Positions 1 through 63,932 of a DNA stretch of 63,932 bases are shown one piece after another; position 1 is the first letter of the stretch, and each line of letters starts with the position of its first letter. Source of the DNA: an uncultured Planctomycetota bacterium (GTDB lineage: Bacteria; Planctomycetota; Phycisphaerae; Sedimentisphaerales; UBA12454); NCBI GenBank assembly GCA_903847315.1, contig CAINDG010000028.1:1-63932 (forward strand), written 5' to 3'. The notes beneath the pieces are model-generated. The model was not told the origin of the DNA, searched no databases, and worked only from the letters and a program-made list of their open reading frames with translations. A program made the translations under genes and the position numbers.

Positions 1-162
1 ACAAAAACCTTCCTCGATAATATTAGTATAGTCGAGAGATACTGTTATTCGGCAGAAGACCTTAACGGTGACTGCCTGCTGGATCTGTTGGATGCCCGCG
101 TACTGGCAGAACAATGGCTGTCATGCAATAGAACTCCGTCAGACCAGTGCTGGATAGACTAA
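1..162 (+). CDS. C-terminal end of a secreted protein with dockerin-like tail (partial)
   Basis: Only the last 53 codons are in the window, in frame 1, with TAA at 160-162. The visible tail contains D-L-N-G-D-C-L-L-D-L-L-D-A-R-V-L-A-E-Q-W-L. This is a dockerin type I-like calcium-loop plus helix pattern: D-x-N-x-D at the loop, then an amphipathic helix ending in A-x-x-W. Such tails are common at the C-termini of secreted proteins in Phycisphaerae planctomycetes. The upstream catalytic or adhesive part lies outside the window, so the function is unknown. A strong intrinsic terminator follows at once, so transcription of this unit ends here. Confidence 0.7.
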   Translation, partial: TKTFLDNISIVERYCYSAEDLNGDCLLDLLDARVLAEQWLSCNRTPSDQCWID

Positions 163-173
163 AAAAAATAACA

Positions 174-212
174 ACGGCCGGCCGTCTATTATTGACAGCC
201 GGCCGTTTTTTT
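174..212 (+). terminator. Rho-independent terminator after the dockerin-tailed gene
   Basis: ACGGCCGGC (174-182) pairs with GCCGGCCGT (198-206). An inner GTC/GAC extension closes a 7-nt loop, and a T-run follows. It lies 11 bases after the stop codon. Confidence 0.9.
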
Positions 213-279
213 GTATCATCCGCATAAGAGATTTAACTTTTAATCCGCCCAAGACAGGCAAGTTTGAAAGGAATCAAAA

Positions 280-2367
280 ATGCGGCGAATCATACCTTTT
301 CTTAGTGCAATTGTGCTTTTTTCAGGCAATCTATTCGGAAACGTCGAATATAAAAACTGCTCGTTTATCGTAACCTCGCCAAATTTAAAACAGCCCTTGT
401 TTATAGGCTCTGAAAAATTTCCAGTATTTGTGGAAACCAAACAGGAAAAAGTCTATTTGAAAGACACACCAAAGATAACTAAATCCGAGAACAGCCTGAC
501 CGCAGTCTGGACGCTCGATAAAGGGAAAACAGCAACAATCAATTTTACAGAAAATAAAAATTCATTCCGTATTAACCTCAAGGCGTCCGGCATTAATGAT
601 ATATACCAGTGGGGATTTTCAATAAGTGCAGCCGGCGATGAATATTTTACCGGCCTTATGGAACGGGTTGTCGATGGGAACCAGGTACTTTTGTGGGAGC
701 CTGGGATAACAGAAGCTATGAACCTGCGGGGCCAAACTATCACAATGTTAGTCAAGCCGACCGTTTCGCTCTATTGTCCATTTTACATATCATCACGAAA
801 TTACAGTCTCTTTGTCGAGGGAACATGGCCGGGCACATACGATTTTTGTAAATCAGAGCCCAATCTCGTTCAAATTACTTTCGAGGGGCCAGACGTTTCT
901 ATGATTCTTAATACCGCTGCCTGTCCTGCTGAACTTGTGAAGGCACATTCGCTCTATGTGGGACCGACGATATTGCCGCCAAAATGGATTTTTGGACCGT
1001 GGAGATGGAGAGACAACCATACTAACAGGGAAACCTATTATGACGGCACGAAAGTTACCGCTCCTTATAACAGCGAAGTTGTCGAAGATATACTTATGAT
1101 GAAAGCATTTGATATCCCGCTAAGCGTTTACTGGGTCGATAGACCCTGGGCAATTGGGCCGGATGGATACAGCGATTTCGAATGGGACCCGAACCGGATT
1201 CCGAACGCGACGAAAATGATTAAATGGCTGAAAGGTAAAGATATCCGCTTTGTGCTGTGGATAGCTCCGTGGATTATGGGAGATATGGCAAAAGAGGCTG
1301 TCGAAAAAGGTTATGACCTTAAAGGACAGGAAATGGCGCGTGATAATCTGTTTCGCGTTCATATAGATTTTACAAATCCCGCAGCTGTGAAATGGTGGCA
1401 GGAAAAAGGTATCGCGAAAGTTCTTAAACAGGGTGTTAAGGGATTCAAACTCGACCGCGCCGAGGAATTCGCGCCATCTGATAACGTAAACAAGGCTTTC
1501 AACGGTAAATTTTTAAGGGAATATCGCAACCAATATCCTGTTCTGTACGCGAAAGCTACTTATGACATCAGCAAAAAGATTTGCGGCGATGATTTTGTAT
1601 TAATGCCGCGAGCAGGCTATACCAACAGCAGCCGATATGCAGCGTTCTGGGGCGGCGATATCGGCAACGACAGCAAAAATAAAAAAGCAGTACCTGAAGC
1701 GCTTCGGACCGCGATTATAGCTTTGCAAAAGTCCGCCATAATCGGATTTCCAATCTGGGGTTCCGATACGGGCGGATATACTAAACTCAGCGACCATGAA
1801 GTAACCGCAAGATGGCTGGGGTTCAGCTGTTTTTGTCCAATAATGGAAGTGGGGCCGATGGAAGATAAAGGGCTGTGGGACCTTATAGAAGAGCCGCATT
1901 ACGATACGCAGCTTATCGCTATCTGGAGGCTCTATTCTAAAATCCATGAAAAGCTTGCCGACTATTCATACGGTCTTGCAAAAGAAGCGAGAAAAACCGG
2001 TATGCCGATGGCAAGACCGCTGTTTTTGGTTTATCCCCGGCAACAGCAGGCGTGGAACGACTGGCAGACATATATGTACGGGCCTGATATTCTTGTGTCC
2101 GCTATCTGGAAAAAAGGAAAAACGCAGCATACTTTATATCTGCCGGCAGGTGAAAAATGGGTCGATGCATGGGATAAAAAGAAAATATATACCGGCGGTC
2201 AGAATATCACAGTAGATGCCCCTCTTTATAAGATACCGATATTCATACGCCAAGGTTCTAAAAGAGACATGGGCGACCTCAATGCTCTTTATGAAGAGTC
2301 GATGAAAATCGCTGCCAAAAAGCCTGACCTTGAAAAACTGCAAAAGCTCGAATTTCCACAAAAATAG
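280..2367 (+). CDS. Glycoside hydrolase family 31 (alpha-glucosidase/alpha-xylosidase type), secreted
   Basis: 695 aa. Residues 1-20 form a signal peptide (M-R-R, hydrophobic core, then small residues), so the enzyme is exported. The centre is a GH31 (beta/alpha)8 barrel. The nucleophile is Asp392 in G-F-K-L-D-R-A-E-E and the acid/base is Asp460 in F-W-G-G-D-I. The K-x-D and W-G-G-D pattern resembles the alpha-xylosidase/YicI side of the family more than the classical W-x-D-M-N-E glucosidases. Family members are retaining enzymes that cleave alpha-linked glycans; the exact substrate cannot be read from sequence. GAAAGGA lies upstream of the ATG. The next gene on the opposite strand abuts the stop with no gap. 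Confidence 0.92.
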   Translation: MRRIIPFLSAIVLFSGNLFGNVEYKNCSFIVTSPNLKQPLFIGSEKFPVFVETKQEKVYLKDTPKITKSENSLTAVWTLDKGKTATINFTENKNSFRINLKASGINDIYQWGFSISAAGDEYFTGLMERVVDGNQVLLWEPGITEAMNLRGQTITMLVKPTVSLYCPFYISSRNYSLFVEGTWPGTYDFCKSEPNLVQITFEGPDVSMILNTAACPAELVKAHSLYVGPTILPPKWIFGPWRWRDNHTNRETYYDGTKVTAPYNSEVVEDILMMKAFDIPLSVYWVDRPWAIGPDGYSDFEWDPNRIPNATKMIKWLKGKDIRFVLWIAPWIMGDMAKEAVEKGYDLKGQEMARDNLFRVHIDFTNPAAVKWWQEKGIAKVLKQGVKGFKLDRAEEFAPSDNVNKAFNGKFLREYRNQYPVLYAKATYDISKKICGDDFVLMPRAGYTNSSRYAAFWGGDIGNDSKNKKAVPEALRTAIIALQKSAIIGFPIWGSDTGGYTKLSDHEVTARWLGFSCFCPIMEVGPMEDKGLWDLIEEPHYDTQLIAIWRLYSKIHEKLADYSYGLAKEARKTGMPMARPLFLVYPRQQQAWNDWQTYMYGPDILVSAIWKKGKTQHTLYLPAGEKWVDAWDKKKIYTGGQNITVDAPLYKIPIFIRQGSKRDMGDLNALYEESMKIAAKKPDLEKLQKLEFPQK

Positions 2368-3174
2368 TTATGTACACAAAAGTTTGAAAGTTTTCATTGT
2401 TTGCTCGGCGGCGGTTTGCGAATCGGGCCAAGGCGAGGCCTCGGCGGATAAAAAACCATCATAGCCAATAGACTTTAGAGCATCTACGGCGGATTTTAAA
2501 TCAATATGTCCCATTCCTGCGGGCTTACGGTCGCTGTCAACAAAATCTACATAACCGATAAATCCGGCGGCCTTTTTTATACTCTCGGCGATGTCCATCT
2601 CCTCAATATCCATATGAAATAAATCGGCGAGAAGTTTTATATTGTCCTCACCTGCTTTTTTTATAATTTCTATGCCGTCCGCAACCGTATTTATCACATC
2701 GGTGCTTAAATGGCTTAAAGGCTCAAAAAGAAGGTCAACATTTCTCTGTCGGGCATATCGGCCTAATTCATTGAGACATTCTGTAAGTCCGGCCAGAGCA
2801 TCTTCCCTGTTATTTTTGCCGATATTGCCCTGCATCGAGCCTATTTTTGCAGGAGCATTGAAAATCGCTCCGAAATCAATCATTCTTTTGATAAATTCAA
2901 TCGCCTTGGCACGAACCGTTTTGTCCGGACTTGTCAAAGTAAGATTATGCAGTACTTTCCCGGCACCTGTCGCTACGGCCGAGAGGACTATCTGATTATC
3001 GCTGAGAAGTTTCTGTAAAAATTTGGCGTCAATCTCATCTGCACTAGCCGTAAAGAGCTCAACACCATCAAAACCGATTTTTTTTGCTTTGGGAATGCAT
3101 ATTGAAATGTCATCCTGAAAAATCCAAGCCCCCTTCAGGGACTTGACAGTAGAAATTGTAACGCTCGATTTCAT
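2368..3174 (-). CDS. Sugar phosphate isomerase/epimerase (xylose isomerase-like TIM barrel)
   Basis: 268 aa from the ATG at 3174. The frame stays open further upstream, but that would overlap the next gene by about 200 bases. An ATGGA sequence sits a suitable distance before this ATG; an alternative in-frame ATG lies at 3186. The AP-endonuclease-2/xylose-isomerase-like barrel shows the usual metal-ligand motifs: Glu in L-F-E-P-L, Asp and His in A-D-L-F-H-M-D, G-H-I-D-L, and Glu in S-A-E-A-S-P. Family members isomerise or epimerise sugars and hydroxypyruvate. Which substrate applies here cannot be told. The gene is convergent with, and directly abuts, the GH31 gene. Confidence 0.85.
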   Translation of the reverse strand: MKSSVTISTVKSLKGAWIFQDDISICIPKAKKIGFDGVELFTASADEIDAKFLQKLLSDNQIVLSAVATGAGKVLHNLTLTSPDKTVRAKAIEFIKRMIDFGAIFNAPAKIGSMQGNIGKNNREDALAGLTECLNELGRYARQRNVDLLFEPLSHLSTDVINTVADGIEIIKKAGEDNIKLLADLFHMDIEEMDIAESIKKAAGFIGYVDFVDSDRKPAGMGHIDLKSAVDALKSIGYDGFLSAEASPWPDSQTAAEQTMKTFKLLCT

Positions 3175-3247
3175 AAAAATTTCCATCCTGATGTTATATT
3201 TGAAAAAAAACAGCTGAAAGGAGTCGCAAAAATCTTTATTTGATTTC

Positions 3248-4795
3248 CTACTTTTTAAGCCTCCATTTCCATGCATTTGACCAATCAAGTTTGTAGATTT
3301 CGACAGGTCCATAGTATTCGTCGTAAAACTCATACACTTTAGTGCCGACTTTGTTGCATAAAATGTCGGCAATGACATTGGAGCGGAATTCTGGCATCTT
3401 GTCCGGCAGTTTTCGAAAGCCCTGAGGTGGCCTAATGTACCAGGAAGTCCTGACCGCATATTCAAATGATTGTGAATAAGCCCACTGCAATAAGTCCTTA
3501 AGTGTCATGGTAACATCGGTTTCAACAAAATATGGGCCGTATATATACTTATCATGGCCAACCCAAAAAATAGGGTCCGCATATACCCTTTCTTTTGGGC
3601 CAACCACTTTGGCCACTTCATCAACAACACGGTTGAAATCTGCATCATGCTGCTTATACAGTAAAAGCATAACCGGGGGCAGCGAAGAGATTATATATAT
3701 CAGTATTATGGCACTTTTGATAGCCCAATACAGCTTTTTTGAGTCGTGTAGATAGGAGAATTCACGTAAACGAAAAATTAACCTGACAATGAGTATGCTG
3801 AAGAAAGGTATTGTAACAACAAGGTAATCCGGAATACGGTTAACGCTAAAAAACGGCAGAGCCAGTATGTAAACAGCCACAACAGTCGCTGCGAATTTAT
3901 CTTCAGCTGTAGATTTGCACCATGCTAACAGCCAGCTCATAAACATAACCAAAGCAATGGGAATGCCAAATGGTAATTGAAAAAAACTTTTCCATCGTAC
4001 CATTTCATTTTGTATTACCGAAAATTGTAAACGGTTTGAATGCATTTGCACAATAAAACTTACACCGGGCTGTCTGGTTGCCCAAAAAACATAAAATATA
4101 TAAGGTAAAATTATCAACATAAAACCCGCTATCGCCCATATTACAAATCTAAGCAAATGCGGGTTTTCCTTCCACATAATCCAAGCAATGCTTACCGCGA
4201 CTACCATAGTAAAACCATTTGGATGAGCCAGAGAAGCCAAACCTGCTGTTGTTCCCGCCAGAAAAGCTATCAACAAACGGTCGCGGCGAAAGTATGAAAT
4301 CATCAGCCACAGGAAAAGTAATGCCAGAGCAGTATAGAGCATCTCCGGCCGACAGCGGCGACAATTACTCCAAAACCAGGGATTTATAATGACTGCCAGA
4401 CAAATAAAAAAGCTTTGCTTGTTTTTGAAGAACTGCTCGACAATATGATAAAGGATAACCACCGCCAGCACCCCCATCAATAAAGCCGGCAAACGAGAAA
4501 TTGCAATGCTGTAGCCTGCGATCTTAAATAATCCCGCACATATAATGGGCAATATAACCCGAGGGGGCAGATAATAAATTTCCATTCCACCCAAATGATA
4601 TATAAACGGATGCCGCAATACACCTGTTTCGGCAAGTTCGTGGCCAAGTGAAGCATCCCATGCTTCATCCATGTAAATCCGCGGCACAGAACCAAGATAA
4701 AACACACCCAACAAAAGCTGGAAAGTACATAGTAAAAACAGGTGCATAAAACGAATTTTGCCGGCAGTCAATATATTTGAATTATCGGTAGTCAA
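3248..4795 (-). CDS. GT39/PMT-type polytopic glycosyltransferase
   Basis: 515 aa with about ten to twelve hydrophobic segments. The first extracytoplasmic loop carries Y-M-D-E-A-W-D, the Asp/Glu motif that members of this family use with polyprenyl-phosphate-sugar donors. The start is a TTG at 4795, supported by GAAGAGGG 7-8 bases upstream. The first in-frame ATG is 16 codons later and lacks a comparable ribosome site. Such proteins transfer sugars from lipid carriers to lipids or proteins on the periplasmic face. Acceptor and donor are unknown. Two further GT39-like genes lie near 48 and 54 kb. Confidence 0.8.
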   Translation of the reverse strand: MTTDNSNILTAGKIRFMHLFLLCTFQLLLGVFYLGSVPRIYMDEAWDASLGHELAETGVLRHPFIYHLGGMEIYYLPPRVILPIICAGLFKIAGYSIAISRLPALLMGVLAVVILYHIVEQFFKNKQSFFICLAVIINPWFWSNCRRCRPEMLYTALALLFLWLMISYFRRDRLLIAFLAGTTAGLASLAHPNGFTMVVAVSIAWIMWKENPHLLRFVIWAIAGFMLIILPYIFYVFWATRQPGVSFIVQMHSNRLQFSVIQNEMVRWKSFFQLPFGIPIALVMFMSWLLAWCKSTAEDKFAATVVAVYILALPFFSVNRIPDYLVVTIPFFSILIVRLIFRLREFSYLHDSKKLYWAIKSAIILIYIISSLPPVMLLLYKQHDADFNRVVDEVAKVVGPKERVYADPIFWVGHDKYIYGPYFVETDVTMTLKDLLQWAYSQSFEYAVRTSWYIRPPQGFRKLPDKMPEFRSNVIADILCNKVGTKVYEFYDEYYGPVEIYKLDWSNAWKWRLKK

Positions 4796-4922
4796 TTATA
4801 ACCCTCTTCTGCTTAATCCGGCACACATATACTCATTTCTCCATTAATATGAATCTTTTACTCATTATTATATTTGCTCAGAATATGAAAATCAAGTTTT
4901 GTGCAACACTACATTAATAAAT

Positions 4923-6320
4923 TTATCTGACCGGAAGTTCTTTATAATAAATCTTTTCATAAGTTCCGACCTGAGTCAACTGCTTTTCAATTTTGCCCGC
5001 ATCGCCAACGATAACAATATTCATATTTTCAGGTTTTATATATTCTTTAATAACACGATTAACATCGTCAACCGTAATGCTATTATAATTAATCACCTCT
5101 TTTGACAAATCATCAATAGTAAATCCTCTCATAATCGCTTTGAGTATTTTATCTGCTATCGAAGCCGGGGTTTCCAATTGCAGCGGAATCGCACCGCTTA
5201 TATAAGCCTTGGCCTTAACCAATTCATCTTCGGTTATTCCCTTATCAATAAGTTTTTTCAATTCGGTCTGTATCAACTGATATGTATTAAGCATTTCCTG
5301 ATTACGCGTCGAGGTGGTTATACTCAAAATTCCATAGTCAAAATTCATATCGTAACGGCTGCCGATGGCGTATGTTTTGCCGCCTTTGGCTCTTACCGCA
5401 CTCATCAATCTCGATGAAAAATCGCTGCCGCCCAGGACATAATTAATCAGCAGATATTCATAATAATCCGGCGACTTGCTGCTGATTGCCCATTGATTTA
5501 AATAAATTACGGCCTGTGTCATATCCGGCTTATCTACAACCCTGAATTTACCTTTTTTCGTAAAATCAGGTTTAGGCTGCACCCGCTGCCGGGGTTCTGC
5601 CTGTTTCCATGAACCGAATTTTTCCGTTATCTGGGCCAGCATCTGCTCTTTTGAAAAATCTCCGATAACAAGCAACATGGAATTGTTCGGACAATAATAT
5701 CTTTGATAAAAATCCCGAATATCTTTGGGGCTGATTCCTTCCAGGCTGTTTTTTGTATTCGCACGTCCTAAAGGATGTTCAGAACCAAATAACAAAAGCT
5801 GACCGTGATTAGACGCAATTTTATCCTTATCGGTAAAGTCCATATTCACAGTATTAAGCATTTCTTTTTTAACCCGATTAATCCCCTGCGGCGGAAAAAC
5901 CGGATTCAATATAACATCCGCAAGGATGTCAAAACCTGCGCGGGAATGTTCACTGAGTATATTCAATCCAATCGTTGTGTAGTTCGACTGCGAAGATATA
6001 CTTAATTCGCCGCCGATTTCAGCAATTTTGTCGGCAATCTGGTCGGAGGTCATTGACAGGGTTCCTTCCTGTAACAACCGAGCTGTCAAATCCGCCAGTC
6101 CCTCTTTGCCAAGCGGCCCGTCAATCCTTCCCGCCCTGACTACAACCCTATAAGAAACCGTAGGCTGCTCATGATGTTCTATCAGCATTACTCGCAGACC
6201 GTTCGGCAGCGTAACATCATTTACCGGTGGATAATTTATCAACCCTTTCGCAGGCTCAGCGATTGTATATCCAGCCGTAAACAGTAAAACCGTTAAAAAA
6301 CCGTATTTAATATAATTCAC
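4923..6320 (-). CDS. M16 peptidase family, non-catalytic (beta-type) subunit
   Basis: 465 aa, exported (signal peptide about 1-21). Two M16 halves are visible. The zinc-binding H-x-x-E-H of the family is replaced by D77-L-T-A-R81, so all three ligands of that motif are gone. Residues 311-324 (A-K-G-G-K-T-Y-A-I-G-S-R-Y-D) contain the Arg/Tyr pair that the non-catalytic subunit contributes to substrate binding. In M16B heterodimers an active and an inactive chain form a clamshell that degrades peptides. The catalytic partner is the gene just upstream (6333-7715), 12 bases away. This is the last gene of the long cysteine/Fe-S operon. Confidence 0.92.
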   Translation of the reverse strand: MNYIKYGFLTVLLFTAGYTIAEPAKGLINYPPVNDVTLPNGLRVMLIEHHEQPTVSYRVVVRAGRIDGPLGKEGLADLTARLLQEGTLSMTSDQIADKIAEIGGELSISSQSNYTTIGLNILSEHSRAGFDILADVILNPVFPPQGINRVKKEMLNTVNMDFTDKDKIASNHGQLLLFGSEHPLGRANTKNSLEGISPKDIRDFYQRYYCPNNSMLLVIGDFSKEQMLAQITEKFGSWKQAEPRQRVQPKPDFTKKGKFRVVDKPDMTQAVIYLNQWAISSKSPDYYEYLLINYVLGGSDFSSRLMSAVRAKGGKTYAIGSRYDMNFDYGILSITTSTRNQEMLNTYQLIQTELKKLIDKGITEDELVKAKAYISGAIPLQLETPASIADKILKAIMRGFTIDDLSKEVINYNSITVDDVNRVIKEYIKPENMNIVIVGDAGKIEKQLTQVGTYEKIYYKELPVR

Positions 6321-6332
6321 GAGTCACCTTAA

Positions 6333-7715
6333 TTAAAAAATCGACTTAATAAACCCGGCAAGACCGACGAGGAAATTTCTTTCCTTAGGCTCAAAACAAA
6401 CTATTTTCATATTGTCTTTATTAAAGTATCTGTTGGCAACGCGAATAATATCTGCCTGCGTCACACTCTGAATTTCCTCATCAACCTTGTAAAACAACTT
6501 ATAATCGCCTCTGACTACCTCAGAATAACCGATACTTGAGGCAAGTTTTTCCGCATAATATCTTTCAAATACCTTTTCTGAATGCAACTGATTTCTGGCT
6601 TTCGTAAATTCATTGTCCTCGAGTCCGCTGGTTTTGATATTTTCCAGCTGCTGTAAAATATTTTTCTGGATTTTGCCGGATAAATGAGGCAGATGCGCCG
6701 CCGCGAAAAACATAAGGCCGTTATTGCGTCCTTCCTCCTGGTCAGCAACGAACTTCTCTGCGATTTTTTTATCTTTAACCAGCACTTTCCATAAACGCGA
6801 ACTTCTGCCATCCGCCAGGCAGTTAAACAACAACTCAAGAGCGGCCCTGTCTTTATCACGTGCACCGGCGGTATAAAACGCCATAACAGTGACAGGAATC
6901 GGCAAGTCGGTCTGGGCATTATTTATCGCGGAGATTTTGTCTTTTTGAATGATCATTTCGGGCCTGCCGGGAACCTTGGCAGATTTTATAAAGCCAAACT
7001 GGGCTTCGGCCATTTTAATAACCTGCTCAGCCTGAACATCGCCGACAATAATCAGTACTGCATTATTCGGCGAGTAAAAAGTGCTAAAAAACTTTTGGCA
7101 ATCCTCAACACTGAACTTTGCAATATCTTCCATTCTGCCTATAGGCCCGAATTCATAAGGATGTCCCGGAAACAAAAACTGACGAACTTTTTTATCCATA
7201 GAACCAATCGGGTTGTTATCTACAGTCAGCCGATATTCTTCCATTACAACCTGACGTTCGGTATCGAGGATGCTCTGGTCCAGTTTCAGCCAGGCCATCC
7301 GGTCTGCTTCCAGTTTCAAAATCAGCTCGAGCTTGTCGGCAGGAATCCTCTCCCAGTAAACGGTGGTTTCATCTGATGTAGCGCCATTACAATATCCCCC
7401 TGCCTCTTTAATCAGGCGGAAATGATCCTGCGGTCCGAAATTTTTGGAGCCCCGAAACATCATATGCTCAAAAAGATGTGCTATCCCTTTAAGGCCGTTC
7501 GGCTCATCGGCGCTGCCGACGTTATACCATACCTGAACAGCCGCAACGGGCATCGTGTGTTTTTCCAGAATTAAAACCTTCAGCCCATTTGCCAAAGTAT
7601 GCGAGACAATCTCGTATTGTCTGCCGTCGGTTTTTTCCGCTGCCTGCAAACAATTTAAACTATCCGCAATAAAAAATACTGATATTGCAACGATGATTAT
7701 GGAGACAGATTTCAT
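6333..7715 (-). CDS. M16 zinc peptidase, catalytic (alpha-type) subunit
   Basis: 460 aa, with an N-terminal signal peptide or anchor (about 1-26). The inverted zinc motif is H80-L-F-E83-H84 in I-A-H-L-F-E-H-M-M-F. A Glu near residue 159-160 (V-V-M-E-E-Y-R) sits at the spacing expected for the third ligand. Together with 4923-6320 it should form a periplasmic or membrane-associated peptidase. AGAGGA precedes the ATG. The gap to nifS upstream is 25 bases, so it probably shares the operon transcript. Confidence 0.93.
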   Translation of the reverse strand: MKSVSIIIVAISVFFIADSLNCLQAAEKTDGRQYEIVSHTLANGLKVLILEKHTMPVAAVQVWYNVGSADEPNGLKGIAHLFEHMMFRGSKNFGPQDHFRLIKEAGGYCNGATSDETTVYWERIPADKLELILKLEADRMAWLKLDQSILDTERQVVMEEYRLTVDNNPIGSMDKKVRQFLFPGHPYEFGPIGRMEDIAKFSVEDCQKFFSTFYSPNNAVLIIVGDVQAEQVIKMAEAQFGFIKSAKVPGRPEMIIQKDKISAINNAQTDLPIPVTVMAFYTAGARDKDRAALELLFNCLADGRSSRLWKVLVKDKKIAEKFVADQEEGRNNGLMFFAAAHLPHLSGKIQKNILQQLENIKTSGLEDNEFTKARNQLHSEKVFERYYAEKLASSIGYSEVVRGDYKLFYKVDEEIQSVTQADIIRVANRYFNKDNMKIVCFEPKERNFLVGLAGFIKSIF

Positions 7716-7740
7716 TTAGTATCCTCTGAATTATTGCACT

Positions 7741-8898
7741 TTACTTTACAAACGGACTAAGCTCCCTTAAACGATTGACAATCGCAGGCATTTTTTCAAT
7801 TACAAAATCCACTTCATCTTCCGTATTATATCTGCTCAGGCTAAACCTTATCGAGCCATGAGCGGCGGTAAACGGCACACCCATTGCCCGCATAACGTGG
7901 CTGGGCTCAAGTGAGCCGCTGGTGCAGGCAGAACCGCTGCTGGCGCAGATTCCGAACTGGTTAAGCAAAAGCAAAATCGCTTCGCCCTCGATAAATTCAA
8001 AACTGATATTTGTAGTATTCGGCAGACGATTAATCTTATCGCCGTTGAGCATCGCGCCTGTACAGGTTTTTAAAATCTCGTTTTCAAGTTTGTCGCGGAG
8101 TTTTTTAACTTTCGTGTTTTCTCCATTTATGGTTTTTAAGGCAAGTTCGCTCGCTTTGCCGAGCGCAACAATGCCGGCGACATTTTCCGTTCCTGCCCGT
8201 CTGCTCTTTTCCTGATGGCCGCCGACGAGAAAAGGCGAAATCCGCGTGCCCTTCTTTATGTAAAGCACACCAACACCCTTGGGGGCGTGAAGCTTATGGC
8301 CGCTGAGACTCAAAAGGTCAATATTGCTTTTGGAAAGATTCAAAGGAATTTTGCCGACCGCCTGGACGGCATCGGTATGAAAAACAATACCCTTTGTCTT
8401 GACAATTTCAGCGATTTTATCAATCGGGAAAATTACACCTGTTTCATTATTAGCGTACATTATGGAAACTATCGCAGTATTCTCATCGACCTGAGATTTG
8501 AGCTCTTTAAGGTCGATTTGGCCATACTTATCAACGCCAAGCTCGATAAGGGTATAGCCCAAAGACTGCATTTCACGGCAGGTCGCAAGGACTGCCGGAT
8601 GCTCGACACGAGTTGTAATAATTTTCTTCTTTTCAGGCAGAGCGGCAAGAACGCCTTTTATCGCGGCGTTATCGCTTTCTGTTCCACAGCTTGTAAAAAT
8701 TATTTCCGAACTGTCGCAGCCGAGAAGCTGGGCAACCGCCTCTCTGCTGTGTCTGATATATTTTTCGACCTGGCCGCCAAAAGTGTGCATACTCGAAGGA
8801 TTGCCGTAAAGGTCGGTCAAAAACGGTTTCATCGCCTCAAAAACTTCATCGGCAACTTTTGTCGTAGCATTATTGTCGAAGTATATTACCTTTGACAT
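7741..8898 (-). CDS. nifS: Cysteine desulfurase, NifS/IscS type
   Basis: 385 aa, PLP-dependent. Lys202 in S-L-S-G-H-K-L-H carries the cofactor. Cys325 in S-S-G-S-A-C-T-S-G is the mobile persulfide cysteine of class I desulfurases. It takes sulfur from L-cysteine and hands it to the scaffold NifU, encoded 10 bases upstream. Cysteine itself is made by cysE and cysK of the same operon. No nitrogenase genes are visible, so this is a general ISC/NIF-type assembly pair. Confidence 0.95.
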   Translation of the reverse strand: MSKVIYFDNNATTKVADEVFEAMKPFLTDLYGNPSSMHTFGGQVEKYIRHSREAVAQLLGCDSSEIIFTSCGTESDNAAIKGVLAALPEKKKIITTRVEHPAVLATCREMQSLGYTLIELGVDKYGQIDLKELKSQVDENTAIVSIMYANNETGVIFPIDKIAEIVKTKGIVFHTDAVQAVGKIPLNLSKSNIDLLSLSGHKLHAPKGVGVLYIKKGTRISPFLVGGHQEKSRRAGTENVAGIVALGKASELALKTINGENTKVKKLRDKLENEILKTCTGAMLNGDKINRLPNTTNISFEFIEGEAILLLLNQFGICASSGSACTSGSLEPSHVMRAMGVPFTAAHGSIRFSLSRYNTEDEVDFVIEKMPAIVNRLRELSPFVK

Positions 8899-8908
8899 TT
8901 GTCTATCC

Positions 8909-9763
8909 TTATTCGCTTTGTTCTTCTACAACAATATCATTACTGACAAATTCCCGCAATCTGGCTTCGACGACATCCTTCAGCGTAAACTCGGCTGTCG
9001 GACACTTCGAGCACATACCGCGAAAAGCAACAATAACTTTACTGCCCTCGATATCAATAAGGTCGATATCGCCGCCGTCGGTCTTGAGCAATGGCCGAAT
9101 CTGTTCGCTTATCGTTCGCTGAATGAGCTGAATTTTCTGCAGATTGGTAAGTTTTTTAGGTTTAGCCTGAGTTTCCGCGCCTTTTTCTTTTTTGCCGCGG
9201 ATTTTATCGATTATCATCTGGATTTCGCCGCGGCAGGAGCCGCATCCGCCGCCCGCCTTGCAGTAATTCGTAACCTGCTCGACAGAATCAAGATTGTTCT
9301 CGGTAATTACTTTCTCAATTTCCTTGTCCGTCACGCCAAAACAGGTACAGACGATTTTGCCTTCGATTTTTTTAGTCTGCACACCCTTACCCTTGCTTTT
9401 GTGGTAATTGGCAATCGCAGCCTGCAAAGCTTCCATTCCCATCACTGAGCAATGCATTTTCTGCTCCGGCAGGCCGCCAAGTTTGTCAACAATGTCCTTG
9501 TTGGTTATCTTTGAGGCTTCTTCGAGAGTAAGACCTTTTACCATTTCAGTCATTACCGATGATGAAGCAATTGCGCTAGCGCAGCCGAACGTCTTAAACT
9601 TCACGTCGGCGATTCTTCCGTCTTTGCCAAGTTTGAAAGTCAGCTTCAGCATATCGCCGCAGGCAAGAGAGCCTTCCTCGCCGACGCCGTCGGGATTTTC
9701 AATCTCCCCGGCATTTACCGGATGAAGGAAGTACTCCATAACTTTTTTGTTATAATCCCACAT
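8909..9763 (-). CDS. nifU: Fe-S cluster scaffold NifU, full three-domain form
   Basis: 284 aa. Residues 1-125 are an IscU-like scaffold with Cys35, Cys61 and Cys105. Residues 135-185 are a BFD-like [2Fe-2S] domain with C139-x-C141, C168, C174 and C177. Residues 205-284 are the C-terminal NifU domain with C251-x-x-C254. All expected cluster ligands are present. It assembles clusters from NifS-derived sulfur and passes them to apo-proteins. NadA, a [4Fe-4S] enzyme made in the same operon, is a natural client. Confidence 0.95.
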   Translation of the reverse strand: MWDYNKKVMEYFLHPVNAGEIENPDGVGEEGSLACGDMLKLTFKLGKDGRIADVKFKTFGCASAIASSSVMTEMVKGLTLEEASKITNKDIVDKLGGLPEQKMHCSVMGMEALQAAIANYHKSKGKGVQTKKIEGKIVCTCFGVTDKEIEKVITENNLDSVEQVTNYCKAGGGCGSCRGEIQMIIDKIRGKKEKGAETQAKPKKLTNLQKIQLIQRTISEQIRPLLKTDGGDIDLIDIEGSKVIVAFRGMCSKCPTAEFTLKDVVEARLREFVSNDIVVEEQSE

Positions 9764-9774
9764 ATTTTTAGTCC

Positions 9775-11067
<1,293 letters not shown>

Positions 11068-11985
11068 CTATCCTTTCGGTAAAACCGTAACCATCCTGTC
11101 GAGTGCTTTTTTCGCCTTTTGGGCGACATCGTAGGGTACTTTTATAACATATTTATTATCTTCAAGGGCAAACAAAACCTTTTCAAGCGTAATCTTTTTC
11201 ATATTAGGACAAACAAATTTTTCCGAAGCCGGGTAAAAAGTTTTTTCTGGATTCTGCTTTTGTAGAGTATATAAAATACCAATTTCAGTCGCTATAATAA
11301 ATTCCTTTTTATCGCTGCTGTGGACAAATTTTAACATTTGTCCGGTACTCAAAAGCTCATCGGCACAGTCCCTGACAGGCCTTGGGCACTCCGGATGGGC
11401 CAAAGTTACCGCCGCCGGATGAGCAGCCTGTATTTTTTTTACATCGTCCGCCGTCGCGAAAATATGAGTCGGGCAATAGCCCGGCCACAAAACCATATTT
11501 CTGCCTGTTTTCTGTTTTACAAACTCGCCCAGGTTCTTATCCGGCACAAAAATAATTTTCTTTTTCGCGTCTATCGAATCTACGACATTAACCGCGTTTG
11601 AACTCGTGCAGCAATAATCGCTTATTGCCTTTACCTCGGCGGAACTGTTGACATAACAAACTACGACCGCGTCTGGATATTTTTCCTTCAACTCGGCAAG
11701 CTGCTCTGCCGTAATCATATCGGCCATCGGGCAGCCCGCGGTCTTATCCGGCAGCAAGACAGTTTTGTTCGGCGAAAGAATCGAAGCAGTCTCTGCCATA
11801 AACAAAACGCCGCAGAAAACTATCACGTCAGCGGAAGTGCTGGCGGCCTTACGGCTCAATTCCAGCGAGTCGCCGGTAAAATCGGCAATATCCTGAATCT
11901 CTGCCGATTGATAATTATGCGCAAGGATTACCGCGTTTTTTTCTTTCTTAAGATTATTTATTTTTTCAATGATGCTTAGAGTCAT
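11068..11985 (-). CDS. nadA: Quinolinate synthase A
   Basis: 305 aa from the ATG at 11985. A TTG-initiated extension to 12024 would overlap cysE by about 32 bases, and the chosen ATG begins 7 bases after the cysE stop. The three cluster cysteines fit the family spacing: Cys85 (T-A-G-C-P-M-A-D), Cys171 (P-G-Y-C-P-T-H) and Cys259 (K-F-V-C-P-N). L-A-H-N-Y-Q and H-P-E-C-P are also conserved. The enzyme condenses iminoaspartate with DHAP using a labile [4Fe-4S] cluster. No nadB or nadC is in the window. Its placement links NAD synthesis to Fe-S status. Confidence 0.95.
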   Translation of the reverse strand: MTLSIIEKINNLKKEKNAVILAHNYQSAEIQDIADFTGDSLELSRKAASTSADVIVFCGVLFMAETASILSPNKTVLLPDKTAGCPMADMITAEQLAELKEKYPDAVVVCYVNSSAEVKAISDYCCTSSNAVNVVDSIDAKKKIIFVPDKNLGEFVKQKTGRNMVLWPGYCPTHIFATADDVKKIQAAHPAAVTLAHPECPRPVRDCADELLSTGQMLKFVHSSDKKEFIIATEIGILYTLQKQNPEKTFYPASEKFVCPNMKKITLEKVLFALEDNKYVIKVPYDVAQKAKKALDRMVTVLPKG

Positions 11986-11992
11986 ATAGTCT

Positions 11993-12892
11993 TTACTTTT
12001 TTGATTTCTTCTGGATATAAACAAGTTCCGGTCTTGACATTGAAACGATAACGCCGGCCGGCACTGAATCTTTAATCCAGACGTTTCCGCTGATTATTGT
12101 GCCTTTGCCGATTGTCACATCGCCCAGGATTGTAGCGGCAGCGTAAATCGTAACATCATCTTCAATCGTCGGATGTCTTTTTACGCCCCGCAGGCTTTGT
12201 CCCTTTGCCGGAGCAAGAGCGCCAAGCGTTACACCCTGATAGATTTTAACATTATTGCCTATAATGCTGGTTTCGCCGATGACAACACCTGTGCCGTGGT
12301 CGATGAAAAATCTTTCGCCGATTTTCGCGCCGGGATGAATATCAATACCGGTCTCGTGATGCGCCCGTTCACCCATAATCCTTGGAATCAGCGGCACATT
12401 TTCCAGATAAAGCTCGTGAGCAATCCTGTGAGTCGTTATTGCCTTTAGGCCCGGATAACTCAAAACAATTTCCTCAAAACTGCTCGCCGCAGGGTCGCTG
12501 GCAAAGGCGGCCTCAATATCTGTCTTGAGCAAATTGCGGATTTTCGGAAGCTGAGCCAAAAGATGTTCCGTAACTTCTTCGGCCACAACACGACATCCAT
12601 CGCTATTGCACTGCTTCAGCCTGCACTGATGGCGAAACGCCCTTTCTACCTGCTCGGTTAGCTGGTTCTGAACCTGGCAGAGAATATCACCAATTACAAA
12701 ACTGATATTTGAGCTTGTTATATCCCTTGCCCCTGTATAGCCCGGAAAAACAACTTCCGTAAGCAAATCGAGAATCTCGCGTATTCTGTCGCGCAGAGGC
12801 AGATTTGTAGTATCGATAAAATTGATACCCGAATCGCCCTGATAAGTATCAACAATCGCCTTGACAATATTTTTAATATTATCATTTTCCAT
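11993..12892 (-). CDS. cysE: Serine O-acetyltransferase
   Basis: 299 aa. An N-terminal helical region of about 150 residues precedes a left-handed beta-helix of hexapeptide repeats (about 195-280). The active-site region reads [11 protein letters not shown], then [12 protein letters not shown]. This is the EpsC/plastid-like long form. It makes O-acetylserine from serine and acetyl-CoA. The neighbour cysK (11-base gap upstream) then converts this to cysteine. Confidence 0.93.
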
Positions 12893-12903
12893 ATTCGAGC
12901 CTT

Positions 12904-13824
12904 TTACTGAAATAATTCCGTCGAAATATATCTTTCGCCTGTATCGCAGATAATCGTTACGATTACTTTTCCTTTATTTTCCGTTCTTTTTGCAATCTGC
13001 AGAGCGGCAAAAACATTTGCGCCTGAACTTATGCCCGCAAGAATGCCTTCCTTAGCGGCAAGCTGCTTTGCAGTTTCAATCGCGTCTTCATTTTTAACGC
13101 AGATAATCTCGTCAATTATATTACGGTCAAGCACGCTCGGCACAAAACCGGCACCGATACCCTGAATCTTGTGCGGGCCCGGTTTGCCGCCTGAAAGCAC
13201 CGCCGAATCAGCGGGTTCAACAGCCACAATCTTTACAGATGGTTTATATTTTTTCAGCGCCTGTCCGCAGCCGGTAATTGTACCACCAGTTCCGACACCG
13301 GCAACAAATATATCGACGCTGCCGTCGGTGTCCCGCCAGATTTCCTCGGCGGTGGTTTTGCGGTGTATTTCCGGATTGGCCGGGTTTTCAAACTGCTGGA
13401 GCATAACCATATTGCCGCTGTTGCTGACAAGCCTTTGGGCATAAGCGACAGCTCCTTTCATACCTTCGGCGGCAGGCGTCAAAACAAGCTCGGCGCCGAA
13501 AATCTTAAACAGTTTCCTGCGTTCAATACTCATCGACTCCGGCATAATCAGTTTTAATTTATAACCTTTGACCGCGCAGACAAAGGCAAGGCCGATTCCG
13601 GTATTGCCGCTGGTCGGCTCGACAATTACAGTATGTTTGTTAATCCTATGCTCTTTTTCCGCAGCCTCAATCATCGCAAGACCGATTCTGTCTTTGACGG
13701 AGCCGCAGGGATTAAAAAATTCCATCTTGCCAAGTATCTGCGCCTCGGTTGTGTTCATAGAGTTAATCCTCACCAACGGCGTATTACCGATAGTCTCGGT
13801 GAGATTGCCATATATCTTTGCCAT
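12904..13824 (-). CDS. cysK: Cysteine synthase (O-acetylserine sulfhydrylase)
   Basis: 306 aa, full length. The PLP lysine is Lys44 in N-P-C-G-S-V-K-D-R. The substrate loop T-S-G-N-T-G-I-G and the phosphate loop G-T-G-G-T-I-T-G are intact. It makes cysteine from O-acetylserine and sulfide. It follows the Rrf2 regulator by 18 bases and precedes cysE by 11. Confidence 0.95.
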
Positions 13825-13842
13825 AATATGCTCCGCTTAAAA

Positions 13843-14280
13843 TTAAATCTGATAGCTCATAGAACGTTTTTCGTTTCCCGCCATATCCACCAGGGTCTGC
13901 AAAGTCTTATTCTCAAGCACACTTAATATCGCATTATTCATCTGAATCCAGAGTTTTCTTGTCGCGCAGTCGGCGGAGTTTGGGCAGACCTCTCCATGCT
14001 CAACGCATTCAACAGTAAGCACAGGCCCTTCAAGCGTCCTGAAAACGTCACTCAGTTTTATGTCCTGCGGAGCTGCCGCAAGTACATAACCGCCGTGAGG
14101 ACCTCGGATACTCCTGACCAAACCTGCTGTTTTTAACATCGCTACAAGCTGCTCGAGATACTTATTGGATATACTCTGACGCTCTGCTATCGCCTTAATC
14201 TGCAGCGGAACACCCTTATCAGCAAGGGCAAGCTCCAATAAAGCCCGCATACCATATCTTGTTCTTGTTGAAAGTTTCAT
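13843..14280 (-). CDS. Rrf2-family regulator with IscR-like cysteines
   Basis: 145 aa. The N-terminal winged helix begins M-K-L-S-T-R-T-R-Y-G-M-R-A. Cys92, Cys99 and Cys105 (C-x6-C-x5-C) match the cluster-ligand positions of IscR (92, 98, 104) almost residue for residue. It is therefore probably an [Fe-S]-sensing repressor rather than a cysteine-less CymR. It is first in the cys/nad/isc operon behind its own near-consensus promoter, which carries an inverted repeat over the predicted +1. This implies autoregulation and control of the whole nine-gene unit. AGGAG precedes the ATG. Confidence 0.9.
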   Translation of the reverse strand: MKLSTRTRYGMRALLELALADKGVPLQIKAIAERQSISNKYLEQLVAMLKTAGLVRSIRGPHGGYVLAAAPQDIKLSDVFRTLEGPVLTVECVEHGEVCPNSADCATRKLWIQMNNAILSVLENKTLQTLVDMAGNEKRSMSYQI

Positions 14281-14297
14281 GACTTTCTCCTAAATTC

Positions 14298-14312
14298 CTA
14301 CGGTTTTAGTAG
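14298..14312. promoter_or_regulatory. Candidate Rrf2 operator, CTAC-N7-GTAG
   Basis: On the minus strand CTAC-TAAAACC-GTAG forms an inverted repeat just downstream of the -10 element, covering the predicted transcription start of the rrf2 operon. The position suits steric repression by the first gene product. The motif is not a textbook IscR site, so the assignment is inference. Confidence 0.5.
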
Positions 14313-14313
14313 T

Positions 14314-14342
14314 ATTTTATATATTATACGAAACATTGTCAA
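14314..14342 (-). promoter_or_regulatory. Sigma70-type promoter of the rrf2-cysK-...-M16 operon
   Basis: On the minus strand TTGACA (14342-14337), a 17-base spacer and TAAAAT (14319-14314). Predicted +1 is near 14307, and AGGAG before the rrf2 ATG follows. Confidence 0.8.
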
Positions 14343-14405
14343 TAAGGGTGCTAAAAAAATAGGTAAATATAATCAAGAATATTTAACTCCTTAATTATTA
14401 GATAC

Positions 14406-14434
14406 TTGACACAATTTTGGGCCTATAATAAAAT
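14406..14434 (+). promoter_or_regulatory. Sigma70-type promoter of the 14458 gene and xthA
   Basis: TTGACA (14406-14411), a 17-base spacer, TAAAAT (14429-14434). Its hexamers and spacing are identical to those of the divergent rrf2 promoter. AAGGA lies at 14446-14450, before the ATG at 14458. Confidence 0.75.
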
Positions 14435-14457
14435 GAAATTACTTAAAGGATTGACCA

Positions 14458-15516
14458 ATGCCTCAAAAAACGATGAATGACTCTTCTTATGAGCTGCCAA
14501 AACTATCCATAGAGCACCTTAAACGGCTCACTGACGATACGGGCCTGTTTCAGCACGCCAAATACATAATACCAGACCGCCAAAACGGTTACACCACGGA
14601 CGATAACGCAAGAGCCCTTATCGTTATGGCTAAATATTACAACAATCATCCCAAGCCGGAGAATTTGAAGCTTTTCGAGATTTATCTGGTTTTCCTCTGC
14701 CATGCTTTAAAACCGGATGGCACAGTTCACAATTTTATGGATTACAACAGAAACTGGAGGACAGGCCAAACTGAACACGATGCGCTTGGCAGAAGTTTAT
14801 GGGCTTTCGGCTCCATGATTGAATCGCCACCCAGTCCTACTCATCTTTCAATAGCCAAAGAGAGTTTCGACCAGGCGGCTAAGCATATACCAATCCTTTC
14901 GCCAAGGGGAATGTCTTATGCGATTTTAGGGATGGTTGATTACCTTGGCGCGTTTCCTGAAGAAGGTGAAACAAAAGAGCTGCTTGCAGGGACGGCTGAG
15001 AAATTGACAAATCTTCATCGGCGATACGCCGCCAAAGACTGGGACTGGTTTGAAAACATCCTTTCCTACGATAACGCGATAATGCCCGCGGCTCTTTTCG
15101 CGGCGGGATTGGCTCTGGGAGAAAAAAAATATCTTAATACCGCCGAAAGAGCCTGCAAATTCCTGCTGGCTAATATATACAACGGCAAACATTTCAGCTT
15201 TGTCGGCTCGGACAGCTGGTATTCGAAAGGCAAAGAAAAGTCCAAGTTCGACCAGCAGCCGATTGAAGTGGCAAGTACCGTCATAATGTTAAAAAACGCA
15301 TACAGGGCAACTATGAACAAGGAATACCTGCAGCTTGCACGCAAGGCTTTTGACTGGTTCCTCGGTGAAAACGACCTGCATAAGCCGATGTATGATTCCC
15401 AGAGCAACGGATGCTGCGACGGGCTGGGGCCGGATAATATAAATCCTAATCAGGGAGCGGAAAGTATCGCAAGTTTTCTGATTGCATTATTAGCAATAAC
15501 AGAAAAAGTATCCTAA
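14458..15516 (+). CDS. Predicted alpha-barrel protein of a family often fused to GT4 glycosyltransferases
   Basis: 352 aa, no signal peptide. The stretch H-L-K-R-L-T-D-D-T-G-L-F-Q-H-A then D-D-N-A-R-A-L-I is the hallmark, as I recall it, of an uncharacterised all-helical (alpha/alpha-toroid-like) domain. That domain occurs alone or C-terminal to GT4 glycosyltransferases. Here it stands alone. W-R-T-G-Q-T-E-H-D-A-L-G-R and D-W-D-W-F-E are further conserved-looking motifs with acidic residues that could be catalytic. I do not assign a reaction. xthA follows after 4 bases, so they are co-transcribed. Confidence 0.7.
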   Translation: MPQKTMNDSSYELPKLSIEHLKRLTDDTGLFQHAKYIIPDRQNGYTTDDNARALIVMAKYYNNHPKPENLKLFEIYLVFLCHALKPDGTVHNFMDYNRNWRTGQTEHDALGRSLWAFGSMIESPPSPTHLSIAKESFDQAAKHIPILSPRGMSYAILGMVDYLGAFPEEGETKELLAGTAEKLTNLHRRYAAKDWDWFENILSYDNAIMPAALFAAGLALGEKKYLNTAERACKFLLANIYNGKHFSFVGSDSWYSKGKEKSKFDQQPIEVASTVIMLKNAYRATMNKEYLQLARKAFDWFLGENDLHKPMYDSQSNGCCDGLGPDNINPNQGAESIASFLIALLAITEKVS

Positions 15517-15520
15517 GTAA

Positions 15521-16288
15521 ATGAAAGCGGCCACATTCAACGCTAATTCCATAAGGGCCAGGACGGAAATAGTCGTAAACTGGCTGAATGAAAACAAACC
15601 TGATATCCTCTGTGTGCAGGAGACCAAGGCTCAGGACAAAGACTTTCCTTCCGATGCTTTCGCCGATACCGGCTATGAGTTTGTCTTCAAGGGCGAGAAA
15701 AGCTATAACGGCGCAGCAATTTTCAGTAAGCACAAATTTACTAATGTCGAATTCGGTCTGGACAGCGATCCGAAAGACGAAGCGAGAATGATAACAGCAA
15801 AAACAGGCGGCATTGCAATCGTTAATACCTATATTCCGCAGGGCTTTGAAATGGAATCAGAAAAATATCTGTACAAACTCGACTGGCTCAAGAGATTACT
15901 TGAGTATTTCGAAAAGCATTTCAAGCCGACAGAAAAAATTTTATGGATGGGCGACTTTAATATCGCTTATGAGGCAAAAGACGTTTATGATCCTGTTGGG
16001 CTTGACGGAACGGTTTGTTTTAATCGGCAGCTTTCGCAAACTTTGAAAAAATTTATGGAATGGGGTTTTATCGACCTTTTCAGAAAACACTGCAGCGAGC
16101 CGGGGCAGTTTACTTTCTGGGATTACCGCGAACCGAACGGCTTGAAACGAAATCACGGCTGGCGGCTCGATTACATAATGGGCACCGAACCGATGGCAAA
16201 AAAATGCACAAATTGCCTCATCGATAAAAAACCCCGCACACTCGAAAAGCCCAGCGATCATACGCCGGTCATTGCCGAATTCAACTAG
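15521..16288 (+). CDS. xthA: Exodeoxyribonuclease III (AP endonuclease, EEP fold)
   Basis: 255 aa, full length. Family motifs run in order: F-N-A-N-S-I-R-A near the start, Q-E-T-K-A-Q-D (metal Glu), W-M-G-D-F-N-I-A (catalytic Asp/Asn), W-R-L-D-Y-I-M near the C-terminus, and S-D-H-T-P-V (catalytic His). It cleaves DNA 5' to abasic sites and acts as a 3'-5' exonuclease in base-excision repair. It starts 4 bases after the previous stop. Confidence 0.93.
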   Translation: MKAATFNANSIRARTEIVVNWLNENKPDILCVQETKAQDKDFPSDAFADTGYEFVFKGEKSYNGAAIFSKHKFTNVEFGLDSDPKDEARMITAKTGGIAIVNTYIPQGFEMESEKYLYKLDWLKRLLEYFEKHFKPTEKILWMGDFNIAYEAKDVYDPVGLDGTVCFNRQLSQTLKKFMEWGFIDLFRKHCSEPGQFTFWDYREPNGLKRNHGWRLDYIMGTEPMAKKCTNCLIDKKPRTLEKPSDHTPVIAEFN

Positions 16289-16323
16289 TGATAAAAACTT
16301 CGTTGTTCTGAACCTGTTAGGCT

Positions 16324-17193
16324 TTATTTCTTCCGATGAAAGTTAAACAGGCATTCGTCATCTTTATATGTAATATCAAGATTCCAACCTGCTTTAGCTG
16401 CCCTGTCCTGCCAGATAGTTTCAAAAATCCGAAGGTAGTCTTCAAAAGAAATCTGCGTCTTCAGATGTGATGTCTGTTTATAAAGCTGCAAATATATCGG
16501 TTCCATTCGTAGTGCAGCTTCATTACTATCAAATTTTTCCAGTGTGACTTTGTTTCCTCTCAAGTTTACCTGTTCCCAGCACGAATACAGGATAAAGGCC
16601 TTCTGGGGCGGATAAAACGGCACCCAGGTTTTTGCCGTCAACAGGAACCCATCGCCATCCTTGAACCAGTTGAATGCAAAATCTTTCCCTTTTTCCTTAG
16701 TAAGGAAATTGAACAGTCGCACCTGCTCAGTCCAGTAATTTTCCTGCCGTTGCCAGGCCTTTTTCTCCTCCGGCAAATCAGGAAACTTTGAAGTCGGCGG
16801 CGCCGGTATTTGGTCGAGACGAATGGTTATATTTTCCAGGTGACGAAAATACCAATTGCCATCTTCGACGAGGACTGTGTGACAGAAGGTGCTTTTCCAA
16901 TCGCCTTTAGCAAATGTAACAATATAATGTATGTTCTCCTCCACTTTGTAAACTTCCGGTGTCCCCTGGATTTGCTCCCAAAGTTTTCCCTCTTTGAACA
17001 TTTTGCTCCATTGCAGGAGCATATCTTTCGGCAAGTTGTTATAAGTGCGAATTCTATCAGGTGTTATTTGGTCATTTTTGATGGCTTCGACGAATTCGTT
17101 CCAGATTTTGAGGTCGTTCTGCGCGAAAGTTATATTACATATCGATGAAATGAATATAGTGACGCTTATGATAATTAACGTTAATCTTTTCAT
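16324..17193 (-). CDS. Exported protein of unknown function
   Basis: 289 aa with a clear signal peptide (M-K-R-L, long hydrophobic stretch, A-Q at about 25), so it is periplasmic or secreted. The rest is rich in Trp, Tyr and charged residues. The middle (W-K-S-T-F-C-H-T-V-L-V-E-D-G-N-W-Y-F) looks like a beta-rich ligand-binding or NTF2-like region. I recognise no catalytic motif. It is convergent with xthA and isolated from its minus-strand neighbour by about 140 bases. Confidence 0.75.
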   Translation of the reverse strand: MKRLTLIIISVTIFISSICNITFAQNDLKIWNEFVEAIKNDQITPDRIRTYNNLPKDMLLQWSKMFKEGKLWEQIQGTPEVYKVEENIHYIVTFAKGDWKSTFCHTVLVEDGNWYFRHLENITIRLDQIPAPPTSKFPDLPEEKKAWQRQENYWTEQVRLFNFLTKEKGKDFAFNWFKDGDGFLLTAKTWVPFYPPQKAFILYSCWEQVNLRGNKVTLEKFDSNEAALRMEPIYLQLYKQTSHLKTQISFEDYLRIFETIWQDRAAKAGWNLDITYKDDECLFNFHRKK

Positions 17194-17333
17194 AAACGGG
17201 CCTTTCGTGTATTAGATGGATTTGGTTTTGCTTCCAGACCAGGTCAAATGGAAGCTTGTCGATTTTTGCCAACAAAAAAAACAGCGGCAAAACATAGTGA
17301 TCATACATTTTTTTTCGCTGAATTCAAAGGCTC

Positions 17334-17477
17334 TTAGTCTGAATCGTTTTGCTTTCTCCGTTCCTGGCCTTTCCTTCGTTCATGGCCTTTATGACCAAAG
17401 GCAAATTTCCTGCGGTCGGCACCGCTGCGTTTGTCGTTATTTTCCGGCTTGTCCTGTTTATTTTTATCAGATGACAT
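17334..17477 (-). CDS. Small basic RR-rich protein, 47 aa
   Basis: ATG at 17477, TAA at 17336-17334. The protein is highly charged and contains R-S-G-A-D-R-R-K-F and G-H-E-R-R-K-G-Q-E-R-R-K. There is no membrane segment. AAGGA and AAGG lie upstream of the ATG. The (D/E)-R-R-K/T pattern resembles the basic N-terminus of the PilZ protein at 34.4 kb. It could be a small nucleic-acid-binding protein or a stand-alone version of that tail. No function is assigned, and coding status rests on composition and ribosome site only. Confidence 0.5.
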   Translation of the reverse strand: MSSDKNKQDKPENNDKRSGADRRKFAFGHKGHERRKGQERRKQNDSD

Positions 17478-17547
17478 AACCCTTGTCCTTTCGTTTTTTC
17501 ATCTATATATGATATATTTCGACATAAACAGGCTGTTTTAATAAGCT

Positions 17548-18288
17548 TTAATGATGTTTTAGCCCAAAGTCCTGACGGTTTTCCTTTTTCAGATAATTAA
17601 CTTCCGCGGTTGTCAGCGGCCTGTAATTGCCGATGCCCAGATGAAACAGAGAAATCCTGCCGATTTGAGTCCTCTTAATTGAGGTAACCTTACAGCCAAA
17701 TTTCGCCATAATTTCCCGAATCTCCCTGTTAAGGCCCTGCCGGACTTTTATCTCAAACAGCGATTCTTTTTCAGATGCATTTAAAATCTTCATCTTTGCG
17801 GGCGAGTTTTTGTTTCCGGAAAGCCCGATCACTCTTTTTAGCCTCTCAATTACATCCGGCGTTATTCTGCCTTTTATGCCTACTACATAAGTTCTTTCGA
17901 GACAATATCGCGGATGTGTCAGGTGGTTGACAAGAGCCGAATCGTTGGTCAGAATTATCGCACCAGTAGTTTCGGTATCTAATCTGCCGACGCAGAAAAT
18001 CCTCTGGTCGCTATTGATGAAATCAATAGCTTTCCTTCTGCCTGAAGGGTCATAGTTTGTGCAGATAACGCCTTTGGGCTTGTTGAACAGATAATAAACC
18101 TTTTTGGCGGTATGTACCCTTCTGCCTTCAACAGTAATAGTATCTTCGTCGATATCCGCAAAAGCAGGCAGGGTATTGACAACTCTGCCGTTGACTTTTA
18201 CAAGCCCTTGAAGAATAAGCTGCTCACAATTTCTTCGCGAATCAACGCCTGCCGCGGCAAGTATCTTGTGCAATCGTTCGATAGCCAT
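17548..18288 (-). CDS. rRNA pseudouridine synthase, RsuA/RluB family
   Basis: 246 aa. An N-terminal S4 RNA-binding domain (about 1-60: R-L-H-K-I-L-A-A-A-G, then G-L-V-K-V-N-G-R-V-V) precedes the synthase domain. Catalytic Asp104 lies in G-R-L-D-T-E-T-T-G. The single-S4 architecture and N-K-P-K-G-V fit RluB/RsuA. The exact target (23S U2605 or 16S U516) is not decidable from sequence alone. The gene is 11 bases downstream of the MscS-like gene. Confidence 0.9.
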   Translation of the reverse strand: MAIERLHKILAAAGVDSRRNCEQLILQGLVKVNGRVVNTLPAFADIDEDTITVEGRRVHTAKKVYYLFNKPKGVICTNYDPSGRRKAIDFINSDQRIFCVGRLDTETTGAIILTNDSALVNHLTHPRYCLERTYVVGIKGRITPDVIERLKRVIGLSGNKNSPAKMKILNASEKESLFEIKVRQGLNREIREIMAKFGCKVTSIKRTQIGRISLFHLGIGNYRPLTTAEVNYLKKENRQDFGLKHH

Positions 18289-18299
18289 ATCAAGTTTTT

Positions 18300-18980
18300 T
18301 TAAAAGTGTTTTTTCCTTAATTCTTCAAGATACTTTGCCACAATATCTTTACCGCCTAATCCAAAGGCAAGAGCCAAAGCAAGGCAAATGCCGCCAAGGA
18401 TAATATTGAAAGTAGCAGTTACCAAAATAGGGGCGATACCAAGCTGTTCAAGCGAAATGGTTACTGCGAAAATTATAATCGCCCAGCGACTTACACCGGC
18501 AAGTATCTCCGGTTTGGGCAAATTGGCATTGCCTGCGGCTGTGCGAACTATTCCTGACACAAAGCTGGCCAGAAACATAGCAACTATCAGAACAAGCAAA
18601 GCTGCTATGACTTTCGGAATGTAAGAAAATAAGCTTTCAAGAACATCGGAAGCCTTGGGCAATCCCAGTGCGTCAACTGTCATCACTAAAACCATAATGA
18701 TAATCAGCCAATAAACTATGTTGCTTACTACCGCCCTGGCTGAAACTCCCAAATCGCCTTTCTTAAGAATCGCTGATATGCCCGCCTTGTCCGCCAGCAC
18801 ATCGAAGCGTATTGTCTTAAGCAGCCAATCAACTAATCGTCTGATTGCCTTGGCCACAATCCAGCCTACTATCAGGATTATCAATGCGCCCAGCAGGACA
18901 GGAAGATAGGCCATTATTCTAGTCAACATTTTTTGAACCGGCTCAACAATAAGATTTCCCCATTCTATTACAGCTAACAT
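18300..18980 (-). CDS. Small MscS-like integral membrane protein (conserved TM-helix type)
   Basis: 226 aa from the ATG at 18980, fixed by GGAGGT seven bases upstream; a GTG five codons earlier would place that ribosome site inside the gene. Four or five transmembrane helices occur in two similar halves (V-L-L-G-A-L-I-I-L-I-V-G-W and V-I-A-A-L-L-V-L-I-V-A-M). This is the repeated conserved TM helix of MscS-related proteins. The C-terminal glycine/alanine-rich helix (L-A-L-A-F-G-L-G-G) resembles a pore helix, but the soluble MscS beta domain is absent. A role in ion flux or osmotic response is an inference. Confidence 0.8.
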   Translation of the reverse strand: MLAVIEWGNLIVEPVQKMLTRIMAYLPVLLGALIILIVGWIVAKAIRRLVDWLLKTIRFDVLADKAGISAILKKGDLGVSARAVVSNIVYWLIIIMVLVMTVDALGLPKASDVLESLFSYIPKVIAALLVLIVAMFLASFVSGIVRTAAGNANLPKPEILAGVSRWAIIIFAVTISLEQLGIAPILVTATFNIILGGICLALALAFGLGGKDIVAKYLEELRKKHF

Positions 18981-19085
18981 ATTATGTACCTCCACAATAA
19001 ACCGCTAATATTGAACGCTTGATTTTTTATTTCCCAACCTCTTCTTACTCTTCCCCTGAAAATCGATTTGCAATAACTATCTAAA

Positions 19086-19115
19086 TATACAAACACACAA
19101 AAACTGATATGTCAA
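19086..19115 (-). promoter_or_regulatory. Promoter of the MscS-like gene
   Basis: On the minus strand TTGACA (19115-19110), an 18-base spacer, TGTATA (19091-19086). The leader of about 100 bases ends in GGAGGT before the ATG at 18980. Confidence 0.55.
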
Positions 19116-19236
19116 CTCTTAATTTCCGACTTATTATGCGGTCTTATATTGCAAACCCAGCTTAACATAACTATAACTATACGAGCCGAAAGATACTTAT
19201 ATTATAATGACTTTGAGAATTTAGGTAAGTTTTTAG

Positions 19237-19265
19237 TTGACTTAATAGGCATTTTTGCCGATAAT
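19237..19265 (+). promoter_or_regulatory. Promoter of the BRCT-like membrane protein gene
   Basis: TTGACT (19237-19242), a 17-base spacer, GATAAT (19260-19265). AGGAG at 19321-19325 serves the ATG at 19333. Confidence 0.6.
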
Positions 19266-19332
19266 TACTATACTGTTTTTGTGTATAAGTACTGAAATTA
19301 ACTGATGTAATACTCATTTCAGGAGATTTTGA

Positions 19333-20805
19333 ATGGCTGTCGGGCGTCAGGAACAGAGCGGCGTAATGCTTTATACGGTTATTACTTTTGTCGGTCTTTT
19401 CGTCATTTCGGCGATACTGGCAGTTATTTTTTACATAAAGGCACAGGACTGGCAAGACCAATTTCTAAAAAGCCAGCAGCAGCAGGAAGAACTTGCCTCG
19501 GCGCCGGAGGTTCAGAATATCGGCACGCTTGTCGGACAGAAAGACCGTCAGGCCAGCAGAGTCAAACAACTGATTAGCTATATCGACAGGCTATATAAAA
19601 TGACTATCGGCCGTGAATCGCCGGAAGCGAGCGCGGAAGTAAAGCTCGGTGAACTTGAGACAAAATATAAGGATACTCTCACAGGTCTTCCTAAGGATTT
19701 TGTTCTTGTTGCTACGGACGCCAATGGACAGAACGTATCTGATACTAACAGCGGACCGGGCCTGTTCAGAATAATTGCAAGTTACGACAACAAGTTCAAA
19801 CAGAAAGATGAAACTATCAGTCAGTCAACCGCACAAATCGACAGCCTCGGCAGCGAATTGGAACTTGCCAAAAAAGGCGCATCGGAAAGAGAAAGCCAGA
19901 TGCTGACACAAATCCGCTCTATACAGGAAGACGCCAACGGAGTTCAGCAGAGCTACAACCAACTCCGCGACCTTATGGAAAAGAAAAGCACCGAGCAGGT
20001 ACAGGCGCTTATGCAGCAGCGGGACCAGGCGATAGATGAAAAGAACAAGTCTAAACAGGAACTGCTCGATACTATGAATAAACTCAGTACTACACAAAAT
20101 AGATTGCAGGAGGCCCTGAGCAAACTTGACGTGCTAAAGCCCAGACCTAAAGAAGACGTTGCCGCCTATCAGCCGGACGGCCATATTCTTTCAATTGAAA
20201 TGACATCGAACATCGTCTTTATCGATATCGGCAGCGAAGCCAAAGTATATCCGGGCCTGACTTTTTCCGTTTATGACAGAAACGCTCCTATTCCAACAGA
20301 CGGCAAAAACAAGGCTGAAATAGAAGTCTTCAACGTGGATAAAAACACAGCCACGGCAAGAATAATTAAATCGAGCAAAAAAAATCCTATCGCTGAGGGC
20401 GATATAATTGTCAACCTCATCTGGGACAGCAAGGCCACCAACAGGTTTGTCGTTGCCGGAGATTTCGATTTTAACGGCGATGGTGGAATTGACCGAGACG
20501 GCGCGACAAAAATCAAACAGTTGATTGAAAACTGGGGTGGAAAAGTCGAAGACAGCGTATCTATTGATACTGACTTCGTCATTCTCGGCACTCAGCCGGA
20601 TGTTAAGAAAAAACCAACCCTCGATGAAATAGAGGCCGACCCGCTGGCTAACGAAAAATATGAAGCCACAGTAAAAGCATCAACCAGGTATCAGGAAGTT
20701 AAAAATCAGGCAAAAGACCTTTACATTCCTGTTTTTGGTCTGAAAAGATTCCTGAGCTTTATCGGATATGAATCCCTGGCCGCGGGCACAAAGGCAAAAC
20801 CTTAA
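19333..20805 (+). CDS. Membrane-anchored coiled-coil protein with BRCT-like domain
   Basis: 490 aa. One transmembrane helix (about 13-35) is followed by a Gln-rich stretch and a long coiled coil (about 155-265). A beta-rich segment (about 285-365) includes I-D-I-G-S-E-A-K-V-Y-P-G-L, which resembles a small barrel of a flagellar or cell-shape type. Residues 371-425 look like a BRCT fold: R-F-V-V-A-G-D-F-D-F, I-K-Q-L-I-E-N-W-G-G-K-V, then S-I-D-T-D-F-V-I-L-G. The W-G-G-K-V and T-D-F-V-I-L-G positions match BRCT signatures as in NAD-dependent ligase. A BRCT on a membrane protein is unexpected, and the domain call is by eye. Confidence 0.75.
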   Translation: MAVGRQEQSGVMLYTVITFVGLFVISAILAVIFYIKAQDWQDQFLKSQQQQEELASAPEVQNIGTLVGQKDRQASRVKQLISYIDRLYKMTIGRESPEASAEVKLGELETKYKDTLTGLPKDFVLVATDANGQNVSDTNSGPGLFRIIASYDNKFKQKDETISQSTAQIDSLGSELELAKKGASERESQMLTQIRSIQEDANGVQQSYNQLRDLMEKKSTEQVQALMQQRDQAIDEKNKSKQELLDTMNKLSTTQNRLQEALSKLDVLKPRPKEDVAAYQPDGHILSIEMTSNIVFIDIGSEAKVYPGLTFSVYDRNAPIPTDGKNKAEIEVFNVDKNTATARIIKSSKKNPIAEGDIIVNLIWDSKATNRFVVAGDFDFNGDGGIDRDGATKIKQLIENWGGKVEDSVSIDTDFVILGTQPDVKKKPTLDEIEADPLANEKYEATVKASTRYQEVKNQAKDLYIPVFGLKRFLSFIGYESLAAGTKAKP

Positions 20806-20808
20806 AAT

Positions 20809-21507
20809 TTATCTTTGCTCTTTCGGCTCAATACCTATCGAGGCGATATAAACTTCGCCGGTATATCCAATCGACTTTGGATTTTTAAATCCTTTTTTGG
20901 CCGCTGCGAATGTAACCGTCGCTATTGCCTTTACCGCTGTACTTAAAACCTCTCCGCTGTCACAGTCAAGCCCCGAAGGAATATCTACCGCTGCAATCGG
21001 CTTATTAAGCGAATTTATCGCATTTATAAGCCCAACGAATTCATCGCCGAGATTGCCTGCCAGACCGGTGCCGAAAATCGCATCCACAATCAAATCGCAA
21101 TCTTTTGTCCCAACTTCAACATCTTTTGCTGTGTTCTCTGTGGAAATTTTGATTTCCTTAATTGCAATCCCCATCTTAGCGGCGATTTTGTAATTTATCT
21201 CCGCATCGCCTTTTATTTTGGATGCGGGTCCGCAAAGAATAATATTCACATTAAAACCGGCATTTTTCAAATGTCTGGCGATTACAAAGCCATCGCCGCC
21301 GTTATTGCCCGTACCGCAGAAAATGCAAACTCTCGAACCTTTGCATTTTTTCAGTTCGGCAATAACGACTTCCGCACAGCCTCTGCCGGCATTTTCCATC
21401 AGGACAACGCCCGGCACGCCGGCAGTATTTATCGCCCAGGAATCGAAATCGCGAACCTGCTGGCGGGTCAAAACAAAATCTTTCTGTCTGTCGAACTTTC
21501 TTACCAT
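20809..21507 (-). CDS. nnrE: NAD(P)H-hydrate epimerase (YjeF N-terminal domain, stand-alone)
   Basis: 232 aa. The Rossmann-like YjeF_N domain shows E-N-A-G-R-G, F-C-G-T-G-N-N-G-G-D-G-F-V and D-I-P-S-G-L-D, all diagnostic. It epimerises R- to S-hydrated NAD(P)H for repair. The partner dehydratase is a separate gene at 29651-30511. In many bacteria the two are fused. It is convergent with 19333-20805 with a 3-base gap. Confidence 0.92.
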   Translation of the reverse strand: MVRKFDRQKDFVLTRQQVRDFDSWAINTAGVPGVVLMENAGRGCAEVVIAELKKCKGSRVCIFCGTGNNGGDGFVIARHLKNAGFNVNIILCGPASKIKGDAEINYKIAAKMGIAIKEIKISTENTAKDVEVGTKDCDLIVDAIFGTGLAGNLGDEFVGLINAINSLNKPIAAVDIPSGLDCDSGEVLSTAVKAIATVTFAAAKKGFKNPKSIGYTGEVYIASIGIEPKEQR

Positions 21508-21592
21508 ATTGCCGATTATACCGCCGGCATCTAAAACATCAACAAACTGATTTATTGTTGATTATTTGAGGTTTTCCGATACCATTAGGATT

Positions 21593-22336
21593 ATGAACAT
21601 TCTTTTGACAAATGACGATGGAATTTTGGCGCCGGGAATAGCGGCAGCCTACAAAGAGTTGTGCAAACTCGGTGATGTAACTGTTGTCGCGCCATCCGAC
21701 CGAATGAGCGGCGCAGGACACAGCATTACCGTATATGAGCCGCTGGCCTGTGAAAAAATAAAAATCGAAGACCACTTCGCAGGTTTCAGCGTAAACGGCT
21801 CGCCAGCCGACTGCGTTAAACTTGCCGTTATGGAACTGTGCCCCAAAAAACCTGACCTTGTCGTCAGCGGCATAAACAACGGCGCAAACGTTGGCATTAA
21901 TGTCTATTATTCCGGCACGGTAGCCGCCGCGATGGAGGCCGCGTTTTACAGGATACCGGCCATCGCGTTAAGCACCGTCCACGAAGAGCAGACGGATTTC
22001 AAAAACGCCGCAAAGTACTGCGTTAAAGTTATAAACAAATTGCTGCCGGTCAGTTTCGCCAGCGTAATAAGCATCAATATTCCCCGTCTTTCGCGGGGCG
22101 AGCCGAAAGGCATAAAAGTCGTACCGCAGTCAACGATGGGATTTGACGAGCACTTTGTAAAAAAGCAAAACGATACGGGACAAACGCTTTATCAGCTTGC
22201 CGGCGGAAACCATCGCGATAAAGACCTGCCGAGCGATACCCTTGCATTGAACGAGGGTTTTATAACCGTTACATCGCTGGGCTTCGATATGACCGATTAT
22301 AATGGAATGAAAAAACTTCATCAAATTCAATGGTGA
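21593..22336 (+). CDS. surE: 5'/3'-nucleotidase SurE
   Basis: 247 aa from the ATG at 21593. The upstream TTG-initiated reading would add nine unrelated residues. The start M-N-I-L-L-T-N-D-D-G-I is the SurE signature, with metal Asp8 and Asp9. Ser and Asn ligands lie in A-G-H-S-I-T and S-G-I-N-N-G-A-N-V-G. It is a metal-dependent survival-protein nucleotidase. The ACT protein follows 15 bases later. Confidence 0.93.
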   Translation: MNILLTNDDGILAPGIAAAYKELCKLGDVTVVAPSDRMSGAGHSITVYEPLACEKIKIEDHFAGFSVNGSPADCVKLAVMELCPKKPDLVVSGINNGANVGINVYYSGTVAAAMEAAFYRIPAIALSTVHEEQTDFKNAAKYCVKVINKLLPVSFASVISINIPRLSRGEPKGIKVVPQSTMGFDEHFVKKQNDTGQTLYQLAGGNHRDKDLPSDTLALNEGFITVTSLGFDMTDYNGMKKLHQIQW

Positions 22337-22351
22337 TTTAAGGAAAAAATA

Positions 22352-22642
22352 ATGGCTGCAAAAAAACAATCCCAGATTTGCATAATAACCGTTACCGGCA
22401 AGGACAAAGTCGGCATCATCGCCAAACTCGCCAACGCGATGGCCAAGGCCAACATCAACATCGTTGACGTCAATCAGAAAATTATGGAAAACTATTTCGT
22501 TATGACAATGGCTGTCGATATCGCAAAAGCGACGATAAGTATCCCGCAGATTCATAAGAGGCTCGACAAAATCGGTCAGGAAATAAAGCTGAAAATCACC
22601 TTTCAGGACGAAAAAATCTTCAAGATGATGCATCGTATCTAA
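22352..22642 (+). CDS. ACT-domain protein (UPF0237-like)
   Basis: 96 aa, a single ACT domain: I-I-T-V-T-G-K-D-K-V-G-I-I-A, then N-I-N-I-V-D-V-N-Q. The DK-V-G-I-I turn is where amino-acid ligands bind in ACT domains. Stand-alone members are presumed ligand sensors, but the function is not established. It probably shares a transcript with surE. Confidence 0.85.
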   Translation: MAAKKQSQICIITVTGKDKVGIIAKLANAMAKANINIVDVNQKIMENYFVMTMAVDIAKATISIPQIHKRLDKIGQEIKLKITFQDEKIFKMMHRI

Positions 22643-22736
22643 TCTTCTTGCAAAACAAGCTTTGGGGATGTAAAGTAAGTCCAACTGCCGGAGATTATAT
22701 CCGGCTTTTATGTAACATCTTGTAAAATAAGCATTT

Positions 22737-22810
22737 GCGCCCGTAGCTCAATTGGATAGAGTGCCGGCCTACGAAGCCGAAGGTTGCAGGTTCAACTCCT
22801 GCCGGGCGCG
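22737..22810 (+). tRNA. tRNA-Arg (anticodon ACG)
   Basis: Complete 74-nt cloverleaf. The acceptor stem is GCGCCCG (22737-22743) with CGGGCGC (22803-22809) and discriminator G. The D-arm is GCTC/GAGT. The anticodon loop is C-T-A-C-G-A-A, giving ACG, and the T-arm is GCAGG-TTCAACT-CCTGC. CCA is not encoded. A T-run directly follows the 3' end. In the cell A34 is normally edited to inosine by TadA. Confidence 0.95.
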
Positions 22811-22916
22811 GTTTTTTGACCTGATTTGTCGTAATCGGCATATAAAAAACGGCCGATATAATATAAAAGACTGAACGGTTTTTAAGACTAAGTTTTAACT
22901 TTGAAAATAAAAATTT

Positions 22917-23921
22917 ATGGAAACAAATAAAGATTTTTCTCAGCAAATTCTCGAAAAAGCAACCTCTCTTTTCAAGCACATCGTTTTGCCTGAGGGCGGC
23001 GACGAGAGAACGATTGAAGCGGCGAAAAAAATCACCGACCGCAAGATGGCAAAGCTCACGATTCTCGGTGACGATAAGCAAATCGCTGATGCACTCAAAA
23101 AGATAGGGGCAAAAACAAACGATATCAATATCATAAATAATTTCACCACCGAAAAACTAAAAAATTACGCTGAACAATTTTATCAGCTCCGCAAAAATAA
23201 AGGCGTTACTCCCGAATCAGCCATTAAAACCATCAAAGGCAGAGTCTATTTCGGCACAATGATGATAAAAAACGGCGAAGCCGACGGCCTTGTTTCCGGA
23301 GCAACCCATTCAACAGCCGATACTGTCCGCCCCGCTCTGCAAATCATAAAGGCCGCCAAAGGTATCACAACCGTATCGAGTATGTTCTTTATGACCAATA
23401 GCAAAATGACGATTTTGTTCGCAGACTCAGGCCTTAACGAAGACCCTGACGCCGAGCAAATTGCCGATATTACACTTGCCACAGCAAGAACCGCGAAGCA
23501 ATTTGGTATTTTGCCGAAAATCGCTATGCTTTCCTATTCGACAAAAGGCTCCGCCCAGGGGCCGGGACCTGCAAAAATGGTAAAAGCAACCGCCCTTGCG
23601 AAAGAAAAATTTGCGAAGGAATTTAACGACGGCGAATATCTGCTTGACGGCGAATTGCAATTTGATTCCGCTTTTGTGCCTAAAGTCGCCGCCAAAAAAT
23701 GCCCTGACAGCCCATTAAAGGGTCAGGCCAATGTATTTATCTTCCCGGATTTGGGAGCAGGAAATATCTGCTACAAAATGGCCGAAAGATTAGGCGGTTT
23801 GAACGCCTACGGCCCGATTTTGCAGGGTCTCGCCAAACCGGTAAATGACCTTTCCCGCGGCTGCAACAGCGATGATATCGTCGCAGCGGTTGCGATAACG
23901 GCGATACAGGCAAATGGGTAA
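22917..23921 (+). CDS. pta: Phosphate acetyltransferase
   Basis: 334 aa, the short single-domain form of Pta. Family motifs include V-L-P-E-G-G-D-E-R-T near the N-terminus, G-A-T-H-S-T-A-D-T-V-R-P-A-L in the middle, and F-I-F-P-D-L-G-A-G-N near the C-terminus. It interconverts acetyl-CoA and acetyl phosphate, as expected for a fermentative anaerobe. No acetate kinase is in the window. No convincing Shine-Dalgarno precedes the ATG. Confidence 0.93.
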   Translation: METNKDFSQQILEKATSLFKHIVLPEGGDERTIEAAKKITDRKMAKLTILGDDKQIADALKKIGAKTNDINIINNFTTEKLKNYAEQFYQLRKNKGVTPESAIKTIKGRVYFGTMMIKNGEADGLVSGATHSTADTVRPALQIIKAAKGITTVSSMFFMTNSKMTILFADSGLNEDPDAEQIADITLATARTAKQFGILPKIAMLSYSTKGSAQGPGPAKMVKATALAKEKFAKEFNDGEYLLDGELQFDSAFVPKVAAKKCPDSPLKGQANVFIFPDLGAGNICYKMAERLGGLNAYGPILQGLAKPVNDLSRGCNSDDIVAAVAITAIQANG

Positions 23922-23930
23922 CAATTTTTT

Positions 23931-24003
23931 TATCGCTGATTACACAGATTATTTTAAATAAATTGTTTCAAAATCTGTAAAATCAGCGTAATCAGTGATT
24001 AAA
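23931..24003. repeat. Imperfect palindrome between pta and the phosphoesterase-like gene
   Basis: ATCGCTGATTACACAGATTA at the left is the imperfect inverted complement of the right half (AATCTGTAAAATCAGCG-TAATCAGTGATT). Together they make a hairpin of about 70 bases. Sequences of this type occur as dispersed palindromes in many bacterial genomes. It marks the left border of the foreign-looking gene at 24008. Confidence 0.65.
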
Positions 24004-24007
24004 TAAG

Positions 24008-24925
24008 ATGCCGGAAAAAAGATTTGTCATTCATAAACACACACAAGATGGGCAAATTCACTGGGATTTAATGATTGAATCCGGCGACAAGCTCAAAACC
24101 TGGCGATTAGAAAACCCGCCTGAACAATTAGCGACGGAAACAACAAAAGCAGTACCCATATTCGACCACGACAAAAAATTCCTCACCTACCAGGGCCCCG
24201 TCAACAACGGCAAAGGTACTGTTGAAATAGTTGACCATGGAAACTGTGATATTATCTACAGTAATGTCCCTTGTCTTGCTATTCGTCTAAATCAAAATCA
24301 TTACACTATAATCGAAGGAGAAGAAATGTCTTGGATAAGTCCATATCAATTTCAGTTACAGATGCCTTTGGAGCAGATACAAAATTATATTGACCAATAT
24401 CCAGAAAATGATCAGAAAAAAGACGATAATTTGCATCAAATTGTGGAAAATATAATCCATAGGCAACCTAAATTTATGACATATGAAGACCTCAAAGAGT
24501 TTTTCCATTGGAAAAGCGGAGATAGAAATATAGGAAATATCTCGAAAAATTCACCTAATTATATTCAAATAATTACAAAAGAAGCATTTTCTCAAATAGA
24601 ACAGAATCATAACATAAATGAAATACTTGCCAAGGAGCGATTCAGAATCGAAGTGCTCACTTTATTAAATGGAATAGCTTGGCCAACTGCTTCAGCAATT
24701 CTGCACTTTGTTTTCACGGATAGCTACCCTGTTATAGATTTTCGGGCATTGAGATCAGTGGGTATCCTTTCCTTCAATGAAAATAAAACTGATAGATTTT
24801 GTAATTTTACCTTTTGGTGGGGATATACACAATACTGTAGAATGCTTGCACGAAATTTCAATATTTGTATGCGAAACTTAGATAAGGCATTGTGGACATT
24901 TGGATTCCCGCTTTCGCGGGAATGA
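24008..24925 (+). CDS. LigD-type 3'-phosphoesterase-like domain fused in frame to an HhH-type protein
   Basis: 305 aa as one open frame. Residues 1-100 resemble the DNA-ligase-D 3'-phosphoesterase domain: F-V-I-H-K-H (His9, His11), I-H-W-D-L (His18, Asp20), L-K-T-W-R-L, F-D-H-D and F-L-T-Y-Q-G-P-V. Such domains trim 3' ends at DNA breaks. Residues 107-305 are a different, AT-rich protein with its own ATG and a perfect ribosome site (next feature). The frame may therefore be a natural fusion or two overlapping start sites. It lies between two palindromic repeats. No ribosome site precedes 24008. Confidence 0.65.
   Translation: MPEKRFVIHKHTQDGQIHWDLMIESGDKLKTWRLENPPEQLATETTKAVPIFDHDKKFLTYQGPVNNGKGTVEIVDHGNCDIIYSNVPCLAIRLNQNHYTIIEGEEMSWISPYQFQLQMPLEQIQNYIDQYPENDQKKDDNLHQIVENIIHRQPKFMTYEDLKEFFHWKSGDRNIGNISKNSPNYIQIITKEAFSQIEQNHNINEILAKERFRIEVLTLLNGIAWPTASAILHFVFTDSYPVIDFRALRSVGILSFNENKTDRFCNFTFWWGYTQYCRMLARNFNICMRNLDKALWTFGFPLSRE
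24326..24925 (+). CDS. Alternative internal gene: HhH-like protein of unknown function
   Basis: 199 aa, in frame with the preceding entry. AAGGAG (24315-24320) lies five bases before ATG 24326, the best ribosome site in this locus, so internal initiation is likely. I-E-V-L-T-L-L-N-G-I-A-W-P-T-A-S-A-I-L then Y-P-V-I-D-F-R-A-L has the helix-hairpin-helix-GPD look of base-excision glycosylases. The catalytic residues cannot be placed. Base composition is visibly more AT-rich than the neighbours. The last residues (F-P-L-S-R-E) and the stop are encoded by a palindromic repeat, so the natural C-terminus may be truncated. Confidence 0.55.
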   Translation: MSWISPYQFQLQMPLEQIQNYIDQYPENDQKKDDNLHQIVENIIHRQPKFMTYEDLKEFFHWKSGDRNIGNISKNSPNYIQIITKEAFSQIEQNHNINEILAKERFRIEVLTLLNGIAWPTASAILHFVFTDSYPVIDFRALRSVGILSFNENKTDRFCNFTFWWGYTQYCRMLARNFNICMRNLDKALWTFGFPLSRE

Positions 24926-24927
24926 CA
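24902..24927. repeat. REP-like palindrome
   Basis: ATTCCCGC (24904-24911), a TTTC loop, GCGGGAAT (24916-24923), then GACA. This is a widespread type of short extragenic palindrome. It encodes the last codons and the stop of the preceding ORF. Confidence 0.8.
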
Positions 24928-24930
24928 GCG

Positions 24931-26415
24931 TCACTTAGTTTTCAAATACTCATTAATCGCCGCGGCGGCGGTACGGCCCTGGCCCATAGCGAGAATTACC
25001 GTTGCGGCACCGAGGACTATATCTCCGCCGGCGTAAACGCCATCCAGAGCAGTCTTGCATTTTTCATCGACAATAATATTGCCCCATTTATTCAGATTCA
25101 GCCCCGGCGTTGTCTGGCCGATAAGCGGATTTGCTCCGTTGCCGATTGCGACAACAACAGTATCAACATCAATCGTAAATTCAGAACCTTCAATCGGCAC
25201 AGGTCTGCGTCTGCCGGATGCATCAGGCTCGCCAAGTTCGTATTTCAAACATTCAATTGCAGTTACAATGCCATCGGAATTGCCGAGAATCCTTTTTGGA
25301 TTGCGAAGAAGATGAAATTCGATGCCTTCTTCTTTTGCGTTGTGAACTTCCTCGACACGGGCGGGCATTTCCTTTTCGCTTCGCCGATAGATAAGATAAA
25401 CTTTTTCCGCGCCGAGCCGCATAGCTGTTCTGGCCGAATCCATCGCGACGTTTCCGCCGCCAATAACAGCGACTTTTTTCGACATCGCAATCGGGGTATC
25501 CGCCCCTTTGCCGAACTGATAGGCCTTCATAAGATTGGCGCGCGTCAGATATTCATTTGCGCTGTAAACGCCGACAAGGTGTTCGCCTTCGATATTCATA
25601 AACACCGGCAATCCCGCCCCGACGCCGATATAAACCGCCTGGAAACCATCTTCATCCATAAGCTGTTTTATGGTTTTCGTTCTGCCGACGACGAAATTGC
25701 AGATGATTTTAACGCCCATTTTTTTAAGCTGGTCGATTTCCTCCTGAACGATAGCTTTTGGCAGACGAAATTCAGGAATGCCGTAAACCATCACGCCGCC
25801 GGGTCTATGAAACGCTTCGAATACCGTTACATCGTGGCCGGCTCTTCTGACATCGGTAGCGACGACAATTCCGCCGGGGCCTGAGCCGATTATCGCGACT
25901 TTTTTGCCGGTCTCGGCCGCGACAACAGCGGTTGAACCATCTTGGAATTTTTTGCCCCAGTCGGCAACGAATCTTTCGAGCCTGCCGATTGATACTGCTT
26001 TTTCTACATCCTTGAATTTTTTGCCGACGGTGCAGGGAAGCTGACATTGCACTTCCTGCGGACAGACACGGCCGCAGACAGAGGGCAGAAGCGAATTTTC
26101 CCTGATGATGTCGAGTGCTTTTTTGAAATTGCCGTCAACTATCTCAGCGATAAAATCCCTTATCTTTATTCTTACGGTACAGCCCTCGACGCAGGGAGCG
26201 TTTTTGCATTGCAGACACCGCAGCGCCTCAAGCCGGGCCTGAGTTTCGGTATATCCCAGCGCAACTTCGTTAATGTTAGACCGCCTTTTAACAGGGTCCT
26301 GCAGATTCATCGGCTGCGGAGGTATGGCGTACCTGTCCGAAGGCTTTAACGTCCCGTCTTTATGTTTTTTCAAAAGTTCGTTAAGTAATTGCTGCTCGTT
26401 CAATTTAGTATCCAT
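24931..26415 (-). CDS. nfnB: NADPH-dependent reduced ferredoxin:NAD+ oxidoreductase, large subunit (GltD-like)
   Basis: 494 aa from the ATG at 26415, one base after the stop of the upstream gene; an extension to 26463 would overlap it. The N-terminus carries two [4Fe-4S] cysteine groups (C-L-Q-C-K-N-A-P-C-V-E-G-C, then C-G-R-V-C-P-Q-E-V-Q-C). It is followed by FAD (G-S-G-P-G-G) and NAD(P) (G-G-G-N-V-A-M-D) Rossmann motifs. This is the glutamate-synthase small-subunit fold. With no large GOGAT subunit nearby and an adjacent FNR-like subunit, NfnB is preferred. The pair links NADH, NADPH and ferredoxin by electron bifurcation. GltA/SudA-type roles are alternatives. Confidence 0.85.
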   Translation of the reverse strand: MDTKLNEQQLLNELLKKHKDGTLKPSDRYAIPPQPMNLQDPVKRRSNINEVALGYTETQARLEALRCLQCKNAPCVEGCTVRIKIRDFIAEIVDGNFKKALDIIRENSLLPSVCGRVCPQEVQCQLPCTVGKKFKDVEKAVSIGRLERFVADWGKKFQDGSTAVVAAETGKKVAIIGSGPGGIVVATDVRRAGHDVTVFEAFHRPGGVMVYGIPEFRLPKAIVQEEIDQLKKMGVKIICNFVVGRTKTIKQLMDEDGFQAVYIGVGAGLPVFMNIEGEHLVGVYSANEYLTRANLMKAYQFGKGADTPIAMSKKVAVIGGGNVAMDSARTAMRLGAEKVYLIYRRSEKEMPARVEEVHNAKEEGIEFHLLRNPKRILGNSDGIVTAIECLKYELGEPDASGRRRPVPIEGSEFTIDVDTVVVAIGNGANPLIGQTTPGLNLNKWGNIIVDEKCKTALDGVYAGGDIVLGAATVILAMGQGRTAAAAINEYLKTK

Positions 26416-26416
26416 A

Positions 26417-27271
26417 TTATTTATCAAGGCCGATTTTGCATTTATGTTTTTTGTACTCTTCAAGAGCCTGCTGTTCCTGTTTTCTATACGCCTGCATACG
26501 TCTCATCATCAGGTCGAAATTGACTTTATGGCCGTCAAATTCAGGCCCGTCAACACAGACGAATTTTGTTTGCCCGCCGACTTCGACTCTGCATCCGCCG
26601 CACATTCCGGTTCCGTCAATCATAATCGTATTAAGCGAAACGACGGTTGGAACATCGTATTTTTTCGTAGTTGCGCAGCAGAATTTCATCATTATCGCCG
26701 GCCCTATCGCGACGGCAAGATTCGGCTTCGGCGTTCTTTGGCAGATTTCATCGAGAGGACCTGTAACAAGTGCTTTTTTGCCGTAAGAGCCGTCATCGGT
26801 AACTACGATTAATTCATCGCTTATTTTTTTGAATTCATCTTCGAGAATTAAAAGTTCTTTCGTCCTTGCGCCGAGGATGTTGATAACTTTATTGCCGATT
26901 TGTTTCATCGCGGTCGCTATCGGCAGAAGCGGAGCGCCGCCGATTCCGCCGCCAATGCATACTACTGTTCCAACTTTTTCAATATGAGTAGGCCTGCCGA
27001 GCGGACCAAGAATATTTTCCACATTGTCGCCGACCCGCAGTTCCGCAAGTTCAACGGTGCTTTTACCGACAGCCTGCCAGATAAGGCGAATCGTACCTTT
27101 TTGTGAATCTTTGCCTGCTATAGTCAGAGGAATTCTTTCGCTGTATTCGCCGAACAAACAAACAATAACAAACTGGCCGGGCCTGGCAACCGCAGATACC
27201 AGCGGAGCCTCTATATCGGCCAGGTAAACATTGGGGCATAACTGCTTTTTAGACAATATTTTATGAGACAA
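26417..27271 (-). CDS. nfnA: NADPH-dependent ferredoxin:NAD+ oxidoreductase, small subunit (FNR-like)
   Basis: 284 aa. An FNR-type FAD domain (R-P-G-Q-F-V-I-V near 30, S-E-R-I-P-L-T-I near 45) precedes an NAD domain (C-I-G-G-G-I-G-G-A-P). A C-terminal [2Fe-2S] site reads M-C-G-G-C-R-V with F-V-C-V-D-G-P-E-F-D, as in NfnA, SudB and PyrK. It is the first gene of a two-gene operon. Its stop is one base from the nfnB start, so the two are translationally coupled. Confidence 0.87.
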   Translation of the reverse strand: MSHKILSKKQLCPNVYLADIEAPLVSAVARPGQFVIVCLFGEYSERIPLTIAGKDSQKGTIRLIWQAVGKSTVELAELRVGDNVENILGPLGRPTHIEKVGTVVCIGGGIGGAPLLPIATAMKQIGNKVINILGARTKELLILEDEFKKISDELIVVTDDGSYGKKALVTGPLDEICQRTPKPNLAVAIGPAIMMKFCCATTKKYDVPTVVSLNTIMIDGTGMCGGCRVEVGGQTKFVCVDGPEFDGHKVNFDLMMRRMQAYRKQEQQALEEYKKHKCKIGLDK

Positions 27272-27610
27272 TTTTACTGCCTTCCGACTAAATTTATTCC
27301 AGGAAATAAGATTATGCCTATTTTCCTTAACTGGTCAAGTAAATATACCACTTTTTTCGTAAATTGCCCGTTATAGAAGCAAAAAAGGGCTTTTTAAAGT
27401 TATTTTTTTCAATATATTTAACTTCAAAAATCCTGAAAAAAATGCTTGCTGAATAGAAGTCTTTGCTGTATAGTGGTTTGCGGTTTTTAAAACTGTTGAA
27501 TCGCAGCTTTGATGATAACGTAAAAGAACTTTTAAATAAAGGACTTGTTCAGGACTAAATATAAAACGACAAACCAATTTCTAATCCTGTCTGATGATAC
27601 GAGGTACCCT
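27272..27610. other. 339-base AT-rich intergenic region between nfnA and the HU gene
   Basis: Contains the predicted HU promoter (listed separately) and a leader of about 130 bases. No ORF or stable hairpin that I would call. Confidence 0.55.
27446..27474 (+). promoter_or_regulatory. Promoter of the HU gene
   Basis: TTGCTG (27446-27451), a 17-base spacer, TATAGT (27469-27474). Predicted start is near 27481, about 130 bases upstream of the ATG. Confidence 0.55.
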
Positions 27611-27916
27611 ATGACAACAATAACGAAGAAAGAATTAATCGACCGTATTGCGGAACAAACCCAGGCAAAAAGAGTTGTAGTCAAGAAAGTTGTTCAGTCG
27701 TTTCTTGATGAGATAATTTCAGAACTCATCAATAACAACCGTCTTGAGTTTCGCGACTTTGGAGTCTTTGAGGTTCGTACCCGCGAAGCAAGGGTTGCCC
27801 AAAACCCAAAGACACTCGAAAGAGTGGATGTCCCGTCGAAGCGGACTGTAAAATTCAAGATGGGCCGGCTGATGAAGGAGAAACTCGGCGGCAAATCCTC
27901 AGCCGTGAGTGCATAA
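27611..27916 (+). CDS. hup: HU/IHF-family DNA-binding protein
   Basis: 101 aa from the ATG at 27611, with GAGGT five bases upstream; the frame is open for 22 further codons, but those are not HU-like. The HU fold is complete: K-K-E-L-I-D-R-I-A, F-R-D-F-G-V-F-E-V-R, and R-V-A-Q-N-P-K-T on the DNA-binding arm. A nucleoid architectural protein. The downstream cold-shock gene may be co-transcribed. Confidence 0.93.
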   Translation: MTTITKKELIDRIAEQTQAKRVVVKKVVQSFLDEIISELINNNRLEFRDFGVFEVRTREARVAQNPKTLERVDVPSKRTVKFKMGRLMKEKLGGKSSAVSA

Positions 27917-28016
27917 AAAATCATAACTAACATATTCCTATGTAGTTTATGGATATAAACAGGTCGGTCCTGTCTGCCGGCCTGAGACTAAAGGGGGCAG
28001 TATAAAAGGAGTACCT

Positions 28017-28220
28017 ATGGCAGAGGGAGTTGTGAAATGGTTTGACCCGAAAAAGGGTTACGGTTTTATAGACGGCAACGGCCAGCCGGATATATTTGTT
28101 CATCATACCGGCTTCAAAGCCAAAAACCTCAAAATCCTTAATCAGGGCGACAAGGTAACTTTTGTAGTCGCTCAGGGCGAAAAAGGTCCGCGAGCAGAAG
28201 AAGTTGATCTTGTGCAATAA
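28017..28220 (+). CDS. csp: Cold-shock domain protein
   Basis: 67 aa, one cold-shock domain. RNP1 is K-G-Y-G-F-I and RNP2 is D-I-F-V-H-H. It binds single-stranded RNA/DNA. AAAGGAG lies just upstream of the ATG. It follows HU by 100 bases. Confidence 0.95.
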   Translation: MAEGVVKWFDPKKGYGFIDGNGQPDIFVHHTGFKAKNLKILNQGDKVTFVVAQGEKGPRAEEVDLVQ

Positions 28221-28347
28221 TCGCCGGTCGCCGTAAAGGCCGTCCGCATCTCGCTTAACACCAAAACTGTCCGGCAGGACAAATTTTAACTTGCAAAAAC
28301 ACCCGGTTTCTGGTATTTATCGCCGCAAAGGAATGAGTGAGGAAGAA

Positions 28348-28983
28348 ATGACTTTCATGGAACCTCAATCCGCTCTAAATTGCAGCGTGCTCGTACTTAA
28401 CAAGCACTATATGCCGTTGCGCATCATAGACGTCAGACGGGCACTATGTATGCTGTGCAGGGAGCTTGCCGAAGTCATATCCTACGAACAAGGCCAGTAT
28501 TACAATTACGATTTCGAAAGCTGGAGAGACATCAGCCAGATAAAAATGTCTTTCGAGCCCGCCGAACACGACTGGATTTCTACGGTTAATTTCCACATCG
28601 CCGTACCCAGAATCGTAAGGCTTCTGTTTTACGATCGCCTGCCGAGAAACGACGTCAAATTCAACAGGCGCAACATTTTCGCCCGCGATGCAAACCGATG
28701 CCAATACTGCGGCAAAAAATTCCCGACAAATGAGTTATCCCTCGACCACGTTATTCCAAAAAGCTGCGGCGGAACCGCATCCTGGGAAAATCTTGTCTGC
28801 GCCTGCACAGGCTGCAACGCCAGAAAAGGCGGCAGACTGCCCAAACAGGCCGGAATGACACTTATCAGGCTGCCGGTAAAACCAAAACGCAATCCGACAG
28901 TGCACCTTCACCTGAGCCATCAGAGATATCACAGCTGGAAACAGTTCCTCGACCACGCTTACTGGTCGGTCGAACTGACGTAA
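28348..28983 (+). CDS. HNH endonuclease-domain protein
   Basis: 211 aa from the ATG at 28348, chosen for GAGGA upstream; ATG 28333 and a TTG at 28291 are possible but less supported. The HNH motif is complete: [22 protein letters not shown], then C-x-x-C-N. Two C-x-x-C pairs probably hold structural zinc. The N-terminal half ([18 protein letters not shown]) matches the stand-alone bacterial HNH family whose role is unclear. It is not associated with phage or restriction genes here. Confidence 0.85.
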
Positions 28984-29029
28984 ATATATACTGCTGTAAA
29001 AAAGTTATAAAGATTCACGGAGGTATCTT

Positions 29030-29647
29030 ATGAAAACCATTCTCTATATAAAAGCCTCGCCAAGAAACGAGAGAAGCCATTCCCACACGACAGCCCAGGC
29101 TTTTTTATCTGCTTATCAGCAGAAAAATCCACAGGATAAGATTGTAACAATTGATTTATTTAAAGAATCTCTGCCTGAATTTGATAATTTCGCGGCGGAA
29201 TCTAAATACGCCATTATGCACGGCAAAGAAAAAACCGCTGAGCAGGTAAAAAAATGGTCGCAGATTGAAAAAATAATCGAACAGTTTAAATCCGCCGACA
29301 AATATCTTATCTCCTTGCCAATGTGGAACTTCGGCATACCCTACAAACTTAAACATTATATCGATATCATAGTTCAGCCAAGCTATACGTTCGCAGTTAC
29401 TGACAGCGGCTACAAAGGCCTTGCAGGCGGTAAGCCGATATGTGCTATTTACGCCCGCGGGGCAAGCTACGACAATGACTCGCCAATGGACTTCCAGAAA
29501 AAATATCTCGAATTTATTTTGGGATTTATCGGTTTTACAGACATTAAGACAGTACTCTGTCAGTCTATGCTGACCGATGTGGAAACAGTTAAAAAATCAC
29601 AAGAAGCGGCTATCAATAATGCAAAATCAATAGCGATTGCATTTTAA
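29030..29647 (+). CDS. azoR: FMN-dependent NADH-azoreductase / quinone reductase
   Basis: 205 aa flavodoxin-like. I-K-A-S-P-R-N-E-R-S-H-S near the N-terminus binds the FMN phosphate. M-W-N-F-G-I-P near residue 100 is the classic AzoR motif. It reduces quinones and azo compounds and probably protects against electrophile stress. A good ribosome site (GGAGGT) precedes the ATG. Confidence 0.9.
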   Translation: MKTILYIKASPRNERSHSHTTAQAFLSAYQQKNPQDKIVTIDLFKESLPEFDNFAAESKYAIMHGKEKTAEQVKKWSQIEKIIEQFKSADKYLISLPMWNFGIPYKLKHYIDIIVQPSYTFAVTDSGYKGLAGGKPICAIYARGASYDNDSPMDFQKKYLEFILGFIGFTDIKTVLCQSMLTDVETVKKSQEAAINNAKSIAIAF

Positions 29648-29650
29648 TTA

Positions 29651-30511
29651 TTAAACCAAACATTTGAAAGCCTGCGGCAGATATTCCATAATATCCGTCG
29701 CAATCAAACTTATCTGACCTTTATCTTTCGCTGCCAAATCGCCCGCAAGTCCGTGAACGTAAACTCCCAGCACACAAGCATCAAAATTATTTAAATCCTG
29801 CCCACACAGAGCGGTAATTATCCCTGTAAGCACATCGCCTGCCCCTGCCGTAGCCATTCCCGGATTGCCGGTAGTGTTGATATACATTTTTTCAGTATCG
29901 GCAACTACTGTGCCCTGTCCCTTTAATACGATAACAGCCCTCGCCGCAGCGGCAAATTCAGCGGCTATAGTTTCTCTATTGAGCGGCATCACTTTTCTCA
30001 AAAGTCCTGCCCATAATTTTCCCATCTCGCCGGGATGAGGGGTAAGAACGACGTTTGCCTTGCATATATCCGGCCAATTTCCCAAAGTCGCAAGATTATT
30101 CAGACCGTCAGCGTCGATAACAAGTCTAATCCCTTCGAGCCGCAGCAGATTTTCAAGCACCGCTCTTACGCCATTGGATACGCCGACCCCCGGCCCAAAG
30201 GCGATAATATCATTTTCCTCGGCAGCTCGCAAAACTGCATCAACTGCCTTGCCGCTGATTTTGCCCGATGAATCCTCGGCCAGAGGAATCGTCGTATAGC
30301 ACGGCTCTATCGCCGCGACAATCGGCAGGACACTCTGCGGCACCGCGAGCCTTACAAGACCTGCGCCGCTTCGCAGTGCGCTTTTTGCCGCGATAGCCGC
30401 AGCACCGCTAAAGCCGATACTGCCCGCGATTATGCAGACCTTGCCGAAATCGCCTTTATGGGTATCAATTGCTCTTGGTTTTAGTTTCGGTATCGTTTTT
30501 ATTAATTGCAT
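29651..30511 (-). CDS. nnrD: ADP-dependent NAD(P)H-hydrate dehydratase (YjeF C-terminal domain, stand-alone)
   Basis: 286 aa ribokinase-like domain. Diagnostic motifs are G-A-G-L-V-R near 50, V-V-L-T-P-H-P-G-E-M in the middle, and G-N-P-G-M-A-T-A-G-A-G-D-V-L-T-G at the ATP/ADP site. It dehydrates S-NAD(P)HX and completes the repair started by nnrE 8 kb away. Convergent with azoR, 3-base gap. Confidence 0.92.
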   Translation of the reverse strand: MQLIKTIPKLKPRAIDTHKGDFGKVCIIAGSIGFSGAAAIAAKSALRSGAGLVRLAVPQSVLPIVAAIEPCYTTIPLAEDSSGKISGKAVDAVLRAAEENDIIAFGPGVGVSNGVRAVLENLLRLEGIRLVIDADGLNNLATLGNWPDICKANVVLTPHPGEMGKLWAGLLRKVMPLNRETIAAEFAAAARAVIVLKGQGTVVADTEKMYINTTGNPGMATAGAGDVLTGIITALCGQDLNNFDACVLGVYVHGLAGDLAAKDKGQISLIATDIMEYLPQAFKCLV

Positions 30512-30640
30512 ATAAACTCCTTTTCCGAAGTATTTTACAAATAACGCGAGATATGGTCAATAAAAGATTTGACAGGTATATTGCAGGATTTATAATCATA
30601 AAATCTCAGTGGTGTGCATTGGATATTAGGGCTGTATCGA

Positions 30641-31135
30641 ATGAATGAGCAAATCAAAATTTATGACAGCTATCCCTGGACTACGCCATTTCTGGAAAAC
30701 ATTGTTTGGCTTGGTGTTTATCTGCTTGGCTCGATCATCTTTTTAATGTTTAGCAAATGGGCGGCAGGAGCGTATCTTGGCTATTGCTTCGTAAGTATGT
30801 ACTTTTTGATTCCAAGGTTAGTGTGCACTCACTGTGCATACTATGGCAGGATTTGTCACTCAGGCCAGAGCAAACTGGCTGCTCTTCTGTTTTCCAAACG
30901 TGATACAGGGCTTTTCGCCTTGTGTTTTAAACGAATGCGGTTTGCTGCCCCGGTCTTTTTGGCCCCTATAATTGCTGCCTTGTTCCTTTTCTTTCTTCAT
31001 TTTTCATGGGGACTTGTGGCATTGGTTCTTGGTTTCGGGGTACTTGCATTATGGTGCACCCGTGCAGTTACAAGAGGCCTCGGCTGCCCACACTGCAAAC
31101 AGAAATCGGTATGCCCGGCGTGCCGGAATTCCTGA
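30641..31135 (+). CDS. Cys-rich integral membrane protein of unknown function
   Basis: 164 aa from the ATG at 30641; a GTG at 30614 is possible and neither start has a clear ribosome site. Three or four membrane helices are present. C-T-H-C-A-Y-Y-G-R-I-C follows the second helix. The C-terminal tail C-P-H-C-K-Q-K-S-V-C-P-A-C (C-x2-C-x5-C-x2-C) resembles a zinc ribbon or metal site. Role unknown; a redox or metal-binding membrane protein is only a guess. Confidence 0.65.
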   Translation: MNEQIKIYDSYPWTTPFLENIVWLGVYLLGSIIFLMFSKWAAGAYLGYCFVSMYFLIPRLVCTHCAYYGRICHSGQSKLAALLFSKRDTGLFALCFKRMRFAAPVFLAPIIAALFLFFLHFSWGLVALVLGFGVLALWCTRAVTRGLGCPHCKQKSVCPACRNS

Positions 31136-31271
31136 ACGTGGTTTTTATGCAAACACCTTATTTGTCCAAAGGCCGCTGCCTAATTTGAGATTCGTTAATA
31201 AAAGATTTGACCCCAGCTTACTGATTGGCATATTGTTTATTAAGCTATTCTTGAGATAGAAAGGCTTGACT

Positions 31272-32807
31272 ATGAAACGAAGTATTGTAATCGCCGCTCT
31301 TCTTGTTCTATGCAATTCACTTTTCGCACAAAAAGAAACACCGGGTCAAACTGTTTCGCTTTTTCCAGCAGACAAAGCCAGGCAGGTAAATCCAGACACG
31401 CATCTGGTACTTACTTTTCCCAGCGAGCCAACATTAGGCAAGTCGGGACAGATTCGTATTTATGATGCAGCGGATAATCGGCTGGTTGACGTTTTGGATA
31501 TGAACATTCCGCCCGGCCCGACAACCGGCATCAAGGCCCCGGCGACACCTTCTTACACTACGATTCCTTACGAATACGTCCCCGGCCATTTCACTAATGC
31601 CAACACTAAACCGGGAACTCCATCCGGCACTGCACTTGCCACGCCGGGAACCTATCAGCTTACGATTATCGGAGGCTTCACCGATGCGTTTCACTTTTAC
31701 CCCGTGATTATCCACGGCAAGACGGCAACGATATATCCTCACAACAATCTTCTGGACTATAACAAGACATATTACGTGCAAATCGATCCCGCAGTACTGA
31801 CCCTAAGCAACGGCAGCTTCTCTGGAATCACAGGGAAAACAGGATGGACATTCACAACTAAAAAAACGCCGCCGCCAACAAATTCGCAAAAGCTCGTGGT
31901 CAGCACTGACGGCAAAGGCGATTTCAGCACCGTGCAGGGAGCGGTCGATTTCATCCCCGATAAAAATCCCAATCGCGTAACTATATTCATCAAAAATGGC
32001 ACGTATGAGGAGATCGTTTATTTCCGCAACAAAACGAACATCACATTCCTCGGCCAGACCAGAGACAAAGTCATTGTCTGTTACGCCAATAATGAAGTCT
32101 TCAATCCGCATCCGTCGAACGTAGCCACCAACGAGATGCCGGGTACCTTTCCTTCCCGCCGCGCTGCGTTTATGGGAGATAATTCAAAAGGAATTCACCT
32201 GGTCAATATGACAATCAAAACCACAGCGAAAGGTCAGGCCGAAGGGCTGCTTCTAATGGGCGAGCAAAATATCGTCAGCAATGTTAATATTGAAGGTTCA
32301 GGCGATGCCCTACAGGTGAACGGTTCAGTTTACCTGACCGACTGCCAAATTACAGGCGACGGAGATATAATCCTCGGCCGCGGGCCGGCGTTTTTCAACC
32401 ATTGCGAGCTTATTTCACATGGCGGTACCTATATGTGGATTCGCAACACATCCGCTAACCACGGCAATGTCTTTCTGAATTGCAGGTTCCAAACTATAGC
32501 GGGCAAAGAGACTGATATCGCCCGTGCACCCACGAACAAAGGCAAGGATTACCCATACTGCGAAGCGGTGTTGATCAATTGCGCTCTTGCGGGCATCAGC
32601 CCCGCAGGCTGGGGTCCGGTAGGCCCCGACACATCGAATGTTCATTATTGGGAATATAACAGCACGAAAACAAGCGACGGCAAACCAGTTGATGTAAGTA
32701 AGCGCAGTCCAATTTCCAGACAACTGACAAAAGAGAAAGACGCCAAAACAATCGCCAACTACAGCAATCCTGCTTATGTGCTTGGCGGATGGACACTGAA
32801 GTTTTAA
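31272..32807 (+). CDS. Secreted pectinesterase-like protein (CE8 beta-helix) with N-terminal Ig-like domain
   Basis: 511 aa from the ATG at 31272 (AAAGG upstream). The signal peptide is about 1-20. Residues 25-200 resemble a bacterial Ig-like (Big_5) domain (L-F-P-A-D-K-A-R-Q-V-N-P-D-T-H). Residues 208-511 are a right-handed beta-helix of carbohydrate esterase family 8: D-G-K-G-D-F-S-T-V-Q-G-A, G-T-Y-E-E, then G-S-G-D-A-L-Q and G-D-G-D-I-I-L-G-R, which place the two catalytic aspartates. L-G-R-P-W is not conserved, so substrate may differ from plain methylated pectin. The stop overlaps the convergent tsaD stop by 4 bases. Confidence 0.85.
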   Translation: MKRSIVIAALLVLCNSLFAQKETPGQTVSLFPADKARQVNPDTHLVLTFPSEPTLGKSGQIRIYDAADNRLVDVLDMNIPPGPTTGIKAPATPSYTTIPYEYVPGHFTNANTKPGTPSGTALATPGTYQLTIIGGFTDAFHFYPVIIHGKTATIYPHNNLLDYNKTYYVQIDPAVLTLSNGSFSGITGKTGWTFTTKKTPPPTNSQKLVVSTDGKGDFSTVQGAVDFIPDKNPNRVTIFIKNGTYEEIVYFRNKTNITFLGQTRDKVIVCYANNEVFNPHPSNVATNEMPGTFPSRRAAFMGDNSKGIHLVNMTIKTTAKGQAEGLLLMGEQNIVSNVNIEGSGDALQVNGSVYLTDCQITGDGDIILGRGPAFFNHCELISHGGTYMWIRNTSANHGNVFLNCRFQTIAGKETDIARAPTNKGKDYPYCEAVLINCALAGISPAGWGPVGPDTSNVHYWEYNSTKTSDGKPVDVSKRSPISRQLTKEKDAKTIANYSNPAYVLGGWTLKF

Positions 32808-33838
32808 TCATCGCAGCCGGCTTTTGCTTCCAGTGACATATCCGCGAAAAGATTTGCTTTGTATTTATAATACGCAAGAGAAGCTATCATAACTGCATTA
32901 TCCGTACAATATTTTTTAGGCGCGACCAGCAGTTTTCTGCCGGTACGCTGCGCCATTTTTTCAAGTTCGTTTCGCAAAACAGTATTGGCTGCGACACCGC
33001 CGCCGAGAAGGATTGTTTTTGCACCGACTTTGTCGCAAGCCATCCTGGTTTTTTTCACAAGCACATCCACAACGGCAGCCTGGAAAGATGCCGCAATATC
33101 GGCGATTTCCTTTGGGCTCATTTTGCCTACGCGATTTCCCCCCTTCATATCCTTGCCGCAGCAGTGATAAAGAACCGCTGTCTTTAAACCGCTGAATGAA
33201 AAATCAAGCGAGTCTTTGGCAAGCATTGTCCGGGGAAAACTAATCGCATCGGCCTTGCCGTCTTTAGCGGCCTTTTCAATACTCGGCCCGCCGGGATAAG
33301 GCAGATTCAGAATCGATGCGACTTTGTCAAACGCTTCGCCCGCTGCATCATCAATAGTTGAACCGAGTAATTTAAGTTCGAGAATATTTTCGCAATCATA
33401 AAGACTTGTATGGCCGCCTGATACAACAAGAGCTACAGCGGGAAGCTGCAAATCCTTCGTGTCCATCATCGCCGACTGAAGATGCGCGTGGATATGGTTT
33501 ATCGCAATTAAAGGTTTTTCCAAAACAAGCGCAAGCGTCTTTGCGGCAGTCAGCCCGACGATAAGCGCAACGGTAAGGCCCGGCTGGTTCGCAACTGCCA
33601 CAGCGTCTATATCGCTTTTATTGAGCCGGGACTGCTCAATTGCCTGTTCAACAATCGGGTAAATCTTTTCGATATGAGCCCGTGACGCGATTTCAGGCAC
33701 AACGCCCCCGTATTTCTGATGAAGCTCTATTTGCGAGGAGATAACGTTTGAAAGCACCTCTGCCCCATTGCGCACCACCGCCGCCGCAGTCTCATCACAG
33801 CTTGTCTCAATACCGAGGATATTAATATCAGCCTTCAT
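32804..33838 (-). CDS. tsaD: tRNA N6-threonylcarbamoyladenosine synthase subunit
   Basis: 344 aa, full-length Kae1/TsaD. The ASKHA start is L-G-I-E-T-S-C-D-E-T. The metal-site H-x-x-x-H is His115/His119 in I-N-H-I-H-A-H-L. G-G-G-V-A-A-N near the C-terminus is also typical. It completes t6A37 in ANN-decoding tRNAs. The ATG and the purine stretch before it come from the 3' arm of a hairpin cassette (33838-33945). That ATG overlaps the TGA of micro-ORF 33835-33885, so initiation is probably coupled. Confidence 0.95.
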   Translation of the reverse strand: MKADINILGIETSCDETAAAVVRNGAEVLSNVISSQIELHQKYGGVVPEIASRAHIEKIYPIVEQAIEQSRLNKSDIDAVAVANQPGLTVALIVGLTAAKTLALVLEKPLIAINHIHAHLQSAMMDTKDLQLPAVALVVSGGHTSLYDCENILELKLLGSTIDDAAGEAFDKVASILNLPYPGGPSIEKAAKDGKADAISFPRTMLAKDSLDFSFSGLKTAVLYHCCGKDMKGGNRVGKMSPKEIADIAASFQAAVVDVLVKKTRMACDKVGAKTILLGGGVAANTVLRNELEKMAQRTGRKLLVAPKKYCTDNAVMIASLAYYKYKANLFADMSLEAKAGCDD

Positions 33839-33885
33839 CCCGCACTTTCTTTTAATTCGTTTTTCTTAAAATCTCTCATAATCAT
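33835..33885 (-). CDS. Micro-ORF 2 of cassette A, 16 aa, coupled to tsaD
   Basis: ATG 33885 overlaps the TGA of micro-ORF 1 (ATGA). The peptide is M-I-M-R-D-F-K-K-N-E-L-K-E-S-A-G, and its TGA overlaps the tsaD ATG, again as ATGA. The K-E-S-A-G ending matches K-E-G-A-G of the cassette ORFs at 46.9 and 56.6 kb. Whether it is translated is unproven; the evidence is the repeated architecture. Confidence 0.45.
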   Translation of the reverse strand: MIMRDFKKNELKESAG

Positions 33886-33945
33886 ACACCCGCTTCACTT
33901 CTTAATAAAATCCGAATAATTCCTGAATATTTAGAAGGTGCGGGA
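33838..33945 (-). repeat. Hairpin cassette A upstream of tsaD
   Basis: Read on the minus strand, the 5' arm at 33945-33933 is TCCCGCACCTTCT followed by AAATATTCA. The 3' arm at 33850-33838 is AGAAAGTGCGGGA and runs into the tsaD start. Arms are complementary except one position. Length 108 bases, close to copies B (109) and D (112). Confidence 0.85.
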
Positions 33946-33950
33946 TTCAT
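33882..33950 (-). CDS. Micro-ORF 1 of cassette A, 22 aa
   Basis: ATG 33950, TGA 33884-33882. It begins M-N-P-A-P-S-K-Y-S like the ORFs of cassettes B and D, and ends R-S-E-A-G-V. A promoter with a 17-base spacer ends nine bases upstream, so the transcript would begin at or next to this ATG: a leaderless start. Relative to B and D the frame is broken into two coupled ORFs. Confidence 0.45.
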   Translation of the reverse strand: MNPAPSKYSGIIRILLRSEAGV

Positions 33951-33958
33951 CGGGTAAA

Positions 33959-33987
33959 ATGATAATGAATTGCACCGGATACGTCAA
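33959..33987 (-). promoter_or_regulatory. Promoter of cassette A and tsaD
   Basis: Minus strand TTGACG (33987-33982), a 17-base spacer, TATCAT (33964-33959). The predicted start is near 33951-33952, immediately at the micro-ORF ATG. Confidence 0.6.
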
Positions 33988-33993
33988 TGCGGA

Positions 33994-34446
33994 TTAATCT
34001 TTAAAATCTTCCAGGCAAAAATCAGGAAAGTTATCCAGAAGATACGCCCATTCCTTATTAATTCTTTCCTGCGGAAGCTGCCGTTCGAAAAGAAGAACAA
34101 AATATTCTCTGTCTGAATGATGTTTGTCCAGTCTCAAAATGGTCCCGCTTCTTCTGATAACTTGCCCATCATGAAACTTCAGAGCGATATTGACTTTGTC
34201 TCCTTTTTTCAAGGCTAATTTCTTCGGGATAAAATCCGGAATAAAAAACCTGACGGCCTTTACCGAAAGACCAACCACCTGCGACCGTATATTTACAATT
34301 TCAGGAGCCGCCCCTATCGGATAAGCGATTCTGTCGCCCTGACGTTTTTCTTCCTGTCTTCTTTCTGCCGTCCGGCGGTCGGTACCGGGGCGGGAAGCAG
34401 CCTTGTGTTCACCTTCTCTTCGCAGCCGTTTTCTTCTATCAAACAC
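33994..34446 (-). CDS. PilZ-like domain protein with basic N-terminal tail
   Basis: 150 aa. Residues 1-45 are very basic (D-R-R-K-R-L-R-R, then D-R-R-T-A-E-R-R-Q-E-E-K-R-Q). Residues 45-150 form a beta-barrel-like domain with V-V-G-L-S-V-K-A-V-R-F at the D/N-x-S-x-x-G position of PilZ domains, here degenerate. PilZ proteins bind cyclic di-GMP through R-x-x-x-R and this motif. The first is plausible in the tail, the second weak, so binding is uncertain. Confidence 0.7.
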   Translation of the reverse strand: MFDRRKRLRREGEHKAASRPGTDRRTAERRQEEKRQGDRIAYPIGAAPEIVNIRSQVVGLSVKAVRFFIPDFIPKKLALKKGDKVNIALKFHDGQVIRRSGTILRLDKHHSDREYFVLLFERQLPQERINKEWAYLLDNFPDFCLEDFKD

Positions 34447-34478
34447 TACACCCTCTTAAAAAAACTCCTTTGCTGATT

Positions 34479-35426
34479 TTAAGTGCGGCGTTTCAATTTT
34501 ACAAGTATAAAAATCTGCTTAAGTATGCTTTTGACAATCCTGGCAGGCGTAAATCTCAACGGCGTCAGCTCCGCCGGGGCAAGTTTTACAGGCACATCCG
34601 CCGGCGAATCGCCGACAATTTGAATATCCTGTTTATTCGTACACCCATAGCCTAATTTTTTAGCGGTTTCAATCAAAGGCAATTGCTCAGGAGAAATGCC
34701 TATTAAATCACAGCATACAACCTCCGCGGCAATCGGGTCAACAGATGCGATTGTCCAGCCGAGCTGTCTTGGATTTCCGCTTATCGGGCCGGGACCTTCC
34801 ATCGCGACAACGCCGTCAATAATCGTTATCACGGGATTCAGCAATCTATAAATATCTATCAGCATCGTGCAAAAATCTTCAAAAGTCGCTCCTTTTTTGT
34901 AATGCCATACTGCTTTTGCCTTGCCGCTGACACAGCCGAACATATTTTTAACGGCAATCGTCGCGACAAGCTGCTGATGGGTCTTGAGTTTCGGCAGGTT
35001 TATGATTTTATCCGCCTCGAGCGCATATCGGCTGACGCCAATACGAACCGCCGATTTTTCAAGTCTGCGTTTTACAGGTTCGTCAAGTTGTCTTATCGGA
35101 ACGCCGAGTTTCTGCAAAGGCTCGACAATGCCGAGCGCCTTTGCGCAGGCCGCCGTATTTGCCCAGGCCGGCGAATCCGCAACAAATGGTCTGGCTCCAA
35201 AATCGATAAGAATTTTCGCAAGCTCTATAATCACGGCAGGGTCGGTCTGCGTAGCGCAGCTTGCAGGCTTTGGCGCTATCATATTGGGCTTTATCAGAAC
35301 GCTATCGCCCCTGCTTATGAAAGTCTCAATACCCCCCTGAAGTTCAAAATGCCGTAATATCGCCGACCTGACGGCCTGACCGTCATAATTGGGACACCTC
35401 ACCAGCGATACTTTTGCTTTGGTCAT
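34479..35426 (-). CDS. DUF362 family protein
   Basis: 315 aa. Characteristic stretches are V-L-I-K-P-N-M near 45, the L-P-K-L-K-T-H-Q region near 150, V-K-N-M-F-G-C-V and I-I-D-G-V-V-A-M-E-G-P-G-P. The family is uncharacterised and often found with ferredoxin domains; here no [4Fe-4S] motif is fused. Cytoplasmic, no signal peptide. It lies 32 bases upstream of the PilZ gene on the same strand. Confidence 0.88.
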   Translation of the reverse strand: MTKAKVSLVRCPNYDGQAVRSAILRHFELQGGIETFISRGDSVLIKPNMIAPKPASCATQTDPAVIIELAKILIDFGARPFVADSPAWANTAACAKALGIVEPLQKLGVPIRQLDEPVKRRLEKSAVRIGVSRYALEADKIINLPKLKTHQQLVATIAVKNMFGCVSGKAKAVWHYKKGATFEDFCTMLIDIYRLLNPVITIIDGVVAMEGPGPISGNPRQLGWTIASVDPIAAEVVCCDLIGISPEQLPLIETAKKLGYGCTNKQDIQIVGDSPADVPVKLAPAELTPLRFTPARIVKSILKQIFILVKLKRRT

Positions 35427-35433
35427 ATTTTAT

Positions 35434-35477
35434 TGTCATTTCGAGCGAAGCCCCTTAGGGGCGGAGTCGAGAAATCT
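35434..35477. repeat. TCATTTCGAGC-type dispersed repeat, left copy
   Basis: TGTCATTTCGAGCGAAG at the left and TCGAGAAATCT at the right, with an inner CCCCTTAGGGG palindrome. The sequence recurs inverted at 35836-35887. It is a common bacterial intergenic repeat type. Confidence 0.8.
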
Positions 35478-35499
35478 ATTAAAAAATCCTTAAAAAATA

Positions 35500-35787
35500 T
35501 CACTCATACCAATCCGCACTTAAATCTTTCCATCCTGGATTCATTGAATCAATCAAAGAAACTTTTTTCTCTCGCCGCCATTTTTTGATTTGTTTTTCTC
35601 TGGCGATTGCCGAAAGCGGGTCTGATACAGTTTCAACATAAACTAAACGGTTGATATTGTATCTGTCTGTAAAACCCGGTATCAAGTGATTTTTATGCTG
35701 ATATACTCTTTTCTTAATATCATTTGTCATCCCAACATATAAGGTCTTGCTTTTGCTTGACATTATATAAACACAATAGTTTTTCAT
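35500..35787 (-). CDS. Small GIY-YIG nuclease-domain protein (UPF0213-like)
   Basis: 95 aa, only the GIY-YIG domain: C-V-Y-I-M-S-S, then L-Y-V-G-M-T-N-D-I-K-K-R-V-Y-Q-H-K, with the catalytic Tyr and Arg positions and a Glu (Y-V-E-T) on the family pattern. Cellular substrate unknown. It stands alone between two inverted copies of a dispersed repeat. That is a common setting for this family and suggests mobility. Confidence 0.9.
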   Translation of the reverse strand: MKNYCVYIMSSKSKTLYVGMTNDIKKRVYQHKNHLIPGFTDRYNINRLVYVETVSDPLSAIAREKQIKKWRREKKVSLIDSMNPGWKDLSADWYE

Positions 35788-35801
35788 AAATTTCCATTAC
35801 G

Positions 35802-35887
35802 GTCATTTCGAGCTAAGTAGAAGTATCTAAAAAACAGATTTCTCCACTCCGCTCATCCCTTACGGGCTTCGCTCCGGTCGAAATGAC
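35802..35887. repeat. TCATTTCGAGC-type dispersed repeat, right palindromic unit
   Basis: GTCATTTCGAGC (35802-35813) and GGTCGAAATGAC (35875-35886) form the ends of an 86-base palindromic unit. The segment from AGATTTCTC at 35836 is the inverse of the left copy. An inner CCCTTACGGG element is present. Confidence 0.75.
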
Positions 35888-35951
35888 AGTCTTACTTTCC
35901 CTGGTATTTTACCGTAAAATCAAAAACCTTCAAGAAAATGTACTTCCGTGG

Positions 35952-35980
35952 TTTACTGCCGGATTATTTCACGGTATAAT
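35952..35980 (+). promoter_or_regulatory. Promoter directly abutting the M20 peptidase start
   Basis: TTTACT (35952-35957), a 17-base spacer, TATAAT (35975-35980). The ATG at 35988 falls at the expected +1, so the mRNA may be leaderless. Confidence 0.6.
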
Positions 35981-35987
35981 TGGTTTT

Positions 35988-37085
35988 ATGAAAGAGCTTT
36001 TGAAAAATCTGATTAGGGCAAAATCTACGCTGGACATCGGCGAAGTAAAATGCGCCAGGGTATTGGCCGATTTTTTCACCACGGCAGGCCTCAAACCAAA
36101 AGTCGAGGTTTGGGACAGAACCCGTGCAAATATCACAGCCGGACTTAAATCCACAGGCAGGAAACCTTCCCTGTTATTTGTCAGTCACCTTGACGTCGTA
36201 CCGGCAGATTGGGCTCGTGCTTTTGAGCCGAGCGAGCGTAACGGTAAAATCTTCGGCAGAGGCGCCTGCGATATGAAAGCCGGTATTGCATCGGCTGCTA
36301 TCGCTATGACTGAAATTTTTAAGTCTAAAATCAAATTGCAGGGCGATGTAATTTTTGCCGCCACGGCCGGCGAAGAAACCGACAGTGCCGGCGTTAAAAA
36401 ATTTGTAAAATCTGTAAAAAACATATCTCAGCCTGCCGGAATAATCATTCCGGAGCCGACCGATTTCGACCTTGTTACCGCTCATCGTGGACTTCTATGG
36501 CTTGAAATTACCACAAAAGGCAAATCGGCGCACAGCTCAATGCCGCAACTCGGTATAAACGCCATAGATTCAATGAGAATGTTCCTGAATGAAATTGCCG
36601 ATTTCAAAATCCCCGGCACAAATAAACTGCTTGGCAAGGCGTCTTTGAGCGTAAATAAAATCATCGGCGGCTCCGGGGCAAATATTGTTCCTGACTTTTG
36701 TTCCGTATGCATTGATATCCGCACTATACCCGGCCAAAATTCCGCGAAGATAATTGCGAGCATTAAAAAAATACTTAATCGGCTTTCAAAACAAAACCCT
36801 CACTTTCAGGCTGAACTAAAATGTCTCCGCGATTCAGGTTCGCTCCAGACAAATGAAAAAAGCGGTTTCGTAAAACAGTTAAAACAGCTTTTAAAAATAA
36901 AACACCCTAAAGCTGTGCCTTTTACGACCGATGCACCGTATCTTACCGCGTTAAAATCGCCTATAGTAATTTTCGGCCCGGGCAAACCGCAGATTTGCCA
37001 CAAACCCGACGAATATATTGACATCAAAGACTTGAAAAAAGCGGTGGACCTGTACAAAAAAATTATTCTGCGATTCCTGACTTGA
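35988..37085 (+). CDS. M20 family metallopeptidase (ArgE/DapE-like)
   Basis: 365 aa from the ATG at 35988; the frame is open for 35 more codons, but those come from the repeat. Metal-ligand motifs are complete: S-H-L-D-V-V-P, G-R-G-A-C-D-M-K-A-G, A-G-E-E-T-D-S, I-P-E-P-T-D, and a C-terminal H (Q-I-C-H-K-P-D). A dimerisation domain lies in the middle. Family members deacylate N-acyl amino acids or succinyl-diaminopimelate. The LL-DAP aminotransferase-like gene at 57.9 kb makes DapE less likely, so I leave the substrate open. No Shine-Dalgarno. Confidence 0.88.
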   Translation: MKELLKNLIRAKSTLDIGEVKCARVLADFFTTAGLKPKVEVWDRTRANITAGLKSTGRKPSLLFVSHLDVVPADWARAFEPSERNGKIFGRGACDMKAGIASAAIAMTEIFKSKIKLQGDVIFAATAGEETDSAGVKKFVKSVKNISQPAGIIIPEPTDFDLVTAHRGLLWLEITTKGKSAHSSMPQLGINAIDSMRMFLNEIADFKIPGTNKLLGKASLSVNKIIGGSGANIVPDFCSVCIDIRTIPGQNSAKIIASIKKILNRLSKQNPHFQAELKCLRDSGSLQTNEKSGFVKQLKQLLKIKHPKAVPFTTDAPYLTALKSPIVIFGPGKPQICHKPDEYIDIKDLKKAVDLYKKIILRFLT

Positions 37086-37089
37086 TTTT

Positions 37090-38496
37090 TTATGCGATGG
37101 TTTGGCCGAGCTGGTCGAGAATATCCTGCGCCTTTGCGACTTTATTACCGTTGGAACTCTGCCAGTTGACCATAGAATTGTTTTTCAGAGCATCCTCTAT
37201 TTTTCTGCACGCAAGAATAACCGTTGCGTGATTTTTATTGCCCATCAGCCTGCCGATTTCCGGAAATGACATATCGGTGTACTTCCTGGCAAGATACATA
37301 CTGAAAGACCGGGCCAAACTTACAGTCCTGTCCTTTCTGGACGAATGTACCTCGGCCGGCGTAATGCCGAAATATGTCGTAACCGCCGATTCGATATCGG
37401 AAATATGGACTATCGGGTCTGTTCGGGAAATATGCTCAGCGAGAACTTTCCTTGCCATTTCCGGCGAAATCTTCTCGTTGCACAGTGATGAATAAGCGAT
37501 AAGTTTCAGAATCGCCCCCTCCAGTTCCCTTATATTCGAGCGGATATTTTCCGCGATATAAGTAACTACTTTATCGTCAAGCTGCTTATTCATCGCGGCA
37601 GCTTTCTGGCAGATAATTCTGCACCGCGTCTTGATGTCCGGCGGTTCAATCTTGACTACCATTCCGGACACAAACCGGTTTACAAGACTTTCGCAAAGCT
37701 GCCCTATCATTTTCGGATGGGCGTCCGATGCCAGCACTACTTTTTTGCCGGCGAGATTTATCGTATTAAATGTATGCAGGAATTCCTCCTGCGTTGACGG
37801 CTTGCTGGCCAGGAAGTGTATATCGTCAATAGCCAGCAAATCCGTTTGCCGGTATCGCCTCCTGAAAGCATCCAGCTTTTTGGTCTTCAAGGCCAGCACA
37901 AACTGATTAGTAAAGTCCTCCGCTGACACATAAAGCCAATTGGCTTGCGGCCGGGTTCGGCTCATCATATTGCATATCCCTTGCATCAGATGGGTCTTGC
38001 CAAGGCCATATCCTCCATGAATAAACAGCGGATTGAACGGACTTACTTCTTCAGATACTACACTTACCGCTGCGTTGTAGGCCAATTGATTAGATGGGCC
38101 TACGACAAACGATTCGAGCGACATCTTTAGCGGCCGGTCTATCGTCTGACGGTCGCTGATTCTGCTGCGAGTCGTTTTATTCTGAGCCTTCTGAACAAGC
38201 TCTGCCTGACAATCGAGTTGAGTTCTTCTCTGGTTGTCGGCGAGCTGCGGCTCGATATTAAAAGTAATTTTTTTAGCGCTGCCGCTTATCGCTTCCGCAG
38301 CCGCTGCTATATCAGATAAAAAATGACTCTCTATCCAGCTCCCAATAAACGGATTGGGAACGCCAATTTTCAAATAATCATCGGCAATCGTGAACCTGGT
38401 CGAATTTTTAAACCAGACTCGGTATTTCTGCTGACCGATCCTTTCAGCAAGAAACTGATTGATTGCGACTATTTCATCCGTGACTGTTGTCTGCAT
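37090..38496 (-). CDS. dnaA: Chromosomal replication initiator DnaA
   Basis: 468 aa from the ATG at 38496; a GTG seven codons upstream is possible. Domain I is about 1-80. Domain II is a short basic linker. The AAA+ domain has Walker A G-G-Y-G-L-G-K-T-H (161-169) and Walker B L-L-A-I-D-D-I-H (about 221-228). The C-terminal DNA-binding domain ends with G-N-K-N-H-A-T-V, where the usual D-H-T-T-V is N-H-A-T-V. It binds DnaA boxes, two of which lie just upstream of the gene. Convergent with the M20 gene, 4-base gap. Confidence 0.95.
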   Translation of the reverse strand: MQTTVTDEIVAINQFLAERIGQQKYRVWFKNSTRFTIADDYLKIGVPNPFIGSWIESHFLSDIAAAAEAISGSAKKITFNIEPQLADNQRRTQLDCQAELVQKAQNKTTRSRISDRQTIDRPLKMSLESFVVGPSNQLAYNAAVSVVSEEVSPFNPLFIHGGYGLGKTHLMQGICNMMSRTRPQANWLYVSAEDFTNQFVLALKTKKLDAFRRRYRQTDLLAIDDIHFLASKPSTQEEFLHTFNTINLAGKKVVLASDAHPKMIGQLCESLVNRFVSGMVVKIEPPDIKTRCRIICQKAAAMNKQLDDKVVTYIAENIRSNIRELEGAILKLIAYSSLCNEKISPEMARKVLAEHISRTDPIVHISDIESAVTTYFGITPAEVHSSRKDRTVSLARSFSMYLARKYTDMSFPEIGRLMGNKNHATVILACRKIEDALKNNSMVNWQSSNGNKVAKAQDILDQLGQTIA

Positions 38497-38517
38497 ATTA
38501 ACTTCTTCGGCTTTCAC

Positions 38518-38733
38518 CGTTTCGCTGTAATATTTTTGTACGATAAATAAAAATCCTATTTGAATATACGGCTCGGCAATTGCTAAAGCAACACTGTTTT
38601 GTCAATTTTCTTTTCCACATCGCAAAGGATTCTTAAATACCAAACGTTGTGAGAAAAAAAAATTTGTTTTAAACAGGTTTTGCACCGCTAAAAACAAACT
38701 TGTGGAAAAAATGTGGATGGAAATGCAAAAAAT
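38518..38733. other. Candidate replication origin next to dnaA
   Basis: A 216-base AT-rich gap between dnaA and rsmB. Two exact DnaA boxes of form TTTTCCACA occur in opposite orientation: 38611-38619 (+) and 38709-38701 (-). Near-matches are TTTTGCACC at 38678-38686 and CCATCCACA on the minus strand at 38720-38712. Position beside dnaA supports oriC, but the cluster is small. Confidence 0.5.
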
Positions 38734-40107
38734 CTATTGTTTTTTAATAAGTATTGCCGCAAAAGCGCCGTCGCAATCGAATTCATCTGCCCTCGGCAGG
38801 AAAATGTGCTGACTTTCAAGTTTAAATCCTTTCGCCTCGGCAAGAAAATCGTCCACAACATCATTATTCTCCTGCTTTAAGATACTGCAGGTGCTGTAAC
38901 AGATTTTTCCGCCCTTCTTTACAAGCGAAGAGGCGAACTTAAGAAGCTCGGCCTGAATTTTCGCAAGTTCCTCTACCTGTTTTTTGTTCAACCGAAGTCT
39001 GACTTCAGGTCTTTTCGCCAGCACACCGGTATTTGAGCAAGGCACATCAACCAAAACCGCATCGGCAGGAGAAAGCCGGTCTATCTCTTTAAGAAAAACA
39101 TCATAACTCAATACCTTTACCGATGTTATCCCAAGCCGCTGGATGTTTTCGTTAATCTTATTTAATCTCGAATCATCTTTGTCTGTTGCGATTATAACCC
39201 CTTTGTCGTCAATGACTTCTGCGATTTGCGCCGTCTTTGTGCCCGGTGCTGCACAGATATCAAATATCTTCCAGCCCGGCTGCGGATTTAATAAAGGAAT
39301 AACTGAAGATGAGGACAAATCCTGTATCGTAAAAAGCCCGGCTTTAAAACTATCATTTTTGGCAATGTCGCCGGTCTTATTTAACTTAACCATTTTATGC
39401 TGTTCCGCTAAAGTACAATCAATCTCCTGCTCTTTTAAAATTTTCAGCAGTTCTTCCGCGTTTAACTTCAGTTTGTTTGGTCTTGCGTAAACACTGGGCC
39501 TACGGTTGGACGCGAAACAAATATTTTTCGTCTTTTCATAATCGAATTGTTCGAGCCACTGTTCTATCAGCCATAATGGCAGCGAAAAAGCACAACTCAG
39601 GTATTCAGCCTTCTGCTTTTTCGCGTCCGGTAAAATATCAATATTAAATTCACAGCCGGTGTCCGGACTTAACGGCAGGATTTTTTGAGAATCCGCTTTA
39701 TTCAAATCCGCTGTTCTGTTTTTTATCGAAGCGCATATTTTCCGCAGTACCGCATTTACAAAACCTCCCGCTTTTTTGGAGCCGATTTGCTTTGCCAGGC
39801 TGACCGCCTCGTTGACAATTGCGTAATCTGCCTGCTCGGTAAAAACAAGTTCATACACAGCGATTCTCAGGCAATTAAGAATCTTTTCGGGAATATTTTT
39901 TATGGGCCGAATTGAGCTTTGCGTAATAAGGCTGTCGATAAATACAGAATTTCTTATTACACCAAACGTGATATCAACAAGACCTGAACGCTCTGCGGTT
40001 TTCCCGCTGAATTTCTCGATAAGTTCCGCAGTATTGTGTTTAGCCGCATTGAAATGACTTAAAACTTCCCATGCCGCTCGCCGTGAGCTGAATTGAGAGG
40101 CCTTCAT
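38734..40107 (-). CDS. rsmB: 16S rRNA (cytosine-967 C5)-methyltransferase
   Basis: 457 aa. An N-terminal NusB-like helical domain (about 1-140) is followed by the SAM-dependent Rossmann domain (about 230-457). Motifs include I-C-A-A-P-G-T-K-T, D-V-P-C-S-N-T-G (cysteine of motif IV) and C-Y-S-T-C-S-I (catalytic Cys, motif VI). Start overlaps the fmt stop by 4 bases (ATGA), part of the lptB-def-fmt-rsmB run. Confidence 0.93.
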   Translation of the reverse strand: MKASQFSSRRAAWEVLSHFNAAKHNTAELIEKFSGKTAERSGLVDITFGVIRNSVFIDSLITQSSIRPIKNIPEKILNCLRIAVYELVFTEQADYAIVNEAVSLAKQIGSKKAGGFVNAVLRKICASIKNRTADLNKADSQKILPLSPDTGCEFNIDILPDAKKQKAEYLSCAFSLPLWLIEQWLEQFDYEKTKNICFASNRRPSVYARPNKLKLNAEELLKILKEQEIDCTLAEQHKMVKLNKTGDIAKNDSFKAGLFTIQDLSSSSVIPLLNPQPGWKIFDICAAPGTKTAQIAEVIDDKGVIIATDKDDSRLNKINENIQRLGITSVKVLSYDVFLKEIDRLSPADAVLVDVPCSNTGVLAKRPEVRLRLNKKQVEELAKIQAELLKFASSLVKKGGKICYSTCSILKQENNDVVDDFLAEAKGFKLESQHIFLPRADEFDCDGAFAAILIKKQ

Positions 40108-41063
40108 CGCCCGTTTTCCTCAAGAGGCACAAAAAAATCACCCGCTACTCCTGCCCTGCCGTTCAAAAACGATTTAAAATCCATAAGTTTCCCCCCATGG
40201 GGCTTAATTTCCAGAATTTTCAAACTCCCGATACCGCAAAGAACATCAAAGCCGGCATTAACCAGTCCGGCACGGCCGTTTCGACTCTGTTCCTCCGTAA
40301 TTTTTGTCCTGGCGATTGTTACCGGACACTTTTTATTATTTTTGGCGGAAACAAAACACGCAGCCGCCCCCGGCCAGGGCCAAAGTCCTCGAACCTTGTT
40401 ATGAATTGCTGCCGCCGATTGGTTAAAATCTATAATTCCATCTTCTTTTTTCAATTTTGGCGCACTTGTCGCCTCTGAATTATCCTGTTTTGTATAAACA
40501 GCCTTGCCCGCCTGGATTTTATCAATCGTTTCTATCAGCACCGGCGCCGCCAGTTTCGCAAGTGCATCGTGAATGGTATCTGCTGTATCGTCGTCACCGA
40601 TTTTTATTTTTGCCTGCGCCAGTATCTCGCCGGCGTCCATCTTTTGGGCAAGAGTAATAATGCTTATGCCTGTTTCCGTTTCGCCGTTGATAATCGCCCG
40701 ATTAATCGGCGCAGCGCCCCGGTATTTCGGCAGCAGCGAACCGTGGACATTTATAGCGCCTTTGGCTGGAATTCCTATAATTTCAGGAGAAATCTTCTGC
40801 CCGAATGCTATAACCACCAGCAAATCTGGAGCAAGTTTTTTCACAAGCTCAACGCCCTGCGTGCTGTTTATATCCTCAATTGCGATAAACGGTATATTAT
40901 TTTGCACTGCCCATTGTTCCACATCGTTAGCGCGGAGTTTTCTGCCCCTGCCTGCCTGTTTTTCGGGATGAGTTATGATATGTACAAGCTGATGATTCGA
41001 TGCCTTTAAGGCATTTAAAGAATCAATTCCAAAACGACCACAACCGCAATAAATTACTTTCAT
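40104..41063 (-). CDS. fmt: Methionyl-tRNA formyltransferase
   Basis: 319 aa. The formyl-transfer domain has N-V-H-G-S-L-L-P-K-Y-R-G-A-A-P-I (catalytic Asn/His) and a C-terminal OB-like domain. It formylates initiator Met-tRNA. It overlaps def upstream and rsmB downstream by 4 bases each, so translation is coupled. Confidence 0.95.
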   Translation of the reverse strand: MKVIYCGCGRFGIDSLNALKASNHQLVHIITHPEKQAGRGRKLRANDVEQWAVQNNIPFIAIEDINSTQGVELVKKLAPDLLVVIAFGQKISPEIIGIPAKGAINVHGSLLPKYRGAAPINRAIINGETETGISIITLAQKMDAGEILAQAKIKIGDDDTADTIHDALAKLAAPVLIETIDKIQAGKAVYTKQDNSEATSAPKLKKEDGIIDFNQSAAAIHNKVRGLWPWPGAAACFVSAKNNKKCPVTIARTKITEEQSRNGRAGLVNAGFDVLCGIGSLKILEIKPHGGKLMDFKSFLNGRAGVAGDFFVPLEENGR

Positions 41064-41584
41064 TTTTTCTGCTGCTCGTAATCTTCGCGAAGCTGTTTAA
41101 GCTTCCTGCGGGCGGCAATCTTCGCCACAGTTGAAAATCTATTGGCCACAAGAGTGCCGTCCAAATGGTCGCATTCATGCTGAAAAATCCTTGCAAGAAT
41201 TCCTTCGGCATCCTCAGCAAACTCTTTGCCGTCGAGCCCCTGAGCCTTTATCGAACATTTTGTATATCGTTTAATATTGCCCCAAATCCCCGGCAGAGAC
41301 AAACATCCTTCTTCCTTTGCTTCGAGAGAACCGGACGGTGTAATAACAGGATTTATATAAACCTTCGCGTTTTCCTTTGTGCCGTCGGGCGAACCGACAA
41401 AAATTCTCAAAGACACTCCTGCCTGCGGCCCGGCAAGCCCGACGCCTTTATACTGAACCATTATATCTTTCATTTTCTCGGCGAGAGCGCGGATATTATC
41501 GTCAATTTTCTCGACAGGCTGCGCCTTTTCTGTAAGCACCGGCGTCGGCCATCGCGTTATGCAGCATTTTTCAACCTCAACCAT
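41060..41584 (-). CDS. def: Peptide deformylase
   Basis: 174 aa. All three motifs are intact: G-V-G-L-A-G-P-Q-A-G, E-G-C-L-S-L-P-G (metal Cys) and Q-H-E-C-D-H-L-D-G (H-E-x-x-H). It removes the formyl group added through Fmt, encoded downstream. Its ATG shares one base with the lptB stop (TGATG). Confidence 0.95.
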   Translation of the reverse strand: MVEVEKCCITRWPTPVLTEKAQPVEKIDDNIRALAEKMKDIMVQYKGVGLAGPQAGVSLRIFVGSPDGTKENAKVYINPVITPSGSLEAKEEGCLSLPGIWGNIKRYTKCSIKAQGLDGKEFAEDAEGILARIFQHECDHLDGTLVANRFSTVAKIAARRKLKQLREDYEQQKK

Positions 41585-42339
41585 CAGCCGCTCCTGTCGG
41601 ACGTATCGTCAAATTCATTGCCGTCGAACGTATGCCCCAGATAGCTCTTGCGGACAAGTTCGTTTTTCACAATTTCGGCCGGACTGCCCTCGGCGATAAC
41701 TCTGCCGTGGTCGATTATGTATGCCTTGTCGGAAACCTCAAGCGTCCTTTCGACATTATGGTCCGTTATAAGAATACTTACTCCTGACGCGACTAATCTA
41801 TGGATTTCCGTTTGCAGTTCCTCGACCGCAATCGGGTCAACGCCGCTGAATGGCTCATCGAGAAGAATCAATGACGGATTTGTAACCATCGCTCTTGCAA
41901 TCTCAAGTTTTCTCCGTTCCCCGCCGGAAAGAACCCTTGCCTGGCTTTCGGCAACCTCTTCAAGTGCGAAACGCTGGATAAGCTCATCGGCCTTGTGTTT
42001 TCGTTCTGCCGCTGTCAGCGACATCGTTTCCAATATAGCCAGCAGATTATCGCGAACGCTGAGCCGCTGAAAAACGCTCGGCTCCTGCGAAAGATAACCC
42101 ATCCCAAGACGGGCTCGTTTATACATCGGCAGATTTGTAATATCCGTACCCTCGAAAACCACCGCCCCGGCATTTGGGATTATCATACCCATAACCATTC
42201 TGAAGGTAGTTGTTTTCCCGGCCCCGTTCCTGCCGAGCAGCCCGATTATGCTCCGCTGCTCAACCGTTATGGAAACCTGGTTGACAACCGTTCTGCCGGA
42301 ATATTTCTTTACCAGACTATGCGTTTCAAGAAGAATCAT
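41584..42339 (-). CDS. lptB: LPS export ABC transporter ATPase
   Basis: 251 aa. Walker A G-R-N-G-A-G-K-T-T, signature L-S-G-G-E-R-R-K, Walker B L-I-L-L-D-E-P-F and a switch His (I-T-D-H-N-V) are all present. G-V-D-P-I-A-V-E-E-L matches LptB rather than the related LivG ATPases. It powers LPS extraction by LptFG, whose likely subunits are at 54.96-57.78 kb. First gene of the lptB-def-fmt-rsmB run. Confidence 0.92.
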   Translation of the reverse strand: MILLETHSLVKKYSGRTVVNQVSITVEQRSIIGLLGRNGAGKTTTFRMVMGMIIPNAGAVVFEGTDITNLPMYKRARLGMGYLSQEPSVFQRLSVRDNLLAILETMSLTAAERKHKADELIQRFALEEVAESQARVLSGGERRKLEIARAMVTNPSLILLDEPFSGVDPIAVEELQTEIHRLVASGVSILITDHNVERTLEVSDKAYIIDHGRVIAEGSPAEIVKNELVRKSYLGHTFDGNEFDDTSDRSG

Positions 42340-42428
42340 ATCTGCTCCATTTTTTTCAGACTGTTATTATAACAGCCCTTTCAAGGCCTGAAAACCTTCT
42401 TTTTTGACCGGTCCGTTTGCAAATAACA

Positions 42429-42457
42429 TTGACTATTCGGCCGTTTTGCATTTTAAT
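42429..42457 (+). promoter_or_regulatory. Promoter of the parvulin gene
   Basis: TTGACT (42429-42434), a 17-base spacer, TTTAAT (42452-42457), about 60 bases upstream of the ATG at 42520. Confidence 0.5.
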
Positions 42458-42519
42458 AATACTCTCTAATTATTGAATAGTCCAGATGAAAGGTTTTTGC
42501 TTTTAAAGGGAAAAAAACT

Positions 42520-43449
42520 ATGAAGAAAACTATATTTTTACTGGTATTTTTTGCAATATCGTTCACAGCTCAGGCCGCACCTCCAGGGGACGCCGCGATT
42601 CGTCCCGGCCCTCAGCCATTCGAGGGGCCCGCTGTGCCGAAAGACCCTAATTATGTGGTTCTGGTGCTCGACGGCAACCAGCTGACAATCGGCCAGATAA
42701 ATTTTCTCGCTCCCCAGCCTGATTACATCACCGTGAAAAATGTCGCTGATTACTGGCTGAATACCCAGCTTCTTTATGAAGAAGCCGCAAAAAGGGGCAT
42801 CGACAAGGATGCCAGGATTAAATTTCTCGCCGATATCGCTTATAAAAAATCCATAGCAGGAGAACTCATTCAAAAAGTTCAAAACGATGTGAAAATCAGC
42901 GATGAGCAGGTAAAAAAATACTACGATGAAAACAAGGAAACCAACCCTAATCTCAAAGAGCCGAATTATCTGAGTTTTTCGCATATAACCCTCGATACTC
43001 TCGAGCAGGCTCAGGCTGTATTTAAAAGAGTGGAAAGCGGCGAGGACATCGACAAGCTCGCAAAGGAATTGTCCACTGCCGGTGACGCCAAAAAAGGCGG
43101 TCTCGCTTTTAAATATCAGGAAAAAACCATTCTAAGCAGGTTCGGCCAGGAATTCCTCGACGATCTGGCTAAAGCATCGGAAGGCCAAATCATCGGACCG
43201 GTAAAAAACAAGGATGGTAAATACGAAGTGGCCCGTTTTGAAGGCAAATTATCGGCAAAGATAAAAAACTTTGACAAGGTTAAGGACGAAATCAGGTCAT
43301 TTCTTGAGGACCAGGCCAGAGATAGGGCCGGCCAGGACCTGCTGGATAACTTGCGGAAAAATGCAAGACAAAGATACAAAAAAACAGGCATCCTGACGGA
43401 AAGAAGCGCCGCGGAAAATAAAAATACAACTCCCGAAAAGAAAAAATAA
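42520..43449 (+). CDS. Periplasmic parvulin-type peptidyl-prolyl isomerase (SurA/PrsA-like)
   Basis: 309 aa. Signal peptide about 1-19. A SurA-N-like helical part (about 60-140) precedes one PpiC domain (about 145-245: L-S-F-S-H-I-T-L, then A-K-K-G-G-L-A-F and I-I-G-P-V-K). The C-terminal tail is charged. Such foldases escort outer-membrane proteins in Gram-negative cells. A bidirectional terminator follows. Confidence 0.87.
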   Translation: MKKTIFLLVFFAISFTAQAAPPGDAAIRPGPQPFEGPAVPKDPNYVVLVLDGNQLTIGQINFLAPQPDYITVKNVADYWLNTQLLYEEAAKRGIDKDARIKFLADIAYKKSIAGELIQKVQNDVKISDEQVKKYYDENKETNPNLKEPNYLSFSHITLDTLEQAQAVFKRVESGEDIDKLAKELSTAGDAKKGGLAFKYQEKTILSRFGQEFLDDLAKASEGQIIGPVKNKDGKYEVARFEGKLSAKIKNFDKVKDEIRSFLEDQARDRAGQDLLDNLRKNARQRYKKTGILTERSAAENKNTTPEKKK

Positions 43450-43500
43450 TTAATTATTGACAGGATTTTTAAAAGCGTTAGTATTATCTTGTGCAATTAA

Positions 43501-43553
43501 AAAAGGTTGCTTTAAAGACAAAACTTTTTGTCATCCACAAAGCAGCCTTTTTT
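43501..43553. terminator. Bidirectional terminator between parvulin and TPR genes
   Basis: AAAGGTTGCTTT near 43502 pairs with AAAGCAGCCTTT near 43539 (one T-G pair), flanked by an A-run and a T-run. It lies between convergent genes. Confidence 0.75.
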
Positions 43554-44895
43554 ATTTCCCCCTGATTTTTTGCAGCCACAATTTGAAATAAGCCGCGGCC
43601 TTGATAATATTCAGCCTCCGATTAGTGCTTATCACCGTCAGTGTATCGAGAACTTTTTTCGGCTTTCCTATTGCAAGGTAAGCAAGCAATACATTTCTGA
43701 CAAGCTCCTGATTGGTCGTATCCATCTCAATCGCGTAATCGAGAAATTGCATCGCGTCATCCGTCTGGCCGTCTGCGGCAAGTACTTTCCCCAGATAAAA
43801 ATAATTTAATGCGTTTGTCGGTTCAAGTTCGGAAACCCTCAGAAAACAATGGGTCGCGTAGTTCATCTGCCCCAGTTCCATCATCATTACGCCTGTCGCC
43901 TGTAAAATCTCCGGCTGGCTAACGTCAAGTTCCAGCTCGGCCGCAAGAAGCGAAATCGCCTCGTCTTTTTGGCCTCGCTCCAATGCGAATTGAGCCAGTC
44001 GAAATCGCGGACCTGCGATATTTCTGTCTATCTTTAGGGTCTGGAAGTAGAATTTTGCCGCATCCTGCTTTCTGCCGGCATTTAATTCTATCTCGCCAAG
44101 ATAAAATACCGCCGCTGCGCTGTCGGGCTCGATTTCCAGTATCCTGCGAAACTTCTCAGCGGCGCAAGTCGTATCGCCGCAGTAGAGAAGAAACAGTCCG
44201 AAATCAAATATAACTTCTTTGTCGCCGGGATTTTTCCTGAGTTCCTCTATAAAATTCCGCCACGCCGGTTCTTTCTCGCCGAGATTCCAGTAGCACTGTG
44301 CGATATGATAATTAATCTGCGGATGGCTTGGCTCAAGGGCCGCTGTTTTCTCCCAGCACCAGATTGCCTTTTTGAAATTGCCCTGGATGAAAAACGAATT
44401 GCCGATATTGTAAAAACACAGGGGGCAGGTCTCGTTTATCTGTTGAGCAAGATAAAACATATGCTCCGCCATCTCGTAGTTGCCCATCTCTGTATATGTT
44501 ATTATCCTGTTGCAGTAGCCCGGCTCGAAATCGGGAGCAATTATTTCAATCTGCTCAAATGCCTCCAGCGCCAAATCATATTGACTTGTGCGGGTATAAT
44601 CCACCGCAAGGCAGTTCAGCATCTCGATATCTTCAGGATTCAATTCCAGCGCAAGTTTATATTCCTCTATGGCCTGCTCGAATTTATCCATCGCGTCGAG
44701 TGTAAGTGCCTTATTGAAATGCCATCTGTCATTGGAAGGATTAATATCCAGCGCCTCGTTCATCGCCAAAAGCGCTTCGTTCATTCGGCCTTCTTCATAA
44801 AGCTCGTATGCCTTTGTAGCTTTCTGCTCTGCCTGGTCCCACGAGTTGAACGGGTCGAACTGTTCTGGCTGTTCAAATCCATTGTCGGAATTCAT
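43552..44895 (-). CDS. Tetratricopeptide-repeat protein
   Basis: 447 aa, no signal peptide. Roughly ten TPR units of 34 residues fill the protein (for example A-L-L-A-M-N-E-A-L-D-I-N-P and A-A-V-F-Y-L-G-E-I-E-L-N-A-G). It is a scaffold for protein contacts; partner unknown. It stands alone between the parvulin terminator and the ribH leader. Confidence 0.88.
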   Translation of the reverse strand: MNSDNGFEQPEQFDPFNSWDQAEQKATKAYELYEEGRMNEALLAMNEALDINPSNDRWHFNKALTLDAMDKFEQAIEEYKLALELNPEDIEMLNCLAVDYTRTSQYDLALEAFEQIEIIAPDFEPGYCNRIITYTEMGNYEMAEHMFYLAQQINETCPLCFYNIGNSFFIQGNFKKAIWCWEKTAALEPSHPQINYHIAQCYWNLGEKEPAWRNFIEELRKNPGDKEVIFDFGLFLLYCGDTTCAAEKFRRILEIEPDSAAAVFYLGEIELNAGRKQDAAKFYFQTLKIDRNIAGPRFRLAQFALERGQKDEAISLLAAELELDVSQPEILQATGVMMMELGQMNYATHCFLRVSELEPTNALNYFYLGKVLAADGQTDDAMQFLDYAIEMDTTNQELVRNVLLAYLAIGKPKKVLDTLTVISTNRRLNIIKAAAYFKLWLQKIRGK

Positions 44896-45173
44896 ATAAT
44901 ATCCCTATAAATAGACATTTATCCGCAAATCAAATCGGCTTAAGTATCGGTCGCAGTTAGTCCGGAAAATGTCGCTTTGGAAAATTTGCAAAAAATGATT
45001 AAATTGTGTGGAAATATGTTGTCTAAGTCCTTAAAATAAGGCAGCTTAGCGGAAAAGGCACAAATTGTGGATATCTTTCGATGCCCCCGGCTTCGGCCTT
45101 TTTCTGGAAAATACTTGTCTTTAGTCTTATAATACTTCTGAAATTTTCAAGGTTGCTAAAGGAGTAATCAGTT

Positions 45174-45638
45174 ATGATAAAACAGATACAGGGAAAGCTC
45201 GCTGCCGGTAAGGCGAAATTTGCGATAGTGGTCAGTCGCTTCAACGAATTTATCACCTCCAAACTTCTTGCCGGCGCGATTGATGCGCTGCAGAGGCACG
45301 GCGCCGAAGACGAGCAGATTACAGTCGTCTGGGTGCCCGGCTCGATAGAAATCACCTCGGCCGCAAAGAAGCTCGCCGCAGGCGGAAAATTCGATGCCGT
45401 TATTTGTCTCGGCGCGATTATCCGCGGCCAGACCAATCACTACGAATATGTCTGCCAGCAGGTAAGCCGAGGCGTCAGTCAGATTAACTATGACACAGGC
45501 GTGCCGACTATCTTCGGCGTTTTGACCTGCGAAACAATCGAGCAGGCCATTGAACGCGCAGGCACAAAAGCTGGAAACGCAGGCGCTACCGCCGCTGCCA
45601 GCGCGATGGAAATGGTTAACGTGCTCTGTCAAATATAA
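45174..45638 (+). CDS. ribH: 6,7-dimethyl-8-ribityllumazine synthase
   Basis: 154 aa. V-S-R-F-N-E-F-I-T near 22, V-P-G-S-I-E-I near 57 and [11 protein letters not shown] (active-site His) identify RibH. Penultimate step of riboflavin synthesis. No other rib gene is in the window. AAGGAG precedes the ATG. nusB follows after 30 bases, a frequent pairing. Confidence 0.95.
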
Positions 45639-45668
45639 ACAGACTCTGCCGGAAAAATTCGGATATTT

Positions 45669-46109
45669 ATGCCTACTGCCGACAAAAGAACCAGGGCGCG
45701 AGAGCTTGTAATGCAGGTAATCTGCCAGATGGACGTTCAAGGCGCTGCCGCCATGGATATGCTTGGCGTTTTCTTAACCGAAAATACCGATGACCCTGAT
45801 ATTCGTCAGCGGGCCGAAAAATGGGCGAAAGGCGCTTGGGAATCCATCGCCGAGTGCGATAAACTTATTACTACCGCCGCTGCCAAATGGGAGCTTTCAA
45901 GATTAAATCAGGTTGACAGAAGTATCCTGCGGCTCGGGGCGTACCAATTGAAATATTGTCCGGATATACCGGCTAAAGTGGTCATTAATGAGATGATAGA
46001 ACTCGCCAAAAAGTACAGCGCAGAATCGTCGCCGGCGTTTGTAAATGGTGTTATGGATGCTATTTACAAAAAATTAAAGGCGGACTCGGACACCAAATGC
46101 GAAAAATAG
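45669..46109 (+). CDS. nusB: Transcription antitermination factor NusB
   Basis: 146 aa, all-helical. R-A-R-E-L-V-M-Q-V at the start and V-D-R-S-I-L-R-L-G-A-Y then V-I-N-E-M-I-E-L-A-K-K-Y are signature stretches. It acts with NusE at boxA in rRNA transcription. Its end overlaps the ParA start by 13 bases. Confidence 0.93.
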   Translation: MPTADKRTRARELVMQVICQMDVQGAAAMDMLGVFLTENTDDPDIRQRAEKWAKGAWESIAECDKLITTAAAKWELSRLNQVDRSILRLGAYQLKYCPDIPAKVVINEMIELAKKYSAESSPAFVNGVMDAIYKKLKADSDTKCEK

Positions 46110-46942
46110 TAATGCTCAACCAGAAAGGCGGCGTTGGCAAGACTACTTCGGTTGTCAACATCGCTGCGTCTCTGGCCCAAAGCGGCGCAAAGGTTGTCGC
46201 CGCCGATTTCGACCCGCAGGCACATCTCACCATACATCTCGGCATCGAACCGGACAAAGTCGAATCGGGCACATACAAAGTCCTGACCGGCTCAGCGGAT
46301 TTTGACGATGCCCTTATCGAAGCAAGACCCAACCTCTTTCTGCTCGGATCAAATATTCACCTCGTCGGTGCCGAAAGCGAGCTGGTCAGCGTCGTTGGCA
46401 GGGAAACCATCTTCCGTGAGGCCGTCGCGAAATCTAAACAGAATTTCGACTTTCTGCTGATTGACTGTCCCCCATCGCTTGGTTTGCTTACGCTTAACGC
46501 ACTTGCCGCCGCTGAAGAAGTTATTATCCCCCTTCAGCCGCATTTCCTTGCTCTGCAGGGACTGGGCAAACTTCTGCAGACCATAACCCTCGTCGGCAGA
46601 AGAATAAATCCCTCGTTGCGGGTAAGCGGAATACTTTTATGTATGTTCGACAGCAGAACTTCGCTATCGGAAGAAATCAAAAAAGATATCGACAAATTCC
46701 TCGACAATGCACGTAATAATCAGTGCCCCTGGAGCAGTGCAAAAATTATTCCCGTCTTTGTCCGCAGAAATATCAAGCTTGCCGAAGCCCCCAGCTACGG
46801 AAAAACTATTTTTGAATATGAACCCGCCTGTCACGGCGCCGAAGATTACAAACTTATCGCTGATTTCATCCGTAATGAAATAATCGCCCCCGCCGCTGAC
46901 AACCGGCAGGACAAAACAGCGCCTTTACATACCCGATTATGA
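46097..46942 (+). CDS. parA: ParA/Soj-type ATPase
   Basis: 281 aa. Deviant Walker A is K-G-G-V-G-K-T-T near residue 10; D-F-D-P-Q-A-H is Walker A'; L-I-D-C-P-P-S-L-G is Walker B. It is a chromosome-partition or cargo-positioning ATPase. No ParB lies beside it, so orphan positioning functions are possible. Its TGA overlaps the ATG of the cassette B micro-ORF. Confidence 0.9.
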   Translation: MRKIVMLNQKGGVGKTTSVVNIAASLAQSGAKVVAADFDPQAHLTIHLGIEPDKVESGTYKVLTGSADFDDALIEARPNLFLLGSNIHLVGAESELVSVVGRETIFREAVAKSKQNFDFLLIDCPPSLGLLTLNALAAAEEVIIPLQPHFLALQGLGKLLQTITLVGRRINPSLRVSGILLCMFDSRTSLSEEIKKDIDKFLDNARNNQCPWSSAKIIPVFVRRNIKLAEAPSYGKTIFEYEPACHGAEDYKLIADFIRNEIIAPAADNRQDKTAPLHTRL

Positions 46943-47055
46943 GTCCCGCACCTTCTAAATATTCAATAAATTATTGGTGTCTTTTGAACAGTTTAAAGCT
47001 TAACAGCATTACATCCCATTTAATAAATATAGAATATAAAGAAGGTGCGGGATGA
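46939..47055 (+). CDS. Micro-ORF of cassette B, 38 aa, between parA and rsmE
   Basis: ATG 46939 overlaps the parA TGA (ATGA). The frame is open for 38 codons, and its TGA overlaps the rsmE ATG (ATGA). It starts M-S-P-A-P-S-K-Y-S-I and ends Y-K-E-G-A-G; the middle is unrelated to copy D. The first and last codons are the two arms of a hairpin. It may be a translation-coupling leader or a true small protein. No function is claimed. Confidence 0.5.
   Translation: MSPAPSKYSINYWCLLNSLKLNSITSHLINIEYKEGAG
46944..47052 (+). repeat. Hairpin cassette B upstream of rsmE
   Basis: 5' arm TCCCGCACCTTCT (46944-46956) followed by AAATATTCAATA. 3' arm AGAAGGTGCGGGA (47040-47052). The 13-base arms are perfectly complementary, and the next dozen bases pair partly. 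GAAGG in the 3' arm is the rsmE Shine-Dalgarno and the arm ends at the A of its ATG. Confidence 0.9.
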
Positions 47056-47786
47056 GAACGATAAGATTTTTCTGCAATACGATAAATCAGAATACCGATG
47101 CAATTCTCGCTGATGCGCAGTTTCGCCACCTCACAAAGGTCCTCAGGCTCAAAATTGGCGATTCCGTTGAGCTTTTTGACGGCAAAGGAGCTATCGCACA
47201 GGCAATAATAGAAAAAATCGAAAAAAATCAAGCCGTTCTGACTGTCAAAACTATCAAAAATTATCCGCAGCCGAATCAGCAAAGAATAATCATAGCCTCA
47301 AGTATCGCCAAAGGAGAGCGTTTCGAGATACTTGTGGCCAAATGTACCGAACTGGGCGTTGATAGAATTGTGCCGGTCGTTTTTGAACGAACCGTCAAAC
47401 AGGCGTTGCAGCATAATCGGCTCCAAACAATCGCCGTCGAATCGACGAAACAGTGCCAGAGATTATTTTTGCCCGTAATCGATGAGCCTGAAAATTTCAA
47501 CGGAGTAATTGAAAAACTGAAAACAGAATATCCAAATGCGAAAACTATTTTCGGCTTGCCGGCTAAAAATGCCGAACCGCTTATAAACCTTGATTTCGGC
47601 TCAAATGATATTATAACTTTTATTGGCCCTGAAGGCGGCCTGACGGAAACCGAGGAAAATATGCTTAAAAAAATAAATTCGCAACCTGTCAGGCTTACAG
47701 ATACAATATTAAGAATCGAAACTGCGGCAATTGCATTCGCATCCATTCTGACCGCGAAAAGAGATTCGGAAAAACAATATGACTGA
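47052..47786 (+). CDS. rsmE: 16S rRNA (uracil-1498 N3)-methyltransferase
   Basis: 244 aa. A PUA-like N-terminal domain (H-L-T-K-V-L-R-L-K-I-G-D) precedes the SPOUT/trefoil-knot methyltransferase (F-I-G-P-E-G-G-L-T-E-T-E-E, then L-R-I-E-T-A-A-I-A). Methylates U1498 of 16S rRNA. Its ribosome site and ATG are contributed by cassette B. It overlaps the GT39 gene start by 8 bases. Confidence 0.93.
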   Translation: MRTIRFFCNTINQNTDAILADAQFRHLTKVLRLKIGDSVELFDGKGAIAQAIIEKIEKNQAVLTVKTIKNYPQPNQQRIIIASSIAKGERFEILVAKCTELGVDRIVPVVFERTVKQALQHNRLQTIAVESTKQCQRLFLPVIDEPENFNGVIEKLKTEYPNAKTIFGLPAKNAEPLINLDFGSNDIITFIGPEGGLTETEENMLKKINSQPVRLTDTILRIETAAIAFASILTAKRDSEKQYD

Positions 47787-49389
47787 AACTAAAAATTTAA
47801 AAGTTCTTCTGATAATCGCGGTTATGACTTATGCGGCCGTTATGTCTTTCTGGACGCTTACTGATTTCCCGCTGGACAATCACGAGTGTCTGGTTTCAGT
47901 AACTGCCAGAGAATTACTTCAGAAAAATGACTGGATTGTTCCGACATTCAACGGTCAAGTCCGCCTGCAAAAAACCCCGCTCTCCTACTGGCTTGTCGCC
48001 TCTGTCACGAAAATAACCGGCAGCGTCGATGAGTTTTCGACCCGTCTGCCCAGCGCCGTATTTGCCGTTATTTCCGCCGCTGCGATTTTGTTCTTCACCT
48101 CGCAATGGCTGGATTTCCCAATAGCGGTACTATCGACTGCCGTATGGATTTCTACGCTCGGGTTTATCAGATATTCGCACAATGCCCGGCCGGAAATGGC
48201 GCTTTGTTCACTGGTTATGATTTCGATGATGAGTTTTTATTCAGCAATGGAAGCCAAATCACGCCGCAGGCAGATTCTTTATATGCTCGTCTTTTGGCTC
48301 AGCTTCGCCCTTGGGATGCTCGCAAAAGGCCCTGCCCCGCTGGCGCTTATCGCCCCGCCGATTTTCTGCTATTTCGTCATATTCAGGCAGTGGAACAAAA
48401 TAAAATTCGCTTTGCCGATAATCGGACCAATTCTATTTCTGCTCATCATCCTGCCATGGCCAATAATGACCTCTTTAAAAACAACCGGCAGTCTGGCCTT
48501 CTGGAAAAGAGAATTCGTCGACCGTTTTATGGGCGAGTATGCCGCTGGACATAAGCCGTTCTATTATTATCTGGAAATAATACTTTTGTTCGCCGCCCCG
48601 TTTTCTTTCTTTGTGTTTTACGCGGTCTCGGCTCCTTTTTACGCCGTCTGGGAGAAAAAAAGACAGCTTATGTGGTACCTGTGGCTTTGGTTTGTCGTAC
48701 AGGTTGTAATAATGAGCGTCTCCGGCGGAAAGCGGCAGCACTACATCCTCCCGGCAATACCGGCTTTCAGTATCTTAACCGCAATTTGCCTCTACGATAT
48801 GATATTCGAGCAGAGGGTATTCAACTTGAAGCAGGTAAAATCGCTTTTCATCGGCCATATAATCGCAGCCGTTGCGGCAGCGGCAGGACTTTTATACTGG
48901 GCATTCGTAAAACAAAAATCTTTTATCTGGCCTTCAATTCATATTGCTCTGATGCTCTCCATCGCTCTTGGACTTGTGGTTATTCTGTTCCTGCAAAGAC
49001 GTAAAATTACGGCAACCATACTGCTTTTTGCCGGCTACTGCGCGATAGTAATGATAACTTTTATTTATTTTTTAGTCCCTATGGATTACGACAATCCCTC
49101 AAGAATTTTTTCGTTGGAAATCGGCAGAATTGCCGGACCGGACGCAAAACTCATCGCTTATAATAATGTCTCTGCCCGTACAATTCATTACGCAGGCAGA
49201 ATCATTCCTGAAATCACCGGCCTCGATAATGTCTATAAAGAATATGAAAACGGCGTATGGATTATCGCTACCGGCAAAGACTATGAGGAATTAATCAAAG
49301 ACGGCAGGTTCAGCTCTGTTTTTTACCAGCAAATAGCCGAACGCGATGGTTCAAAAGACGTCCAGGGAGCGCTTTTCCACAAAAGTTAA
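47779..49389 (+). CDS. ArnT/FlmK-like lipid A glycosyltransferase (GT39 superfamily)
   Basis: 536 aa, about 12 membrane helices. The first periplasmic loop has D-N-H-E-C with L-Q-K-T-P-L-S-Y-W (E-K-P-P-L-x-Y-W in ArnT). Later come L-A-K-G-P-A-P-L and S-G-G-K-R-Q-H-Y-I-L-P, all ArnT-type landmarks. ArnT and FlmK move an amino sugar from undecaprenyl phosphate to lipid A. The neighbours (GT2 and YdjC deacetylase) supply what such a pathway needs. Starts inside the end of rsmE. Confidence 0.85.
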   Translation: MTETKNLKVLLIIAVMTYAAVMSFWTLTDFPLDNHECLVSVTARELLQKNDWIVPTFNGQVRLQKTPLSYWLVASVTKITGSVDEFSTRLPSAVFAVISAAAILFFTSQWLDFPIAVLSTAVWISTLGFIRYSHNARPEMALCSLVMISMMSFYSAMEAKSRRRQILYMLVFWLSFALGMLAKGPAPLALIAPPIFCYFVIFRQWNKIKFALPIIGPILFLLIILPWPIMTSLKTTGSLAFWKREFVDRFMGEYAAGHKPFYYYLEIILLFAAPFSFFVFYAVSAPFYAVWEKKRQLMWYLWLWFVVQVVIMSVSGGKRQHYILPAIPAFSILTAICLYDMIFEQRVFNLKQVKSLFIGHIIAAVAAAAGLLYWAFVKQKSFIWPSIHIALMLSIALGLVVILFLQRRKITATILLFAGYCAIVMITFIYFLVPMDYDNPSRIFSLEIGRIAGPDAKLIAYNNVSARTIHYAGRIIPEITGLDNVYKEYENGVWIIATGKDYEELIKDGRFSSVFYQQIAERDGSKDVQGALFHKS

Positions 49390-49937
49390 GGCACAAGGGA
49401 TTTTAGAAAATCCATCTCCTGTACAGTAAGCTGTTGTCCTTTTATTTGTCTGATTCTTTCTATTGTCTGCTCCAGATTAAAGCCGCCCGACTTCAGCATC
49501 CACACCGCTGCAAGATATGAAACTCTCTTCTTGCCGGCATTGTCGTGCAAAAGTATAGGAAGGCTGGCTTTTTCATTCATTATCTCCAGAAATTTTTGGC
49601 TTGTCGCCGTATCGGGAATCCCGTCGTCCGGAACATTTTTTTCTATCGGCAGCTCTATATACTTTACGCCGTTGCTCCTCATCCATGCTACTTCTTCGTT
49701 ATACCAGTTCTGTTCACGATTTTCGTCGGTTTTGCGCAAATTTACAAACGCACCGATATGATACTTATATAACAGGCGGGAATAATCCATGCCTCGCGGC
49801 TGGCCGCTCGTATAGAGCACCCCGGCTTTTATCACCTGAAAATTCTTTATATGAAAATGTCTTACAAGTCCTATTATGCATAAAACAATTATTAAAACCC
49901 ATAACCAGACGAAAATAGGATTTTTATCTTTTTTCAT
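49386..49937 (-). CDS. Membrane-anchored tyrosine/dual-specificity phosphatase-like protein lacking the catalytic Cys
   Basis: 183 aa from the ATG at 49937. One membrane helix (about 8-24) precedes a DSP-type domain (L-Y-T-S-G-Q-P, then F-V-N-L-R-K). The P-loop H-C-x-x-G-x-x-R is here H131-D132-N-A-G-K-K-R138: Asp replaces Cys, while His, Gly and Arg remain. It should not form a cysteinyl-phosphate, so either a pseudophosphatase or a different chemistry is implied. Its ribosome site AAGAAGG and start match the 3' arm of the cassettes. It overlaps the GT2 gene by 14 bases and is convergent with the GT39 gene. Confidence 0.75.
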   Translation of the reverse strand: MKKDKNPIFVWLWVLIIVLCIIGLVRHFHIKNFQVIKAGVLYTSGQPRGMDYSRLLYKYHIGAFVNLRKTDENREQNWYNEEVAWMRSNGVKYIELPIEKNVPDDGIPDTATSQKFLEIMNEKASLPILLHDNAGKKRVSYLAAVWMLKSGGFNLEQTIERIRQIKGQQLTVQEMDFLKSLVP

Positions 49938-50904
49938 TCCGCACCTTCTTATAAATACTTCTGACCGCATAGATTTTTCGGTCAGTCGCTTCAAAATAAA
50001 CTCTGCTTATCATTTCGCCGAGAAGACCGGTTGAAACAAAAATCAGTCCCATAAGCATAAGACTTATGCCCGCCGCCGTCAGCGGCCCGTGTGCTACAAA
50101 TATCGGAACGCTGAAATAAAACTTATCGAAAAGAACATAAGTGAAAATAAGACCGGCCGCTATAACGCAGTAAAAAGCAGCCTTGCCGAAAAAATGCAGC
50201 GGCCGCGTAATATATCCCAAAAGAAATCGAAGCGTAATCAAATCGAACGCCACTCTGAACGTCCGCGATATGCCGTAGTTGCTCTTGCCGGAAGGTCTTT
50301 CTACATTTTTGATTGGTATCTCGATAATTTTCCCGCCGGTAAACGAGACAAGAGCCGGTATAAATCGATGCATTTCGCCGTAGAGCCGCAAATCCAATAT
50401 TATCTGCCGCTGATATGCCTTAAACGTCGTACCGAAATCGTGAATATCCACGCCGCTCACTTTCGATGCCATCCAGTTCGCCGCCTTGCTCGGAATTTTG
50501 CGCATAATCAGATTATCAACCCGCTTCTCACGCCATCCGCTGACAACATCGTAGCCTTCTTCTATCTTTTTCAGAAAATTGGGTATCTCTTCTGGCAGAT
50601 GCTGCAGGTCGCCGTCCATACTGACTATCACTTCGCCCCGCGTATGGTCGAAACCCGCCGCCAGCGCAGGCGTCTGCCCGAAATTCCGCCGAAGCTGCAC
50701 TACTACGACATTTTCATCCGCCTCGGAAATGCCTTTCAGCTTTTCAAGCGTCGCGTCGCTGCTGCCGTCATCGACAAGCACAAGTTCATAACTTTTGCCC
50801 GTCTGCTTCATCACCTTTGTAAGTCGCTCGTAAAGTTCCTGCACGACCGACTGCTCGTTATACAAAGGCACTACCACCGAATATTTTACACTCGTTTCAG
50901 TCAT
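49924..50904 (-). CDS. GT2 polyprenyl-phosphate glycosyltransferase (ArnC/FlmF/DPM1-like)
   Basis: 326 aa. The GT-A domain has V-V-P-L-Y-N-E-Q-S, V-L-V-D-D-G-S-S-D and S-M-D-G-D-L-Q-H (D-x-D). Two C-terminal membrane helices (about 230-255 and 265-290) are as in ArnC, GtrB and FlmF. It would load a sugar onto undecaprenyl phosphate. The deacetylase gene is 2 bases upstream, so the two enzymes probably act in series. Confidence 0.88.
   Translation of the reverse strand: MTETSVKYSVVVPLYNEQSVVQELYERLTKVMKQTGKSYELVLVDDGSSDATLEKLKGISEADENVVVVQLRRNFGQTPALAAGFDHTRGEVIVSMDGDLQHLPEEIPNFLKKIEEGYDVVSGWREKRVDNLIMRKIPSKAANWMASKVSGVDIHDFGTTFKAYQRQIILDLRLYGEMHRFIPALVSFTGGKIIEIPIKNVERPSGKSNYGISRTFRVAFDLITLRFLLGYITRPLHFFGKAAFYCVIAAGLIFTYVLFDKFYFSVPIFVAHGPLTAAGISLMLMGLIFVSTGLLGEMISRVYFEATDRKIYAVRSIYKKVRNEKR
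49934..49950 (-). repeat. Half-site of the cassette family (arm E)
   Basis: Minus strand AAGAAGGTGCGGAATGA differs at one base from the 3' arm plus start of cassettes B and D. It again provides the Shine-Dalgarno and ATG of a gene. No complementary 5' arm is seen upstream, so chance or an eroded copy are both possible. Confidence 0.5.
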
Positions 50905-50906
50905 TT

Positions 50907-51758
50907 CTATTTCCCGTTTAATTTACCATAATGCACAAGTTCGATTCCTGCCTCGCGAAGAATCTGTTTCGTCGTCGGCTCGCACAGCCATTTCAGTTCA
51001 ACTTCGCGTTCCTTAACCAGCCTCGTATTTGCAAGCCCCTGCGTATAACCCGGATGCGTCATTACTTCCGCCACGCCTTCAAACTGCGTTTTGCCGATTT
51101 CCGCCCAGAACTTATCGTCTATCCTGCCCGTATGCAAAACACCGAAGAAAATATCATTCCTGATAAATCGGCTATCAATCTTCCGGCATCTCATCGCCAT
51201 TTGCCGCAGCAGTATCGCCCGCATCTTGTCGACAAATCCGACCTTCGGCCAATCGCCGTAGCAAACCGTTGCCGGCTCCCACGGCCAGCGTATCGCCCGA
51301 ATATCGAACCGTTCCGCAAGAGAACATACTATCCTATATATTGGCCCAAAGCAATGAAAGTGTTTATGTGAATCTAAATGGGTCGGCTTTATCCCCTTGT
51401 CGATAATCGACTTAATCTGCGCTGCAAGTTCTATTTCCAAAGCCTCCAGAACCCCTTTATTCACAAGACTTCCCATCGCGAGAGTATAAGCCGAGTATTT
51501 GAATTTCCCGTCTTCTCCGACAATCGCCCTAACTTCCCGCCCCGCAGAAATTGGCGAACCTTCCGTCGCATTCAGATGAACCCCGACCCCGAGTGATGGC
51601 GTCTTTTTCGCAATCGCTATTGCCTCATCAACTGCCGGCATATTAGCCATAATCGTTGCGCTGGTCAGCACTCCGCGAGTATGCGCCTCGAAAACAGCCT
51701 TGTTTACGCCTTCACAAAGCCCGAAATCATCCGCATTTATAATCATCCTTGCCGTCAT
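50907..51758 (-). CDS. YdjC/ChbG-family deacetylase (NaxD/HpnK-like)
   Basis: 283 aa from the ATG at 51758; ATG 51746 is an alternative. Metal site: N-A-D-D-F-G-L near the start and H-L-D-S-H-K-H-F-H in the middle. V-G-V-H-L-N is the family HxN motif. Members remove acetyl groups from N-acetylated sugars. NaxD of Francisella acts on undecaprenyl-phosphate-GalNAc and HpnK on hopanoids. The adjacent GT2 and nearby ArnT-like GT39 favour a NaxD-like role; hopanoid work cannot be excluded. Confidence 0.85.
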   Translation of the reverse strand: MTARMIINADDFGLCEGVNKAVFEAHTRGVLTSATIMANMPAVDEAIAIAKKTPSLGVGVHLNATEGSPISAGREVRAIVGEDGKFKYSAYTLAMGSLVNKGVLEALEIELAAQIKSIIDKGIKPTHLDSHKHFHCFGPIYRIVCSLAERFDIRAIRWPWEPATVCYGDWPKVGFVDKMRAILLRQMAMRCRKIDSRFIRNDIFFGVLHTGRIDDKFWAEIGKTQFEGVAEVMTHPGYTQGLANTRLVKEREVELKWLCEPTTKQILREAGIELVHYGKLNGK

Positions 51759-51848
51759 AAGGGCATAGAGTTTACGTTCCAACCGCCACAAGGTCAATTA
51801 AAATGAATCCCCCGAAACAACATTGATTGTCTAATTATTTTTAGCTGC

Positions 51849-52748
51849 TTATCTGAAAACCCAATATGTAGCCTCTTTCCAGAAATAATAACAAAAATAT
51901 TCCCACAGCGGCGGAGATACTCTTCTTACTTCATAACTCACATGCCCACCATCTACCAGGATTCTGACGTAGTGAAAATAGCCTCCATCTGATTCCGGTA
52001 TTTCGATGGGTATTGCGCCTCCGCCTCCGCCGGTTACAATATAATCCACTCCATCAATTTTTTCATGTTTGAACATATGATAATGGCCGAAAAAAGCCAT
52101 ATCCACCTTGTATTTTGTACACAGGTCTCTAAATTTGTAAGTCCACTTTTTGCCGTTTTTTACTGCAACCTGCCGACTTTGAAAGTACGGTATAAATGCC
52201 GGTTTATGCGCAACAACAAATCTATGTTCATACTTTTGCCCCTCGATAAGACATTTTTCGAGCCATTCAAACTGGCTATCTTTTAATTCGTCGTCCGAAC
52301 TATCAAGCACAATGAAGTAAGAATTTCTATCGGCGAAGGCAAATTCTTTTTCCCCCACGTATTTTTCAAACAATTTGTTTTCTCTGTTTTCGTGGTTGCC
52401 AAGGGCGGCAAAGAGGGGATACTTAATAAGTTTCTGTTCTCTTTTAAAAGCAAGGAACTGCGATAGCTTGCCGGATAGAGTTACATCGCCGGTATCCATG
52501 ACAAAATCTACTGGTATTTTCCCGGATTTGTCTTCTCTGTTCATGCGAGATATCAATTTTAGAGTAACCGCATCATGGAAAAACAAGCCTGCGTGATTAT
52601 CTCCGAAAACTAAAAAAGAGAAAACTCCATCCTTGTTATTCTTGAGTTTTTCGATGTTAGACTGATTATTGTCGCCCATTTCCGCGGGAACCCCAAATAG
52701 CCAAAAGAAAATAGGCGGAATAAAATAATAAAATACCAGCGCAGCCAA
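51849..52748 (-). CDS. Membrane-anchored calcineurin-like metallophosphoesterase
   Basis: 299 aa as written from a weak TTG. Metal motifs are F-G-D-N-H-A-G, M-D-T-G-D-V-T, L-G-N-H-E-N-R, V-A-H-K-P and F-G-H-Y-H. An N-terminal hydrophobic helix is present but starts abruptly. Upstream in another frame an ATG at 52801 encodes a short basic start; T7 versus T8 (or T5) at about 52755 would join the two into a normal K-rich-plus-helix anchor. Periplasmic phosphatase activity is inferred; substrate unknown. It is the next minus-strand gene upstream of the deacetylase. Confidence 0.8.
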   Translation of the reverse strand: MAALVFYYFIPPIFFWLFGVPAEMGDNNQSNIEKLKNNKDGVFSFLVFGDNHAGLFFHDAVTLKLISRMNREDKSGKIPVDFVMDTGDVTLSGKLSQFLAFKREQKLIKYPLFAALGNHENRENKLFEKYVGEKEFAFADRNSYFIVLDSSDDELKDSQFEWLEKCLIEGQKYEHRFVVAHKPAFIPYFQSRQVAVKNGKKWTYKFRDLCTKYKVDMAFFGHYHMFKHEKIDGVDYIVTGGGGGAIPIEIPESDGGYFHYVRILVDGGHVSYEVRRVSPPLWEYFCYYFWKEATYWVFR

Positions 52749-53008
52749 TATGACAAAAAAATGTTTTTACGACTTACCTTCTTAAATTTTGATAGTATCA
52801 TAATAATTGTTCTCTTTTTACAAGTTCCCTAATACAAATTTCAGCCATTTCATCTATATCAGCTTCGGTCGGTCAATCCATGTCGAACCTAGGATACTAT
52901 ACAAACAATTATGAGAATATTATGAGAATTTATTGATAGTCTCTAACGAAATTCTTCTACTTAATATTTTTCGCTTTCCAATTCAACAATAATATTAAAA
53001 GGACATCG

Positions 53009-54697
53009 TTAATTATATCTCGTGGGCATCACTCGCTTCATTCCTTTGAAATCGTGGCAAAGGAAGACCGAATAGATGTTCTCAACCTCACCTACAGTAT
53101 TTCTCGTTTTCACCAGATGTTTCTGGTACTCCTGGAACCTGTCCTGAAGTTGGTTGGGCATATCTTTGTCGCCCCGCAGCACAAAGATTGCATCGTAGCC
53201 AAGCAGATCGTGAAAGGTTGGCCAGACATCAAACTCGTTAATCCGACGATCCAGATTTACACAATAGGTCGTGGGCTGGCCGTCCACGTAAAACGCCAGA
53301 AGAGAGGCAGTCATATATCCGTCAGAGAAAATAAACCGCTGGGGCTTGAGGTTTTGGGTCAGGCTGGCTACTTCATGCCCGAGTTGAACAGAGCCGCGGC
53401 GGACTTTCTTTAAAGGATCCATGTTGCTGGGAAATGGAATCAGGCAGGCCACATATAAAAAAATTGTTGCGAAAACGGCTATTGCGATTGCCGCGATAGT
53501 CAACCTTCGCCGCCAGATATTCAATGCCCAGAAACGGTCCAGAAAGTATGCGCTGAAGCTGATTAGGCCGGTAAGATAACAGCACAAAGCCCAGTTGGCT
53601 TGAACTTTGCCCTGGAGACTCTTAATTAGAAATAGGAATAATAACGGAATCGAGAACCAAAAGCTCAGCGGGTCCTGTCGGCGAAGTTTGAACAGTGCCC
53701 AGACCATCATTACTAATAGCAGCGGTGTGACTATACCCAGTTGCGAACTGACGAACGCAAGGAAGTTTACCAGCGAAACCTGCAGACCCCCTGATATTTG
53801 GGTTTGGCCGATATTGTGGAAAAAATTCACCCAGCCGTGATGCGAATTCCAGATAACCAGGGGCGAAATCACCACCAGGCATAATGCCAAGGCCAAGTAC
53901 GGCCAAGGGCTTAACAGCTGCCGCCTTGCTGGTGAAAACATCAGCAGAAGAAAAGCAGGCAAGAAGAAGGCGGCCATCGTATATTTGCAAAGTATGCCCA
54001 CTCCTACGGCCAGCCCCAGCAACACCCAGGATAATAGGGAAGCGGTCTTCCATGCCCAGTGCATCAGCAACAGTGATAACAGCCACATGAAGATAAACGG
54101 TGGGTCAATAGTCATGCCGATGCCATAGAAAGCAAAGATGGGGGTTACCTGCAACAGGACTGCCGAAAAGACGCCCACCTTCGGATTGTACATCCGCCTG
54201 CCGAGGAGATAAAGAATTAGACTGCTGCCAAACGAAAGAATGATGGCTGAGGCGCGAACGCCAAGTTCTGTGTTGCCCAGTACCATCCGCATGCACCAGA
54301 TGCAAAATGGTGCGCCCGGCCCTTTCGTAACGTAGCACCAATCCAGATTTCTGGAGCATAGCCAGTAAAGGGCCTCGTCGCCGCTGAGTTCGTTGGGCAC
54401 GGCTATAACATACCAGATGCGAAAGAGGCTCAGGCTTACGAGGAAGGCCATAAGGTATAGTAGTAGACTATGTTGACCGAGAAGCCTCCATGCAATCATG
54501 CCCCCCGCTGCAAAAAACAAGCCAAACAACCAGCATGCCGCGACCTGTCTGGAATCGACGGCAGCACACATAACGGCAAAAATAAGATATGGCACCCCAA
54601 GAAAGAGCACGGATTTGACTGCTCTAACTCTGCCTATCGCCTGTCCGGGATATTTTACTGAATTCACGTCGATATTATTTGGTTCAGGATTTTCCAT
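53009..54697 (-). CDS. GT39/PMT_2-type polytopic glycosyltransferase
   Basis: 562 aa, about 12 hydrophobic segments. L-S-G-D-E-A-L-Y-W-L then T-K-G-P-G-A-P place the catalytic loop, and T-I-D-P-P-F-I-F-M-W is typical of PMT_2 proteins. It is related to but distinct from the 47.8 kb protein. Donor should be a polyprenyl-phosphate sugar and the acceptor an envelope lipid or glycan. A 207-base gap with no recognisable feature separates it from the phosphoesterase gene. Confidence 0.82.
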   Translation of the reverse strand: MENPEPNNIDVNSVKYPGQAIGRVRAVKSVLFLGVPYLIFAVMCAAVDSRQVAACWLFGLFFAAGGMIAWRLLGQHSLLLYLMAFLVSLSLFRIWYVIAVPNELSGDEALYWLCSRNLDWCYVTKGPGAPFCIWCMRMVLGNTELGVRASAIILSFGSSLILYLLGRRMYNPKVGVFSAVLLQVTPIFAFYGIGMTIDPPFIFMWLLSLLLMHWAWKTASLLSWVLLGLAVGVGILCKYTMAAFFLPAFLLLMFSPARRQLLSPWPYLALALCLVVISPLVIWNSHHGWVNFFHNIGQTQISGGLQVSLVNFLAFVSSQLGIVTPLLLVMMVWALFKLRRQDPLSFWFSIPLLFLFLIKSLQGKVQANWALCCYLTGLISFSAYFLDRFWALNIWRRRLTIAAIAIAVFATIFLYVACLIPFPSNMDPLKKVRRGSVQLGHEVASLTQNLKPQRFIFSDGYMTASLLAFYVDGQPTTYCVNLDRRINEFDVWPTFHDLLGYDAIFVLRGDKDMPNQLQDRFQEYQKHLVKTRNTVGEVENIYSVFLCHDFKGMKRVMPTRYN

Positions 54698-54853
54698 GCA
54701 ACTAAGTCTTTCAATTACGCAATAATATCAAAATTTTCTCCGAATTACCTAATATATTTTTTACGGATTAGCCGTACATCCTTTTGATCTCTCGCCATTA
54801 TACTTAAGTATCAGATTCGCCGCCTTAATATGGGGAATTCGGGTCAGAACGAA

Positions 54854-54909
54854 TCCCGCACCTTCTAAATATTCAATAGATCACATTATTTAAAAAAGAA
54901 GGTGCGGGA
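54854..54909 (+). repeat. Hairpin cassette C, short degenerate copy
   Basis: 5' arm TCCCGCACCTTCT (54854-54866) plus AAATATTCAATA. 3' arm AGAAGGTGCGGGA (54897-54909). The spacer is 30 bases instead of about 83-86. There is no ATG before the 5' arm (ACG instead), a TAA interrupts the frame, and the 3' arm continues as CTATTTTTG rather than TGA, so it may act as a terminator-like hairpin. It lies 52 bases upstream of the lptF-like gene. Confidence 0.85.
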
Positions 54910-54961
54910 CTATTTTTGTTGCAAAAATACGTAATTTGACGAAAATGATGATAGAAATATT

Positions 54962-56557
54962 ATGGTTTTCATTCTTCACAGATACATTTTTAAAGAATTA
55001 TTCAAGGTCTTTGTCCTTTCGGCTCTGGCCCTTGGCGTTATTATGAGCCTGGGCAGTCTTCTGCGCCCGGTTCAGGAATTCGGCGTAGGTCCCCGTCAGG
55101 TCTTCGACCTGCTTGGTTATTTTATGCCGATAACAATGACCTTTGTTTTGCCGGTCGCCGCTCTTTTCGCGACATCGCTTGTCTATGGCAGATTTGCCGC
55201 CGACAACGAATTTGACGCCTGTAAAGCTAGCGGAATAAGTCCCGCAATGCTCTTTTACCCGGCTCTTGTATTGGCGATTATAATTGCCATTGCAAATTTA
55301 CTATTAAGTTTCCACGTTGTGCCCGCTTACGTCCACCGCGCGGAAATGGCTATGAAGGCCGACGCCAAGCAGATACTTTTCCGAAACATCCAGCGGCAGG
55401 GCTATTATTGTCTGCCCGGCGGGCAGTTCAGAATTTATGCCGATGCCGCGGACATCAAAAACTCCGGCCTGCTGGGGGTGGTAATTATTGACAACAACAA
55501 GAACCGAGAAAGCAAACTCATCACCGCTGAAGCGGCAACTATAAATTTTGACAACACGACGAAAACCAATGATGTAAAGGTTTACGCTAAAAATGCCTTT
55601 CAATTTGATGAGCATGGCGGTGTTTTCTTCAAGGCGATTTCAGTGCTCGGCCAATTTGAGTCCCTTATGGCCGACAACGTAGCATTCCGCAACATTGAGC
55701 AGATGAATACTATCAAGGTTGCCCCTATAACTTATTATCCGATAGCCGTCTGCGCCTGGAACGCCTACGAACAGCTGACAATCGAACTTTTGCACCAGGA
55801 AATTAACAATGTTCTCAATTTTAAAACAGACAACTTCTACCAGTTCCATAACGACCAGTCTCTGGTGCGATTCACCGGCGAAAAATGCACGCTTGACCCC
55901 GAACAGAACGCGATAGAGGTTATCGGAAAAATTGTATTATTCGAATACGATAAAAACACAGGCGAACTCACAAAAAGCTATCGCGGCGAAAAACTCTATA
56001 TCCGTCTCTCCGCCGAAACAGAAACCAGGCCAAGCTCTAAAATCATACTTACTATGCCAAACGCAATCTGGCTTGAACGGGGTGCCGAATTCATAAAGCC
56101 CAGATACTCCGCAAAAAATCTCGCCCTGCCGGACTCCATCACCGCTAAACTCTCAGAAGATGTTATTAGTACCGTCGAAAAACATAGTTATCTCTCTGCT
56201 CCATCCCAAAAATTCGAGGACCTTCTTAAGGAGATGAAACGAAAAATCCGTGTAACGCTTTTTGAAATCAAGGCTGAAGTCCATTCGAGACTCGTCTTTG
56301 GCATAGGCTGTATAACTCTCATTATCCTCGGTACAGAACTTGGCATTAGATTCAGAGGAGGACATCTCCTCACTGCCTTCGGTGTCAGCTCCATACCCGC
56401 TGCTGCCCTGCTTGTCTTTATTATGGCTGGAAAAAATATAACGAGAAATCAGAATTTACAAATAGGCGCAGACTTCGGCGTCGGTTTTATGTGGGCAGGA
56501 CTGTTCGTCCTGTCGGTCTTCGCTCTTATATTTTATAGAAAATTGCTGAAGAATTAA
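54962..56557 (+). CDS. lptF: LptF/LptG family permease (YjgP/YjgQ), long form
   Basis: 531 aa. Two membrane helix pairs at each end (about 10-110 and 440-530) enclose a long periplasmic jellyroll-like region; at 531 residues it is well above the usual 360-390. L-H-R-Y-I-F-K-E-L-F-K at the N-terminus is typical. With LptB (42 kb) and the next gene it should make the inner-membrane LPS extractor. No clear ribosome site. F versus G assignment is by gene order only. Confidence 0.85.
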   Translation: MVFILHRYIFKELFKVFVLSALALGVIMSLGSLLRPVQEFGVGPRQVFDLLGYFMPITMTFVLPVAALFATSLVYGRFAADNEFDACKASGISPAMLFYPALVLAIIIAIANLLLSFHVVPAYVHRAEMAMKADAKQILFRNIQRQGYYCLPGGQFRIYADAADIKNSGLLGVVIIDNNKNRESKLITAEAATINFDNTTKTNDVKVYAKNAFQFDEHGGVFFKAISVLGQFESLMADNVAFRNIEQMNTIKVAPITYYPIAVCAWNAYEQLTIELLHQEINNVLNFKTDNFYQFHNDQSLVRFTGEKCTLDPEQNAIEVIGKIVLFEYDKNTGELTKSYRGEKLYIRLSAETETRPSSKIILTMPNAIWLERGAEFIKPRYSAKNLALPDSITAKLSEDVISTVEKHSYLSAPSQKFEDLLKEMKRKIRVTLFEIKAEVHSRLVFGIGCITLIILGTELGIRFRGGHLLTAFGVSSIPAAALLVFIMAGKNITRNQNLQIGADFGVGFMWAGLFVLSVFALIFYRKLLKN

Positions 56558-56559
56558 AA

Positions 56560-56679
56560 ATGAATCCCGCTCCTTCTAAATATTCAATATTTCAGATATA
56601 TCTTTCAAAAAACAGAAAGAATGATATTTTTTATAAAAATGTGCCTTTTAAAAATAGAACAAAAGAAGGTGCGGGATGA
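56560..56679 (+). CDS. Micro-ORF of cassette D, 39 aa, between lptF and lptG
   Basis: ATG 56560 lies 2 bases after the lptF stop. The frame is open for 39 codons and its TGA overlaps the lptG ATG (ATGA). It starts M-N-P-A-P-S-K-Y-S-I and ends T-K-E-G-A-G. The middle is basic and aromatic and differs from copy B. See the finding on the cassette family; translation is unproven. Confidence 0.5.
   Translation: MNPAPSKYSIFQIYLSKNRKNDIFYKNVPFKNRTKEGAG
56565..56676 (+). repeat. Hairpin cassette D upstream of lptG
   Basis: 5' arm TCCCGCTCCTTCT (56565-56577, one change from the family) plus AAATATTCAATA. 3' arm AGAAGGTGCGGGA (56664-56676). It supplies GAAGG and the ATG of the next gene. Confidence 0.9.
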
Positions 56680-57779
56680 AAATCCTTGATAAATATGTAA
56701 CGCAAAATTTCCTCATAGGCTATCTGATTTCTTTTCTTGTGCTGATGGGCCTGCGAATAATGATAGACCTGTTCGTTAATATCGACGAATTCACTCAAAA
56801 TGTTCAGCTTACCGCCTGGCAGGTTACCGCGAACGTCATATCATATTACGGCAGGTACAGTTTTTTATACTTCCGCGACTTTGCGGGAATGATAACGGTA
56901 GTAGCCGCCGTGTTCTCGCTTGGCAAAATGACGAAAAACAACGAACTTGTCGCTGTAATGGCGTCAGGCGTAAGTCTTAAACGGCTGATAGCTCCCATTT
57001 TGTTTTTATCCCTCGCTTTTACCGGCCTGCATGTGGCCGACGAGGAATTTTTCATACCTCCTATGGCCGATAAGCTCGTCCGCTCGCATGACGCGGTTGA
57101 CGAAACTCTCACTTATGATATGTGGTTTATCGGCGATGGCCGCGGCAATCTTTTCTGCTCGCCGCAGTTCAAGGTCAAAGAGGCCGAAATTCAAAGTCCG
57201 ACAATAATAACGCGAACAAGGAAAGGTAACTCGCTGCTGTGGGACGTCACAGGCATCATCAAGGCCGATTCCGCCCGGTATGACAATCATTCAAACTCCT
57301 GGATTCTTAACAACGGCGTCTTTATGCCGGTATCGCGCCAGCCTGCCGACAAATCTTATCAGACGATAACCGCCTGTCCAAGCGACCTCACACCAAAAGA
57401 TATCCCCGTAAGGCGAAAATCAGCTCATATGGACCTGCTTAGTTCATACGACCTTATGAAACTTGCCCGCCAGAATCCAAAGGACCTTGCCAGGCTTTAC
57501 GCACAGAAAAATTTCCGCATAACAGACCCGATAATAAATCTCACTATGTTAATAATTTCTCTGCCGATACTTGTCTGCCGAGACCCCAAAAGCCTCAAAT
57601 CGGCTGTATTTATAAGTTTCTCTCTGACAGGGATTTGTTATATTATGACCTTCGTGTCTAAAATTCTTGCCTCGGAAATAACGATTGCAGGCAGAATTAT
57701 GCCGGAATTTTGGGCCTGGCTCCCCATTTTTATCTTCCTGCCCATCGCTTTTATCGAACTGGATTCTATGAAAACCTGA
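56676..57779 (+). CDS. lptG: LptF/LptG family permease (YjgP/YjgQ)
   Basis: 367 aa, normal family length. Start I-L-D-K-Y-V-T-Q-N-F-L-I-G-Y. Helices are at both ends, with a periplasmic domain about 105-265. N-L-T-M-L-I-I-S-L-P-I in the C-terminal half is typical. It partners the preceding permease in LPS transport. Start and ribosome site lie in cassette D and overlap the micro-ORF stop. Confidence 0.87.
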   Translation: MKILDKYVTQNFLIGYLISFLVLMGLRIMIDLFVNIDEFTQNVQLTAWQVTANVISYYGRYSFLYFRDFAGMITVVAAVFSLGKMTKNNELVAVMASGVSLKRLIAPILFLSLAFTGLHVADEEFFIPPMADKLVRSHDAVDETLTYDMWFIGDGRGNLFCSPQFKVKEAEIQSPTIITRTRKGNSLLWDVTGIIKADSARYDNHSNSWILNNGVFMPVSRQPADKSYQTITACPSDLTPKDIPVRRKSAHMDLLSSYDLMKLARQNPKDLARLYAQKNFRITDPIINLTMLIISLPILVCRDPKSLKSAVFISFSLTGICYIMTFVSKILASEITIAGRIMPEFWAWLPIFIFLPIAFIELDSMKT

Positions 57780-57876
57780 CGGTTATCCGTTCGTAAAAAT
57801 TTGACTTTCAAAATTCATCCCGTTCGCATATACTTGTCGATATAATTATGGTTTTTTCAATTCAGTGAGTGACAAA

Positions 57877-59073
57877 ATGACAGAATTTAAAATAGAACCG
57901 GCTGAACGTATTAAAAGATTGCCCCCGTATCTTTTCGGCAGACTCAATACCCTTAAGCTCGCCAAGCGTCAGCAGCAGATTGACATTATCGACCTTGGTA
58001 TGGGAAATCCCTCCGACCCGACTCCGCAGGTTATCGTAGATAAACTTTGCGAAGCCGTACAGGACCCGCGCAACCAGCGATATAGCGCAAGCAGAGGTAT
58101 CTATAATCTCAGGAAAGAAGTCGCGATAAAATACGCTAAAAAATATAACGTTGAACTTGACCCGAACAGTGAAGTTCTCGCCTGCATTGGCTCGAAGGAA
58201 GGTTTCAGCCATATGTGCCTTGCGCTGCTCGGCCCCGGCGACACTGCTATCGTCCCGGACCCTGCGTTCCCAATCCACATTTACGCTGTCGCCTTGGCGG
58301 GAGCAAATGTAGTTACTGTTCCGCTTGGCAATACTCCGGAATCCCTAAAAACCATTCAGGACGCCTGCGAAAAACTCTATCCGCGTCCGAAAGTAATGAT
58401 TTTGAATTTCCCGCACAATCCTACAGCGATGACCGTTGACGACCTCGGCTACTTTGAAACGGCAGTTGACATCGCCAGAAAATTCAACGTCGCTATTATT
58501 CACGACTTCGCTTATGGCGATACCTGTTTTGACGGCTATAAAGCGCCGAGTTTCCTTTCCGTAAAAGGCGCAAAGGACGTCGGCGTCGAATTCTCAACGA
58601 TGAGCAAGGCTTTCAATATGGCCGGCTGGCGTATCGGCTTCGCTACAGGCAATAAACAAATGATTGAAGCCCTCGCTACGATAAAGGGCTATTACGATTA
58701 CGGCATTTTCCAGGCCGTTCAGATTGCAAGCATTATCGCGATGCGTCAGTGCGAAAACGACACAGTCGAGCAGAACAAAAAATATCAGTTCCGCAGGGAC
58801 GTTGTCTGCGATTGCCTTTCCCGTCTCGGCTGGCAGGTCGAAAAACCACGCGCCTCGATGTTCGTCTGGGCAAGAGTGCCTGATGACCAGTTAAAAGGCA
58901 AAGGAACTATCGATTTCGCGATGGATTTGGTCGAGCACGCCAATGTCGTTGTTTCGCCCGGCAGAGCCTTCGGCGAAAACGGCGAAGGTTATATGCGAAT
59001 CGCTCTTGTCGAAAACGAAAATCGTCTCCGACAGGCATTTCGCAACATCAAAAAATACGTCCAAAAAGGATAA
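57877..59073 (+). CDS. Class I/II aminotransferase (LL-diaminopimelate/alanine aminotransferase-like)
   Basis: 398 aa from the ATG at 57877; a GTG four codons upstream is possible. PLP lysine lies in S-T-M-S-K-A-F-N-M-A-G-W-R, with N-F-P-H-N-P-T-A and Y-S-A-S-R-G-I near the phosphate site. This subgroup includes DapL-like and AlaT-like enzymes. The organism type often uses DapL for lysine and peptidoglycan. Sequence alone does not separate them. A strong terminator follows. Confidence 0.85.
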   Translation: MTEFKIEPAERIKRLPPYLFGRLNTLKLAKRQQQIDIIDLGMGNPSDPTPQVIVDKLCEAVQDPRNQRYSASRGIYNLRKEVAIKYAKKYNVELDPNSEVLACIGSKEGFSHMCLALLGPGDTAIVPDPAFPIHIYAVALAGANVVTVPLGNTPESLKTIQDACEKLYPRPKVMILNFPHNPTAMTVDDLGYFETAVDIARKFNVAIIHDFAYGDTCFDGYKAPSFLSVKGAKDVGVEFSTMSKAFNMAGWRIGFATGNKQMIEALATIKGYYDYGIFQAVQIASIIAMRQCENDTVEQNKKYQFRRDVVCDCLSRLGWQVEKPRASMFVWARVPDDQLKGKGTIDFAMDLVEHANVVVSPGRAFGENGEGYMRIALVENENRLRQAFRNIKKYVQKG

Positions 59074-59080
59074 AAAATAA

Positions 59081-59110
59081 AAACCCCGCTAAAATGGCGG
59101 GGTTTTTTAT
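59081..59110. terminator. Bidirectional intrinsic terminator
   Basis: AAACCCCGC (59081-59089) pairs with GCGGGGTTT (59097-59105) around a 7-base loop, with a T-run after and A-rich sequence before. It serves the aminotransferase and the convergent M56 gene. Confidence 0.9.
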
Positions 59111-59111
59111 T

Positions 59112-62100
59112 TTACTCAAGTGATATTATAATTCTCTCTCCTCCGTCTTTTACTTCTAACAGTGTTGTTGACTCAACGCCTTGGTCTAATTTCTTAAGCA
59201 TATCTTCAAGCATCTCTATCAGCATTGTAGAATTCATATCCCCAGGCAGACTTTCATCGAGTTTTATTTTCTGGGCGATTATCTGCAATTTATCTTTTGG
59301 CGGCAAAAGCTGCTTTACTATCTTCATTGCAAGCAGAGGTATTCGCACACTTGTTTGGGGCTCCGCATTATTACCTTCATATATATTGATTTTCAGCGAT
59401 CTTGTAGCATTTGCATTTTTATCAGCCGCGGAACTTCCTGATACTTTTTTCGCCTCGTTATCTGCCTTGTTCTGCCCAACGGTTTTTGAAATAATTTTGC
59501 CGTTTTCAAACAAAATCTTTATTTTTGCAGAGCTGTTTAATTCATTTGTCTCTGCAATACTGTTGTCGGTATCAAGAACAATGGACAGTTCATTTACGCC
59601 TTGTTCGAGAGAAAAAGGCATGCTCGATTCATTCCAGAACTCACCCGGCTTGATTGGTCCTGCGCCGTGACTGCCTGTTTGAGCTTTGCCATGGAGATTG
59701 AGATTATCTTTCGGGTCTCCTCTGAAAAAGTTCATTCTAAACGCAGGTGCCGTTGCAGTGCCGCGATTGCCGATTTTTGCTGTTACTGTATATAACCCGC
59801 CTGCCTCATAAGGACTGATATTGAAATCCGCGATATATACATCAACATTTTGCTGTTTTTCATTCTGTCCGGCCGATTTTTGCGAGTTCCCACTTTTTGT
59901 CCTGTTGTCTTGTGCATTTATCTTTATCGTGCCGGCTTTGACACTAAGTTCAACGTGCCCCTTGCCGCTGCCGAGCGTTCCATCCAGCGAGGCCCCCTCG
60001 TTTTCGTTCTTAACCATAAGCGGCAGCGATGTTCGTATTTTCCCAATATCGACATTGGCTTCAATTTTTGCGTCCATATTCGCAGGGCTGCCGAAATCAA
60101 TCTTGCCATTGACGACATTTATTTCCGTATGTCCTACCTCTCCGGCATCCTCGGCGTAAGCAAACTTAACCTTACCGTTATTTACGCCAAGCTCATAATG
60201 TACGTTACCGCGTATCTGTTCGAAATTAATCTTACCGTCGCCAACATTGACGCTGCACTTTTCAATAAATTCCATATTAGCCGCACTCAAGGAACCTTCC
60301 TTAACCTCGGCTTCGAGCGAACCTTTAATATTGGAAATCGCTATCCCGCCCTCATCGACATTGCACTCCAGATTCGCATTGCGCGGTATGGTTATGTTCA
60401 GACTAACTTCCACCTTTTTCTCAAGCCCATCGGCCAAGTCCGTTTCGACAATCAGCTTGCCGCCTTCGTTAACCAGATTAACCTTCGCTTGTTTGACTGC
60501 TTCCTCATCTTCTTTGTCTATACCTTCGGCTTTAATATTCGCAATAACTTTACACTCGCTTACATCGCTGCCCGTAACCGTAATCGTTCCGTTAGTAATC
60601 TCAGCGACAAGCGTTGAACCCTCTGCAAATGGTGCAGATAGTTCTTCTGTTTTTTTAAATTTGTCCTTTTCTTTAGATTTTCCCTTGTCGGCAACATGCA
60701 TCTCTACCATCATCTCTTTTGCGTTATCCGTAATCGGCTCTTCAGTCTGACCAGTAGATTTTTGCGAATTCTCACCTGTTTTAACTGCATCCTGCCCGGC
60801 AGGTTTTTGTGACTCGCTCCTCCCCTTTTGAACGCCTTGCAGCCATTTTGCACCAAGCGCATCTTTGTAGTCTGACTCAACTGTTCCTTCGAGCTCATAC
60901 CAGGCATTGCTGGATACTAAAAGTAAAGTTTTCACTCTTGCCGAATCTTTATTTGCCTTAATTATCTGCCTGATTTGCTCAACAATCATATGGACAGAAT
61001 CGCTGTAATTCGTCTCTTTAACAGTCGATTCGAATTTCTCAAATTGCGGCAGTGTCTCTTCCATAATTTTCGCCGCCGACTCAGGCGAATTATTGGATGT
61101 TGCTGCATTAAATATCCCGGTCAGAGTCACCATCATATTCCTTATCTGAGCAAGTCTCGTAATTTCGTCAGCCGGCACAGGTTTGCTTTCTGCCTCACTT
61201 GGTTTCGGCTCACTCGTCGGGGCGGGGTCTGCCGCAGCCAGAAGTGCAAAATTTATAACCTTTTCCTTTTCACTGCCGATAAATTTTGTTAATAAGCCTT
61301 CGACTTGCTTTTTATAGCCGTCAGCCTCGCACTTTACCGCGTGTTCCTCATACCACGTTTTATAACTGTATTCGCCGTCTTCATTGGTAGTAGTGCATTG
61401 TTTACCCTCAGCGTATCTTTCAACATCGCCGACTTTTGCTCCTGCTATCGGTTTGCCTGTTTGCGCGTCCGTTACAGTCCCTTTGATTACAAAATCGGCA
61501 GACGCCTCGAATTTCGCCATCGGCAGCACACAGGCGGACATCACGCATATCAAAACAAAAATTGTTGCGATTCGCAGCGGCCGATATTTCCAGCTTTTTT
61601 TCTCTAACCAGTGCAGCCTGTCCACAAGCCAGCTTGAATTTTCAAATAGTCCTAATAGTCCCAGCCCCGGGTCAACAGGCTGCGCCAATAACTGCCGGGC
61701 AGTTTCGAGCAATGTCTTTCGATAGCCCGCGGTTTTTTCTCTCAGCATCCTCGCGACCGTAGCATCGCAGCAAAGCTCCCGCAGATTTTGTATCGGCTTT
61801 CTTATCAGCCAAACCAGCGGATTGAACCAGTACGCTATTTGCAGAATCATATAAACCGCGTGCGCGAGCAAGTCCCCTCTTTTTATATGTGCAAGTTCGT
61901 GCAAAAATATATGTTCCGCGTCTTCCCTCGTTAAATCCCCAAGTTTATCGGCCGGCATAAGCAGCACAGGCCGAAAAACTCCAAACACCGCAGGGCAGCA
62001 AACCTTATTTGTCAAAATTATCTGCGGCACTCTCTTTAGTCCAAGTTTATGTGCCGTCGATACCAACAAATCTTCCAATCTCTCTGGCAGTTTCGATTGG

Positions 62101-62615
62101 TCTTGCAAATGCTCTCGCCTCAGACTTCTTAATCTTGCAACCAGCCATCCCGACAAAATCGCAACGCCCGCCATCCACACAAAGAAAATATAACTCTTCC
62201 ACGACAATAACACCGCTGCGGGAGCTGCGGATATCCGAGTAACTTCAACAGCTTGCGGCTTGTTTTGAATTTCAGTTTTTGATAATTCGGATTTAGAATT
62301 TAGGATTTGTCCACTGCTTACTGTATTCTGTATCCTGAGTTCCGTGTTCTGTATTTTGTGTTCTGGGTCCGTCAATACCTGTTTAACCATAAATGGAATT
62401 TCTGCGGTAAAGCTCATCGGCGAGACAAGCGAAGGCGGCAAAACGAGTTTCACCAGTATCAAAAACCAAAGTGCGTATCGAACCTGAGGCCACACCCATC
62501 TTCTTGTCAAAAGCTCAATCACCGCCACGATTGCGATAAGAATCCCAACCTGCCAGAGCATCGCCAGTTCCCATCCGTACCATTTTTCCGCTATCTGATT
62601 TAATATCGCTGTCAT
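59112..62615 (-). CDS. M56 (BlaR1/MecR1-type) sensor peptidase with long multidomain periplasmic tail
   Basis: 1167 aa. N-terminal M56 domain: helices at about 17-37, 45-63, 141-160 and 350-370, and zinc motif H239-E-L-A-H243. The tail then carries a carboxypeptidase-regulatory-like domain (375-440: I-K-G-T-V-T-D-A-Q-T-G-K-P-I-A-G-A), a low-complexity spacer with Q-K-[S/P]-[T/A]-G-Q linkers, a DUF4097-like beta-solenoid (about 645-900) and a CARDB-like domain (about 905-1025). There is no penicillin-binding sensor domain, so the signal is not a beta-lactam. It overlaps the BlaI-type gene by 4 bases. Activation should lead to cleavage of that repressor. Confidence 0.88.
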   Translation of the reverse strand: MTAILNQIAEKWYGWELAMLWQVGILIAIVAVIELLTRRWVWPQVRYALWFLILVKLVLPPSLVSPMSFTAEIPFMVKQVLTDPEHKIQNTELRIQNTVSSGQILNSKSELSKTEIQNKPQAVEVTRISAAPAAVLLSWKSYIFFVWMAGVAILSGWLVARLRSLRREHLQDQSKLPERLEDLLVSTAHKLGLKRVPQIILTNKVCCPAVFGVFRPVLLMPADKLGDLTREDAEHIFLHELAHIKRGDLLAHAVYMILQIAYWFNPLVWLIRKPIQNLRELCCDATVARMLREKTAGYRKTLLETARQLLAQPVDPGLGLLGLFENSSWLVDRLHWLEKKSWKYRPLRIATIFVLICVMSACVLPMAKFEASADFVIKGTVTDAQTGKPIAGAKVGDVERYAEGKQCTTTNEDGEYSYKTWYEEHAVKCEADGYKKQVEGLLTKFIGSEKEKVINFALLAAADPAPTSEPKPSEAESKPVPADEITRLAQIRNMMVTLTGIFNAATSNNSPESAAKIMEETLPQFEKFESTVKETNYSDSVHMIVEQIRQIIKANKDSARVKTLLLVSSNAWYELEGTVESDYKDALGAKWLQGVQKGRSESQKPAGQDAVKTGENSQKSTGQTEEPITDNAKEMMVEMHVADKGKSKEKDKFKKTEELSAPFAEGSTLVAEITNGTITVTGSDVSECKVIANIKAEGIDKEDEEAVKQAKVNLVNEGGKLIVETDLADGLEKKVEVSLNITIPRNANLECNVDEGGIAISNIKGSLEAEVKEGSLSAANMEFIEKCSVNVGDGKINFEQIRGNVHYELGVNNGKVKFAYAEDAGEVGHTEINVVNGKIDFGSPANMDAKIEANVDIGKIRTSLPLMVKNENEGASLDGTLGSGKGHVELSVKAGTIKINAQDNRTKSGNSQKSAGQNEKQQNVDVYIADFNISPYEAGGLYTVTAKIGNRGTATAPAFRMNFFRGDPKDNLNLHGKAQTGSHGAGPIKPGEFWNESSMPFSLEQGVNELSIVLDTDNSIAETNELNSSAKIKILFENGKIISKTVGQNKADNEAKKVSGSSAADKNANATRSLKINIYEGNNAEPQTSVRIPLLAMKIVKQLLPPKDKLQIIAQKIKLDESLPGDMNSTMLIEMLEDMLKKLDQGVESTTLLEVKDGGERIIISLE

Positions 62616-62995
62616 TTGACACTCTCCTTTTTTCGTTTATCTTGTTCCTGAATTGCTGTTAGCAATTCCTGTTTTTGGTTCTCTGTTAGTTTTTGGTCTT
62701 CTACCAGAAAATGCATCAACGGTCCGAACGCCCCATCGAACGCCTGGTTAGCGAGAGATTTCAGCGCGTTGCGTCTTGCGGTGTGCCTGCTGATAATTGG
62801 TTCATAGAGACTTGTATTGCCTTTTTTGCTTTCTTTGACCGCGCCTTTTTCCGCCAGCCGCGTCAGAAGTGTTTTTATTGTGGTGTAAGCCCAGTTATTT
62901 TCTTTCGGCAGCCTCTCAGCGATGCCTCGCGCCGTCGCAGGATACCTCTCCCATAGCACGTTCATTATCTGCCATTCTGTATCGGTCAATTTCAT
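62612..62995 (-). CDS. BlaI/MecI-family repressor
   Basis: 127 aa from the ATG at 62995 (AAGGA seven bases upstream); an upstream in-frame start would run through the operator. The winged helix reads L-T-D-T-E-W-Q-I-M-N-V-L-W, then W-A-Y-T-T-I-K-T-L-L-T-R-L. The Asn/Ala-rich dimer tail of the family follows. It represses its own operon at the operator 63026-63044 and is probably inactivated by the M56 partner. Confidence 0.92.
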   Translation of the reverse strand: MKLTDTEWQIMNVLWERYPATARGIAERLPKENNWAYTTIKTLLTRLAEKGAVKESKKGNTSLYEPIISRHTARRNALKSLANQAFDGAFGPLMHFLVEDQKLTENQKQELLTAIQEQDKRKKESVK

Positions 62996-63024
62996 AGCCG
63001 TTTCCTTTCTACAAACATAGCGGT

Positions 63025-63052
63025 ATTCTACTACATCTGTAGAAGATGTCAA
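63025..63052 (-). promoter_or_regulatory. Promoter with BlaI-type operator in the spacer
   Basis: Minus strand TTGACA (63052-63047), a 16-base spacer, TAGAAT (63030-63025). The spacer contains CTACA-N2-TGTAG (63031-63042), which also reads as TTCTAC-N7-GTAGAA (63026-63044). This matches the T-A-C-A/T-G-T-A core of Bla/Mec operators and blocks both elements when bound. Confidence 0.8.
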
Positions 63053-63164
63053 CTATTTTTTAAAAAAATTTCAACTTTTTTTTCACGCTTTCTGCCATCC
63101 GACTTTTCGGCTGTTGCTTTTACCGGACGGACACCAATTTTATGTTAAAATAGGCAAAATCCAC

Positions 63165-63193
63165 TTGACTTTTGCCCTTTTTTTTGTTCTAAT
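63165..63193 (+). promoter_or_regulatory. Promoter of the InlB-repeat protein leader
   Basis: TTGACT (63165-63170), a 17-base spacer, TCTAAT (63188-63193). Confidence 0.55.
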
Positions 63194-63211
63194 AGGGGCA
63201 AATAAGACCTT

Positions 63212-63487
63212 TTCTAAATTGGGGTATTAGTACTGCTTCGCTGAGCAGCTTGCTTTTGATTTTGGCAGACAATCTATTTTTATAGCTGCAGGGTTCAAAA
63301 AGAGTCTTTAACCCATTCGAAGACTTCGCAGACAGAGACTGTCTATGCACGCCTGGGGAGGCTGGCAGAACCGGTCTCGTCAGGCTCTTGGAAACGCCCT
63401 GCTGCGACCAGAGATTTTCTGGGGGTTCTTCGACAACCGCTATACAGAGATACTGCGCACATTGATGGGCAGGTTCTAAATTGGGGT
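63212..63487 (+). repeat. 14-base direct repeats bounding a 248-base segment
   Basis: TTCTAAATTGGGGT occurs at 63212-63225 and again at 63474-63487. The enclosed segment is less AT-rich than its flanks. It could be an inserted element or two copies of a regulatory site. Confidence 0.6.
63345..63479 (+). CDS. Possible 44-aa ORF in the leader
   Basis: ATG 63345 to TAA 63479. The peptide begins M-H-A-W-G-G-W-Q-N-R-S-R-Q-A and ends T-L-M-G-R-F. The Trp-rich composition is unusual, and there is no clear ribosome site. Another frame is open through most of the same region, so this may be structured RNA rather than coding. Confidence 0.2.
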   Translation: MHAWGGWQNRSRQALGNALLRPEIFWGFFDNRYTEILRTLMGRF

Positions 63488-63494
63488 GACGATT

Positions 63495-63524
63495 ATGAAA
63501 AACATAATGGGGGCAATCAAATGA
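63495..63524 (+). CDS. Short upstream ORF (9 aa) coupled to the InlB-repeat gene
   Basis: GGGGTGA precedes ATG 63495. The peptide is M-K-N-I-M-G-A-I-K, and its TGA (63522-63524) overlaps the ATG of the next gene as ATGA. The ribosome site here is better than that of the main gene, which suggests coupled initiation. Confidence 0.35.
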   Translation: MKNIMGAIK

Positions 63525-63932
63525 AATTCTATGGGGTGTTTCTAATATGTATTTTAGGCCTCTTGAACTCAGCCTTGGGCTCAGGTAATTATGCCGTGCT
63601 CGTACAGGAAAGTCCTATCGGCGCAGGCGTCATTACGCCGGGCCTTGGCATGCAAGACTTCGGTGCCGATGAAACCATTACGCTGACAACCGTTGCAAAA
63701 TCCGGCTGGAAATTCGTATATTGGCTCGGCGACGTACAGGACCCAACCGCCAACAGAACAAAGCTGAACGTCGATGGTCCGAAAATTGTCATTGCCGTTT
63801 TCGAAAGGGATGAATACGCGTTCTCGGCCGATAATCCGCAAGTCAGCGTAGGACCGCCGGGTGTATATCCAAGATCTGATGTCATCGGCGGCGACCTCGG
63901 CAGCGGCGAAACTCCGCCAAGCAACCCGCCGA
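63521..63932 (+). CDS. Secreted InlB-repeat-like protein (partial, runs off the window)
   Basis: 137 codons visible. Signal peptide about 1-21 (M-K-F-Y-G-V-F-L-I-C-I-L-G-L-L). Then comes a divergent InlB B-repeat: G-A-G-V-I-T-P-G-L-G, F-G-A-D-E-T-I-T-L-T-T-V-A, G-W-K-F-V-Y-W-L-G-D-V. A Pro/Gly/Ser-rich linker starts at the right edge. Repeats of this kind are common in large surface or secreted proteins of Planctomycetota. The remaining domains are not in the window. Confidence 0.8.
   Translation, partial: MKFYGVFLICILGLLNSALGSGNYAVLVQESPIGAGVITPGLGMQDFGADETITLTTVAKSGWKFVYWLGDVQDPTANRTKLNVDGPKIVIAVFERDEYAFSADNPQVSVGPPGVYPRSDVIGGDLGSGETPPSNPP

Follow-up and report, generated by a model that had tools for sequence, protein, structure and literature searches.

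The 112-bp insert between an lptF-like and an lptG-like permease gene of an uncultured Planctomycetota bacterium is one member of a family of mobile elements with terminal inverted repeats (TIRs) and target site duplications (TSDs). It was found in contig CAINDG010000028.1, in a 63,932-nt stretch of DNA that was analysed as a whole (the window), and is referred to here as copy D (56565-56676, + strand). Copy D is probably a non-autonomous, MITE-like deletion derivative of an element of ~0.3 kb whose only gene encodes a GIY-YIG nuclease, with this nuclease as the putative mobilizer. Terminal inverted repeats, TSDs and empty sites, which are features of MITEs, were all found, as was an internal deletion relative to a parent whose autonomy we infer.

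The lptF-like gene (54962-56557) and the lptG-like gene (56676-57779), both on the + strand, match Pfam PF03739 (LptF_LptG). Copy D lies between two copies of the TSD TGAA, the left one (56561-56564) within ATGAA and the right one at 56677-56680, both also on the + strand. It begins with the left repeat TCCCGCTCCTTC (56565-56576, +), which codes for NPAPS, and ends with the right repeat GAAGGTGCGGGA (56665-56676, +), which codes for EGAG. This right repeat holds the Shine-Dalgarno sequence GAAGG and the A of the lptG ATG, and the right TSD supplies the TG of the same ATG and the TGA stop of a 39-codon micro-ORF (56560-56679, +; MNPAPSKYSIFQIYLSKNRKNDIFYKNVPFKNRTKEGAG followed by the stop), the lptG start codon being completed by the element. 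Most of the anatomy described in an earlier note on this DNA was reproduced: the lptF stop TAA lies at 56555-56557 with the micro-ORF ATG 2 bases downstream, the micro-ORF TGA (56677-56679) overlaps the lptG ATG (56676-56678), the first ten codons differ from those of a second copy, copy B (46940-47056 in this comparison), at a single residue (MS vs MN), and GAAGG at 56665-56669 is exactly complementary to CCTTC at 56572-56576. The C-terminal codons are also identical to those of copy B, although five codons (KEGAG) are shared and not four as had been counted. Folding of the RNA of 56540-56700 gave -29.9 kcal/mol (z = -3.07), a value equalled by 0 of 200 shuffles. A comparison of the junction among relatives, which the earlier note had proposed, revealed empty junctions without the element: most relatives lack the insert (the empty site in G009 reads GAGTTAAAAATGAAAATACTT), which is present only in the genome of the window and in the congener G006. 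A plasmid search with copy D gave no match.

Aligning the ends of 108 copies, orthologous inserts included, yielded the element consensus TCCCGCACCTTC ... GAAGGTGCGGGA with a flanking 4-bp duplication. An exact 4-bp TSD is present in 83 of 107 copies, whereas shuffling of the right flanks gave 35.5 on average and at most 47. Most informative are the other flanks: 14 of the 30 copies with left flanks other than TGAA or TTCA still have an exact match on the right (the matched non-TGAA pairs include TGTA, TGGA, TGAG, TCAA, TTGA, and CTCA). The genome of the window contains at least 14 copies, of which the earlier note, confined to the window, had seen four. The arm pattern has 16 matches in this genome versus one for the reversed pattern, exact 12-mer arms occur 26 times, and single family relatives have up to 30 arm matches. 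A 21-mer of the element is also found in Omnitrophota, a different phylum, and a search of viral contigs with the 16-mer arm returned chance matches only, with no opposing arm. The window itself holds three copies besides copy D: copy A (33838-33945, - strand; 108 bp, TSD TGAA) at the tsaD start with a closed micro-ORF, copy B (46944-47052, + strand; 109 bp, TSD TGAG) at the start of an rsmE-like gene with an open micro-ORF, and the degenerate copy C (54854-54909, + strand; 56 bp) upstream of lptF, with neither a TSD nor a gene start. An arm-like sequence, GAAGGTGCGGAATGA, straddles another gene start at 49937-49948 and is either a solo arm or a coincidence; the orthologue of this gene in G003 begins at a complete short element. 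Tandem insertions also occur (L158, L161, and L193), in which the duplicated TGAA of one element served as the insertion site of the next.

The great majority of the copies, 93 of 108 (66 sense and 27 antisense; 74 groups by downstream gene), are located exactly on a gene start, defined as an ORF of at least 40 codons from the ATG or GTG formed by the element's last base and the duplicated TG. For comparison, only ~14 of the 728 TGAA sites in the window coincide with a start of this kind. The repeat and the duplicated TGAA recreate the Shine-Dalgarno sequence GAAGG and the ATG(A) of the downstream gene and, where neighbouring genes overlap, the stop of the upstream gene as well. Thus, by rebuilding the start signals of the host gene, insertion would be close to neutral, and because the ends are inverted repeats, GAAGG is correctly spaced from the ATG in both orientations. 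The bias towards start codons may reflect target choice, the removal of harmful insertions, or both. The ruvC start was hit by two different repeat families in different relatives (L280, L181, and L217), which favours some target choice.

Full-length versions of ~295-330 bp occur in one congener and in Omnitrophota, and their sole protein is a GIY-YIG nuclease of 95-103 aa. The 297-bp version in the congener G005 (L060/L092) encodes a GIY-YIG nuclease beginning MNPAPSQYSIYHVYLLKSKADNSLYIGYTNNLNRRLDEHNSG..., with a domain hit to Pfam PF01541 (E = 4e-17, 62.6 bits vs a cut-off of 22.6) and 1zg2 as the best PDB match (E = 3e-4). Two intact Omnitrophota copies, located by a pattern search for the arm and then a GIY-YIG motif, precede a pgsA-like gene (L176) and nrdR (L177), and all of these intact copies have the same ends and TSD as the short ones. 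A protein search recovered an additional nuclease with decayed ends (L239), giving only four nucleases of exactly this clade. The clade is supported at 98% (SH-aLRT) and contains members from both phyla. The nuclease N-terminus MNPAPS falls within the left repeat, and one of the intact copies (L177) also has the C-terminus KEGAG with its stop inside the right repeat; here the frame begins in the duplicated ATGAA, spans both repeats, and stops after KEGAG, overlapping the start of the next gene. The conservation of the micro-ORF ends is thus explained, as the transposon ends also encode the termini of the nuclease.

To our knowledge, no GIY-YIG enzyme acts as a transposase, and the familiar ones leave 3' overhangs, by which a 4-bp duplication is not explained; both points count against the nuclease as the mobilizer, as do the small number of nucleases in its clade (four) and the lack of a clear TSD in some other repeat families. 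A conventional transposase encoded elsewhere could instead move the ends in trans, with the GIY-YIG gene as a hitch-hiking passenger. The combination of 4-bp TSDs and perfect TIRs is typical of DDE cut-and-paste elements, and the genome of the window, in which no intact copy of this family was found, contains short copies only, implying action in trans at some time. However, the intact copies hold the GIY-YIG ORF only, with no transposase gene (DDE, HUH, serine, or tyrosine) between the ends, and no longer transposase-bearing element with these ends was found, the arms pairing within ~330 bp. In addition, each of several repeat families surrounds genes of a GIY-YIG clade of its own and no other gene, and we therefore consider a transposase acting in trans rather unlikely. 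RAYT/REP and HUH elements were rejected as candidates on the grounds that TSDs are present and that the element contains no such gene.

These repeat families emerged from a survey of GIY-YIG genes in Planctomycetota and Omnitrophota, in which inverted repeats with a score of at least 12 were found at the borders of 28 of 61 genes, including a few with common REP-like palindromes that are not immediate terminal repeats, versus 4 of 340 control positions. The repeat type tracks the nuclease tree (10 changes vs 23.6 in shuffles, none of the 200 being this low). A second family (TCCCGTTAGACC ... GGTCTAACGGGA, encoding MNPVRP...LTG followed by the stop) has exact duplications in 16 of 21 copies, with 18 of the 21 at gene starts and four being full-length nucleases; among the other families, ACCCTCACACC-type repeats show no clear TSD. 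As several repeat families each surround their own GIY-YIG clade, we infer that the ends are recognized by the nuclease rather than by an unseen transposase. The GIY-YIG protein would then cut the repeats of its own clade and so move both intact and deleted copies.

Further GIY-YIG genes with repeats at their borders were observed in the window and in related genomes. A gene of another subfamily (35500-35787, - strand, within 35434-35888) is flanked by an inverted REP-like palindrome, GTCATTTCGA...AGAAATCT, and a 162-nt insert in the rsmE copy of G006 (L213) resembles a short form of this repeat. Other GIY-YIG genes (L099, L103, L104, and L120) lie between common palindromes such as CATTCCCGCGAAAGCGGGAATCC; a number of widespread repeat families may owe their existence to GIY-YIG nucleases. 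Two identical GIY-YIG insertions in G014 (L100 and L111) have 16-bp inverted ends (TCCGTCACTTGATTTA), and their site, adjoining CTATGACGGTCCTAAGGTAGC, reads as a conserved part of the 23S rRNA. Finally, a GIY-YIG element with ACCCTCACACCAATGGT ends (L093, G009) is located at the start of a phosphofructokinase gene, where its stop overlaps a new ATG that lengthens the kinase by ~six residues; short relatives of this element are found in the genome of the window (G000 C26 and C47), without a clear TSD.

Intact and short forms share orthologous junctions at two genes, namely a GTPase gene in the genus of the window (intact nuclease L060 and short remnant L035) and the pgsA-like gene in Omnitrophota (intact L176 and short L073). 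This decay in place, together with the GIY-YIG domain, would agree with homing endonuclease genes that spread only allelically and left short copies as decay products that never moved. In contrast, the same deleted forms recur at non-orthologous sites: copy A shares 94% identity with a copy located at another gene in G003, compared to 91% with its tsaD orthologue in G006, and the D type is present at both lptG and an apgM-like gene with 82-83% identity, compared to a mean interior background of 62%. The occurrence of the same short form at different loci indicates that short forms have moved. As the copies also occupy the starts of dozens of unrelated genes, with 4-bp TSDs of varied sequence, and not the one conserved allelic site of a homing endonuclease, purely allelic spread appears very improbable, and a mobile element with non-autonomous derivatives remains the preferred reading.

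The buried Shine-Dalgarno sequence, the inverted repeat, and the overlapping micro-ORF had been interpreted in the earlier note as a regulatory leader. While all three features are present, a leader dedicated to lptF/lptG is contradicted by the dispersal of the same element at dozens of unrelated genes. More generally, a cis-regulatory leader could have spread by regulatory selection if the hairpin hid the ribosome site of lptG and were opened by translation of the micro-ORF, and both the stability of the fold and the open frames at the lptG, rsmE, apgM-like, ispH, and ruvC orthologues are in line with this. Yet the genes concerned are functionally unrelated, the element occurs next to them in both orientations and with TSDs, and the micro-ORF is closed in 33 of 53 sense-oriented gene groups. 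The substitution pattern of the arms also differs from that of a paired RNA. Double Watson-Crick changes between the arms are frequent (28 vs 4.8 expected, with a maximum of 12 in 1000 shuffles), but wobble changes show no such excess (29 vs 50, the same proportion as mismatches), and the 12-nt arms of copy D (TCCCGCTCCTTC / GAAGGTGCGGGA) differ by one uncompensated T-T mismatch. Taken together, these observations point to a DNA-level symmetry of transposon ends, since selection for pairing should favour wobbles, whereas recognition of both ends or copying between them would not; RNA-pairing selection was rejected as the cause of the arms for want of a wobble excess. An Rfam scan of the element matched no curated family either, and with neither such a match nor pair-preserving covariation that includes G-U pairs, a cis-regulatory origin seems highly unlikely.

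Judged from its sequence, the micro-ORF is a nuclease gene with its middle deleted, in which N- and C-terminal GIY-YIG remnants are fused. As a Pfam search of the 39-aa peptide gave no match, homology was examined by shuffling: codons 10-26 (IFQIYLSKNRKNDIFYK) score 46 against intact nuclease N-termini, which is reached by 0 of 20,000 shuffles (maximum 32). Intermediates with in-frame deletions (L179 and L201) retain YIGY or HIGYT. At lptG, the micro-ORF is open in both carrier genomes, and the 15 differences between the two copies comprise 4 synonymous and 11 nonsynonymous changes, so it is the frame, not the peptide, that is retained; a functional micropeptide was rejected for the same reason. 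A ribosome finishing the micro-ORF at ATGA may pass directly to lptG and, while translating, would hold the inverted repeat melted, which could account for the retention of the frame at this gene.

Across the 53 sense-oriented gene groups, the micro-ORF continues uninterrupted up to the overlap in 18 and is closed in 33 (e.g. tsaD), while the 2 groups that contain intact nucleases are mixed. Coupling is thus not generally required, and as the frame is lost at most junctions, it is not the general purpose of the element. Open micro-ORFs are found in 27 of 66 sense copies versus ~2.5 predicted by interior shuffling, an excess much of which is explained by shared descent from an open gene. Secondary insertions within the micro-ORF, of 162 nt at rsmE and 102 nt at the apgM-like gene, still leave the frame open, and for the antisense copies at ispH and ruvC it is open in every readable species. 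Translational coupling is therefore a likely consequence of insertion at some junctions, with lptG among them.

On balance, we lean slightly towards a new class of minimal autonomous elements in which a single GIY-YIG domain of ~95-100 aa serves as the transposase, with near-silent insertion at ATGAA starts, a 4-bp duplication, several families, and a distribution covering at least Planctomycetota and Omnitrophota. In this proposed class, the repeats would double as coding ends and ribosome-binding site. An element with terminal repeats and a GIY-YIG nuclease as its only gene fits no transposase class known to us, and it is from this architecture that the putative transposase activity of the nuclease is proposed. 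No element of this kind was described in the part of the literature that was searched, so that its novelty is provisional. If the nuclease is the mobilizer, its transposition chemistry would be new for GIY-YIG enzymes, and the autonomous element would, as far as we know, be about twofold shorter than any known insertion sequence. The insertions also show how operons of essential genes can take up an element without harm, the stop, the ribosome site, and the start codon all being restored. Elements of this kind would further account for part of the short palindromic repeats and micro-ORFs with conserved ends in environmental genomes.

Several known systems share parts of this architecture. MITEs and other non-autonomous IS derivatives also have terminal inverted repeats, short TSDs, and dispersed copies, and internal-deletion derivatives outnumber intact copies in both cases, but the parent found here is only ~0.3 kb long, encodes a GIY-YIG nuclease in place of a DDE, HUH, serine, or tyrosine transposase, and is inserted mostly at start codons. 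ERIC, Correia, RPE, and other intergenic palindromic repeats are similar in being ~100 bp long, dispersed near or inside genes, and nearly neutral; for the repeat described here, however, the parental nuclease gene has been identified, and the repeat itself supplies a start codon and Shine-Dalgarno sequence. Free-standing GIY-YIG homing endonucleases and UPF0213/YhbQ-type proteins (PDB 1zg2, 1ywl) share the GIY-YIG domain by sequence, but in the present family the gene ends are inverted repeats, and many ectopic sites with TSDs are occupied instead of the one allelic site of homing endonucleases. A GIY-YIG nuclease gene is likewise one component of the mobile Tsy transposons, although these are moved by a tyrosine recombinase with the nuclease as a dispensable helper, and inverted-repeat ends were not found (PMC10293859). 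Finally, GIY-YIG-encoding insertions that are neither group I nor group II introns occur in the rRNA genes of CPR bacteria (PMC11270868); they differ in being sited in rRNA genes, and terminal repeats are not described for them in the part of that report consulted. The 23S copy in G014 has 16-bp inverted ends.
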